Below are positions 1 to 39,501 of a DNA stretch of 39,501 nt, in pieces. The position numbers and the translations under genes are program-made. Under the pieces are notes generated by a model. The model saw only the letters and a program-made list of their open reading frames with translations, was not told where the DNA came from and searched no databases. Source of the DNA: a virus; IMG/VR virus record IMGVR_UViG_3300027662_000002, positions 1 to 39,501 of that record. One strand, given 5' to 3'. Every line of letters begins with the position of its first letter. The stretch's first letter is position 1.

Positions 1-12
1 GGAGGTGGTGGC

Positions 13-201
13 GTGATGACCGAGGTCCAGTTCGACCGGGCATGCGACGCAGCCCGGCGCAGGTTCTGGGACGCCTATGAGCGGGCACCCGCTGCGGCGT
101 GGCGGCAGGAGACAGACCGCGCCGGCGCTGTCTACGACGCTGAGATCGCGGCGCTGACTGACCGCAGGATGGCGACGCTCGCGGGGAGGTGCGGCCGGTG
201 A
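13..201 (+). CDS. Small hypothetical phage protein
   Basis: A 62-residue, charged, Ala/Arg-rich and probably all-helical protein of unrecognised family. A GGAGG ribosome site at bases 1-5 precedes a GTG at 13 and an ATG at 16; either can be the start. Its stop overlaps the GTG of the next gene by 4 bases, so it belongs to the coupled array that runs to 11021. Nothing in the sequence suggests a function. Confidence 0.6.
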   Translation: MMTEVQFDRACDAARRRFWDAYERAPAAAWRQETDRAGAVYDAEIAALTDRRMATLAGRCGR

Positions 202-677
202 TCACCTACGAGGCCAGGGACGGAACGGTCGTTCTGTTCGCTGAAGAGTTCACCACTGAGGCCGATGAGCGCGCGATGATCGCCAGCGCCAGCCCGAGGG
301 CGATGGCCGCGCTGCTGGACGGGTTCACCCGGGCGCACGCCGAAGAGGCCGCGATGAACCGCCGCGCCACCGATGGGCAGAAGGCGATCACCTGGGGCGA
401 CTGCGTAACCCGCCAGTGGGAGGGCGTGACGATCTGGGGCACGATCACGCCGCTGGCCCTGGTCGCGCGTGACGAGCGGGACCACGGCGCGCCGGCGGCT
501 GAGGTCATGGCGCTGATCGCGCGGCTGGAAGACGGCTACGCGCGGGGCTGGCGCTACGGCCGGTGGCACTCGGTGATCTCACCGGAAGGCGAGTACGGCG
601 CGGCGCATGTCGCTGACCTTGCCCCTGTCACGGTGGCGGAGTTCGATGCGGCGCAGTGGAACGGGTGGCGGTCATGA
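198..677 (+). CDS. Hypothetical phage protein, 159 aa
   Basis: I chose GTG 198 (GTGA overlap with the upstream stop, GGGGAGG about 9 bases before it) over the in-frame GTG at 189. The product is a soluble alpha/beta-looking protein of about 159 residues with an acidic N-terminal half and a Trp/Gly-rich middle. No family was recognised. It is followed by an ATGA overlap with the first copy of the duplicated 71-aa gene. Confidence 0.65.
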   Translation: MITYEARDGTVVLFAEEFTTEADERAMIASASPRAMAALLDGFTRAHAEEAAMNRRATDGQKAITWGDCVTRQWEGVTIWGTITPLALVARDERDHGAPAAEVMALIARLEDGYARGWRYGRWHSVISPEGEYGAAHVADLAPVTVAEFDAAQWNGWRS

Positions 678-889
678 GCGCTCCATCCGAAGCCGACCTC
701 GAGTTCGCCATCATGCTCGACCAGCTCGGCGCTGCTGCCATCGCTGGCCGCGACTATGAGATGGGCGGCTACCTGTGGGACGCGGCGGACTGGCACGCCG
801 AGCCGTCTGAGGGGACTGCCACGGCCCGGATCATGCTCCTGTGCTCTGCTATGGCGGGAGAGGCTGCGAGAGCGAGGGCTGAGCAGTGA
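674..889 (+). CDS. Duplicated small protein, copy 1
   Basis: A 71-residue acidic helical protein starting at ATG 674 (ATGA overlap with the gene before). A second copy lies at 1389-1604. By my count the two differ at about 11 of 216 bases and 3 of 71 residues, most changes being at silent third positions. This suggests a recent duplication of a gene still under protein-level selection. The function is unknown. The stop overlaps the next GTG (GTGA). Confidence 0.75.
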   Translation: MSAPSEADLEFAIMLDQLGAAAIAGRDYEMGGYLWDAADWHAEPSEGTATARIMLLCSAMAGEAARARAEQ

Positions 890-1392
890 CCGGCCGCATC
901 CGCTGGGACGAGACGCGCTACGGCAGCCAGACGGGCCATGTGGGCACGCTGGACGAGTTCGCGTTCCAGATCTGGAAGCCGGAACGCGCCAGCGGGGAAT
1001 GGGTGCTCACGTCATCGCTGCCGGGCATGGGGGCGGGCCGCGCCCTGCACTACGGCGGCACCCCGGATGACCTGAAGCCCGAGGCGGAGAGGCTCCTGCG
1101 CGCATTCGCGGCTTCGCTCGGCGCCATCTTCCCCGGCACTGCGGCACCGCTGACCGCTGACGGGACCACCTGCGACTGGGAGATAGCGGGCGTCGTCAAA
1201 GGCGAGCCCCTGCCGTGCACGCAGATGTCGCGATACGCCATGGAGCGCGCCGACCGTGACCCTAGTTACCGCGCGGCGGCAGACCGCGCCGCTACCGAGG
1301 CCTGCCCCGTCCATCTCGCTGACACCGTAGTGGCCCTCATGGATGGTGACGACTCCATGCCGGTGACGGTGCGGGCCAGGTGGGACGCATGA
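886..1392 (+). CDS. Hypothetical phage protein, 168 aa
   Basis: Starts at GTG 886 inside a GTGA overlap. The protein is soluble, with a Trp/Gly-rich first third and a C-terminal half holding three Cys residues. It was not recognised. It sits between the two copies of the duplicated 71-aa gene, so it was either carried in the duplication or trapped by it. Its last codons overlap the second copy (ATGA). Confidence 0.7.
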   Translation: MTGRIRWDETRYGSQTGHVGTLDEFAFQIWKPERASGEWVLTSSLPGMGAGRALHYGGTPDDLKPEAERLLRAFAASLGAIFPGTAAPLTADGTTCDWEIAGVVKGEPLPCTQMSRYAMERADRDPSYRAAADRAATEACPVHLADTVVALMDGDDSMPVTVRARWDA

Positions 1393-1604
1393 CCACCCCA
1401 TCCGAAGCCGACCTCGAGTTCGCCATCATGCTCGACCAGCTCGGCGCTGCCGCCATCGCTGGCCGCGACTATGAGATGGGCGGCTACCTGTGGGACGCGG
1501 CGGACTGGCACGCCGAGCCGTCCGAGGGAACTACCACGGCCCGGATCATGCTCCTCTGCTCTGCTATGGCGGGAGAGGCCGCGAGGGCGAGGGCTGAGCA
1601 GTGA
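1389..1604 (+). CDS. Duplicated small protein, copy 2
   Basis: A 71-residue paralogue of the protein at 674-889, nearly identical throughout and differing at residues 2 and 3 and at one Ala-to-Thr position in the C-terminal third. ATG 1389 is chosen by the ATGA overlap. The two direct copies could recombine and delete the 168-aa gene between them. The function is unknown. Confidence 0.75.
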   Translation: MTTPSEADLEFAIMLDQLGAAAIAGRDYEMGGYLWDAADWHAEPSEGTTTARIMLLCSAMAGEAARARAEQ

Positions 1605-1834
1605 GCCTCCACGAATGGCAGGTGTCGCAGACGGTCCGCCGTGCCCCGTTCCACGCGCTGATCATGGCCGCGCTGCTCAATGCCGACAGCACGAACGCGG
1701 CGAAGCTGCGGGCGGCATGGCCCGAAGTGTGCGATGAGGCCCAGCGGCGGTATGACGCCCCGGGCGGCCTGCTGCCCGGCGAGGACGGCTATGACGAGGT
1801 GCAGCGCGTGCGCCGGGAAGCGGGTTTCGCGTGA
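1601..1834 (+). CDS. Small hypothetical protein, 77 aa
   Basis: GTG 1601 overlaps the previous stop (GTGA). The product is a 77-residue helical protein with a Gly/Pro-rich C-terminal third. No family was recognised. It is part of the coupled array; its stop overlaps the GTG of the next gene. Confidence 0.65.
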   Translation: MSLHEWQVSQTVRRAPFHALIMAALLNADSTNAAKLRAAWPEVCDEAQRRYDAPGGLLPGEDGYDEVQRVRREAGFA

Positions 1835-2112
1835 CCGCCATCGGGCCCTTCGAGACTGACCGGCAGGTGCGCGAGACGCCCGCCGTCCGGTCGGTCTACC
1901 TCGCCTTCGAGGCCGACGCGGGGCCGGGGAAGATGGCGCCGCACAACGAGCGGATGCTGACCGAGGCGATATCGGCGGCCGGGGTGACGCTGGGCGCTTA
2001 CGACGCCCGGATCGTCCGGTGGCTGGCCATGTGGGAGCCCGAGACGGCCGCAGTGATAGCCGGGATCATCACCCGCGCCTGCGAGGCGGGAAAGGCGGCC
2101 GGCGGTGTCTGA
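1831..2112 (+). CDS. Small hypothetical protein, 93 aa
   Basis: Starts at GTG 1831 with a GTGA overlap. The protein looks globular and helical, with a Trp-containing hydrophobic helix near residues 60-80. It was not recognised. Its final codons overlap the start of a 52-aa gene at 2105. Confidence 0.65.
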   Translation: MTAIGPFETDRQVRETPAVRSVYLAFEADAGPGKMAPHNERMLTEAISAAGVTLGAYDARIVRWLAMWEPETAAVIAGIITRACEAGKAAGGV

Positions 2113-2263
2113 GCCTGCGCGCCATGTGCTGACCATCGAGCGACCGCCCGGGGCCGAGCCGGTCATGCAGATCGACGGACAGCGCTGCCGGGTCGTGACG
2201 ATTTACGTACGCGACTCGCTGATCAGGGTTGTCTATGAGGAGGCGGCAGGCGATGGCTACTAG
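2105..2263 (+). CDS. Small hypothetical protein, 52 aa
   Basis: A short frame from GTG 2105 to TAG 2261-2263. It fills what would otherwise be the only gap in this part of the array. It overlaps both neighbours, as is usual here, and has the same G/C-rich third positions. The predicted protein alternates charged and hydrophobic residues, with a beta-rich centre and an acidic end. The function is unknown; its reality rests on position, overlaps and codon use. Confidence 0.5.
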   Translation: MSEPARHVLTIERPPGAEPVMQIDGQRCRVVTIYVRDSLIRVVYEEAAGDGY

Positions 2264-2522
2264 GCGAGTCTTGACCCCGCTGACCCGGATCGTCCGCCGC
2301 CGCAACCCCCGCACCGGGAAGCGGGAGATCTGGTGGGCGGAGTCGGCGGACGGCTCCTGGAATCTCGCGAGGATCGAGGAATGCGGCACCGTGTGGGAAC
2401 TGTGGCATGTGCCGTCCGGACGGCTCGCCATGACCACGGGCACGCTCCGCGACGCTCAGGCGGCGACCGCAGACGGATCGGCGCTGAGGGCGCTGGCTGA
2501 GCGGGAAGAGGCTGTCCGGTGA
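2253..2522 (+). CDS. Small basic hypothetical protein, 89 aa
   Basis: ATG 2253 is preceded by GAGGAGG about 10 bases upstream. An in-frame ATG at 2235 would lie on top of that ribosome site. The N-terminus is strongly basic (RR, RRR clusters), followed by Trp-rich strands and an acidic helix. The basic tail could bind nucleic acid, but no family was recognised. Confidence 0.65.
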   Translation: MATRRVLTPLTRIVRRRNPRTGKREIWWAESADGSWNLARIEECGTVWELWHVPSGRLAMTTGTLRDAQAATADGSALRALAEREEAVR

Positions 2523-2746
2523 GCGCCTACACCAGGGCGGTCGTCTACTGCGACCATTTCGACAAGGGTGCCCCGGCCGGCTCCCGCTCCTGCGAGGCGC
2601 GGGTCGAGCGCATCGGGGACAAGTCCGAGGCCCGGCGCGCCGCGAAGGCGGCCGGATGGGCGTATGTGCGCAGCCCGGTGAGCGCACGCCTCGGCGAGGA
2701 CTTCTGCCCCGAGCACAAGCCCCGCAGGAGGGCTGAATGGACCTGA
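2519..2746 (+). CDS. Cys/His-containing small protein
   Basis: GTG 2519 overlaps the previous stop (GTGA). The 75-residue protein has an early Cys-Asp-His, a middle Cys and a C-terminal Cys-Pro-Glu-His. This spacing resembles the small metal-binding proteins common in actinophage accessory regions. Zinc binding is inferred, not proven. The stop overlaps the STAS gene start. Confidence 0.65.
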   Translation: MSAYTRAVVYCDHFDKGAPAGSRSCEARVERIGDKSEARRAAKAAGWAYVRSPVSARLGEDFCPEHKPRRRAEWT

Positions 2747-3159
2747 AGCTCACCACCCGGACCCGCGACGACGGGACAGCCGTGGTCTCGGCCGTCGGCG
2801 ACATCGACTGTTACACGTCCGCGCGGCTGCGGCAGGCACTCAGGGACGTGACGGGCCGGTACCTGATCATCCTGGACCTGTCCGGCTGCGAGTTCCTCGA
2901 CCAGTACGGCCTGGGGGTGATCGTCGGCGCGCTGAGACAGTGCCGTGTTCACGACGGGTCGCTGGCCGCCGCGTGGGCCCGCGCCAACTTCATGAGCGAC
3001 GGGAAATGGTCCGGTGACATCTGCGGCTGTCCCGACTCGGGCCGGTGTGCCAACGGGTTCCATCACTACGGCGAGGACGACTGCGGGTGCCTCCCGGTGC
3101 TGCTGGAGCAGTTCCTGGCCGGCGAGGGCTGTTTCGCGACGGAGAGCACCGATGGCTGA
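2737..3159 (+). CDS. STAS-domain (anti-anti-sigma-like) protein with Cys-rich tail
   Basis: Residues 1 to about 80 look like a STAS domain: a beta strand, a D-I-D loop, a helix, the strand IILDLSGCEFLD, then the conserved turn and GLGVIVGAL helix. In SpoIIAA-type anti-sigma-factor antagonists the turn carries D-S-S-G, whose serine is phosphorylated by the anti-sigma kinase. Here residues 55-58 are D-Q-Y-G, so no phosphorylatable serine is present. The usual last strand and helix are missing. Instead residues 90-140 form a Cys-rich tail (C96, C98, C104, C116, C118) that looks like a separate small metal-binding protein fused on. Inference: the protein may bind a host anti-sigma factor constitutively. 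STAS assignment is fairly sure; the role is not. Confidence 0.75.
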   Translation: MDLKLTTRTRDDGTAVVSAVGDIDCYTSARLRQALRDVTGRYLIILDLSGCEFLDQYGLGVIVGALRQCRVHDGSLAAAWARANFMSDGKWSGDICGCPDSGRCANGFHHYGEDDCGCLPVLLEQFLAGEGCFATESTDG

Positions 3160-3427
3160 GACCTACGCCCCGCCTGTCCCGGTCAAGATCCGGACAGCCC
3201 GCAAGCGCCACGCCTGCGATGACTGCGGCCAGCCGGTCGAGCCGGGCGACAGGTACGAGCTGGCGGTCACGCCGCCGAACCGGGACGAGAACGCGCCGCG
3301 TGACCGCTGGCTGGCGTGGCGGTCCCACTGGCCGCGCGGCGGCGGGACGAGGACGCACCTGCTGGGCTGCGATGAGGCAGCGGCCTACCGGGAGAGAGCA
3401 GAAAGAGAGGAAGCCGATGCCCGTTAA
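3152..3427 (+). CDS. Small zinc-finger-like protein
   Basis: ATG 3152 overlaps the end of the STAS gene. The 91-residue protein carries Cys-Asp-Asp-Cys-Gly near residue 23 and a late Cys, with a basic KIRTARKRH segment before the first pair. The arrangement resembles small actinophage proteins annotated as zinc fingers. A nucleic-acid-binding role is possible. The C-terminus is a charged helix. Confidence 0.65.
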   Translation: MAETYAPPVPVKIRTARKRHACDDCGQPVEPGDRYELAVTPPNRDENAPRDRWLAWRSHWPRGGGTRTHLLGCDEAAAYRERAEREEADAR

Positions 3428-3704
3428 GCAGTTGCCAGCGCTGTGCTGGACCGATGACGGCAGCGAGGACGAACGCCACTACGACGATCCCGGCGGTGAT
3501 CGGCGGCAGCTGGCCGCGCCGTGCTTCATCGCCGAGTGCGACGGCCGGCCGGGGGAGCCCTGCGGCGAGCAGATGGGCAATGACGAGTACGCCGTCCTGC
3601 ACTTCGGCAGCGTCACGGTGGCCCGCAGCTACGCGCCAGACGAGGACTGGGCGATCAGCCCGGATGGCGTCGTGAGCTGTCCCGAGGAGGCATCCGATGC
3701 CTGA
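3417..3704 (+). CDS. Hypothetical protein, 95 aa
   Basis: ATG 3417 lies inside the end of the previous gene. The protein is acidic and has four Cys residues spread along it, with a beta-rich middle. No family was recognised. The stop overlaps the next ATG by 8 bases. Confidence 0.65.
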   Translation: MPVKQLPALCWTDDGSEDERHYDDPGGDRRQLAAPCFIAECDGRPGEPCGEQMGNDEYAVLHFGSVTVARSYAPDEDWAISPDGVVSCPEEASDA

Positions 3705-3963
3705 CCCCGCTGTCCCGCCCGGCACCTACGCCGGGGGTGCCCGTTCCCCTGTCTGCTGGGTGTACCTGTGCCCGTCCTGCGCGGGCTACGCGCCGATGAC
3801 CAGCGAGGACTACTCCGGGTTCCTGTCCGGGGCGTGCACGGGCTGCGGCTCGGTCTGCCGCGAGCTGCACAGGTTCCCCGCAGTGATCGACTCGGCTGCC
3901 GGGTGCGGGTGCCGGGGTGCGCACAAGCGGGTGACCGGCGATCTCGCGGCGGTGCGGCGGTGA
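3697..3963 (+). CDS. Zinc-ribbon-like protein
   Basis: The 88-residue protein has a Cys-Pro-Ser-Cys pair near residues 25-28 and a Cys-Thr-Gly-Cys pair about 22 residues later, followed by further Cys residues. This is the usual layout of a zinc ribbon. Partner and substrate are unknown. The stop overlaps GTG 3960 of the next gene (GTGA). Confidence 0.65.
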   Translation: MPDPAVPPGTYAGGARSPVCWVYLCPSCAGYAPMTSEDYSGFLSGACTGCGSVCRELHRFPAVIDSAAGCGCRGAHKRVTGDLAAVRR

Positions 3964-4148
3964 GCCGCGCATCCCGCGAGGAACGGCAGCTGGCCCGCCG
4001 TCTCCGTGAGATCGACGAGAGCAGCGTCGAGTGCCGTGAGCGCGGCCACGCCGCCTGCCTCCATGTCATGGGCCGCGAGCGGCAGAAGATCTACGACCGG
4101 CAGGCCGAACTCAGATCCGGCCGCGCAGGGAGTGGTGATGATGGCTGA
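3960..4148 (+). CDS. Small charged helical protein, 62 aa
   Basis: I chose GTG 3960 from the GTGA overlap; the same frame is open further upstream but only as antisense or shadow sequence. The product is rich in Arg and Glu, with heptad-like spacing that suggests a short coiled coil. No family was recognised. Confidence 0.6.
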   Translation: MSRASREERQLARRLREIDESSVECRERGHAACLHVMGRERQKIYDRQAELRSGRAGSGDDG

Positions 4149-4458
4149 CCTGACCGAGCGCATAGAGGACGCCCTGCGCTGGTACGCCCGCAAGCTCGCG
4201 GCGCTCGGCGAGCTGCACGCGCCGCTGCGGATCTACGACGAGTGCGGCCACGACCATCCGGAGGACGATCCGGCCCGCGTCGACTGCCACGACTTCGCGA
4301 GCTGCGAGGAGGCGTTCCTCTACGTGACCTGCCGGCACTGCTGCGCCGGGCAGATCTGGGGCGACCAGACCGAGGAGTGTGCCAGCGAGCACGACCACGG
4401 GCCGGACAGGCCGAGGTGCCCGACAGCGGCCATCCTGGAAGGTGATGACGATGAGTGA
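4141..4458 (+). CDS. Cys/His-rich protein, 105 aa
   Basis: ATG 4141 is 8 bases after AGGGAG; an ATG at 4138 is also possible. After a helical N-terminus the protein has many Cys and His residues, including a Cys-Arg-His-Cys-Cys cluster and an acidic C-terminus. This is typical of a metal-binding accessory protein. The function is unknown. Confidence 0.65.
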   Translation: MADLTERIEDALRWYARKLAALGELHAPLRIYDECGHDHPEDDPARVDCHDFASCEEAFLYVTCRHCCAGQIWGDQTEECASEHDHGPDRPRCPTAAILEGDDDE

Positions 4459-4732
4459 TCTTGACCAGCAGCGCCGCACAGTCCGCGCCCTGGAACTGCT
4501 CGGCGGCTCCCGCGATGCGTGGGCACGCGGCGACATGGCGGAATGCGACCGGCTCCGCGCCCAGGCCGGGCAGGAGTGCGGCGAGGACACCGTGATCCTG
4601 CTGCTCGGCGGCATGCAGATCGGGGAGATACCGCAGCCCGGCGATGACGGGTGGCCGCACTACCTCGTGGCGCAGCAGGACGCGCTTGCCCGGAACGAGG
4701 AAGGCGGTACCCGCGATGACCGCCGACGCTGA
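4451..4732 (+). CDS. Hypothetical helical protein, 93 aa
   Basis: ATG 4451 overlaps the previous stop region. The N-terminal 50 residues form two likely helices; the C-terminus is charged and probably disordered. No family was recognised. The end overlaps the next gene by 17 bases. Confidence 0.65.
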   Translation: MSDLDQQRRTVRALELLGGSRDAWARGDMAECDRLRAQAGQECGEDTVILLLGGMQIGEIPQPGDDGWPHYLVAQQDALARNEEGGTRDDRRR

Positions 4733-5111
4733 CCCTGTAGCCGCCTACCTCGCGGCAGCACGGCAGCGCTGGGATACGGCAGAGAACGCTGTCTACGCGA
4801 CCCTGCTCGGCCGCGCCCAGGCTCTCACATCCCTGGCCGACGTTCCCCGGCTTCTCGCTGCCGTAGAGGCAGTGCTCGCCCGGCACGTCCGGCAGGAGCA
4901 GCCGGTGCGCTCGTACGACCTGGACCTGCGCTGCCCGGCGCACCACTGGACCACGGCGGCGGCGTCCGTCGCGGACATCCGCGACTGCCCGGACTGCACC
5001 TACCGGGAGCACCGCGTGTGCGCGAACCCGGACTGCCGCGAGCACGAGTGGCCCTGCCCCGACTACCAGGCCATCGCCACCGAACTCCTGAGAGGGGATC
5101 ACGATGGGTGA
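4716..5111 (+). CDS. Helical protein with C-terminal Cys cluster, 131 aa
   Basis: ATG 4716 is inside the previous gene. Residues 1-60 are helical. The last 60 residues carry CPAH, CPDC, C-x4-DC and CPDY segments, enough ligands for one or two zinc sites. The architecture (helical N-terminus plus zinc-binding C-terminus) occurs in many small actinophage proteins of unknown role. Confidence 0.65.
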   Translation: MTADADPVAAYLAAARQRWDTAENAVYATLLGRAQALTSLADVPRLLAAVEAVLARHVRQEQPVRSYDLDLRCPAHHWTTAAASVADIRDCPDCTYREHRVCANPDCREHEWPCPDYQAIATELLRGDHDG

Positions 5112-5349
5112 GAGCCAGATGACGAGGGACGAGGCCGCCGCCAGATTCAGGGACAGCGGCATATGCGGCGCGCTGAGCAAGACGTCCCGGAAAGGCAGCC
5201 GCTTCTTCATCTGCAGCAGCGACGCCGGCCATGACCAGTCCGCCAGGCACACCGCCTGCGATGGCCAGGGCCACGTGATCGCGCGCTGGGCGACGGAGAC
5301 CAGCCTGATCGAGATATGGCTGCCTGATGGCAGTTACCACCTTGTCTGA
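5104..5349 (+). CDS. Hypothetical protein, 81 aa
   Basis: ATG 5104 overlaps the previous stop. The protein has Cys-Gly, Cys-Ser-Ser and Cys-Asp positions and two His residues in a compact beta-rich sequence, possibly another metal site. No family was recognised. It is followed by a GGGAGG translation-start cassette at 5358-5371. Confidence 0.65.
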   Translation: MGESQMTRDEAAARFRDSGICGALSKTSRKGSRFFICSSDAGHDQSARHTACDGQGHVIARWATETSLIEIWLPDGSYHLV

Positions 5350-5368
5350 CCACGGCCGGGAGGTACCG

Positions 5369-6079
5369 GTGCCTGACGAACTGACCGCGAGACTCGGCAC
5401 CGAGAAGGCCGAGATGATCCGGCATCAGTGCCCGCGCTGCGGTGCCGAGCCGGGCCAGTGGTGCCGTAGCAAGGGCGGCAGGCGCACCCAGCACTGGCAC
5501 GTCACCCGCTGGTACGTCGCAGTCCGGGCGCGCGGTGAGACGAACCCTCTGGCAGCAGAGATGGAGCCGGTCAGCTATCACGTAGCCAGCGAGCCCCGCA
5601 CCTGGGACGAGCTTCGCGCCGATGCCGTGAAGGCGGTCATGGCTGCGGCGGCCGACTTCGGTCATGACGACATCGTGAGCGGAAGCGCCGCCGCGTTCGC
5701 CGAAGCCGTGCTTGCCGCCATCAACGAGGAGACGGTGACCAGAATGGCCGCCACGCTCGTTGATGAGGTCAGGTTCCGGTCGATGGAGATCCGCGCCGGC
5801 CGTCTTGAGATGACCGGCATCGATGCCCGCGAGATCGCCGCGACATGGGTCGGCGCGGCACGGGAGCTGACGAAAGGCGCGGAGAACTACTCGGAAACCA
5901 GGATGCAGTTCCTTGATCACGAACGTGAGCAGGTCTACGCGTTCACGGTCCAGAAGGTAGGCAAGCGCACGCCGCATGAGATGCGGCGGCAGGCCGAGGC
6001 AGAGCGGGATGAAGCGCTGGCCGAGGTTCAGCGGCTAACAGGAACTGGCCGGGAGGTGCCCGATGGCGACGGTAGCTGA
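5369..6079 (+). CDS. Phage zinc-finger-domain protein, 236 aa
   Basis: The N-terminus holds CPRCGAEPGQWC followed by a basic stretch and HWHVTRW, the pattern of the short phage zinc-binding domain seen in many actinophage proteins. Residues 60-236 are mostly helical, ending in a charged likely coiled coil. I prefer GTG 5369 because GGGAGG lies just before it in a cassette repeated at 6051 and 6295. ATG 5327, inside the previous gene, is the alternative. Nucleic-acid binding is plausible but not shown. Confidence 0.7.
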   Translation: MPDELTARLGTEKAEMIRHQCPRCGAEPGQWCRSKGGRRTQHWHVTRWYVAVRARGETNPLAAEMEPVSYHVASEPRTWDELRADAVKAVMAAAADFGHDDIVSGSAAAFAEAVLAAINEETVTRMAATLVDEVRFRSMEIRAGRLEMTGIDAREIAATWVGAARELTKGAENYSETRMQFLDHEREQVYAFTVQKVGKRTPHEMRRQAEAERDEALAEVQRLTGTGREVPDGDGS

Positions 6080-6317
6080 CCTGGCCCCAGGCGATCTGGT
6101 CACCCAGGCAGGTATGAGCGGCGTGTTCATCAGCCGCGGCGTCCACCCGATCTGGCCGACCCTGGCGCTGGTGATCTGGCGCATAGGCGACGGCTGGAGC
6201 TTCGACGCACTCGACTTTCACCAGGAGGTAGGGGAAGTGGTGCCGTCAGCGATCGCCGAGCGGCAGGGACGGCTGCGCGCCGCCCTGCTGGCGCGGGAGG
6301 TACCCGATGGCACCTGA
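6063..6317 (+). CDS. Hypothetical protein, 84 aa
   Basis: ATG 6063 follows the cassette GGGAGGTGCCCGATG (6051-6065). The N-terminus (DLAPGDLVTQ) and the short strands that follow look like a small beta-barrel, with an amphipathic C-terminal helix. No family was recognised. Its last codons form the ribosome site of the next gene. Confidence 0.65.
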   Translation: MATVADLAPGDLVTQAGMSGVFISRGVHPIWPTLALVIWRIGDGWSFDALDFHQEVGEVVPSAIAERQGRLRAALLAREVPDGT

Positions 6318-6657
6318 AGGCCGTATCGTCCCGCCGTCCACGGGGCCGATGCCGGATCTGCCCGCCGCACTCGCGCTGGACTGGCAGCCGGCCGAGAGGA
6401 TGGAAATACTCGCCCGGCTCGGGGGCATGCTGGCCGACCTGGAGTCCCACATTGCCCGCAAGGCCGCAGAACTGGCGCAGCCGCTGATCGATGCGGCGTG
6501 CAGGAACCATGCTGCCGAGATGGCCGTTCTTGAAGAGCGCCGCGCCAGTGAGCGCGACAGGGCGGTGCGGGCCGAGGACCTCGTAGCAGAGCTACGCAAG
6601 ATCATCGCCACGCGCGAGCGGCAGCTAGAGCAGGCAGGAGTGGATCTCCGTGGCTGA
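6307..6657 (+). CDS. Coiled-coil protein, 116 aa
   Basis: ATG 6307 follows a second copy of the cassette, GGGAGGTACCCGATG (6295-6309). After a Pro-rich start, residues 35-116 form a long charged helix with heptad spacing, so a coiled coil is likely. The role is unknown. The stop overlaps the DUF397 gene. Confidence 0.65.
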   Translation: MAPEGRIVPPSTGPMPDLPAALALDWQPAERMEILARLGGMLADLESHIARKAAELAQPLIDAACRNHAAEMAVLEERRASERDRAVRAEDLVAELRKIIATRERQLEQAGVDLRG

Positions 6658-6871
6658 CTGGCCGAAGGGCGCTGGCGACTGGCGCAGATCCAGCTTCAGC
6701 GAGCCGACCGAGCGCGGTGACTGCGTTGAGGTGTACCGCTACGGCGACGGGGTGATCGGCGTCAGGGATGCCCGCTACCCGGACATCGGGGCCAAGCTGT
6801 TCAGCCCCGAGTCCTGGCTGGCGTTCATCGCCGGCGTCAAAGCGGGCGAGTTCGACCTTGAGGAGACGTGA
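6650..6871 (+). CDS. DUF397 domain protein
   Basis: The 73-residue protein matches the DUF397 pattern along its whole length: an N-terminal W-R-x-S-S-F-S, then a D-C-V-E-V strand, V-R-D, and a C-terminal W-x-x-F-I-A-G-V-K-A-G-E-F-D helix. DUF397 proteins are abundant in Streptomyces and its relatives and are usually encoded next to an XRE-type regulator. No such regulator is adjacent here. Inference: the phage copy may act on host regulators of this class. GTG 6650 is the start, overlapping the previous stop. Confidence 0.85.
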   Translation: MADWPKGAGDWRRSSFSEPTERGDCVEVYRYGDGVIGVRDARYPDIGAKLFSPESWLAFIAGVKAGEFDLEET

Positions 6872-7341
6872 TGGGACGGCAGAGCAGGCTCAGGCAGCAG
6901 CGGCGCACCGCGGCGTTCAGTGTCCGGTCCCCCGGCATGCTGGAAGTGCTCAGCGTCGGCAAGGGTGACCTCAAGATCGCGATCGGGGACAGCAACAAGG
7001 ACCGCGCCGACGCCCAGCGGCTCATCGAGGAAATGCTGCGGAAGGGCTACACGCTCTTCGTGGAAACGGATGATGGGCCGCTCAAGGTGACCAAGTTCGA
7101 CCCGGACGCGATGGTCTACGTAGTGATCGACACTCCCGACGTGGTATCTGACGCCGCCACCCGCGAGCACATGCGCCGCTGGGCAGACGGCGAGGAGAGC
7201 CACCCGGGCGAGGAGTCCGACGCCTCCGCGCCGGGTTCGGCGGCCAAGCCCGAGCCCACAGCGAAACGCCCGCGCAAGCCGCGCACCGTGCCCGTCGCGG
7301 GCAGCAAGACGACAGCGATCGGACGCACAGCCGGTGGATAG
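6871..7341 (+). CDS. Hypothetical protein with disordered basic tail, 156 aa
   Basis: ATG 6871 follows GAGGAG and overlaps the DUF397 stop (TGATG). Residues 25-95 form a compact alpha/beta domain with a G-D-S-N-K-D-R segment and an IEEMLRKGYTLFVE helix-strand unit. Residues 110-156 are acidic, then rich in Lys, Pro and Ala and likely disordered. I recognise the style from actinophage proteins but not the family. Confidence 0.65.
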   Translation: MGRQSRLRQQRRTAAFSVRSPGMLEVLSVGKGDLKIAIGDSNKDRADAQRLIEEMLRKGYTLFVETDDGPLKVTKFDPDAMVYVVIDTPDVVSDAATREHMRRWADGEESHPGEESDASAPGSAAKPEPTAKRPRKPRTVPVAGSKTTAIGRTAGG

Positions 7342-7690
7342 GGCAGCCCGCATCGGATATGAAGCGTACGCACGGCAGGCCGAAGCCGACTACGCCTCAA
7401 CGGCAGCCGACGCGAAATGGCCTGCCGAGATGACGATGCGGTCGTGGGATGGCTTGCCGCCGAACCTTCAGGCTGCGTGGGAGGCAGCGGCGAGCATGAT
7501 CGCCGAAGATGCCGCTGCCGAGCGTGCCGCATCAGCCAGGTTGGTCCGGGAGATCCTGGTTGCCCTCTGCAATCGAGACGGCCTATCGCTAGAAAGCGAT
7601 GCTGAACCTGGCGAACCGGCCAGGAACTACGAGCTGGCGCTGCGTCTGGGCATCGGCCCTGTGTTTGGCTTGGGCGATTCGCATGGGTAA
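7334..7690 (+). CDS. Hypothetical helical protein, 118 aa
   Basis: GTG 7334 is inside the end of the previous gene. The protein is Ala-rich and largely helical, with a short Gly-containing C-terminus. No family was recognised. It overlaps ATG 7683 of the next gene. Confidence 0.6.
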   Translation: MDRAARIGYEAYARQAEADYASTAADAKWPAEMTMRSWDGLPPNLQAAWEAAASMIAEDAAAERAASARLVREILVALCNRDGLSLESDAEPGEPARNYELALRLGIGPVFGLGDSHG

Positions 7691-8420
7691 CGACCAGGTC
7701 CGGGCGCTCATGGCCGCCTACGGTGACCGGATCGGCGAGTGGCAGGGCGTGCCCGTCCCGGTGCCAGAGCTGCGCATGCGCCTCTGCAAGGACCATCCGC
7801 TGGCCGGCAAGATCGCCGAGGCGGAGCGGATTCTCTACCCGCCCGAGCCGGCCAGCCGGGCCTGCCATGACGATGAGGGCCGGGAAGTCCTGGTCAACGA
7901 GTGGTTCTCCTACCGCCGGCACATGCGGGTCTACCTGCTGCGCGACCTGGCAACAGGCCGCACCCGCGCCGTCACCGAACCGGTCTCGACCGGCAGCAGC
8001 ATGGTCCGGCTGACCTTCGCCCTGGGCACGCTCGGCGCGGCGGACGCCTGGACGCTCGACGCCGAGGCGAACGCGATGGACAAGCTCGCCGGCCTGCTCG
8101 CCCATCATCAGATGCGCCGGTACCTGCTGACCGGCAGTTTCCTGGAGACCAGCAAGCGCAGCCAGGTCACCTACCTGTTCCGCAGGCTGCGCCCGACCGT
8201 GGCGCTGAGCCCGCGGCACGCTAACCCGGAGATCGACTCGATGCGGTGCCTGGCGGTGCTGTGCCTGCACCCGGTCGGGTTCTACCGGGATACGTGGGCA
8301 GGCTGCATGACGCCAAGTGATGACGTCATCGCCGCGCTGCTTCTGATGCGCGGCGACGAAGCTGGTTTCTGGCGTCAAAGCAATCAGCACGCCCCTTGGA
8401 GCCCAGAGGCAGGTTTGTGA
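7683..8420 (+). CDS. Hypothetical protein, 245 aa
   Basis: One of the largest products of this array. ATG 7683 is chosen by its overlap with the previous gene. The sequence is alpha/beta, with a Cys near residue 60 and a Cys-rich segment (MRCLAVLCLH) near residue 205. No catalytic motif was recognised. It lies directly upstream of the DUF6283 gene, and its last base is the first of that ATG, so the two are coupled. Confidence 0.65.
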   Translation: MGNDQVRALMAAYGDRIGEWQGVPVPVPELRMRLCKDHPLAGKIAEAERILYPPEPASRACHDDEGREVLVNEWFSYRRHMRVYLLRDLATGRTRAVTEPVSTGSSMVRLTFALGTLGAADAWTLDAEANAMDKLAGLLAHHQMRRYLLTGSFLETSKRSQVTYLFRRLRPTVALSPRHANPEIDSMRCLAVLCLHPVGFYRDTWAGCMTPSDDVIAALLLMRGDEAGFWRQSNQHAPWSPEAGL

Positions 8421-8794
8421 TGGCTGACCTGATCCCGCACCGCCGCCGCCCCTGTGCTTCCTGTCCGTGGCGCACCGACACCGCCGGGCGTCTCGCGTTC
8501 GCGAACCTCGTCGAGTACGCGGACGGCACCTGCGGCAAGCCCGGCAGCGAGGCGGCGCTCGGCGCGGTCATGTTCGCCTGCCACTCCTCACGCACCGACC
8601 CGGCGCAACTGTGCGCGGGCTGGCTCGCGGTGGCCGGCTACTACCACCTGTCGGTGCGGCTCGCGGTCGCCTGGGGCCATCTTCCCGGTGCTGTCCTGAC
8701 AGCCCCCGCAGGCTGGCCCGCGCTGTTCGCAGGCTATGACGAGATGACCGCCGCGCACGAGCGTGCGCTGGCCGACGCACTGGAGACCCCTTGA
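8420..8794 (+). CDS. DUF6283 family protein
   Basis: The N-terminus PCASCPWRTDTAG and the downstream F-A-C-H and L-C-A-G-W segments match DUF6283, a small Cys/His protein family of actinobacteria and their phages with no established function. Four Cys and a His could form a metal site. ATG 8420 directly abuts the previous gene. Bases 8421-8589 recur perfectly, in inverse orientation, at 11000-11168, where they form the 3' end of the nucleotidyltransferase frame. This copy has an intact C-terminus. Confidence 0.8.
   Translation: MADLIPHRRRPCASCPWRTDTAGRLAFANLVEYADGTCGKPGSEAALGAVMFACHSSRTDPAQLCAGWLAVAGYYHLSVRLAVAWGHLPGAVLTAPAGWPALFAGYDEMTAAHERALADALETP
8421..8589 (+). repeat. Perfect 169-bp inverted repeat, left arm
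   Basis: Identical to the reverse complement of 11000-11168 over 169 bases; one mismatch at 8590 is followed by four more matching bases. The arm covers codons 1 to about 57 of the DUF6283 gene. With no silent differences, the duplication must be very recent or kept identical by recombination. Confidence 0.95.
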
Positions 8795-8964
8795 CCGTCA
8801 TCACCACAGCAGACGAGACCGGCCAGCGCGGCCCTGACGGGCTGGCAGACCGGGACCGGCTGACGATGGCGCCCGGATGGCCGCACGACTGCCGGTGCAC
8901 CTCGTGCCTGCCGCACCGCCACTCCGGGCCATCCCGGTTCAGCCTGGGAGTCACCGATGGGTGA
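8791..8964 (+). CDS. Small Cys/His protein, 57 aa
   Basis: TTG 8791 overlaps the DUF6283 stop (TTGA); the stop is TGA 8962-8964. The second half contains C-R-C-T-S-C-L-P-H-R-H, a compact potential metal-binding motif; the first half is acidic. It fills a stretch otherwise empty of genes and has array-typical codon use. The function is unknown. Confidence 0.5.
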   Translation: MTVITTADETGQRGPDGLADRDRLTMAPGWPHDCRCTSCLPHRHSGPSRFSLGVTDG

Positions 8965-8997
8965 GAAGCGCAACAGCGATATGGAAGGAGGCCATCA

Positions 8998-9279
8998 ATG
9001 ACCACGCCCGATCCGGCCGTCATGCTCGACTATGCAATGAGGGCACTGGGGCGGCTGGCCGACCCGGATCTGCTGGATGATCCCGGCGATTCGGATCGCA
9101 GCCACCAGGGCGAGCTGCGCGCCCGGATTCGCTATGCCGAGCACGCGTGCAAGGCGATCACGATCGGCGCTGACCCGAACTACATACCGGATGCCCCGGT
9201 CACCAGCGGCGCGCCAGTCAGGCTCCGGCACCCCGCTCACGAAGGTGACTGCAACGAGAACTGCCCGGCCGATGCCTGA
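8998..9279 (+). CDS. Hypothetical protein, 93 aa
   Basis: ATG 8998 is preceded by GGAAGGAGG at good spacing. The protein is acidic, with a helical N-terminus (about residues 8-25) and a late Cys-x3-Cys. No family was recognised. The stop overlaps ATG 9272. Confidence 0.65.
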   Translation: MTTPDPAVMLDYAMRALGRLADPDLLDDPGDSDRSHQGELRARIRYAEHACKAITIGADPNYIPDAPVTSGAPVRLRHPAHEGDCNENCPADA

Positions 9280-9514
9280 GCCAGCTGCCGTCTGGTCGGG
9301 CGAGCTGAGCCTGTCCGGCGTCACGCTGCACGTCCATGTCCTCGGCGACGGCACGCGGATCATCGACGCGGACGACCTCCAGGCGCTGATGCGGGCATGG
9401 GAAGACGGTGCCATGCCGGACGGTGCCGAGGTCGAGGCGTTCGCCCGGTGGCGCGCCGGAGAGCCGCTGCCGGACCTGCCGCCGAAGGAAGCAACGAGAA
9501 ACGGAGACCAGTGA
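9272..9514 (+). CDS. Hypothetical protein, 80 aa
   Basis: ATG 9272 overlaps the previous gene. A beta-rich N-terminus is followed by an acidic helix with the segment ALMRAWEDGAMPDGAE. Its last codons (P-P-K-E) are specified by the first of three GCCGCCGAAGGA cassettes (others near 10019 and 10336). The function is unknown. Confidence 0.65.
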   Translation: MPEPAAVWSGELSLSGVTLHVHVLGDGTRIIDADDLQALMRAWEDGAMPDGAEVEAFARWRAGEPLPDLPPKEATRNGDQ

Positions 9515-10011
9515 TGGGACAGTCAACTAACGGGATGCTCGTCTACGGCTATGACCTGGGCGGCGGCGAAGACGACGGCTGGAAGGTCCGCGAGGCCGGT
9601 GAGTACGGCGAGCTGCGCGTGCCGTGGCTGCCCGACCCGGACACCGAGGAAGCCACGGAAGATCTCGATATCCCCGATGAGATGAAACGGTGCCTGCTCA
9701 TCGCCTCAGGCTTCACTGAGACGTACGAGGATGGCCGCGAGGGCTACTTCGGCCGCGAAAGCGAGGCTGAGGCCGCGCTGGGCATCGAGCTTGAGTCCTA
9801 CTGCTCCGGTGAGTACCCGATGTACATCCTGGCGGCGAAGGTGCTGACCGCGCACCGGGGAGACTGCGACGTGCTCGACCTGGCCGCGCTGAGCGACCCG
9901 GCGACGCTCGCGGCGTATGACCAGAAGCTGAACGCGGCCCTGGCCGTCCTGGGCATCACGCCCGTGCAGGACAAGCCCGCGTGGCTGCTGTGCTCGTACT
10001 GGGGCTGCTGA
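9514..10011 (+). CDS. Hypothetical phage protein, 165 aa
   Basis: ATG 9514 shares its first base with the previous stop. The protein is acidic, with a Tyr/Gly-rich N-terminus, an E-S-E-A-E-A-A-L helix and a Trp/Cys-rich end. It resembles conserved hypothetical proteins of actinophages, without a known role. A 28-base gap with a strong GGAGG follows. Confidence 0.65.
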   Translation: MGQSTNGMLVYGYDLGGGEDDGWKVREAGEYGELRVPWLPDPDTEEATEDLDIPDEMKRCLLIASGFTETYEDGREGYFGRESEAEAALGIELESYCSGEYPMYILAAKVLTAHRGDCDVLDLAALSDPATLAAYDQKLNAALAVLGITPVQDKPAWLLCSYWGC

Positions 10012-10039
10012 CCGGCCTGCCGCCGAAGGAGGAAAGCTG

Positions 10040-10357
10040 ATGCCCCAGCACTATGAGATCGTCGGCCCGTTCAGCGTCCACAGGGTGATCGTGGACGGCC
10101 GGGAAGTCCCGTTCCTTGACGCCATGCCCGCGAACGGGGGCATCATCCACCTTCTGCTCGACCAGCGCTACGGACTGGACATCACCGTGGCCGACGCCGA
10201 GACGTTCATCCCGTGGATAGCCGATGCCATCGCGGTAGCGATGGGCTACACCTGCCACCCGCGCCCGTACATGGAGGAACCGCTGCGGTCGAACCCGTTC
10301 CCGCAGCTTCACGGCATCGACTGGGTTGAGACTGCGCCGCCGAAGGAGGAAGGCTGA
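10040..10357 (+). CDS. Hypothetical protein, 105 aa
   Basis: ATG 10040 follows GAAGGAGGAAAGCTG, a cassette repeated before the next gene. The product is a soluble alpha/beta protein with a hydrophobic helix in the second half (WIADAIAVAMGY). No family was recognised. The C-terminal P-P-K-E-E-G is encoded by the repeated cassette. Confidence 0.65.
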   Translation: MPQHYEIVGPFSVHRVIVDGREVPFLDAMPANGGIIHLLLDQRYGLDITVADAETFIPWIADAIAVAMGYTCHPRPYMEEPLRSNPFPQLHGIDWVETAPPKEEG

Positions 10358-10656
10358 TGGCCGGGCCGAAGATCCACTACTCCCGCCAGGGTGGCGGCAC
10401 CTTGTGCGGCACGCGCGGTGCCGCGGGGGAGGACGTTACGTGCAGGTCGTGCCTGCGCTTCGCGGGCAAGCCCGTTCCCGCGCGCACGCTGCCAGATCCC
10501 CTTGTGGTGAAGGTGCGCCTCTCCGGCACCGGCAGCGGCACCCTGGCGGACCGGCTGGCGGGCCCGGAGGGCTGGTACCTGCTTGACCGCAGTGAGCCGG
10601 GGCAGCGCGTCTGCCTGACGATGCGCTGCACGCCCGTGGAGGAAGACGATGGCTGA
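10357..10656 (+). CDS. Zinc-ribbon-like protein, 99 aa
   Basis: ATG 10357 follows GAAGGAGGAAGGCTG. The N-terminal third has I-H-Y-S-R, L-C-G-T-R-G and V-T-C-R-S-C-L-R, a His/Cys pattern of a small zinc ribbon that is frequent in actinophages. The rest is beta-rich. Partner and role are unknown. Confidence 0.65.
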   Translation: MAGPKIHYSRQGGGTLCGTRGAAGEDVTCRSCLRFAGKPVPARTLPDPLVVKVRLSGTGSGTLADRLAGPEGWYLLDRSEPGQRVCLTMRCTPVEEDDG

Positions 10657-10846
10657 CCCGATTGGATTTGTCGTGGCGACCCGGAATCAGGCTTCCGGCC
10701 GGTGGGACGTCGAGACATTCGGCATGTGGCCCGACGCCGAGTCCGCCGGAGCCGAGCGCGACACCCTGACTGCTGAAACAGCCGCAGCAGGGCGCGGGGA
10801 GGTTCACAGGGTCTGCGAAGTGATCCCGGTAGGCGACGATGAGTGA
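10649..10846 (+). CDS. Hypothetical protein, 65 aa
   Basis: ATG 10649 overlaps the previous stop. A beta hairpin-like start (FVVATRNQASGRW) is followed by an acidic helix and a final strand. It resembles small actinophage proteins of unknown function. It overlaps ATG 10839. Confidence 0.6.
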   Translation: MADPIGFVVATRNQASGRWDVETFGMWPDAESAGAERDTLTAETAAAGRGEVHRVCEVIPVGDDE

Positions 10847-11021
10847 GACAGGCCCGATTCCCCACACGAAGGACTGCTACCGCTGCAAGGTGCCCATCAT
10901 CTGGCTGTGGTCCCCGCGAGTCTGCCAGGGCCTCGGCGGGTGGGTGATGCTGGAACGCGTCAGCGAGGACGGGATGACGATCCGGTCGCACCGCTGCGCG
11001 AGGAGTGGCAGGCGAACATGA
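10839..11021 (+). CDS. Cys-containing protein whose end lies on a rearrangement junction
   Basis: ATG 10839 overlaps the previous stop. The protein starts with H-T-K-D-C-Y-R-C and has later Cys residues, a probable zinc ribbon. Its last codons (from about 10995) are inside the right arm of the 169-bp inverted repeat, so the C-terminus is not native and the original gene was probably cut by the rearrangement. It overlaps the minus-strand chimeric gene tail to tail by 62 bases. Confidence 0.55.
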   Translation: MSETGPIPHTKDCYRCKVPIIWLWSPRVCQGLGGWVMLERVSEDGMTIRSHRCARSGRRT

Positions 11022-11631
11022 CCGCGCCGAGCGCCGCCTCGCTGCCGGGCTTGCCGCAGGTGCCGTCCGCGTACTCGACGAGGTTCGCGAACGCGAGACG
11101 CCCGGCGGTGTCGGTGCGCCACGGACAGGAAGCACAGGGGCGGCGGCGGTGCGGGATCAGGTCAGCCACCGGGCACCGGCCCTTGCCGTCGCGGGACAGC
11201 AGCCCCCGCCGCTGCGCTTCGAGGTAGCCGGCGAACCGGTGCCCCGCCTGCCGGGACAGGATCATGGTCGTGCATTCGCGCAGTTCCCGGCCAAGCGGCG
11301 TGATGGACACGATCTCGTCATCGGGCACGAACAGCGGCAGGAGCACGGACGGGTTGCCCTGCAGCGCCAGGCGCATCCACTTGCGCAGGCCGTAGATCAC
11401 CAGGTCAAGATCGCCAGGCCCGGACCTGTGGTGCTCGGGCTGGGTCCGGTACTCGTACTGCTCGAACCGCCGCAGCCCGATCACGTACTCAGGCGGCTCG
11501 ATGCAGATTCCCATCTCGTCCCGGTCATCGTGGCCGTCGATCGCGATGCCGTGGACGCCCGAGCCGACCTGGCATCGCAAGATCGTGCCCCGCGCGGCCA
11601 GCTCGCGGAACTCATCGCTACCGTGCTTCAC
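10960..11631 (-). CDS. Chimeric nucleotidyltransferase fragment fused to DUF6283 fragment
   Basis: Residues 1 to about 152 are the N-terminal part of a phage-type nucleotidyltransferase of the polymerase-beta superfamily: V-G-S-G-V-H-G, then D-D-R-D-E-M-G-I, then IEPPEYVIGL, Y-R-T-Q-P, and GDLDLVIYGLRKWM. The usual C-terminal part of such proteins is absent. From about residue 153 the frame runs into the inverted copy of the DUF6283 gene and ends in unrelated sequence (223 residues in all). GTG 11631 is chosen from its GTGA overlap with the gene upstream and a GGAGG before it. The substrate is unknown; the chimera is probably inactive or altered. Confidence 0.75.
   Translation of the reverse strand: MKHGSDEFRELAARGTILRCQVGSGVHGIAIDGHDDRDEMGICIEPPEYVIGLRRFEQYEYRTQPEHHRSGPGDLDLVIYGLRKWMRLALQGNPSVLLPLFVPDDEIVSITPLGRELRECTTMILSRQAGHRFAGYLEAQRRGLLSRDGKGRCPVADLIPHRRRPCASCPWRTDTAGRLAFANLVEYADGTCGKPGSEAALGAVMFACHSSRSGATGSSSRPR
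11000..11168 (-). repeat. Perfect 169-bp inverted repeat, right arm
   Basis: Reverse complement of 8421-8589. On the minus strand it enters just after the nucleotidyltransferase segment G-K-G-R, with GTG replacing the ATG of the intact DUF6283 copy. The native nucleotidyltransferase end and the native end of the gene at 10839 both stop at this arm. Confidence 0.95.
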
Positions 11632-11855
11632 CGTGGTTCCTCCGGTATCTCGCACACGGCGAAGTTCCCTGCCGCCAGTTCCCGCGCGGCGATCCGTCTC
11701 ACGTCCTCCCCGGTGAGGAACGCCCCGGCTGCGACCCTGGCGGCGATGGAGAAGTGACGGTCCCATGCCGTGGGGACGTGAGCCGGGTCACGGGGGTGCT
11801 GCCGCTCCGCGTGCGCGGTGATCCTGGCCGCGCAGTGCTCCGATGCCGAGGCCAT
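11628..11855 (-). CDS. Hypothetical protein upstream of the nucleotidyltransferase
   Basis: A 75-residue protein with a helical, Ala/Arg-rich sequence and a segment W-D-R-H-F-S-I-A-A-R-V-A-A-G-A-F. It ends in a GTGA overlap with the nucleotidyltransferase gene, so they are coupled. ATG 11855 is the only good start but lacks a clear ribosome site and overlaps a plus-strand frame by 38 bases. The function is unknown. Confidence 0.55.
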   Translation of the reverse strand: MASASEHCAARITAHAERQHPRDPAHVPTAWDRHFSIAARVAAGAFLTGEDVRRIAARELAAGNFAVCEIPEEPR

Positions 11856-12045
11856 CGAGCTCTACCCCGCCGCGTCCCGGCTGGTGGACATGTCCAACAC
11901 GTACTGGCTCTGGGCGTTCCCGCCGGGAACCAGGCTGCCGTTCGGCTTTGACCTGCCCGGTGCCTATGAGCGCCTCGCCGGGCAGTTTCGTGTCGCGACG
12001 GCGGGTATAAACACTTACCTGACCGCCGTCAGTGGCACCCGGTAA
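11818..12045 (+). CDS. Possible small protein, divergent
   Basis: The frame has G/C-rich third positions and a plausible globular sequence with Trp, Phe and Pro in the middle. GTG 11818 would overlap the divergent minus gene; GTG 11884 or ATG 11890 would avoid this and give a protein of about 51-53 residues. No family was recognised. It could be a real orphan gene or chance. Confidence 0.35.
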   Translation: MILAAQCSDAEAIELYPAASRLVDMSNTYWLWAFPPGTRLPFGFDLPGAYERLAGQFRVATAGINTYLTAVSGTR

Positions 12046-12144
12046 GCTGACTCCCGGCCCTGGCACCCCAAGCCCGGACTTACCATCCAGGCCCGGCGCG
12101 TACGCCGCCGGCCCAGCGTGCCAGGGCGGCAGATCCCCCGTATT

Positions 12145-12174
12145 CCATGGTCTGGCCTTCAGACCAGACCATGG
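12145..12174. repeat. Perfect 11-bp inverted repeat with 8-base loop
   Basis: CCATGGTCTGG and CCAGACCATGG flank CCTTCAGA. No T-run follows on either strand, so a protein-binding site or RNA stem is more likely than a terminator. The right half recurs in direct orientation at 12247-12258. Confidence 0.7.
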
Positions 12175-12312
12175 GGACGAGAGGACCGGGCAGCCCCGTG
12201 AAGATGCCGGTCACGGCATCGGCACCACGTCCGCTGCGGGGAGAGTCCAGACCATGGGCGGCCTGCGGGACCTCCGGCCGGGAACCAGCCCTATTCCGGG
12301 CATGAGTAAAAC

Positions 12313-12346
12313 CGGCCCCGGCACCAGTTGCCCGGTGCCGGGGCCG
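12313..12346 (-). terminator. Terminator of the minus-strand late operon
   Basis: A perfect 13-bp G/C-rich stem (12313-12325 with 12334-12346) and an 8-base loop. Read on the minus strand, the stem is followed by GGTTTTACT, so it suits leftward transcription that has passed the last late gene (12388-12675). Confidence 0.8.
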
Positions 12347-12387
12347 TAACTCTTCGCCTGAGAGCAGCAGCCAGTCTACTCCGCCGG

Positions 12388-12675
12388 CTACACCTCGGCG
12401 GGCGCGTCAGCGGGCGGCGCGAGCTCAGCCGCCGCAGCTGCGTGCCCGGCCTGCCGCCCGTTCTCGGTGGCCTGCTGCACCGCCGCGGCGAACTCGTCGT
12501 TCAGCCGGGTCAGCGCGTCGGCGATGGCCTGCCGCGCTCCTGCGGGCAGCCCTGCCGCCGCCTGCGCCGCCTGCATGAGCGGGTCGGCGTCTACCGCCGC
12601 GGCGACGGCGGTGACCCGCTCGATCTCGGCGGCGTGGCTGTCGAAGAAGGACTTGATCTCGTCGATGAAGCTCAT
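12388..12675 (-). CDS. Small helical protein at end of late operon
   Basis: A 95-residue, Ala-rich, helical protein with an N-terminal amphipathic helix (FIDEIKSFFDSH). ATG 12675 overlaps the endolysin stop by 4 bases. As the last gene before the terminator it may belong to the lysis cluster, but no membrane segment is seen and no family was recognised. Confidence 0.65.
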   Translation of the reverse strand: MSFIDEIKSFFDSHAAEIERVTAVAAAVDADPLMQAAQAAAGLPAGARQAIADALTRLNDEFAAAVQQATENGRQAGHAAAAAELAPPADAPAEV

Positions 12676-13370
12676 GCGGTCTCTCCTGTGGTGTAGGGGC
12701 GTGCGCGCAGCGCCGTGGCCCGGTCAGTCAGGACCTCGGCGTCAGTGCCCGCCAGGCGCGTCCAGACCCCGGCGGGGATGTCCTGGAGGGTTCCGTTCCC
12801 GGCGCGGATCTGCCGGGCCAGGGCGAGGATGGCGGGGCGCTGCGCGGCGCGGACGGGTCCGGGGCAGGCGTGGTTGCCCCACGGAACCCCGCCGTCGGAG
12901 TGCAGGATGACGCCCCGCCCGTTCACGTTATCGGTCGCCTGCAGCGGCCACGGGTTGCCGAGCGATCCGTCGAAGGTGCTCATTGCCTCGAATACCTGCG
13001 CGCTGGCGATCAGCTGCGCCTCGGGCATCGGCGTGGTCGGATGGCTCTTGTCCTCGTGCTCGACGCCGCGCCAGTTCGGGTTGCCGGCCACCTGAGTCCA
13101 GGCCATCCAGTCCCTGCCGAGGGGGCCGTACTGGTGGATGCGGCCGTCCATGCCGATCGAGAAGAACGCCGACGCCTGCGCGGCCGGGGTGTTGAACTCG
13201 GCGATGGTGCCGTGCTCGAAGCCAACCTCGGTGTGGATCACCCCGCCGTAGGGGGTTCCGAACCCGCCGGCCGTGCCGTTGCCCGTGGGCATGGGCACGT
13301 TGTGCGTGATGGCGGCGTTCCCGCGCAGCAGCCCGTCGGGGCCGATGGCAAGCCTGGCCGGGATGGTCAT
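12672..13370 (-). CDS. Endolysin, N-acetylmuramoyl-L-alanine amidase (PGRP/Amidase_2 type)
   Basis: The 232-residue protein has the Amidase_2/PGRP pattern: G-G-V-I-H-T-E (H46), a middle F-S-I-G-M-D-G-R-I-H-Q-Y strand pair, R-G-V-E-H-E, and I-L-H-S-D-G-G (H157) with H-A-C-P-G-P (C169). H46, H157 and C169 are the expected zinc ligands. Such enzymes cut the bond between N-acetylmuramic acid and the stem peptide to release phage. Residues 180-232 form a helical tail rather than a known wall-binding domain. No signal peptide is present, so a holin should be needed; a candidate lies directly upstream. Confidence 0.85.
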   Translation of the reverse strand: MTIPARLAIGPDGLLRGNAAITHNVPMPTGNGTAGGFGTPYGGVIHTEVGFEHGTIAEFNTPAAQASAFFSIGMDGRIHQYGPLGRDWMAWTQVAGNPNWRGVEHEDKSHPTTPMPEAQLIASAQVFEAMSTFDGSLGNPWPLQATDNVNGRGVILHSDGGVPWGNHACPGPVRAAQRPAILALARQIRAGNGTLQDIPAGVWTRLAGTDAEVLTDRATALRARPYTTGETA

Positions 13371-13390
13371 GCGATTCTCCCTCCGGAGAG

Positions 13391-13759
13391 TTAGCCGTGC
13401 AGCCTGGACACGATGGTGATCAGGAGCGTGATGACGGCCGCCGCCGCGACCACGGCGGCGATGGTGGCAGTGACGCGGAACCGGCGCGATGAGATCCGGT
13501 CCCCGGCATCGTCCTGGTGCACTTTCATGTGCGCGTCGAAGCGCCTGTCCATGTCGGCTCGCAGGGCGTCCACGCTGGCCTGCAGGTTGGCCACCTCCTT
13601 AGCCAGGTCGGCCACCTGCACCTGCAATCCCACAACTCCCCGTGACCCGCCGGCGTCCAGCGCGTGCAGGTCGGACCGGAACCGGGCGTGCTCGGCGTCA
13701 GCGGCGGACCTCTGCATGTCCAGTTCCCGCCGGGTGGCGAAGGGGCCGGGATCGGTCAC
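13391..13759 (-). CDS. Holin-like membrane protein with coiled coil
   Basis: The 122-residue protein has a coiled coil at about residues 45-75 (heptads of V, L, A, D, R) followed by a single C-terminal transmembrane segment (VTATIAAVVAAAAVITLLIT) and a short basic end. This resembles XhlA-type accessory lysis proteins. Its position directly before the endolysin supports a role in lysis. GTG 13759 is chosen because AAGGAG lies 4 bases upstream and it overlaps the stop of a 34-aa gene. Holin identity is inferred from topology and context. Confidence 0.65.
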   Translation of the reverse strand: MTDPGPFATRRELDMQRSAADAEHARFRSDLHALDAGGSRGVVGLQVQVADLAKEVANLQASVDALRADMDRRFDAHMKVHQDDAGDRISSRRFRVTATIAAVVAAAAVITLLITIVSRLHG

Positions 13760-13860
13760 ACGCTCCTTCCGATCCGGACGGCCGGCAGACTGCCTGACGT
13801 AAGCCCCTCGGCGGCGAGAACCGTCCGGGGCACGGCCCGGACGCAGGCGAGGATCGTCAT
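13756..13860 (-). CDS. 34-aa microprotein leading the lysis genes
   Basis: A short frame from ATG 13860 to TGA 13756-13758. It has an excellent AAGGAG ribosome site 7 bases before the ATG, and its end carries the ribosome site and start of the holin-like gene (GTGTGACC). The sequence is hydrophobic and basic, with a Gly/Leu/Ser centre. It may be a small lysis factor or a leader for translational coupling. No family was recognised. Confidence 0.5.
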   Translation of the reverse strand: MTILACVRAVPRTVLAAEGLTSGSLPAVRIGRSV

Positions 13861-13892
13861 GGCAGTCTCCTTCCGCGTCCTCACGATGGTTC

Positions 13893-13905
13893 ACGGTGGT
13901 ACCGT
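13893..13905. promoter_or_regulatory. Candidate operator palindrome between divergent genes
   Basis: ACGGT-GGT-ACCGT is a palindrome in the 53-bp space between the ribbon-helix-helix gene (+, ATG 13914) and the lysis genes (-, ATG 13860). Ribbon-helix-helix repressors often bind such short repeats near their own start. Binding is inferred. Confidence 0.35.
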
Positions 13906-13913
13906 CATAGTTC

Positions 13914-14084
13914 ATGGCAACTATCGAGGACCGGACGGACTGGCGGAGCTTCAGCATCCGGGTGCCCGCCGGCGCCTACGAGGCGCTGAAGGCCCGCGCC
14001 CGGCGCGAGCACCGGAGCCTGTCGGCACAGGCGCAGATGTACATCGAGCGCGGCCTGTCCGCACCGGAAGAGGAGGAGCAATGA
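13914..14084 (+). CDS. Ribbon-helix-helix (Arc-type) DNA-binding protein
   Basis: A 56-residue protein with W-R-S-F-S-I-R-V-P as the DNA-contacting beta strand, then helix A (AGAYEALKARARREH), a turn R-S-L-S, and helix B (AQAQMYIERGL). This is the classic Arc/MetJ-type layout. ATG 13914 to TGA 14082-14084 overlaps the ATG of the secreted-protein gene (ATGA), so both form a two-gene unit on the strand opposite to the late genes. It probably regulates its own unit; a short palindrome lies just upstream. Confidence 0.75.
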   Translation: MATIEDRTDWRSFSIRVPAGAYEALKARARREHRSLSAQAQMYIERGLSAPEEEEQ

Positions 14085-14470
14085 GCAGAACCATCACGGC
14101 CCTGATCGCATCGGCCGCAGCCCTGGCCGGGCTGGCGGCCGGCGCGGCGCTTCCCGCAGGCGCGGCCTATCGCGCACCCGCCGTGCGGACGCACAGTGTG
14201 CGGACGCACACTGTGCAGCAGGCGGCAGCCCGCTCGCCGATCTGCAGGCCGCCGCTGCCGGTCCTCAGGGCCAGCGGCAGGATCTCGGCGTATTACTTCG
14301 CGAAACACTGGGACAGCAACACGGCGGTCCTGCTCGGCTACACCGTCGAGTACTGCGGCGGCCTGTCCATTCCCCTGATCCGTTACCTAAACAGGCTGGG
14401 GTGGCTCGGCCGCCATGTGCCGATGCCGAAGGGCATGTACTTCACCGACGAGCGCTGGGCGAAGTACTGA
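14081..14470 (+). CDS. Secreted protein, 129 aa
   Basis: ATG 14081 follows AGGAGG at ideal spacing. Residues 1 to about 28 are a Sec-type signal peptide: MSRTI, then an Ala/Leu/Gly-rich hydrophobic core, then LPAGAA-type cleavage residues. The mature part has a threonine/histidine-rich linker and a Tyr/Leu-rich end with two Cys that could form a disulfide. No family was recognised. It ends directly against the convergent tail gene. With its regulator upstream it looks like a moron whose product acts outside the cell membrane. Confidence 0.65.
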   Translation: MSRTITALIASAAALAGLAAGAALPAGAAYRAPAVRTHSVRTHTVQQAAARSPICRPPLPVLRASGRISAYYFAKHWDSNTAVLLGYTVEYCGGLSIPLIRYLNRLGWLGRHVPMPKGMYFTDERWAKY

Positions 14471-15037
14471 TCACTCGCTCAGGAACACGATCTCCATCGA
14501 CGGGACCCGCCCTGCGGTGGAGACGTCGGTGGAGAACGTGACGCTGCCGATGATCCGGGCCTGGACGTAGTCCTGGCCGCCGCCGATCATCGGGACGACC
14601 TGGGACGCGGACGCGCCGCCGAAGTTCGCGGCGGTGACCGCGACCTCCTCGTCCTGGAACGTGGTCCCGCCGGTTACCTGGACGCCCGCGCCGAGCCACT
14701 GGTTCCCGGCCTGCGCCGTGCCGGTGACCGTGACCTCGTACCACCCGGTGAACGGCGCGTACCAGGCATTGCTGGAAGACCGCCAGCCGTACCCGGTGGT
14801 GCCGTAGGGCCCGAACGGGTCCTCGTCGACCGTGTCCAGCGCGAGGGTGAAGAACGCGTTAGCGCTGGTGATGTTCTGGGTGACGGTCTGCCGGCCCCGG
14901 AACGCGATCCGCTGGGTGCAGAACCCGAGGCTGGCCTGCACCCAGGAGGTCAGGGACGACCCGTCGCCGAGGGTGGCGGGCAGCGGCGCGTACCCGGCGA
15001 TGAACGCGGGGACCGGCGGCGGGGGCCACAGCGGCAT
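14471..15037 (-). CDS. C1q-like minor tail protein, 188 aa
   Basis: After a Pro-rich start, residues 45-188 read as a jelly-roll domain of the C1q/TNF type: an F-F-T-L-A-L-D-T-V strand, a Trp/Tyr-rich Y-A-P-F-T-G-W-Y-E-V-T-V pair and alternating beta strands. A related domain is found in the neighbour at 15039. Its place downstream of the tape measure and minor tail genes suggests a receptor-binding or tail-tip role. ATG 15037 follows the previous stop by one base. Confidence 0.65.
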   Translation of the reverse strand: MPLWPPPPVPAFIAGYAPLPATLGDGSSLTSWVQASLGFCTQRIAFRGRQTVTQNITSANAFFTLALDTVDEDPFGPYGTTGYGWRSSSNAWYAPFTGWYEVTVTGTAQAGNQWLGAGVQVTGGTTFQDEEVAVTAANFGGASASQVVPMIGGGQDYVQARIIGSVTFSTDVSTAGRVPSMEIVFLSE

Positions 15038-15038
15038 G

Positions 15039-16220
15039 TCAGGCCGCCAGCCAGCAGCAGATCAGCCGCGTCGCGTAGGTCTGCTGCACCGCGGCGCCGG
15101 CGCCGCCGGAAGTCGCCTGCCACCCGGCGAGGCTGACCGTGTCCCCGGCGGCGAGCCGGAGCCTCTTCTGCACGATGGCGGCGTTGAGGAACCCGCCGGC
15201 GCTGAAAGCCTGCTGCGAGCCGCCCCACATCGTGAACTTCGTCCCGCCGTTGTAGTTCCCGCTGGTGATCGTCAGCCCGGCGGCGAGGCCGAGCGCGTTC
15301 GCGCTCATCGTCAGCCCGAGCTGCCCGTAGCAGTAGTACAGGCCGCCGTAGGGCGCGGTCCAGGTGAAGGCGCCCGTGCTGAACGCGCCGGAGTTGTCGA
15401 CCGTGACGGCATCGCACTTGATCGTCGTGCCGGTGACGGGAACGGCGGCCTGGGAGCCGAGGGTCTGCGCGGTGCCGGAGTCGTATGCCTCCATGACCGG
15501 CGGCCCGAGCAGGAAGTCGCAGGCGTCGCGGCTGTTCTTGTTCAGGAACGCGCTGGTCACGTACGACGGCGGCGACGGCCACGTGTCGTTCGTGGGGACG
15601 ATCAGCCCCGCCGTGGACGCCCCGGTGCCGCACCACCGCAGCTGGAGCGTCGGGTACTGGTTGATCGTGATCCGGGTGGAGATCGTGGCGTTGGTGGAGG
15701 TCTGGGACGCCGCGGCGACGGCGTAGTCGTTGGCGGACCCGCCGTAGTTCCCGGTGCTGGTGAACTGGATCAGCTTCGCCGAGATGCACTGGTTGTTCCC
15801 CGGCGTGCCGGCGGTCGGGACGTACATCCCGGAGATGTAGACCGGCGCGCCGCCGCCCTGGCTCAGCCCGACGTAGGAGGTGAACACCCCGCCGCCGGAC
15901 TGGTTCGCGGACGGCACCGACGCGATGGCGAGGTACCAGCCGGGGAACATGCCGTAGTACCGCGACGGGTTCACCGAGACCAGATGCCCGTTGTAGGGGT
16001 CCGCGTTCTCGGTGTCCAGCGCTATCTGGGTGGCGGCGCCGCTATTCGGGATCGACGTCGGGTTCACGGTCTGCGCGCCGGAGAAGAACGGCGGGTTCGT
16101 CAGGACCTGAACGGTGCCGCCGACGTCGGCCCGCAGCAGCGGTGCCTTGACCTGCTGGTTCAGCGCGTAGGTCTGCGGTGACGGCAGGTAGACCAGCAAT
16201 CCGCCACTGGTCAGCGGCAT
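15039..16220 (-). CDS. C1q-like minor tail protein, 393 aa
   Basis: Two beta-rich halves: residues about 60-190 with IALDTENADPYNGHL and Y-G-M-F-P-G-W-Y-L-A-I-A, and residues about 225-393 with A-F-T-W-T-A-P-Y-G-G-L-Y-Y-C-Y-G. Both resemble the jelly-roll seen in the 188-aa neighbour. Such modules trimerise and sit at tail tips or fibres of actinophages, where they contact the host surface. ATG 16220. Function is from fold and context. Confidence 0.65.
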   Translation of the reverse strand: MPLTSGGLLVYLPSPQTYALNQQVKAPLLRADVGGTVQVLTNPPFFSGAQTVNPTSIPNSGAATQIALDTENADPYNGHLVSVNPSRYYGMFPGWYLAIASVPSANQSGGGVFTSYVGLSQGGGAPVYISGMYVPTAGTPGNNQCISAKLIQFTSTGNYGGSANDYAVAAASQTSTNATISTRITINQYPTLQLRWCGTGASTAGLIVPTNDTWPSPPSYVTSAFLNKNSRDACDFLLGPPVMEAYDSGTAQTLGSQAAVPVTGTTIKCDAVTVDNSGAFSTGAFTWTAPYGGLYYCYGQLGLTMSANALGLAAGLTITSGNYNGGTKFTMWGGSQQAFSAGGFLNAAIVQKRLRLAAGDTVSLAGWQATSGGAGAAVQQTYATRLICCWLAA

Positions 16221-16226
16221 AACTCA

Positions 16227-16253
16227 CCGCCCGGCAGGAAATCGTACGGGCGG
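16227..16253. terminator. Weak hairpin between tail genes
   Basis: A 7-bp stem CCGCCCG/CGGGCGG with a 13-base loop lies in the 36-base gap between the 1090-aa and 393-aa tail genes. There is no T-run. It may lower read-through or stabilise the mRNA. Confidence 0.25.
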
Positions 16254-16256
16254 GCA

Positions 16257-19200
16257 CTACCAGCCGAGAATGTGAGTTCCGTCCAGCAATCCGAGCGTAG
16301 GGCTGTCGCAGGTAAGAATCTCGGCCTCCGGCGCGGCGTCGATGATCAGCTGCAGGGACCCCTCGGTGATGCCCTTGTCGCCGGACACCAGCCTGCGGGT
16401 GGTCTGCGAGACCCTTCCCGTGATGGGGATGACCAGGCCCCCGCCAGTCGGGGGCCGCGTGTTCACCTGCACCATGTCGGCGACGCTCGCGCCGAGGACA
16501 ACCGGCCATGCGGCGGGGTTGGCGGCGGCGTCGATCGTGATGACCTCGCCGCGCATCAGCGGCGCCTGGTAGGTGGTGGCCAGCCAGTTCGCCAGGTCGT
16601 ACAGCCCCGGCCCGGACCCGATTGACGTGGTCGCGTCGGCGAACAAATAGCCGGTGGCGTTGATCGTGACCGACCCGTACTGCGCCTCGCTCGCGTTCGT
16701 GATCGCGGGGACCTGGGAGGTGACGATGTCCTGCCGGTCGAGCTGGGTGAACTGGATGGCGTTGGCGACCTTCGCCGGGTCGTAGCCCAGGGACGCGGAG
16801 TCGGTGAACGGGATCTCCCCGGCGCTGACGTTGCTGCCCAGGGTCCACCGGGCGGGCTGGCCCCACGCGGCCTGCTTGGACAGCATGAACAGCTCGCCGC
16901 CGGGGGTGACGAACGTCTGGCCGGGGGTGACCGAGCCGGCGATGTTGGTGATCCCCTGACCGGCAGGGCTGCCCGGCAGGTCGGTGCAGGATGCCACCTG
17001 GTCCAGCCCGCCGCCGAGGCCCATCCTGGTTTCCTGCATGATCAGGCGGCGGAACACGGCGTCGGTGGACGCGCCGAGGATCCGCTCCACCCGCTGCGAC
17101 GCCTGATCCCCGGCCATGCCGGTCAGCGCGGCCTCGTAGTGCGTGAGGATCCGCAGCGGGTGCAGGATCCGGGGGAAGATCGCGACCTGGCCGGCGTAGC
17201 CCGCCCAGAACACGCTGTCGCCCTGGACCTGGGTGTTGCTCTCCATCGCCGTCCCGGCGACGCCGTTGACGCAGAGGTACGGCAGGTCGCGGTGCAGCGG
17301 GGTGCTCCAGCTGCCGGACACCTTGGCCACGCCGTTGAGGTACACCGTGAACGTCGTGCTGTTGTAAGTGACGGCGATGTGGGTCAGCGGCGACCCGGCC
17401 GCGTTGTAGTTGACCGAGCTGTCGATCAAGGTGGCGACGTTCCCGACCGGCGACCCGCCGTCCCTCCAGATGACCAGGTTCCCGGACAGGTAGATGACCG
17501 AGATCGCGAAGCCGCAGGAGCGGATGTCGGTGACGGAGATGATGAACGGGTCGGTCGTGGTCGAGAAGTTCGCGGTGACCTGGAACCAGCACTCGATCGT
17601 CGCGCCGCCGGCCGGGGACGGGAAGCCGCTGTCCACGGCGGTGAGGCTGAAGCCGACGGTGTTAACGCCGGACGCGGGCTGGGTCGCGCTCCACATCCCG
17701 GCCTGGGACGAGATCCGGTACTGCGGGTTGATCAGGAACGTGCCCTGCGCCCCCGGCAGCGCCCCGGCGTTCGCGCCGAACGCCTGCGTCAGGGACGGCA
17801 CGCCGCTCTTCGCGGCCCGGACGAACATCGGGTTGCTGTTCCCCGGCGCCAGGTTGGACGCGACCAGCGACCCGGGCAGGTCTGTGCAGGGCCAGACGGA
17901 CTGCGGCGCGTCGGCGAGCATCTCGGCCGGCAGGATGGGCTGCATGTTCTCCTGCAGCGACGTCCACATGTCCGTGATCGTCGCGGCGGTGAACCCCCGC
18001 CACGTCTCGTCCCACTGCTGCGGCAGCCGCTCCACGAAACCGGAGAACGGCACGTACCAGGGCGTCGGGTTCGGCGGCCCCAGCGCGTTCGCCGACCACG
18101 CGGACTGGCTGAGGATCGTCGCGGTGGAGAACGTGGTGTTCCACGGCCCGAGCGGGTACACGATCCCGGGACCGGGCGGCCCCGGCGGGACCGGGGCGGC
18201 GGACGCCGAGAACACCGTCGCGGCGGGCGGGGTGCCGTTGGCCTGGAGGTAGAACGCCGCGTACTGCGTGCCTGCCGGCGCGGGCCCGGTGGTGACCGCC
18301 ATCTCCGCCGGCACCGGGCCCGCCGCCAGGCCCGAGGTATACGTCGCCAGGGTGGCGAAGCCGCCGTCCTGGAAGATGACGACCAGGTTCATCCCGGCGG
18401 CCCAGGCCGGGGAGCACGCGCCCCACGCCGACTGCGTCCACACCTGCCCCGGTGCCGCGAACGCCGACGCGCTGTTGACGAACGGCCCTGCGCCGGACCC
18501 GTTCCCGCTGAACCGGACCTGCCACGCCCCGCCCGGCCAGTAGCAGCGGATCCGCGCCGGGGTCCCCGAGTCCACTCCCGCGGATGACGGGAACGCGGGC
18601 GGCAGGACCGCGCCGGCCGGGTTGTCCAGGGTCAGCACCCCGTCGCCGGTGGCCAGCGCCTGCTGCTCGTACTGCCGGCCCTGCGTGAACGCGAAGTCCA
18701 GCACCGGCGCGACCGCCGGGACCCAGTTCTGGGAATCGGCGGTCGTGTACTGCCCGTCCCCCACCGCGATCTCGGGGATCATCACCGGCCAGCTGGGGTT
18801 CGGCTGGGCCAGCGCCGCCGGTGCCGCGATCAGGCCGCCGAGGACTCCGGACAGGTCCATCGCGGGGCTCGCGGACCACGTCGCGGTCTTCGCGGCCGAC
18901 GCGACCTGCCAGGCCGCGTTCAGCGCCAGGTCCGAGGTGTGGTCGGTGCCGTTGAACGCCACCACGGGGGTCAGCGTCGTCCACCCCGCGCCAGGCCCGG
19001 TGACCTGGGAGGCGTTCCCGCCGGACAGCAGGTCCGACCCGCAGGAGGCGAGCAGGATCGCGGAGGCTCCGGGAGCGGCCGACGTCATCGCCAGCGACGT
19101 CGCGGCGTTCGCGTACCCGGTGACGGGGAGGACCTGCGCGATCCAGTCCGTCATCCCGCCGATGTCCAGCACCGTCATCGCCATCGACAGGACGAACCCG

Positions 19201-19529
19201 GTGGGCTCGGCCTGCACCAGCGCAGACGCCCGGGAGCGGGGGCAGAACCAGGCCACCGACCGGGTCACCCCGGACGGGCTCGAGACCGCGCTGGGCGCGC
19301 CGAGCGGCTCCCACCACGAGTGCGCGTCGTCGGCCACCGACGCGATCGTCACGGCGGGGGAGTTCGGCGGCTGCCGCCACGACACGAGCGCGACGGCCCA
19401 GTCCCCGGCCGGCATCGCGACCGTGATCCCCAGGCCCTGGCACCCGGGCGCGGGGGTCGTGCCGGTGCCCGGCGGGGTCAGCGGCGGGCAGTACGACCCG
19501 GACCACGACGTGAGCACCGACGGCGCCAC
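16257..19529 (-). CDS. Large minor tail protein with LamG-like domain
   Basis: The 1090-residue protein follows the tape measure gene, the position of distal tail and baseplate proteins in siphophages. The N-terminal 230 residues are beta-rich. Residues about 245-310 contain a P-V-L-D-F-A-F-T-Q-G segment like distal tail proteins. Residues about 650-790 look like a LamG/concanavalin fold (A-T-I-E-C-W-F-Q-V-T, H-I-A-V-T-Y-N, F-T-V-Y-L-N-G-V-A). The C-terminal 250 residues resemble tail proteins that assemble on the tip. It probably fuses several tail-tip modules. GTG 19529. Confidence 0.7.
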   Translation of the reverse strand: MAPSVLTSWSGSYCPPLTPPGTGTTPAPGCQGLGITVAMPAGDWAVALVSWRQPPNSPAVTIASVADDAHSWWEPLGAPSAVSSPSGVTRSVAWFCPRSRASALVQAEPTGFVLSMAMTVLDIGGMTDWIAQVLPVTGYANAATSLAMTSAAPGASAILLASCGSDLLSGGNASQVTGPGAGWTTLTPVVAFNGTDHTSDLALNAAWQVASAAKTATWSASPAMDLSGVLGGLIAAPAALAQPNPSWPVMIPEIAVGDGQYTTADSQNWVPAVAPVLDFAFTQGRQYEQQALATGDGVLTLDNPAGAVLPPAFPSSAGVDSGTPARIRCYWPGGAWQVRFSGNGSGAGPFVNSASAFAAPGQVWTQSAWGACSPAWAAGMNLVVIFQDGGFATLATYTSGLAAGPVPAEMAVTTGPAPAGTQYAAFYLQANGTPPAATVFSASAAPVPPGPPGPGIVYPLGPWNTTFSTATILSQSAWSANALGPPNPTPWYVPFSGFVERLPQQWDETWRGFTAATITDMWTSLQENMQPILPAEMLADAPQSVWPCTDLPGSLVASNLAPGNSNPMFVRAAKSGVPSLTQAFGANAGALPGAQGTFLINPQYRISSQAGMWSATQPASGVNTVGFSLTAVDSGFPSPAGGATIECWFQVTANFSTTTDPFIISVTDIRSCGFAISVIYLSGNLVIWRDGGSPVGNVATLIDSSVNYNAAGSPLTHIAVTYNSTTFTVYLNGVAKVSGSWSTPLHRDLPYLCVNGVAGTAMESNTQVQGDSVFWAGYAGQVAIFPRILHPLRILTHYEAALTGMAGDQASQRVERILGASTDAVFRRLIMQETRMGLGGGLDQVASCTDLPGSPAGQGITNIAGSVTPGQTFVTPGGELFMLSKQAAWGQPARWTLGSNVSAGEIPFTDSASLGYDPAKVANAIQFTQLDRQDIVTSQVPAITNASEAQYGSVTINATGYLFADATTSIGSGPGLYDLANWLATTYQAPLMRGEVITIDAAANPAAWPVVLGASVADMVQVNTRPPTGGGLVIPITGRVSQTTRRLVSGDKGITEGSLQLIIDAAPEAEILTCDSPTLGLLDGTHILGW

Positions 19530-19530
19530 G

Positions 19531-22512
19531 TCAGTGGGTCCGTCCCGGCAGCCACAGCTGGTTGCCCATGTTCCGCCCCGTCTGCCGGTTCAGGACCGTC
19601 AGCAGCGTCCGGCCGAGCTCCTGCTCCGCGAGCACCGACCCGGCGTTGTTCACCGTCACCGAGTAGTGGTTGTGCACCTGCATCCCGCCCCCGCCGCCGC
19701 CCGAGGCCGCCGAGGCCAGGGCGGGGGAGACGTGCGCGGCCGACCGCAGGGCCGACGGCAGCGACGGCGCGATCCCGCCCGTCCCGAACCCCGGCCCGGC
19801 CATCCGGGGGGCGGAGAAGTACCGGTTCGCGGCGTGCACGAACCCCGCGCCCAGGCCCCGCACCGCCTCCGGGGTCAGGATGCCCTCGCCCGGCGACAGC
19901 ATCGCCCGCACCGTGTCATGGCCGGGTGCGTAGCCGGGGATGACGCCGCCCGATGCACCGTGAGCGCCCGGGATGGTGATCTGCGGCGGGACGTTGCCGG
20001 TGGTGATGATGTTGAGGTAGACGGTCTTGTCGTGCAGGCCCCGGAGCTGCAGGATCAGGTTGTCCACCTGCCTGGCGGCCCCGCCGGCCGCGTTCCCCGC
20101 CCGCGCGGCGCTGTTCGTGAAGCGGTCCATGCTCCCGGCGGCCTGGATCGCGTAATTGCTGGCCTGCTGCTCGGCCGTCGAGAGGTTGCGCGCGGCCTGG
20201 ACGGCCTGCGGCGAGTTCGCGCCGTACTTCTGGATCGCGGCGGTCAGGGCGTCGACCTTGTCCTGGAAGCCGACGGTCTTCAGCGCCGCCGTCGCGATCG
20301 ACGTGGACATCTGGGAGTTCAGCGCGGCGGCCGTGTTCTTCGCGATGTCAGACAGGTGCGACAGGGCGATGGTGGTGGCGTCGACCTTCTTCTGCAGGTC
20401 GGCCTGGCCGATGCCCTGGTGGTGCACGGCGGCGAGCAGCTGCGGCCAGGTGCGGATGTTCAGTCCCTGCGCCTGCACGAACGCGAGCACCTCGGCCTGC
20501 GCGGTCTTGTTCGACCCGGCGTAGCGGAGCATCGACGAGGCGGCGTCCAGGGCCGCCCGGCTGATCTCCTGCGAGGACGCCGCGCCGAGGACCCCGGCCT
20601 GGCGGAACCAGTCCATCAGCTGCGGCATCGTGGACCCGACGATCTGGTCGAAGTTCGACCACGCTGCCGCGCCGACCGCCGTGTTCTTCGACAGCGCCTC
20701 GCCGAACTGCCTGGCGGTCAGGCTCAGCTGCACGGTCGCGGTGCCCAGGTTGTTCGTGGTCGTCGCCGCGACGGAGCCGATGTTCGACAGGGACGTCGTG
20801 AACGCCGCCAGCCCGGCGGTCCCGCCGGTCACCAGGGTCATGTACTGGTCCAGCGCCTGGTTCAGCTGGGACACCTTGGAGTCCGCCAGGGCGGTGGAGA
20901 TCGCCAGCGCGTTCTCCCCGGCCGCGACCGCACCGGTGCCGGCCCCGGTCTGCGCCAGCCCGATCTCCAGGTTCAGCAGCTCCGTGACCTGCTTGCGGAT
21001 GGCGGCGGTGAGGGCCGCCGTGTCCTGCGCCGCGAGGCCCATCATGACCCCGGCCGCCGCCGCGCCCTTCCAGCCCTCGTGCGAGACGGCCGTCCACTGC
21101 CTGGTCGCCCCCGTGACCTGCGTCAGCTGCCCGGAAAGCTGTGTGACCCCCTTCGCCAGGTTCGACAGGGTGGGCGGCATCGCCTGCACCTGCTGGATCA
21201 GCTGCGTAGTCGCGTCGGCAGTCTGCCGGGTCGCCAGCCACCACAGCCCCAGCCCGGCGACCGTCGCGGCCATCGCTATCCCCAGCGGGCCCATGAGCAG
21301 CGTGACCAGCGGCATCAGGACGCCGTCGAGGAACACCGCCGCCGCGCCCAGGATCCCGAACTCCGCCGCCGCCGCCACGGCCGCGATCCCGGCCTGCACG
21401 AACACCTGCACGATCGCGAGCCGCGAGAGGAACCCGAACACCACCACCAGAAGCTGGCTGTACCGGTACAGCGCCGACATGGACGCCGCGACCCCGATCA
21501 GCCACGCCCCCACCGGGTTGGACGTGAGCGCCACGAACGCCCGCGACAGCCCGACCAGGACGTCCAGCAGGATGTGGGAGACGCCCCACATGTCATTGAT
21601 CGCGTTCGCGAACCCGTGCGCCAGGTTCCCCAGCACCTGGCCCCACTGGATCATGTACTTCACGGCGTTCGCGAAGAACCCGGCGAGCTGTGCGCCCATC
21701 GGGCCCTGAAGATCCATGGTGACCTTCGTCGCGAACGCGGCGAGCACCGTCCCGGCCTGCTGCGCCACCTGCGAGAACGCGCCGAACCGCCCGGTCAGGT
21801 CATTGATCACCGACCCGAAGATGATGTAGGCGTCGGGGGCCATGGCCGCGCTGACCTGCCCGAAGTTCACGCCCAGGGCGTGCAGCGGCCCGACGGAGTT
21901 CAGGAGCGCCCCCCGCAGGCTCCCCGACGCGACGTACAGGTTGCTCATCTGGTCGTAGATGTGCACGAACGCGGGGTACATCCCGGCGGCAGCCGCGCCG
22001 AGGGCCACCAGCGCCGGGATCGCCGTCGCCGCGACCTCCACGGTCCCCATCACGATCCAGTGCAGGGCCGCCCCGGTCAGCCGCAGGCCGCCCGCCATCA
22101 TCCCCGTCGCGGCGGCCGTCCGCGCGCCCGCCCCGGACATGTCCGTGCCGATCCGCACCGTCGCGCCGCCCAGCCCGGCCATGGCGGCCTTCAGCGCCTC
22201 GACCTGGGCTATCGCGCCGGCGACCGGCCCGGAGATCCCGGACACCGACGCCGTGACGGAGATGTGCTTGCTGTCCAGGGCCGCCATCGCCGACGCGAGC
22301 CCGGCCACGGCCCTGGTCGCCCTGTCCATCGACGACGCGATCACCGTCGCCGCGTCGTTGGCCGCCAGCGCCAGCGCCGCGACCGCGTCCTCCGCTTCCT
22401 TGTTGGCGGCGGCGAACTCGGCGGCCTTCGCGATCCCGGCATCGAGACCGGCAAGGTAACGGGTCAGATCGGAAATGAAGGCTTGCTCTACGCTCTCAAG
22501 ATTCTCGGCCAA
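19531..22512 (-). CDS. Tape measure protein
   Basis: The 993-residue protein is the longest late product apart from its neighbour. It is Ala-rich and helical, with long hydrophobic stretches at about residues 160-200 and 345-425, and a His/Gly-rich segment near the end. This is typical of siphophage tape measures, which set tail length and pass into the cell. It follows the tail tube and chaperone genes. The start is TTG 22512; its GGGAGG site can pair with CCTCCC right before the TTG. At about 1.5 A per residue a tail near 150 nm would be expected (inference). Confidence 0.85.
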   Translation of the reverse strand: MAENLESVEQAFISDLTRYLAGLDAGIAKAAEFAAANKEAEDAVAALALAANDAATVIASSMDRATRAVAGLASAMAALDSKHISVTASVSGISGPVAGAIAQVEALKAAMAGLGGATVRIGTDMSGAGARTAAATGMMAGGLRLTGAALHWIVMGTVEVAATAIPALVALGAAAAGMYPAFVHIYDQMSNLYVASGSLRGALLNSVGPLHALGVNFGQVSAAMAPDAYIIFGSVINDLTGRFGAFSQVAQQAGTVLAAFATKVTMDLQGPMGAQLAGFFANAVKYMIQWGQVLGNLAHGFANAINDMWGVSHILLDVLVGLSRAFVALTSNPVGAWLIGVAASMSALYRYSQLLVVVFGFLSRLAIVQVFVQAGIAAVAAAAEFGILGAAAVFLDGVLMPLVTLLMGPLGIAMAATVAGLGLWWLATRQTADATTQLIQQVQAMPPTLSNLAKGVTQLSGQLTQVTGATRQWTAVSHEGWKGAAAAGVMMGLAAQDTAALTAAIRKQVTELLNLEIGLAQTGAGTGAVAAGENALAISTALADSKVSQLNQALDQYMTLVTGGTAGLAAFTTSLSNIGSVAATTTNNLGTATVQLSLTARQFGEALSKNTAVGAAAWSNFDQIVGSTMPQLMDWFRQAGVLGAASSQEISRAALDAASSMLRYAGSNKTAQAEVLAFVQAQGLNIRTWPQLLAAVHHQGIGQADLQKKVDATTIALSHLSDIAKNTAAALNSQMSTSIATAALKTVGFQDKVDALTAAIQKYGANSPQAVQAARNLSTAEQQASNYAIQAAGSMDRFTNSAARAGNAAGGAARQVDNLILQLRGLHDKTVYLNIITTGNVPPQITIPGAHGASGGVIPGYAPGHDTVRAMLSPGEGILTPEAVRGLGAGFVHAANRYFSAPRMAGPGFGTGGIAPSLPSALRSAAHVSPALASAASGGGGGGMQVHNHYSVTVNNAGSVLAEQELGRTLLTVLNRQTGRNMGNQLWLPGRTH

Positions 22513-22513
22513 C

Positions 22514-22530
22514 GGGAGGAGTCACCTCCC
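22514..22530 (-). promoter_or_regulatory. Ribosome-site hairpin before the tape measure start
   Basis: On the minus strand GGGAGG-TGACT-CCTCCC places the only ribosome site of the tape measure gene in a 6-bp stem ending one base before TTG 22512. The loop holds the TGA of the upstream gene. A ribosome ending there would open the stem, giving coupled translation. This is inferred from pairing only. Confidence 0.5.
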
Positions 22531-23040
22531 CCATACGGCCGCCATGAAAGCGCTGATCCCGGCCCGTTCCAGTGAGCCGTTAACGATGGTCTCGTCCACT
22601 GCGACGTCCATGTAGGGGTAAGCAGGAATTTTCACCGTGTGCCTGACCCAGCCGCGCCGGCGCACCTCGCCAGGGCCGATGTAGGCCACCCAGAGCCACA
22701 TCCAGGGCTTCCCTGTGTGCACCGCGCCCCACTGGAGCGTGGCCGAGTAGATCGCCTTCGGCGCGACGATCGACGTCGCGACCCCCCCGGACCCGGTGCC
22801 GGGAGTCCTGATCACCGACCCGGCGAGGCTCCCGTGCTTCCCGCCGGGCATGAATGCGGGAGGCCTGCCCGGAACCGCCGGTGTCCGGGTGACCGGCTCA
22901 TGCTCGCCGGATTCATGCAGGGTGTAGCCGACCAGATGCTCTTTGTACGTCTCCGCGATGGCGTCCACCACGGGAACGGCGGCGGCCTCCACCCGCGCCC
23001 TGATGGCCTCCAGGTAGCCGGGCAGCTCGGCCGGCGTCAC
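22522..23040 (-). CDS. HK97 gp10-like tail or neck protein, 172 aa
   Basis: The N-terminal helix, the segment G-S-L-A-G-S-V-I-R and the basic R-R-R-G-W-V-R loop resemble HK97 gp10-type proteins of the head-tail joining region. Those usually lie before the tail tube gene, whereas here the gene lies after the chaperone. GTG 23040 overlaps the stop of the frameshifted chaperone (GTGA). The assignment is tentative. Confidence 0.5.
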   Translation of the reverse strand: MTPAELPGYLEAIRARVEAAAVPVVDAIAETYKEHLVGYTLHESGEHEPVTRTPAVPGRPPAFMPGGKHGSLAGSVIRTPGTGSGGVATSIVAPKAIYSATLQWGAVHTGKPWMWLWVAYIGPGEVRRRGWVRHTVKIPAYPYMDVAVDETIVNGSLERAGISAFMAAVWGR

Positions 23041-23791
23041 CGCGCACCGCCCTCCGGGGCGCTCGCCCCCGGCATCCCGTAGATCGGGCGGGTCCTGCCG
23101 TGGTCAGGCTTCGGCGCGTTCTTCCTCGCGTGCCGCTTCTGCACCACCATCACGGCCTCGTCCCAGCCCGCGTGGGCCAAGACCACCTCCTCCGCCTTCC
23201 CGGCCGGAAGGGCGTCGATCTGCTCGAACGTCCAGCGGTACCGGCGGATCAGCTCGAAGTCCGTGGCGTCGAATCCGGGGTCGTCGCCGGCTGGCCATCC
23301 GGCCCCGGGCTTGCCGAGGAAGAAGTCCCGATAGCCCTCGATGCGTTTTTTGGGTCCGGCCCCCCGCCCTCGCGGGTGAAGTCAGGGCTGGCGTCCAGCG
23401 CCTCCGCGTCCGCCGCGGTCGCGGCCTGCACCCGCACCCCGGAGACGTGGGTGAACACGTCCGGCTTCTCGGTGTCCAGGCACGCCTCCACCCACGGTCC
23501 CGCGGCCGCCTTCACCGCCTGCCAGTCCTCGCTGTCCAGCACCTCGTCCAGGATGCGCTGCTGCAGGCCCTCGGTCTGCGCCTCGCGCGGCAGCGGCTGC
23601 CCGAAGTCCCAGCCGGTGAGCATCCGGGTCACGATCCGGCCGGTCATGTCCTCGACGAGCGAGCCCTCGATCGTCCGGCTCCCGTCCGGGGAGATGACGA
23701 CCTTCACGCCGCGCTTGGCCTCCCGGATGTCGCCCCGCATCAGGGTGTCGCGGAACTCGGCGGTGTGGCCCGAGGGGAGGGGGACTTTCAT
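23037..23791 (-). CDS. Tail assembly chaperone GT fusion by -1 frameshift
   Basis: Ribosomes reading the 180-aa G protein meet A AAA AAC (23345-23351 on the plus strand as GTTTTTT), a canonical -1 slippery heptamer in the right phase. After slipping, the -1 frame continues through K-R-I-E-G-Y-R-D-F-F-L-G and ends at TGA 23037-23039, giving 251 residues. That stop overlaps GTG 23040 of the next gene, which supports use of this frame. As in lambda gpG/gpGT, the long form recruits the tail tube and the tape measure during tail assembly. Confidence 0.85.
23249..23791 (-). CDS. Tail assembly chaperone G, 180 aa
   Basis: This is the zero-frame product. It starts MKVPLPSGHTAEFRDTL and has helical segments and an acidic/Pro-rich end. 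Its place between the tail tube gene and the tape measure gene is that of gpG-type chaperones in siphophages. Most ribosomes would end at 23249. The last 35 or so residues after the slippery site are low in complexity (Ser, Pro, Thr), as if not needed. ATG 23791. Confidence 0.8.
   Translation of the reverse strand: MKVPLPSGHTAEFRDTLMRGDIREAKRGVKVVISPDGSRTIEGSLVEDMTGRIVTRMLTGWDFGQPLPREAQTEGLQQRILDEVLDSEDWQAVKAAAGPWVEACLDTEKPDVFTHVSGVRVQAATAADAEALDASPDFTREGGGPDPKNASRAIGTSSSASPGPDGQPATTPDSTPRTSS
23345..23351 (-). promoter_or_regulatory. Programmed -1 ribosomal frameshift site A AAA AAC
   Basis: The minus-strand codons are CCA AAA AAC; the heptamer A AAA AAC fits X XXY YYZ exactly. It is the only A6 run in this G/C-rich gene and lies just before the two frames part. 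It produces the G and GT chaperones. Confidence 0.9.
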
Positions 23792-23816
23792 GCGCGGCTC
23801 CTATGTCCGGTTCGTA

Positions 23817-25079
23817 CTAATAGTTCACGACCTGGTTCACCAGGGTCAGGGACACCGGCGAGTAACCGCCCGAAGGGCCGGCCAGCGCCGTGCTGGCGAT
23901 CAGCTTGGCGCTCTCGGTCAGCGCGAAGACGTCCTTGGTGTCGTCGTACTCGCCGGCGTCGAAGCCCGCCGCCTGCGCGTTGATGGTCAGAGATGCCGCG
24001 TTCGTGCCGGGGAGGTTGTTGGCCGCCACGATCTGGATGGTCGGCTGGGTGTTGTTCACGTACAGATTGAACTCGGACTCGTCTGAGATCGGGTCGAAGT
24101 TGAAGGCGAGCGCGGCGTCGAGGTAGCCCGCCGGGTTCGCGTAGGGGTCCTGGGTGCCCTGGTTGGTGAACTTCGGCCCGGTCTTCTGGGTGAGCGTGAG
24201 CTTCCACTCGGCGTTGTTCTGCGTGCCCGCCCCGGCGATGGCCAGCGTGGACACCCAGGCCGGCTGCGGCGCGACGGGCGAGATGATCACCGACGGGGTG
24301 GACCCGGCGATCTGCGAGGCCAGCGCGACCATCTTCGCGTCCCACATGACCAGGCCCTCGGCCGACCCGGTGATGGTGACCTCGGAGAACCTGCCGAAGG
24401 AGTACTGCCGCGCCCCGGACCCGGCCGGCACGCCGGTCCAGTCGTAGTACGTGTACGTCGGCGGCTGCGCTGACATGGAGCCGCCCGCGCCCGTGCCGGA
24501 ATTGAGCAGGGTGAAGGTGTGCCCCACGCCGTTGTAGCTCGCGTAGGAGATCACGGTGCCGCCCGTCGCGTGACCCTGGTACAGGGCCGCGTTCAGGGTC
24601 AGCGTTCCCGGCGCCAGGCCCGGGGAGATCGCGGTGACCGAGCGGACTTCCTCGGCGATGGTCCCGGTGCCGCCCACGGAGATGATCTTGCCGATGGCGA
24701 ACCCGGTGCCCGAGGAGACCACGACCGACGTCGCGCCGGCCGACATGGAGCCCGACAGGCTGGACGACGTGCCGATGACCCCGCCGGAGACGAACTGGTA
24801 GTAGTCGCCGGTCACGCCCAGGATCGGGTACCCGATGGTATCCGCGAAGATGGGTCCGCCCATAGACATGTCCGCGATCCGCACCCCGTCGATCAGGTTG
24901 TACAGGTGCGCCCGGGAGTTGCGCCACGCCGTGTCCTCCAGCCGGGTGCGCTTGTCCACCGGCTTGAACTGGGTCATCGGGGCGGTGAACGTGGCGGAGG
25001 CCACCGAGCCGGGGCCCGCCTCCTTGCCGCCGTCGATGTAGCGGTCGGGGACCGGCCAGACGGAGGGGGAATACGCCAC
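23817..25079 (-). CDS. Major tail tube protein
   Basis: The 420-residue beta-rich protein lies directly upstream of the tail chaperone. The N-terminus has a long loop (M-T-Q-F-K-P-V-D-K-R-T-R) and strands typical of siphophage tail tube subunits. Residues about 100-240 look like an inserted Gly/Ser/Thr-rich beta domain that could project from the tube. The C-terminal third returns to the tube fold. GTG 25079 follows GGAGCC. It is large for the family because of the insertion. Confidence 0.75.
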   Translation of the reverse strand: MAYSPSVWPVPDRYIDGGKEAGPGSVASATFTAPMTQFKPVDKRTRLEDTAWRNSRAHLYNLIDGVRIADMSMGGPIFADTIGYPILGVTGDYYQFVSGGVIGTSSSLSGSMSAGATSVVVSSGTGFAIGKIISVGGTGTIAEEVRSVTAISPGLAPGTLTLNAALYQGHATGGTVISYASYNGVGHTFTLLNSGTGAGGSMSAQPPTYTYYDWTGVPAGSGARQYSFGRFSEVTITGSAEGLVMWDAKMVALASQIAGSTPSVIISPVAPQPAWVSTLAIAGAGTQNNAEWKLTLTQKTGPKFTNQGTQDPYANPAGYLDAALAFNFDPISDESEFNLYVNNTQPTIQIVAANNLPGTNAASLTINAQAAGFDAGEYDDTKDVFALTESAKLIASTALAGPSGGYSPVSLTLVNQVVNY

Positions 25080-25117
25080 ACGGCTCCTTCAGGAATGCTT
25101 GGGCGGCAGGGAAAGGG

Positions 25118-25630
25118 CTAAGCCTGGAATATCTCCAGGAGCGAGCACCTGATGCGGAAGTCGTAGCGCCGCATCGCCTGGCCTTCCAGGGTGCGCGGCG
25201 GGACGTAGTCGTAGGTCATGACCTCGCCCAGGTTGACCATCTGCGAGGTGCTCCCGGTGTCCGGGTCGGCGTACAGGGCCGGGTTCGGGGAGGTGCGCAG
25301 GGTCATCATCACGAAGTCGAGGAACAGCGGGAAGTTCACGTCGGCGGCCGGGTCGTCGGGGTAATCCATCCAGACCCCGAAAAGCTCCAGCTCGTGCAGG
25401 ATCTGCTTGACCCCGGCCGGGGTGCCCGGTCCCTTGTTGCGGGGTATGGCGATGCGCTTCTCGGGTCCTCTTGCGGGCCAGACGTACAGGCGGGCGATGC
25501 CGTCGGGGTTCACGTCCGGGTCCAGCGGCGTGATCAGCGCGGAGATGGGACCCTTCAGGCCGGTCGCGCCGGGCGGGGTCAGGCCCTCGAGCAGGCCCGC
25601 GACGTACGACACGGCGGCGGTTACCGGCAT
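25118..25630 (-). CDS. Tail-terminator-like protein, 170 aa
   Basis: The alpha/beta protein has an N-terminal helix (AVSYVAGLLEGL), a basic strand and a long C-terminal beta part with Y-D-F-R-I-R-C-S-L-L-E-I. Its size and its location between connector and tail tube genes match tail terminator or tail completion proteins. ATG 25630 lies 2 bases after the previous stop. The identification is from context. Confidence 0.55.
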   Translation of the reverse strand: MPVTAAVSYVAGLLEGLTPPGATGLKGPISALITPLDPDVNPDGIARLYVWPARGPEKRIAIPRNKGPGTPAGVKQILHELELFGVWMDYPDDPAADVNFPLFLDFVMMTLRTSPNPALYADPDTGSTSQMVNLGEVMTYDYVPPRTLEGQAMRRYDFRIRCSLLEIFQA

Positions 25631-25632
25631 CC

Positions 25633-26587
25633 CTACACCGTGACCCGGTAGGGGGCCAGCATGTCCTGGGCCTGCTGGCGCAGGATGCTGCCCGTCACCG
25701 TCTGCTGGCGGCCGGAGGTGGTCTGGATGGTGGTGGCGGTCGCGCCGCGCATCAGCGCCGCCTCCCCGGCGAGCAGGGCTGCGGCCCAGATCGCGGTCTG
25801 CGGCAGGGCGGACACCATGATCCCGGCGGCGTGGCCGTAGGCCAGCGGCGAGGCCAGGGTCAGCGTCCCGGGCCCCGATACGGCCGAGGCCGCGGTGCAG
25901 GACACGGCTTCCTGGCCGCCGCCGAGGGCGTCGTAGACGATCCCGTACGCACCCGGGAGCCCGGGCGCGGGGGGTGCCCACGCGGTGCAGTCATCGACCG
26001 GGATCGTGCCGGCACCCGCGATCACGGCAGCGGTGAGGCACGCGTGCGGCCAGCACGCGATGTAGGTGACCTTCATCCGCCACCCGTACCGGCCCAGCCG
26101 CCGGTTTATCCACCCGCGCTGGATCAGGATGGACTGGCCGCCTTCCCCGGACCCGGCCGGGACGGACGTGCCGTACAGGCCGGGGACGGGCCACTCGGGC
26201 TCGTAGCTCCCCGCCGGCACCGGGGTCCACTGCCGGGGCCACACGTCGTTCGGGCACACGCTCACGGCCAGGACCTGGGTCACCGGCCCGCGGGAGCAGA
26301 CGAACCGGGAGTTCTTCTCGTCGGCCTGGACGGTGAGGCGGAAGTGCGGGCCGGAGATGGTCTCGGTGGCGATGACGGAGCGCAGCGGCTGGCGGGCGAT
26401 CTCCTCGGCCTTCACGGTGCCCTGCTGGCAGACCATCGCCTGGACGGCGAACTGCGCCGGCCCGGAGACGCCCTGCATGGGGGGGATCGTGCCCCACTGG
26501 ACTCCGTAATCCGACCGGCCATAGTGTCAGCTGGTCAGGGGTCACGTAAGGTGTCTGGCCTGGCTGCCACGGGAGGACGGTCGGCAT
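25633..26587 (-). pseudogene. Head-tail connector-like gene with a +1 frameshift
   Basis: ATG 26587 has a strong GGGAGG site about 9 bases upstream and encodes MPTVLPWQPGQTPYVTPDQL, then TLWPV. After GTC (26513-26515) the sense continues only in the +1 frame (D-Y-G-V-Q-W-G-T-I-P-P), which is open to 25633. That frame has a TGA just upstream, so it cannot reach the start itself. Skipping one base near 26510-26513 restores about 317 residues, with the Y-V-T-P-x-Q-L start and T-I-P-P segment common in actinophage connector-type proteins. It may be a true mutation, a programmed +1 site or a sequencing error. Confidence 0.65.
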
Positions 26588-26612
26588 TGCGCATCACCTC
26601 CCGCCTTTCTCG

Positions 26613-26629
26613 GGCACCCGCCGGGTGCC
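26613..26629. promoter_or_regulatory. Hairpin between divergent genes
   Basis: GGCACCC-GCC-GGGTGCC, a perfect 7-bp stem, lies in the 60-base gap between the connector-like gene (-) and the Cys-rich gene at 26648 (+). There is no T-run. It may be an operator or an RNA stem that insulates the inserted plus-strand gene. Confidence 0.4.
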
Positions 26630-26647
26630 TGGCGGGATACTGGCAGC

Positions 26648-27004
26648 ATGAGCACCTGGGAAGAGCGCATGTCCCGGCGGACCCGCCAGCGTGAGGGTGG
26701 CGCACTGGACGAGCGCCGCGCCCAGTTCCTGGGTGAGGCGTTCCTGCCGTTCTGGCCGCCTGATGATCCGTGGCCGTTCGGCGCGTCGGAGGAAGTCCTT
26801 CCGGAGATCATCGCGGCCCGGTGCCTGGGCATCGGGTACGGTGACCCGGGTCCGCTGCTCGGCGGCGAGACCTGCCATGAATGCTGGGGTGACCGCCGTG
26901 TCTGGCTCGGCGACTGCTGGGGAGTCCGGCACAGGGGCGGCACGATGAGCGGCTGCCGGCATCCCTGCCACGAGGGCGAGATCTGGATGGGGGCAGCGGG
27001 CTAG
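26648..27004 (+). CDS. Cys/Trp-rich protein, moron-like
   Basis: The 118-residue protein has a charged helical N-terminus and a C-terminal half with C-H-E-C-W-G and C-R-H-P-C-H, likely a zinc site. It lies on the strand opposite to the surrounding late genes, and its stop overlaps the convergent gene at 27001 by 4 bases. This placement is that of a moron. Codon third positions are G/C-rich, supporting this strand over the antisense frames. No family was recognised. Confidence 0.65.
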   Translation: MSTWEERMSRRTRQREGGALDERRAQFLGEAFLPFWPPDDPWPFGASEEVLPEIIAARCLGIGYGDPGPLLGGETCHECWGDRRVWLGDCWGVRHRGGTMSGCRHPCHEGEIWMGAAG

Positions 27005-27207
27005 GCGGGCCTCCGGGCGTCCCGCTCGCACAGCGTGCCGTTCCTGCACACCCACGCACTGGACGGCGAGTCCCACACGGCGTGGTCACCGCAGATCCCG
27101 GCCCCGCACCGGGCGCAGGGAGCCATCACCGACGAGCCGGACACGTGGCGGCGCTTGCCGTGCCGCTTCGCCCCGCACCGGGCGCACGCCTCCCCGCGCC
27201 TCCCCAC
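27001..27207 (-). CDS. Zinc-ribbon protein, 68 aa
   Basis: Three Cys groups (C-A-R-C-G, C-A-R-C-G-A-G-I-C, and two later Cys) with basic residues between them. GTG 27207 follows AAGGAG 5-6 bases upstream and directly after the stop of the SAP gene. Likely zinc- and nucleic-acid-binding; the role is unknown. Confidence 0.65.
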   Translation of the reverse strand: MGRRGEACARCGAKRHGKRRHVSGSSVMAPCARCGAGICGDHAVWDSPSSAWVCRNGTLCERDARRPA

Positions 27208-27214
27208 ACGCTCC

Positions 27215-27883
27215 TTACGCGGCCACGGGCAGCCGGGCCAGGTCCGCCGAGGTCACCCCGGCCCCTGCCAGCCGGGCAATCAGGTCCGCCCGGGTGCCGT
27301 CCTCGCTCAGGCCCCGCGCCAGCGCCAGCGCCTTCAGCTCGTCGGAGCGGGCGTCGCGGAGCCGGCGCGGCCTCTGGCCCGGCTGCGGTGCGGCGACTGC
27401 CTCCGTGCCGTTCACGGGCGCGGGCAGGGCCGTCTTCGCGGCGGTCCCGTGCATCGGCTGGCCGCAGTCGCCGCAGAACCCCTTGCCCGGCGGGTTGGAA
27501 TGGCCGGACGGGCACACCATCTGCCCGGTCACGGGAATGTGCGGCAGCCTTCCGGCCATCGCCCCCGCGATCGTCTCGGGGATCTCCAGGCCGGTGAGCC
27601 GGGCCAGTGCCATCGCCATCAGCTTGCGCTCGTCGAGGGCACCGCGCTGCTCGAAGTCCTTGCGCACCGACTCCTCGTCGAAAGTCTCGGGGATCTTGGC
27701 GATAGTCGGGCTCCAGTGGGTGCTCTTGCGCAGGTGATCTTCGCAGCCGCCGTCGCACGTCAGCGCCCAGATATTCTCGGGCTTTCCGCCGGGTGCCGGT
27801 CGCGAGTGGGTACGCCCACATCCGCCATGCCCGTCGGGCGAGACAGTGACCGCAACGATGTCGTTACGGCAGTACAGAGTCAA
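27215..27883 (-). CDS. Zinc-ribbon and SAP-domain-like protein, 222 aa
   Basis: The N-terminal 60 residues hold several Cys and His (Y-C-R-N, G-C-G-R, C-D-G-G-C). The middle has a zinc ribbon (C-P-S-G-H, then F-C-G-D-C-G). The last 35 residues (SDELKALALARGLSEDGTRADL) fit a SAP helix-extension-helix motif, a DNA-binding fold. TTG 27883 is chosen from GAAAGGCG 8 bases before it. It lies in the structural cluster and might contact DNA at the head-tail junction; that is a guess. Confidence 0.6.
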   Translation of the reverse strand: MTLYCRNDIVAVTVSPDGHGGCGRTHSRPAPGGKPENIWALTCDGGCEDHLRKSTHWSPTIAKIPETFDEESVRKDFEQRGALDERKLMAMALARLTGLEIPETIAGAMAGRLPHIPVTGQMVCPSGHSNPPGKGFCGDCGQPMHGTAAKTALPAPVNGTEAVAAPQPGQRPRRLRDARSDELKALALARGLSEDGTRADLIARLAGAGVTSADLARLPVAA

Positions 27884-27925
27884 GGTAGTCGCCTTTCTGT
27901 GAGTGATGAGTGAGATGCTGAACGA

Positions 27926-28297
27926 GTGAACGACTACGACCTGGTCGGCATGCAGGTAGCCGAACCGGTCTTCGGCGAGCAGGCAGGCATGGCCCTGCTG
28001 CAGACGCACGCTGCGGATAAGTGCGCCGGCCGGGAGATTCCGTGCTGCATCCACCGGCCCTCAGCGCATCGCATGGTCACGTGGCCGATGAACTGGCGCG
28101 GCGACACGGGCGTCATGGAGCGGATCTGCCCGCACGGCGTCGGGCATCCCGACCCGGATCACATGGCGTACGTGAAGTCGCTGACTCCGGAGCACGACTG
28201 CCCCGGCGACCACGGCACCTGGTTCGATCCGCGCGAGTGCGAGTACCCGCACCTGGACTGGCAGGGCGTCCACGGCTGCGACGGGTGCTGCCGGTGA
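27926..28297 (+). CDS. Cys/His-rich protein, 123 aa, moron-like
   Basis: Starts at GTG 27926, with no strong ribosome site. The protein has many Cys and His residues (K-C-A-G-R-E-I-P-C-C-I-H, I-C-P-H-G, C-D-G-C-C at the end). It forms a two-gene plus-strand unit with 28294 (GTGA overlap) within minus-strand genes. No family was recognised. Confidence 0.6.
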   Translation: MNDYDLVGMQVAEPVFGEQAGMALLQTHAADKCAGREIPCCIHRPSAHRMVTWPMNWRGDTGVMERICPHGVGHPDPDHMAYVKSLTPEHDCPGDHGTWFDPRECEYPHLDWQGVHGCDGCCR

Positions 28298-28524
28298 GCG
28301 ATGACTGGGTCGGCTGGTGGCTGGCTCGCGGTTACGGCCGCAACCCGTGCGGGGAATCCTGCCCGTACCGCGGCGAGGACCACGCGCACCTGCGCACGCC
28401 CGATGGCGACGACGTGATGCTGTGGCCGGACGGGAGCTTCAGCAACTTCGACCTCAGCCAGCCGGCCCGGCTGATCTTCCCCCTCTATCCTCAGGCTCGG
28501 CAGCCGCAGGCGGAGACCATTTGA
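28294..28524 (+). CDS. Small protein, 76 aa, moron-like
   Basis: GTG 28294 overlaps the previous stop. The sequence has a Trp-rich start, a C-G-E-S-C-P-Y segment and a beta-rich middle (V-M-L-W-P-D-G-S-F). It overlaps the convergent minus-strand gene by 71 bases, so one of the two probably gained an extended end when this unit entered. The function is unknown. Confidence 0.6.
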   Translation: MSDDWVGWWLARGYGRNPCGESCPYRGEDHAHLRTPDGDDVMLWPDGSFSNFDLSQPARLIFPLYPQARQPQAETI

Positions 28525-28771
28525 GCCAGTCCGCGCCGATGACCTTCGGGTCCGGGCGCGGTCCCGAGTCGCGGGAGTCCCAGGCGAGCCTGCAGAGCCC
28601 GTGAACCAGCTCGCAGATCGTGTTGAACTCGTCCTCGGACGTGACCTCAACCGGCGGCTCGATGGTGATCACGGTTCTCGTGATGGGGTTCTGGACCTTG
28701 CTCAGCACGAACGGGTAAATGGTGCCGCCAAAGCATCCCCATCCTGTCGCGACCATGCTGTCAGCTGTCAC
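28454..28771 (-). CDS. Hypothetical protein, 105 aa
   Basis: GTG 28771 overlaps the end of the gene at 28761. The first 80 residues look native: a Gly-rich strand, basic strands and a C-E-L-V-H-G-L-C-R-L helix. The last 20 residues are Ala/Gly/Arg-rich, lie antisense to the plus-strand gene and are probably not original. No family was recognised. Confidence 0.55.
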   Translation of the reverse strand: MTADSMVATGWGCFGGTIYPFVLSKVQNPITRTVITIEPPVEVTSEDEFNTICELVHGLCRLAWDSRDSGPRPDPKVIGADWLKWSPPAAAEPEDRGGRSAGPAG

Positions 28772-29069
28772 CGTCGATCCCCTCAGGCTCGGTAGCCGCC
28801 CCGCAGCGGGGACAGGCCGTGCTCCACGGCTGCCACAGCCTCGCCGGCTGGCAGGTCGTGCACCAGCGGCCGTTCTTCTTCGCGCCCGTAACGTAGACCC
28901 CGCCGTCCGCGCTCACCAGCCCGGCCGTCCCGTTGCCCGGGATGGCGTCGATGGCCTTCGCGTGGTCGTCGGAGACCGTGATCCAGCCGCCCTCGCGGGC
29001 GGCCCGGTAGTGGGTGCCGTCCTCGAGGCGCAGACCCTGGCAGCCCGGCGGCAGGTTCACGACGCGCAC
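28761..29069 (-). CDS. Protein with C-terminal zinc ribbon, 102 aa
   Basis: GTG 29069 follows GGGAGG about 8 bases upstream and overlaps the fusion gene's end. A small beta domain (residues 1-65) is followed by C-T-T-C-Q-P and C-P-R-C-G, a zinc ribbon. This type of protein is common in actinophages, often near structural genes. The role is unknown. Confidence 0.65.
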   Translation of the reverse strand: MRVVNLPPGCQGLRLEDGTHYRAAREGGWITVSDDHAKAIDAIPGNGTAGLVSADGGVYVTGAKKNGRWCTTCQPARLWQPWSTACPRCGAATEPEGIDGDS

Positions 29070-30508
29070 GGTGACCCACCTCCCGGCGGGAACGCCCGCA
29101 GCCACCCGTGCTGATGCCACAGCCGGGACCCCTCCGGGTAGTGCGGATGCCGCACCGTCTCCACTGAGTACCCGGCGGCTTCCAGGATCGCGGCGCATTC
29201 CTGCCGCAGCCCGGCGCTGTGGAACTCGGTCAGCCACGACGCCCGGCCGGCCGCCAGGACACCCGCGGCGCCGCGCAGCACAGCCGCCTCATGGCCCTCG
29301 GTGTCCACCTTCACCAGGTCCGGCAGGCCCTCGGCCGCCGCGATCTCGTCCAGCGTCAGGCACGGCACGGCGACCTGCTCCGCGCCGGCGATGTCATCGC
29401 GCTCCCACACCTCGTGCCCGGGAGAGGTCAGCTGCGCGCCGGACAGGAACAGCGTCACCTTCCCCGCGTGGTCGGAGATGGCGACCTGCCGCACGTCCGC
29501 CCCTGGCACCGCGGCAGCCGCCGCGTAGCTCTCGGGCCACGGCTCGAACGACACGACGCGCGAGTACCGGGACGCCATGAACGGGATCGACTCGCCGCGG
29601 TGCGCGCCCACGTCGAACGCCAGTGCGCCGGACAGGCCGTCCCACAGCGCCGCGCCGCCCGGGTCGGTCACCGGGGGCGCCGGCGCTGCGGTCACCGGCG
29701 CGACCGGGGGCACGGACTCATCCGTGACGAGGCGGTAGGCCACCTTCCCGCGCCGGGCGCGGAACGTGGCGGTCTGCGTCTGCGCGAACCACGCCGGGTC
29801 GGAGCTTCCGGCCCAGCCCTCGTGCTGGCCGGTGTTCTGGGACCGCGACGCGTCCGGGACCAGGCACCTCATACCGTACTCCGGCAGGATCCGCAGCTGG
29901 ACGTTCCAGTCGTACCCGGAGTCCATCGGGCCGCCGGAGTCGCACTCCCAGTCCCAGTGCGGCTCCAGGAAATGCTCCCACCGCTCGCGCCACGTCCCCC
30001 AGATCCACGGGTTGAAGTACGGCACCAGCCGGATGTTGCGCGGGTCGGCGGCGGGGTCCTGCGGCGGCGGCGGGTTGTCCCAGGCCTGCCCGTGCCGGTT
30101 GTGCGCCAGCGCGGCCAGCACGTCCGGCATCCCCGCGAACTGGTCCCGTGCCCACGCCATGTACGCGAGCACGTCGTCGGAGACGGCGACGTCCTCCTCG
30201 CCGGACACCACGAACCCGATGCCCGGGTCGTCCCTGAAGATCGCTGAGATGGCCTCGCCGATGGCGCGGTGCGGGCCGTTCGACAGCACCGCCCGGTGGG
30301 CCTGCGGCAGCACTTCCAGCGGGACGGGGAAGTGCGGGCGCATCCTGGTGATCACGTCCGACATCGCGGCGGTCCGGTCGGTCCGGCCCAGGGCGATCAC
30401 GAACCGGGCCGGGGGGCAGATGGCGCAGGCTTTCGCCCAGGACTCCAGGACCGGCTCAAGGTAGAAGGGTCGTCTCCACGCCGTGAGCATAATCGCCGTC
30501 TTGTTCAA
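29057..30508 (-). CDS. Glycosyltransferase-FkbM methyltransferase fusion
   Basis: Residues 1 to about 285 form a GT-A-type glycosyltransferase: KTAIMLTAWRRPFYLEPVL start, a V-S-G-E-E-D-V segment as the likely metal site, and a Trp-rich acceptor part (W-G-T-W-R-E-R-W). After a Pro/Ala linker, residues about 315-470 are an FkbM-type methyltransferase: F-D-V-G-A-H-R-G, V-S-F-E-P-W-P, V-K-V-D-T-E-G-H-E. Such enzymes add a sugar and O-methylate it. TTG 30508 follows AGGAGG; ATG 30490 is an alternative but would cut the first strand. Likely acts on phage or host surface glycans. Confidence 0.8.
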   Translation of the reverse strand: MNKTAIMLTAWRRPFYLEPVLESWAKACAICPPARFVIALGRTDRTAAMSDVITRMRPHFPVPLEVLPQAHRAVLSNGPHRAIGEAISAIFRDDPGIGFVVSGEEDVAVSDDVLAYMAWARDQFAGMPDVLAALAHNRHGQAWDNPPPPQDPAADPRNIRLVPYFNPWIWGTWRERWEHFLEPHWDWECDSGGPMDSGYDWNVQLRILPEYGMRCLVPDASRSQNTGQHEGWAGSSDPAWFAQTQTATFRARRGKVAYRLVTDESVPPVAPVTAAPAPPVTDPGGAALWDGLSGALAFDVGAHRGESIPFMASRYSRVVSFEPWPESYAAAAAVPGADVRQVAISDHAGKVTLFLSGAQLTSPGHEVWERDDIAGAEQVAVPCLTLDEIAAAEGLPDLVKVDTEGHEAAVLRGAAGVLAAGRASWLTEFHSAGLRQECAAILEAAGYSVETVRHPHYPEGSRLWHQHGWLRAFPPGGGSPCAS

Positions 30509-30518
30509 CAAGCGCCTC

Positions 30519-30752
30519 CTACTGGCCGTTTCCGAACCCGAAGGCGCTGGCGGGTGCCGCAGCATGGGGTGCCCACCTGCGCTCGGTCCCCGCTGCCGTG
30601 TTGTTGATCTCCGTCTTGGCGGCCTGCTGCTGCGGGTCGCGGCAGGCGATGCGGACCACCGTGCCGAGCGCGGACCAGAACGTCATCCACTCGTCCTCGT
30701 CCAGTTTCGCGGCCACGTCAGCTAGCTCGGGCCAGGCCGGAAGCGCGGTCAT
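30519..30752 (-). CDS. Small hypothetical protein, 77 aa
   Basis: Starts MTALPAWPELADVAAKLDEDEW from ATG 30752, which lies in the left copy of the 42-bp direct repeat. A longer frame to 30839 only crosses the inserted antitoxin promoter. Without the insertion this gene would follow the GT17 stop by 4 bases, so it was originally coupled to it. No family was recognised. Confidence 0.65.
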   Translation of the reverse strand: MTALPAWPELADVAAKLDEDEWMTFWSALGTVVRIACRDPQQQAAKTEINNTAAGTERRWAPHAAAPASAFGFGNGQ

Positions 30753-30782
30753 GCGCTCAAGTATGCCCGCGCGGCCTGCGCC
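30741..30782. repeat. 42-bp direct repeat, left copy
   Basis: Identical to 31134-31175 over 42 bases. It contains the start of the 77-aa gene (-) and a copy of the last codons of the GT17 gene. The two copies flank a 351-bp segment carrying the antitoxin gene. Confidence 0.95.
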
Positions 30783-30796
30783 GGGCATAACATGTG

Positions 30797-30825
30797 TTGC
30801 CAGCGCGTTCCAGCTAACGTACAAT
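30797..30825 (+). promoter_or_regulatory. Sigma-70-like promoter of the yefM-like gene
   Basis: TTGCCA (30797-30802), a 17-base spacer and TACAAT (30820-30825) are close to the vegetative consensus. The -10 box is inside the palindrome at 30817-30836, fitting autorepression. Confidence 0.65.
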
Positions 30826-30836
30826 TTCCTGTACGT
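30817..30836. promoter_or_regulatory. YefM-type operator palindrome
   Basis: ACGTACA-ATTTCC-TGTACGT is a perfect 7-bp inverted repeat over the -10 box, 17 bases before the TTG start. YefM of E. coli binds palindromes built on a TGTACA core, so this is a good autoregulatory site. Confidence 0.7.
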
Positions 30837-30853
30837 CAAGAGCAGGCGTGTGG

Positions 30854-31108
30854 TTGAAGACCATAACCTACAGCGAGTCTCGGGCGCGATACGCCGAGAC
30901 GCTGAACTCAGTCGTCGAGGACCGCGAGGAGGTCATCGTGACCCGCGCCGGGCATGACCCGGTCGTGATCGTCGCGCTGGACGACTATCAGTCTCTGCGG
31001 GAGACCGCCTACCTGCTCAGGAGCCCGCCCAACGCCCGCAGGCTGCTGGCGTCGATCGACCGGCTGGAGAACGGGGGCGGGGCGGAGCACGAGCTGGCCG
31101 ACCCGTGA
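30854..31108 (+). CDS. yefM: YefM/Phd-family antitoxin
   Basis: The sequence K-T-I-T-Y-S-E-S-R-A-R-Y-A-E-T-L, V-I-V-T-R-A-G-H-D-P-V-V-I-V and the L-R-E-T-A-Y-L-L-R-S-P helix are diagnostic of YefM. It binds DNA through its N-terminus and neutralises the YoeB mRNA-cleaving toxin through its C-terminus. TTG 30854 is preferred (the family starts near K-T-I-T-Y); GTG 30848 is the alternative. It has its own promoter and operator. The toxin gene starts in a GTGA overlap but ends after 9 codons, so this is an orphan antitoxin. Confidence 0.9.
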   Translation: MKTITYSESRARYAETLNSVVEDREEVIVTRAGHDPVVIVALDDYQSLRETAYLLRSPPNARRLLASIDRLENGGGAEHELADP

Positions 31109-31134
31109 AGCTCGTCTGGGACGAATCTGCCTAA
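31105..31134 (+). pseudogene. Remnant of yoeB toxin gene
   Basis: GTG 31105 overlaps the yefM stop and encodes V-K-L-V-W-D-E-S-A, the start of YoeB-type toxins, then meets TAA at the point where the 42-bp direct repeat begins. The rest of the toxin (about 75 residues) is missing. Confidence 0.75.
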
Positions 31135-31175
31135 AGCGCGGTCATGCGCTCAAGTATGCCCGCGCGGCCTGCGCC
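31134..31175. repeat. 42-bp direct repeat, right copy
   Basis: Identical to 30741-30782. On the minus strand it contains the true end of the GT17 gene (W-R-R-P-R-G-H-T, stop) and a dead 4-codon copy of the start of the 77-aa gene. Confidence 0.95.
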
Positions 31176-31926
31176 ACTCTTCCGGGCACCGCCGCTCGCG
31201 GATCATCTTCGGCCACGTCTGATCCACCTCAACCGGAACCACCGGGAGATGGCCCTCGCCATTGCATCCCGTGCGCCAGCGCTCCCCGCTCGCGATCAGG
31301 TCACCTTCGGTTGTATCAAGCAGTTCAACATGACATGTGGCGGTTACCAGTTTCTCCCGCTGCCATTCGGGTCCGCCGGTCCAGCTAAAATGCCATCCGC
31401 CATCAGCGAGTACCGGATAGGAGTTCCTGCTGTCGCGCACGGCCGCCAGCGAGCCGCCGTGTCCGCGCAGGCAGGAGACCGTCGCGGCCACGCAAGTGGG
31501 CGGGATCAGGGACTGCGGGACTTCCCAGTCAACCGCGAACAAGGTCGTTCTCATTCTTGCCGAGATAGCGCCCGGGCCATTCCAGGAAAGCAATTCCGGC
31601 GACGGGATCTCATCGACATCACCGATGATCACAATATCGGTATCGTCAGCCCGCGCATCAATGACCGGCCACGCCTGGTCACGCTGGTAATGCTCGCGGC
31701 CCCACGGCGGCAGGTCCGGCAGGTCCGCGACCACATGGATGATCCGGTCAGCCCACGGCGCGAATCGGTCGGCGTTCTCCTGGTAGCACAGCGGCTTGGG
31801 CACCCCGCGATGGGTCTGCGTCGCTTCAGCGATCACGTGGTGAGCCGGCCAGCCCTGCGTCTCCTCCAGCCGCATCTGAAGCATCGGAAGCTCGTCCCGG
31901 AACATCACCGGCAGCCAGATCGTCAC
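31150..31926 (-). CDS. GT17-family glycosyltransferase
   Basis: The 258-residue protein has the family pattern: F-R-D-E-L-P-M-L-Q-M-R-L at the start, V-I-A-E-A-T-Q-T-H-R-G-V-P-K-P-L, then I-G-D-V-D-E-I-P-S-P-E as the metal/donor site, and a Gly/Trp-rich acceptor part. Founding members transfer N-acetylglucosamine to mannose on glycoproteins; bacterial and phage members have unknown acceptors. GTG 31926 overlaps the 37-aa gene (GTGA). It likely acts with the other glycosyltransferases of this cassette. Confidence 0.8.
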   Translation of the reverse strand: MTIWLPVMFRDELPMLQMRLEETQGWPAHHVIAEATQTHRGVPKPLCYQENADRFAPWADRIIHVVADLPDLPPWGREHYQRDQAWPVIDARADDTDIVIIGDVDEIPSPELLSWNGPGAISARMRTTLFAVDWEVPQSLIPPTCVAATVSCLRGHGGSLAAVRDSRNSYPVLADGGWHFSWTGGPEWQREKLVTATCHVELLDTTEGDLIASGERWRTGCNGEGHLPVVPVEVDQTWPKMIRERRCPEEWRRPRGHT

Positions 31927-32036
31927 CGGCCGTCATCCCGTGGCAGCCGGGACTGGTCCGGGCCGCCCGGGCGGCCCGCGAGCAGGAACACCAGCCGCAG
32001 GTACAGCCAGTCTAGCAGGCGGTCCCGGATCGTCAC
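31923..32036 (-). CDS. 37-aa membrane microprotein in the glycosylation cassette
   Basis: A frame from GTG 32036 to TGA 31923-31925, joined by GTGA overlaps to the genes on both sides. It encodes an amphipathic/hydrophobic segment (LLDWLYLRLVFLLAG) followed by a polar tail. One short membrane helix is possible, so it might anchor a glycosyltransferase. The double overlap is strong evidence of translation; the function is unknown. Confidence 0.6.
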   Translation of the reverse strand: MTIRDRLLDWLYLRLVFLLAGRPGGPDQSRLPRDDGR

Positions 32037-33019
32037 CCGAACAGGCTAGCCCAGTCCAGCATCGCCGACCCGAGACGCCGCCAGTACCCGGGCGGGGCCG
32101 GGACCGCGCACGCGCCCACGACGCCGGCGAGTTCCCGGTAGCACTCCGCCACGGACTCGCCTTCCAGGCGGGCGGAGGCGATCAGGGGCCACAGCCTCTC
32201 GTGCGCGGCCATGCCCGGCGCCTCAAGTTCCGCGTTGCGCCGGGGGTCCGACGCCCGGGAGTGCCGCACCGACGGGGAGCCCGAGGTGACCGCGTAGCCG
32301 AGATGGTCGCAGATCCGCTTGGCGAGCAGGCCGGCCCAGATGTCGTCGAACCGGTCGAAGCCGAACCGGTCCCCGGCGTCGTCCTGGCCCATGAGCAGCA
32401 TGTACATCGCCGGGGTCATCTCGCGGCGGAACGCCAGGTTCATCACGCACATCGGGAACATGGCCCCGGTGGGGACCGGTCCGCGTTCCCGCGCCGGCGG
32501 CAGCCGGAAGTCGGGGTTGGCCAGCTGGGTGACGCCGTCCAGGTCCGGGACCTGTGACCACAGCCCGTGGTGAATCATGACCGGGCGCTTCGCCTCGCGG
32601 ACGCCGTAGGGGAAGCCGCGCGGGTGCAGCCCGCCGATCGTGCTCCACCACGCGTCCGAGGGCGCGGCCCAGGCTAGGTTGCCCTCGATCCGGGCAAGGT
32701 AGGTGCCGCGCCGGGCGTCCTCGGGGTAGCAGTCGTCGTCCAGGGTCCAGATGACGTCCGCGCCGCCGTGGTACGCCAGCCAGAAGCCGTAGGAGCGGAC
32801 GGCTGAGGTGCGGCGCGGGATGATCCGTGCCAGGTCCCCGAGATCCCGCTCTATGTCATCCCAGGCGTAGTGCTCGCAGCCGGCCGGGAGGCTGAACGTG
32901 CGCTCCGGGTTGTCCTCCACGACGATGACCCTTGCGCCGTCCAGGTCGTCTTTCCACTCGTGCAGGAACCTGCGGGCGCAGTCCTCCCGGATCGTCGGGA
33001 CAACGACGGCGGTGCTCAC
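32033..33019 (-). CDS. RGP/UDP-arabinopyranose mutase-like protein (GT75)
   Basis: The 328-residue protein aligns by eye with plant reversibly glycosylated polypeptides: V-V-P-T-I-R-E, I-V-V-E-D-N-P, R-R-T-S-A-V-R-S-Y-G-F, T-L-D-D-D-C-Y-P (metal site), P-R-G-F-P-Y-G-V-R-E, H-H-G-L-W, P-M-C-V-M-N-L-A-F, F-D-D-I-W-A-G and I-C-D-H-L-G. Plant members convert UDP-arabinopyranose to UDP-arabinofuranose and are self-glycosylated on the Arg of the R-G-x-P segment, which is present. GTG 33019 overlaps the previous stop. It may supply a furanose donor to neighbouring enzymes or act as a transferase. Confidence 0.8.
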   Translation of the reverse strand: MSTAVVVPTIREDCARRFLHEWKDDLDGARVIVVEDNPERTFSLPAGCEHYAWDDIERDLGDLARIIPRRTSAVRSYGFWLAYHGGADVIWTLDDDCYPEDARRGTYLARIEGNLAWAAPSDAWWSTIGGLHPRGFPYGVREAKRPVMIHHGLWSQVPDLDGVTQLANPDFRLPPARERGPVPTGAMFPMCVMNLAFRREMTPAMYMLLMGQDDAGDRFGFDRFDDIWAGLLAKRICDHLGYAVTSGSPSVRHSRASDPRRNAELEAPGMAAHERLWPLIASARLEGESVAECYRELAGVVGACAVPAPPGYWRRLGSAMLDWASLFG

Positions 33020-33693
33020 AGGTGCTTCCCGCTGGCCTCGAGCCGCAGCCACCGGCTGGACCGGTACGCCGGCAGCCCGTCCCCCAGCCCCGGCAGCAGC
33101 GCCGGCCGCAGCCCCGTCAGCCGCAGCACGTACGGCTGGGACACCTGGTCCTGCGTCGACCACAGGTCCGTCTCGGCCTGCCACCGCCGGCCCATGTCCC
33201 GGACCTGCGCGGTGTGGACCCGGGCGATCGCCGACGTGGACCACAGCCCCCAGCGCTCCGGGTGGCCCCTGGTCCGGTACCAGGCGGCCTGCTCGGCGAT
33301 CGGCTCGCCGGCGTACTTCGGGATGCCCGGCGACACCGCCGCCTCATCGAACAGGCACGTCCGGTCGCTGTGCGGGAACTGCGCCAGCGGCCTCGCGCAA
33401 GCCATCACATCCGTGGCGAACGACGGGGACAGGACACGGTAGGACCCGTCGATCCAGATGCTCGCCGGGGCGTCCGTATACAGCCACGGGCGGAGCTTCG
33501 GCTTCTTCGCCGCCCGCATCGGGTCCATCCCCGGGTGCGGCTCGCGGATCACGTGCCAGCCCAGGTAGCCGTCCGGGACCTGCTCGTCGTCGGTGACCAG
33601 GATCCACTCGACATCGGCGCCGTCCTGCGGCAGCACCGGCTTGATCACGTCGTAGTTACCGTAGTTCGCGCTGATCACCGCGATGTCAGCCAT
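33016..33693 (-). CDS. DUF616-type (TOD1/MUCI70-like) glycosyltransferase
   Basis: The 225-residue protein starts A-V-I-S-A-N-Y-G-N-Y-D, then has W-I-L-V-T-D-D-E, G-W-H-V-I, R-A-A-K-K-P-K-L-R-P and S-I-W-I-D-G-S-Y as the donor/metal site. This order matches the DUF616 glycosyltransferase-like family. ATG 33693 overlaps the methyltransferase gene by 8 bases. Donor and acceptor are unknown. Confidence 0.7.
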   Translation of the reverse strand: MADIAVISANYGNYDVIKPVLPQDGADVEWILVTDDEQVPDGYLGWHVIREPHPGMDPMRAAKKPKLRPWLYTDAPASIWIDGSYRVLSPSFATDVMACARPLAQFPHSDRTCLFDEAAVSPGIPKYAGEPIAEQAAWYRTRGHPERWGLWSTSAIARVHTAQVRDMGRRWQAETDLWSTQDQVSQPYVLRLTGLRPALLPGLGDGLPAYRSSRWLRLEASGKHL

Positions 33694-34222
33694 TGGGCCG
33701 CGCGATCTCGCCGAGGCCGTACTGGCCGCCGTGCTCGGCCCACGTCCGGCCGGTCTCCGCGCAGAACGCGTCCAGCGCCTCCCGCACCTGCCACGGCCCT
33801 CCCGGCGGGTCGCCGAGGATCGTGTCGTGCAGCAGCACCGTGCCGCCCGCCGCGACCAGCGGCACGAACCTCCTGAGCTCGGCCAGGGTGTGGTCGTAGG
33901 CGTGGGACGTGTCGATGAACAGCACGCCGAACATCCGGTCCGGCAGCGGGATGGCCATGTCGTCGCCCTGGGTGAACGTCCACAGGCCGCAGGAGTACCA
34001 GTCATCCGGCACGTCCGGCTGGTTCACGTCAGCCGACCAGACGTGGCCGCCGGATACCTGCGCCCCGGCCAGCCACGCCGACGTGGAGTTCCCGCCCCGC
34101 ACGCCGAGCTCCAGCACCGCAGCGCCGGGCCTTGAAGCGGCCTCGTCATGGAACCGCGGCATGCAGTACTGCACGTCCGACCACGCGGCGAGCCGCGCCA
34201 GGTAGTCATCGCGGAGCGTCAT
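33686..34222 (-). CDS. SAM-dependent methyltransferase, class I
   Basis: The 178-residue protein has V-L-E-L-G-V-R-G-G-N-S-T (SAM-binding motif I), V-W-S-A-D-V-N (motif II) and F-I-D-T-S-H-A-Y-D-H-T followed by G-G-T-V-L-L-H-D-T, the pattern of the Methyltransf_24/CmcI-like group. Within a sugar cassette it probably O-methylates a glycan. ATG 34222 overlaps the glycosyltransferase stop. Confidence 0.8.
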   Translation of the reverse strand: MTLRDDYLARLAAWSDVQYCMPRFHDEAASRPGAAVLELGVRGGNSTSAWLAGAQVSGGHVWSADVNQPDVPDDWYSCGLWTFTQGDDMAIPLPDRMFGVLFIDTSHAYDHTLAELRRFVPLVAAGGTVLLHDTILGDPPGGPWQVREALDAFCAETGRTWAEHGGQYGLGEIARPNG

Positions 34223-34904
34223 GCACTTTCCTGACGGTCTCGCTGTCGATGGCCCGCTGATGCTCCCGCCAGGCGAAGAACGCCCTCTGGTCGGCGTCCC
34301 ACGAAGCGTAGGCGTCGGCGTACGTCGCGTCGTTGTCCCGGCCCGTCACCGAGGGGTGCAGGTGCTCGATGACCACGTCCGGCAGCAGGTACAGGCACCC
34401 GGCGTCCTTCCCCAGGTCCTCCCAGACGTTATCGGCATAAAAATGGCTTATGCCCGGAAGGCACATCCACCCGAGCGCCGTGACGATCTCGCTGGAGATC
34501 ACCGGGGCGGTCACCATGATCTGCCCATGCTGATTGCGGGGGTTCAGGTCGTCGCCGTAGGCGATACCGGGTCCGTTCTCGTCCAGCGCTCCCAGAAGTT
34601 TCGCGTCCCAGCCCGGCGTGCGCGGCTGGTGATCGTCGCCGAGGGAGGCCAGCGCCCGGTACTCCCCGGCGAACATCATCGCCAGCCTGCTGGTCCACTC
34701 CGGCATGCCGAGTCGCGCGCCGGTCAGCCAGAACACGCGCTCGCGGCCCTCCAGCGCCCGGTAGCCCTCCAGCGACGGGTCGTCCTCGTCCAGGCCCACC
34801 ACGACATCCGTCTGTGCCTCGGCCAGGCCCAGGGCCGCGTCCAGCATCGCCGCGAGCCGGTGCGGCCTGCCCCGCGACGGGACGATCACCAGCAGGTCAC
34901 GCAT
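34206..34904 (-). CDS. GT-A fold glycosyltransferase, 232 aa
   Basis: Starts L-L-V-I-V-P-S-R-G-R-P-H-R-L, has V-V-V-G-L-D-E-D-D-P and S-L-G-D-D-H-Q-P-R-T-P-G-W-D as the metal/donor site, and a C-terminal H-L-H-P segment. This is the GT2-like layout seen in many actinophage glycosyltransferases. ATG 34904 overlaps the epimerase end by 8 bases. The acceptor is unknown; phage virion proteins are candidates. Confidence 0.75.
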   Translation of the reverse strand: MRDLLVIVPSRGRPHRLAAMLDAALGLAEAQTDVVVGLDEDDPSLEGYRALEGRERVFWLTGARLGMPEWTSRLAMMFAGEYRALASLGDDHQPRTPGWDAKLLGALDENGPGIAYGDDLNPRNQHGQIMVTAPVISSEIVTALGWMCLPGISHFYADNVWEDLGKDAGCLYLLPDVVIEHLHPSVTGRDNDATYADAYASWDADQRAFFAWREHQRAIDSETVRKVHDAPR

Positions 34905-35874
34905 GCAGTTCCGCCTTTACCTGATCGAAGGTCCAGGCGTAGGTCCGCTCCATGCCCTCGCGGAAGCTCACCTGCGGCTTCCATCCGACTTCGGCCGCGA
35001 TGCGGCTGTCATCGGACGGCCTGCCGCCCACGCCCACCGGGCCGTCCGTGTACTTCCGCCCCACCCGGTAGCCCGCGATGTCCTCGATCACCGACACCAG
35101 CTCGTCGATCGACGAGGTCTTCGGGCAGCCGACGTTCAGCGGCTGGCCGTAGTCCCCCGCCGTGATCGCCAGCGTCGCCGCGACCGCGTCATCGACGTAG
35201 GTGAAGGTCCGGCGGGCGGTGCCGTCGCCCCACACCTCGATCTCGGCCGCGCCCGTGAGCTTCGCGACGGCGACCTTGCGGCACAGCGCGGTCGGCGCCT
35301 TCTCCCGGCCTCCCCTGTACCAGCCCGCCGGGCCGTAGACCGAGAAGTAGCGCCCGATGCGGACTTCCAGGCCGAAGTCCTCCGCGAACGCCAGGAACAG
35401 CTTCTCGGCGAACAGCTTCTCCCACCCGTAGCCCTGCTCCGGGTCGATGGCGTTGGCCGCCAGGTCGTCCTCCCGCAGCGGCGGGGTGTCCGGGCTCACC
35501 TGGATGTGCAGCGGATACGCGCAGGAACTGCTCGCGAAGTAGATCCTCGCCCCGGCGACGTACGCGGCCCTGGCCATCGTCGCGTCGGCCAGGATGTTCA
35601 GCATGCAGTCGGCGTGGTGATAGGAGATGTAGCCCATGCCGCCGGAATCGGCCGCGAGATGGTAGATCACATCGCAGCCGTCGGCGGCGCGCTGCGCGCT
35701 CCCGCGCTGCGACAGGTCGCAGCGATCCCGGTTGTCCGCATCCGGGTGGACCTGCTTCCACTCGCCCAGCGGCCGGATGTCCGCCGCACGGACCTCATCA
35801 CCGTGATCCAGCAGGGCCCTGATCAGGTGGCCGCCGATGAAACCGCCGCCTCCGGTGATCAGGGCGCGCATCAT
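34897..35874 (-). CDS. NAD-dependent sugar-nucleotide epimerase/dehydratase
   Basis: The 325-residue extended SDR has G-G-G-G-F-I-G-G-H-L (NAD site), D-S-G-G-M-G-Y-I like GDP-mannose 3,5-epimerases, S-S-S-C-A-Y and Y-G-W-E-K (catalytic Tyr and Lys), and V-N-V/L-N-V-G-type substrate segments near the end. It probably makes an altered nucleotide sugar for the adjoining transferases. ATG 35874 (or 35871) follows GGGAGG and overlaps the GT4 stop. The exact substrate cannot be read from the sequence. Confidence 0.85.
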   Translation of the reverse strand: MMRALITGGGGFIGGHLIRALLDHGDEVRAADIRPLGEWKQVHPDADNRDRCDLSQRGSAQRAADGCDVIYHLAADSGGMGYISYHHADCMLNILADATMARAAYVAGARIYFASSSCAYPLHIQVSPDTPPLREDDLAANAIDPEQGYGWEKLFAEKLFLAFAEDFGLEVRIGRYFSVYGPAGWYRGGREKAPTALCRKVAVAKLTGAAEIEVWGDGTARRTFTYVDDAVAATLAITAGDYGQPLNVGCPKTSSIDELVSVIEDIAGYRVGRKYTDGPVGVGGRPSDDSRIAAEVGWKPQVSFREGMERTYAWTFDQVKAELHA

Positions 35875-37011
35875 GATCCTCCCGGTATCAGCTCTTTGAG
35901 CGCGACGGCCCAGTAATCCGCGTACACGCGGTCAGCATCGTAGCGCTGGGCGAAGGCGACGGCCTGCTCCCGCTTCCCGGCGGCCTTCTCGTATGCCTGC
36001 TCGTACGCCTGCGTGATGGATGAGATGAACGGAACGCGCCAGAAAGCGTCGTGGCCCCTGTTGAACGCCGGCTGGCCCTGCACCAGCCACCCGGCGCCGC
36101 ACAGCTCCGTCATCGACGAGCAGTCCGTCACCGCCACCGGCGTGCCCACGGCGAGGGACTGCAGGATGGCCAGCCCGAACCCCTCCCCGTAGGAGCAGTT
36201 GGAGCACAGGTCCAGGAGGCCGTGCCAGTCCGCCATCTGGGACTCCGGGATCAGCCCGGCCGCGATCTGGTACTGGTCCCCGACCATCACCTGACGGCCG
36301 ATGCCCAGCTCGCCGATCAGCTTCGCGAGGTTCACGCCCTGCCGGGTCTGCGCCCGGGAGTGGATCAGCATCAGCGCGTCGTCGTGGCGCTTAGCGAACT
36401 GCGCGAACGCGGCGAGCTGCTCCCCGAAGCCCTTGCGGAACGGGTCCTGGTTCGCGGCGTTGATCCCGATCACGAACCGGCCGTCCATGCCCAGCGCCTG
36501 CCGGGCGGCCTTCCGGTCCGCCAGCGGCTTCCACACGGACAGATCGAGCGCGTGCGGGGCATACAGGGCGTCGTAGCCCGCGTCCCGCAGCATCGCCTCC
36601 CCAAACCGGGACATGGCTACCGGCCTGCCGGGGCCGGCGTCGAGGATCCGCCGGTCCATCGACCCCAGCGGGGAGCAGTCCACCGGCATCCAGTGCGCCA
36701 CGTTCATCCCGGCGAGCCGGGCCGGGTCCAGGATCCACGCGTCCATCAGCGTGATCAGCAGGTCGGCCCGGAAGTGCTGGTAGTGCAGCGGCAGGATGTC
36801 CTGGGAGTACGCGTCCTCGGACGAGCCGGGGTAGGTGACGACCCCGTCCGGCCCGGTGATCGGGATGCCCTGCAGCCCGTGGAACGCGGCGAAGGCCACC
36901 TCATGGCCGTTCTTGCGCAGCACGCGGGCGAGCAGGTCACCCTGCGTTCCGTAGCCAGCCCTCTAAAGAGGGGCACCAGGGCGCGTTCCCGTACACCAGT
37001 AGCCGACTCAT
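35871..37011 (-). pseudogene. GT4 glycosyltransferase broken by a 10-bp insertion
   Basis: ATG 37011 opens M-S-R-L-L-V-Y-G-N-A-P-W-C-P-S. The sense then resumes in another frame at G-Y-G-T-Q-G-D-L-L-A-R-V and runs to 35871. Removing ten bases (36957-36966) joins them as P-W-C-P-S-G-Y-G-T-Q, the usual N-terminal loop of GT4 enzymes, giving 376 residues. The C-terminal domain has S-Y-G-E-G-F-G-L-A-I-L-Q: the second Glu of the E-x7-E motif is Gln. A shortened protein could start at GTG 36923, but it would lack the first strand and loop. TTA, very rare in such genomes, occurs in the inserted bases. Confidence 0.75.
36959..36972. repeat. Palindrome created by the 10-bp insertion
   Basis: CCCTCT-AA-AGAGGG is a perfect 6-bp inverted repeat. 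The insertion (36957-36966) supplies one arm and the centre, and the other arm is original coding sequence. This fits a template-switch at a quasi-palindrome. Confidence 0.7.
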
Positions 37012-37030
37012 ATAAGCATCACCCCCCGGC

Positions 37031-37072
37031 GGGCGGCAGTTACCGCCCCAGGATGCCCGCAGTCCTGCGGGC
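37031..37072 (-). terminator. Two hairpins between capsid-side genes and glycosylation cassette
   Basis: GCCCGCA-GTCC-TGCGGGC (37055-37072) and GGGCGG-CAGTTA-CCGCCC (37031-37048) follow each other in the 100-base gap before ATG 37011. There is no T-run, as is common in actinomycete terminators. They may attenuate leftward transcription into the cassette. Confidence 0.5.
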
Positions 37073-37111
37073 TCACGGGCATGGACATCAGGGCCGGAGC
37101 GGGGCCGCCGG

Positions 37112-37417
37112 CTAGAACCCGGTCTGTCCCGTAGCGGTGCTGAGCAGCCACGCCACGGAGGCGGTCCCCGAGCCCGTGATCGCCGTCACCGAGCCGCCGA
37201 GCCCGCCCGGGTAGCCCTGCAGCACCATCGGGGGCACCAGGCCGGAGGGCAGCGGGAAGCCGTTCAGCGTGGTCAGCGACCCCGGCCCGGCGATCCCGAT
37301 GTACACCGGCGACGCCGTGCCGGCGTTGGCGAGCTGGAGCTGGCAGTCACCGGGGGGCATCACGCACACCGGCGACGCCGACCCGGACACCGCCTGCCGC
37401 TGCCCCCCGGTGATCAC
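37112..37417 (-). CDS. Small structural-type protein, 101 aa
   Basis: GTG 37417 overlaps the previous stop (GTGA). The sequence is Gly/Ser/Thr/Pro-rich and beta, with two early Cys, ending in a strand-rich S-V-A-W-L-L-S-T segment. It is the third of three similar small proteins after the capsid gene. A head decoration or fibre role is inferred from position. Confidence 0.55.
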   Translation of the reverse strand: MITGGQRQAVSGSASPVCVMPPGDCQLQLANAGTASPVYIGIAGPGSLTTLNGFPLPSGLVPPMVLQGYPGGLGGSVTAITGSGTASVAWLLSTATGQTGF

Positions 37418-37851
37418 CTGATGACCATGTAGGAGATCAGGTACGACGCCCCGGACGCGGGCGCGCCGCCCTGGACCACGAACCCCTTGCCCGTGACCGA
37501 GACCGCGCCGCATCCGAACGCCACCGTCCCGGCGGTGTACCCGGCATCCACGACCACCGCCGACGGGGCGGCGGCCAGCGGCTGGCCGAACGTCACCGAG
37601 CACAGCGACCCGCCGGCGATCGACGCCGTCCCCGCGTTCAGGACGAACGACCCGGCCTGGTCATACCCGATCTGCGCGGTGACCGACCCGACCGTCCCGG
37701 CGCCCGGCAGCAGCGCCACCGTGGGCACGTTCCCGGCCGCGGCGATCCCGTTGTAGGTCGTGATCTGGCCGCCGAACGCCGTCGGCAGCGGCTCGGAATG
37801 CTGGCCGATCAGCGCCTGGCCCGGGATGTACGGCTTCGACGGGGGCGCCAT
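37414..37851 (-). CDS. Small structural-type protein, 145 aa
   Basis: A Gly/Ala/Thr/Val-rich all-beta sequence after a Pro-rich start (MAPPSKPYIPGQ), without charged clusters, as in virion surface proteins. ATG 37851 lies next to the previous stop. It is probably a capsid-associated or spike protein; no family was recognised. Confidence 0.55.
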   Translation of the reverse strand: MAPPSKPYIPGQALIGQHSEPLPTAFGGQITTYNGIAAAGNVPTVALLPGAGTVGSVTAQIGYDQAGSFVLNAGTASIAGGSLCSVTFGQPLAAAPSAVVVDAGYTAGTVAFGCGAVSVTGKGFVVQGGAPASGASYLISYMVIR

Positions 37852-37852
37852 C

Positions 37853-38227
37853 TCAGATCACCGTGGCCGGGCTGAGCGTCGCCAGGCCCGCGACCGTCGA
37901 GGACACCGCGCCGGACCCGGCGGTCTGCGCCCAGATCTGCCCCGTCGTCGCCGTCCCGGCCGTCACGCTGTAGCCGTAGAAGATCAGCGAGCCGCCCGGC
38001 TGGATCTGCGCGCCGGTCGTGCCGTTCGCGGAAGCGGACCCCATCCCGGCGTAGACCGCCGACGCCCCGGTGTTGATCACCACGACGTCCTTCAGGACGG
38101 TCCCCGCCGGGAAGGAGCCGAGCGGGCCGAACGCGGTGCCGCTGGTGTTCGCGGGATTGAAGACGATGCTCGCGGTGCCGGTGACGGCACCATTCACTTG
38201 CTGGATGCTCGAGAAAAGCTGGGGCAC
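37853..38227 (-). CDS. Small structural-type protein, 124 aa
   Basis: GTG 38227 follows GGAGCC, the same start context as the tail tube gene. The protein is beta-rich (Ser, Thr, Gly, Ala), with a V-V-V-I-N-T-G-A-S-A-V-Y-A-G strand pair. It is the first gene after the major capsid protein, the usual place of decoration proteins. The identification is from context. Confidence 0.55.
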   Translation of the reverse strand: MPQLFSSIQQVNGAVTGTASIVFNPANTSGTAFGPLGSFPAGTVLKDVVVINTGASAVYAGMGSASANGTTGAQIQPGGSLIFYGYSVTAGTATTGQIWAQTAGSGAVSSTVAGLATLSPATVI

Positions 38228-38309
38228 ACGGCTCCGATCTTGCTGTTCTGGCGGCACGGTGCCGCGCGCTGGATGGTGCGGGCGACGAGCGGAAGCCCTG
38301 CGAGCCTGA

Positions 38310-38350
38310 GCCGGGCCGGGAGCGCATTCGGGGGTGTCTCCCGGCCCGGC
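38310..38350 (-). terminator. Strong hairpin after the capsid gene
   Basis: A 13-bp perfect stem (38310-38322 with 38338-38350) with a 15-base loop, in the 173-bp gap between the capsid gene and the next minus-strand gene. There is no T-run. It may be a partial terminator that keeps capsid mRNA higher than downstream mRNA. The rest of the gap shows no gene. Confidence 0.55.
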
Positions 38351-38400
38351 CCAGTCATGTCACTCGCCGTCACTGTCTGTTGTGTGACGACTACGGGGAG

Positions 38401-39396
38401 TTACGAGAACGGGGCGGAATCGCTGTTCTGGAGTCCGCCGAGGTGCGCGCTGTACATCGGGGCATGTGCGACAAGTGCCTCGAAGCATAGCAGACTATAC
38501 CTCCAGGTGACATCGATCGCGGGCCACGCCAAACTGACGTAATCCTGACATGTCGAGACTTCCCACGCATTCGCGACATTCGTCCACGACTGGGGGAGCT
38601 GGTAGGACAGGAGGGTCGCGTTCCCCTGCGGGTAGAAGGGATGCACGACCATCTTCAGGATCGACCGGGTCAGCGGGTTCTGGAACTGGGAGACGGCCGC
38701 GCCGACGGTGACGTCGCCGACCTCGCCCTGCTTGATGAACAGCTCGTAGGCGGTGCCGGTGCCCTGGGAGATGACGTCCTGGGACAGGTTCGCCAGGTCC
38801 GACCCGCTGGAGATGATCTCCGCCGGGTCGGCCTTGAACGCCCCCGGCGAGATGCCGGGGCTGTCGAACAGGGCCTTCAGCGCGGTGTAGATGGTGTTGT
38901 AGTTGAAGTGCAGGCCGACGCCGCCGTTGTAGTACCCGCCCTGCCAGCCGCTGGGATACACGCCAGCCTGCTGGGAAAGGCCGGACAGGACCGGGATGAC
39001 GCCCTCGATGCGGGTGCCCTTGCCGGTGCCGCTGTCAGCGGTCGGCTGCGTGCTCGCCGCGGGAAGCGTCCCGCCCTGCAGGGTGTACTTCACCCCGCCG
39101 CAGGTGGCCAGCAGGTAGTAGGTGGAGGAGACCAGGCCCCAGATGCTGTACTGCATCGCGCCCGCGGACGGGGCGATCGTCACGTCCACGACCTGGCCCG
39201 CGCTGACAGTCACCGCGGTGCTCCCGGAGACGGCGGTGGTGCCGAAGTAGTTCGTGGCCGCGACCAGGACATGGTCGACGGTGGTGTTCAGCGCAGTCTC
39301 GTTGCTCTGCGCGTTCCGGACGGTGCAGGTCGGGGCAGCCGGCGTCGCCAGGTTCTGCGCAGAACCGGCGATGATGGCGTACTCCTCGGCGAGCAT
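38401..39396 (-). CDS. Major capsid protein, C-terminal exon
   Basis: The 331-residue frame begins M-L-A-E-E-Y-A-I-I-A-G-S-A, a segment that lies inside, not at the start of, HK97-type actinophage capsid proteins. A beta-rich insertion follows (residues about 30-110), then a helix/strand domain (Y-N-T-I-Y-T-A-L-K-A-L-F) and a C-terminal V-V-H-P-F-Y-P-Q-G-N segment. The N-terminal third is missing. The frame is preceded by the 3' half of a group I intron, so this is exon 2; exon 1 lies beyond the window. ATG 39396 should not be the real start. Confidence 0.75.
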   Translation of the reverse strand: MLAEEYAIIAGSAQNLATPAAPTCTVRNAQSNETALNTTVDHVLVAATNYFGTTAVSGSTAVTVSAGQVVDVTIAPSAGAMQYSIWGLVSSTYYLLATCGGVKYTLQGGTLPAASTQPTADSGTGKGTRIEGVIPVLSGLSQQAGVYPSGWQGGYYNGGVGLHFNYNTIYTALKALFDSPGISPGAFKADPAEIISSGSDLANLSQDVISQGTGTAYELFIKQGEVGDVTVGAAVSQFQNPLTRSILKMVVHPFYPQGNATLLSYQLPQSWTNVANAWEVSTCQDYVSLAWPAIDVTWRYSLLCFEALVAHAPMYSAHLGGLQNSDSAPFS

Positions 39397-39501
39397 CCGA
39401 TTTGTTACTCTCTGCCCCTTTTGGCAGAGGGACGGGTCATTTCTGCCCGTCTCTTACGCTTTCGTCGTAAGACCCGACTATATCTTCACCCGCGTGGGGT
39501 G
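39397..39501 (-). ncRNA. Group I self-splicing intron, 3' half
   Basis: Read on the minus strand it has, in order: P8 hairpin CACCC/GGGTG (39487-39501), then AAGATATAGTC (39476-39486), which is the conserved J8/7 plus P7' of group I introns. Then come P9-type hairpins: TCTTACG/CGTAAGA with a GAAA loop (39452-39472), GACGGG/CCCGTC (39431-39451) and CTCTGCC/GGCAGAG (39410-39429). It ends with a G next to the capsid frame (39397-39398). The A/T-richer composition differs from the surroundings. The 5' half and any homing endonuclease are outside the window. Confidence 0.8.

Follow-up and report, generated by a model that had tools for sequence, protein, structure and literature searches.

The window analysed here is a complete IMG/VR record of 39,501 bases, with ends of no known nature, and at one end it carries a short series of hairpins directly upstream of a minus-strand reading frame. 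The question raised by this locus is whether the hairpins belong to a group I intron and, if so, which gene the intron interrupts and how that gene continues past the end of the record. The explanation that best accounts for the data, and which we hold with little doubt, is that the window breaks off inside the last of four group I introns that interrupt the major capsid protein gene of a tailed phage with high G+C and, probably, an actinobacterial host.

An intron remnant at the end of the window

The hairpins occupy positions 39398-39501 of the minus strand and make up the last 104 nt of a group I intron that is 323 nt long. This 3′ part comprises the P8 hairpin CACCC-CACGC-GGGTG (39487-39501), the pairs of which covary over 14 related introns; J8/7 (AAGAT) followed by the P7 3′ strand (ATAGTC) at 39476-39486, where P7 covaries; and the hairpins P9 (39471-39453), P9.1 (39451-39431) and P9.2 (39429-39410), of which P9 and P9.1 covary. 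It closes with the omega G, the last intron base, at 39398. P8, J8/7, the P7 3′ strand and the three P9-type hairpins had all been reported in a preliminary description of the DNA, and each was located. The partner of the P7 3′ strand, GACTAT, lies outside the window and is seen in a longer contig described below.

The 3′ splice site falls between 39398 and 39397, as set by comparison with an intron-lacking contig (L006). Base 39397 belongs to the exon, where it completes codon 282, split AT/G, and the intron part is therefore 39398-39501 and not, as first described, 39397-39501. The last exon of the gene, exon 5, extends over 38401-39397 on the minus strand and encodes residue 283 to the stop codon. 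The frame had been said to lack its N-terminal third; the missing portion is larger, amounting to the first 282 of approximately 620 residues (46%).

Taken alone, the window gives a weak group I match in Rfam that is truncated by the contig end (13.6 bits, E=1.2), and no match at the gathering threshold. The 3′-end motif of the intron family is present in a single copy in the window, versus none in 1.3 Mb of shuffled sequence, and within the loci examined (approximately 7-9 kb on each side of the capsid gene) it is confined to the interior or the ends of capsid genes. A match to the LOOT RNA over P6-P9.1 was weak, fell below the cut-off for that model and was rejected, the intron hairpins accounting for the signal. 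A nucleotide search of the window against named phages returned no match.

Structure of the complete intron

The 331-amino-acid window frame was used as a query and returned four contigs with an identical protein. One of these, L005 (from a 31-kb contig), is 99.99% identical to the window over 7.1 kb and runs on past its end. The full intron corresponds to L005 5677-5999, 323 nt in length, and the 219 nt at its 5′ end that lie beyond the window, including the 5′ half of the group I core that had been sought there, are present at L005 5677-5895. Against the Rfam group I model RF00028 the complete intron scores 48.2 bits with E=2e-10 over model positions 1-253, the full length of the model; this is just under the curated 50-bit cut-off, which relatives from the same intron family exceed. 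The P3-P9 core, J8/7 and P7 are held in common with the model, and an assignment originally made by eye from the core is borne out by the full-length match.

Helices P2, P3 (CUCCG/CGGAG), P4, P5, P7 (GACUAU/AUAGUC), P8, P9, P9.1 and P9.2 were all found in the L005 intron. The P1 helix, GGAGAU/GUCUCC, has six pairs with a U.G pair at the splice site and is equalled by 2% of shuffled exons; P1 is short in several introns of the set, and for most it is no better than with shuffled exons. The intron ends in G and the 5′ exon in U, as the comparison with L006 demonstrates, and there is no endonuclease open reading frame (ORF) in its 323 nt.

For the analysis of covariation an alignment (A3) was made of 14 related introns taken from other capsid genes. 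RNAalifold predicted 68 pairs, with compensatory change in 49 of them, and the covariation spans P2 to P9.1, including the P3 and P7 pseudoknot. With P7 included in pseudoknotted form, paired cells made up 96.7%, versus 72.5% in shuffled alignments, and the covariation was 0.715 versus 0.216, with none of 500 shuffles as high. Sliding the helix partners against each other destroys the signal. The core helices covary with the exception of P4, which is nearly invariant and thus uninformative in this respect. The window therefore ends inside a group I intron, confirmed well beyond chance, and the intron is an ordinary member of its class residing in an essential gene. Guanosine-dependent self-splicing is predicted from these features.

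Four introns and five exons in one gene

The intron boundaries are defined exactly by contig L006, which matches L005 without a difference over the 1154 nt that end at base 5676, and at 3800 of 3802 nt from base 6000 on, with nothing in between. It is without precisely the 323 nt, and the capsid frame stays open across the join. In the same manner L003 and L004 lack exactly the first two introns of the gene while retaining the 29-nt exon between them. These contigs represent either intron-less alleles or spliced RNA. The sole base private to L006 (position 1177, corresponding to L005 6022) lies 23 nt from the intron site, and this single site hints at an allele that may have arisen by co-conversion rather than at RNA.

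The remainder of the gene was delineated with a spliced aligner written for the analysis, which requires a donor U and an acceptor G and uses a profile of uninterrupted homologues. The capsid gene beyond the window end is not uninterrupted: exon 1, previously sought there, was found with three further introns between it and the window. Intron 1 (L005 2675-4019, 1345 nt) contains an ORF of 359 amino acids, intron 2 (4049-4317, 269 nt) belongs to a second intron family, intron 3 (4606-5649, 1044 nt) contains an ORF of 275 amino acids, and intron 4 (5677-5999, 323 nt) is the one at the window end. All four follow the rule of a 5′ exon ending in U and an intron ending in G. In the family of intron 2 (the type-B alignment) compensatory change is seen in 57 of 71 pairs. 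The exons measure 522, 29, 288, 27 and 997 nt; joined in silico they give a full-length protein of approximately 620 residues, ending in SAPFS, that is collinear with uninterrupted homologues such as those of L013 and L019.

The expectation that a homing endonuclease might be encoded here was correct for the gene but not for the 323-nt intron: of the other three introns, two carry ORFs of DUF559 type. These ORFs (L005 2846-3925 and 4699-5526) encode an endonuclease-like domain followed by a helix-turn-helix (HTH) segment, with DUF559 domains detected in the products of intron 1 (E=1e-16) and intron 3 (E=2e-4), together with zinc-ribbon-like motifs. By inspection of the sequence both are placed in P8. 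The 359-residue product resembles the solved structure 3hrl. The combination of DUF559 with homing endonucleases was not found among the top literature matches.

Identity of the interrupted gene and the host

The window protein matches phrog_13692, a family for which the function is unknown (E=4e-29), as does a homologue in the Streptomyces contig L172 (E=1e-91). In phage genomes the major capsid gene usually sits directly after the portal and protease genes. The L172 homologue directly follows genes for a portal (E=6.5e-79) and a head maturation protease, which is in keeping with the original proposal that the major capsid gene is interrupted; the genes upstream of the capsid gene in L005 match no recognised family. 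An AlphaFold model of the capsid homologue, considered for the HK97 fold of tailed-phage major capsid proteins, is of low confidence (pLDDT 55); its fold matches are weak and include the capsid of SPO1 and capsid proteins from phages. A direct sequence search of the capsid protein in the PDB gave only a chance antibody match. Because the model is of low confidence and the fold matches are weak, the assignment is drawn mainly from gene order; on this evidence the intron-split gene is very likely that of the major capsid protein.

With a G+C content of 70%, homologues of the capsid protein in a contig of Streptomyces and in a metagenome-assembled Actinomycetes genome, and a tape-measure segment similar to those of mycobacteriophages, the window phage is likely to have an actinobacterial host. 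Between the capsid and tail genes (29060-36923, minus strand) there is a run of sugar-related and methyltransferase genes, which includes an FkbM methyltransferase, an NAD-dependent epimerase and glycosyltransferase-like ORFs.

Intron-rich relatives and insertion sites

Among the 80 capsid loci nearest by the intron-free middle of the protein, the spliced aligner identified introns in 34, namely 28 of 67 newly fetched loci together with L003, L004, L006, L010, L011 and L063, several of them near-duplicates. A hand tally over all scans gives approximately 28 distinct intron-bearing capsid genes with approximately 65 introns. The richest is L028, a 132-kb contig, with nine introns of ordinary size, six of which match RF00028 at E 2e-10 or better, and exons that include ones of 19, 53, 54, 59 and 67 nt. 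Six introns are present in L092 (where internal exons measure 16 and 50 nt and the final coding exon 8 nt), five in L133, and three each in L104, L142 and L153, those of L153 occupying the same first three sites as in L005. A 6392-nt 'intron' proposed by the aligner at the N-terminus of L148 was spurious and was discarded. In every intron-bearing gene examined in detail the spliced exons are open, with no stop.

The 27 distinct insertion sites fall into three clusters, at residues 149-176, 247-286 and 569-623, with one further site at residue 84 and none between residues 286 and 569. Local protein conservation at these sites is 0.84, versus 0.686 +/- 0.035 at random, a value that was reached in none of 5000 draws; the insertions thus concentrate where the protein is most conserved. 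Two well-supported families, each occurring at many sites, account for the small introns, and many introns of the set, in families B and C, are found by the RF00028 model in no instance. Introns group by family and not by phage, ruling out that those of one phage are each other's nearest relatives. At residue 161 of the L010 gene an intron (L010 3354-3623) is nested in the residue-176 family of L005, L007, L011 and L012, which looks like a move between positions in the gene. Both sites end in CCGU, a weak match that fits reverse splicing directed by the guide sequence.

Proposed splicing pathway and alternative explanations

We infer that the introns are spliced in the cell. The RNA of the 323-nt intron would fold into a group I ribozyme, and guanosine would attack after the exon U that is paired with the guide-sequence G in P1; the freed 5′ exon would then attack after the terminal G. 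Joining of the 522-, 29-, 288-, 27- and 997-nt exons would yield one mRNA and a capsid protein of approximately 620 residues. Homing is likewise inferred: introns 1 and 3, with genes for DUF559-type, Vsr-like endonucleases in P8, probably home into intron-less alleles. The endonuclease-free 323-nt intron probably spreads by co-conversion or with an endonuclease supplied in trans, and the presence of related introns at new sites probably reflects spread by reverse splicing.

An alternative is that the intron is degenerate, a relic in a pseudogene, or that each segment is translated on its own, giving two or more capsid fragments. The window frame does have a start codon, an ATG at 39396, that opens an ORF of 331 amino acids, and four introns are a heavy load for the most highly expressed gene of a phage. 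However, the core helices are all kept by compensatory change across 14 introns, spliced exons are free of stops in each intron-bearing gene examined in detail, and the protein is one continuous chain in intron-less homologues; moreover, internal exons as small as 16-29 nt are too short to encode proteins by themselves. We consider both variants of this explanation highly improbable.

Even less weight is given to an assembly artefact, in which a chimeric join at the window end would have attached an intron belonging elsewhere. The contig does end inside the intron, and L064 similarly starts next to an intron end, but three independent contigs (L003, L004 and L005) run through the same intron at 99.9-100% identity, and the same intron families are found in the same gene of related phages. 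An intein or a group II intron would be a third possibility, inteins being common in phage structural genes. The insert, however, is not open in the capsid frame and contains no splicing domain, and the group I model is matched over its whole length, such that this option is refuted by the structure and is given practically no credence. Splicing of four group I introns from a single capsid transcript is the preferred reading.

Comparison with known systems

The view that a capsid intron is unusual in a high-G+C actinophage needs tempering, as mycobacteriophage LittleE provides a verified precedent: its major capsid gene contains a group I intron for which RT-PCR and protein sequencing showed splicing (Pope et al. 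2013, PMC3706429). In both phages exon 1 ends in U, the intron ends in G and an endonuclease gene lies inside. The likeness is one of intron features and not of compared capsid proteins, and LittleE has one intron of approximately 819 bp with a LAGLIDADG-like ORF, whereas the present gene has four (up to nine in relatives), ORFs of DUF559 type and, unlike LittleE, exons of 16-29 nt.

The available text on a Zeta-group crAss-like phage (cMAG OLRF01000054) describes a capsid gene in five fragments, most of the separators having group I intron-type domains, as here (Yutin et al. 2021, PMC7886860). This gut Bacteroidetes phage differs in phage order and host, five fragments is the maximum in that account, and the boundaries, micro-exons and intron-less alleles given here are absent from its description of OLRF01000054. 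Several group I introns per phage gene are also seen in Twort orf142, with three introns and exon skipping (Landthaler and Shub 1999, as cited in PMC11878797), and in Bastillevirinae DNA polymerase and terminase genes, with up to three (PMC11878797); unlike here, these are low-G+C phages with three introns at most, and the gene is not that of the capsid.

That phage capsid genes can hold group I introns is thus already known, and what is new here is their density and the micro-exons. The four introns of this gene, the nine of its richest relative and the exons of 16-29 nt exceed what is described for the LittleE, crAss-like and Bastillevirinae cases. To our knowledge, from a literature survey that is incomplete, a gene with nine introns would be the densest self-splicing gene in a bacterial virus. 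The capsid gene is the most strongly expressed gene of a phage, so each intron needs to be removed efficiently and in its proper turn, and coding pieces of 16-29 nt are near the minimum for holding a downstream P1 and an upstream P10 pairing. The family supplies naturally occurring alleles with and without introns, close intron relatives at different sites and numerous homologues that are uninterrupted, making it directly testable how introns reach new sites, avoid exon skipping and target conserved codons. Gene callers tear such genes apart, and capsid-based surveys of soil phages will therefore miss or misread them.

A core-less mini-intron in two relatives

Two of the relatives have a mini-intron that lacks a catalytic core; it is followed by an exon of 23 nt and then by a complete group I intron (L108 7344-7716 and L028 3768-4149). 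The mini-intron measures 53 nt in L108 and 60 nt in L028, and a second assembly, L027, has the L028 arrangement at the same place; a motif search of viral contigs found the motif only in these two phages (L028/L027 and L108), the exons of which are 71% identical. With the 53-nt piece left in, the capsid frame of L108 meets a stop at residue 160; taking it out gives a perfect protein. A guide helix (GACCU/GGGGUC) and a P2-like hairpin belong to the mini-intron itself, and long helices tie it to the 23-nt exon and the following intron; comparison of the two phages shows several paired changes in these helices. In L028 the intron after the 23-nt exon would need to end in a terminal A at 4149 rather than in G, which favours decay at that site. 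A single ribozyme core might remove both introns by using two 5′ recognition modules in turn, a scheme that we put forward tentatively and regard as rather doubtful. It is possible on this scheme that the introns of the intron-rich relatives are not all spliced independently, for which the two examples provide a lead.
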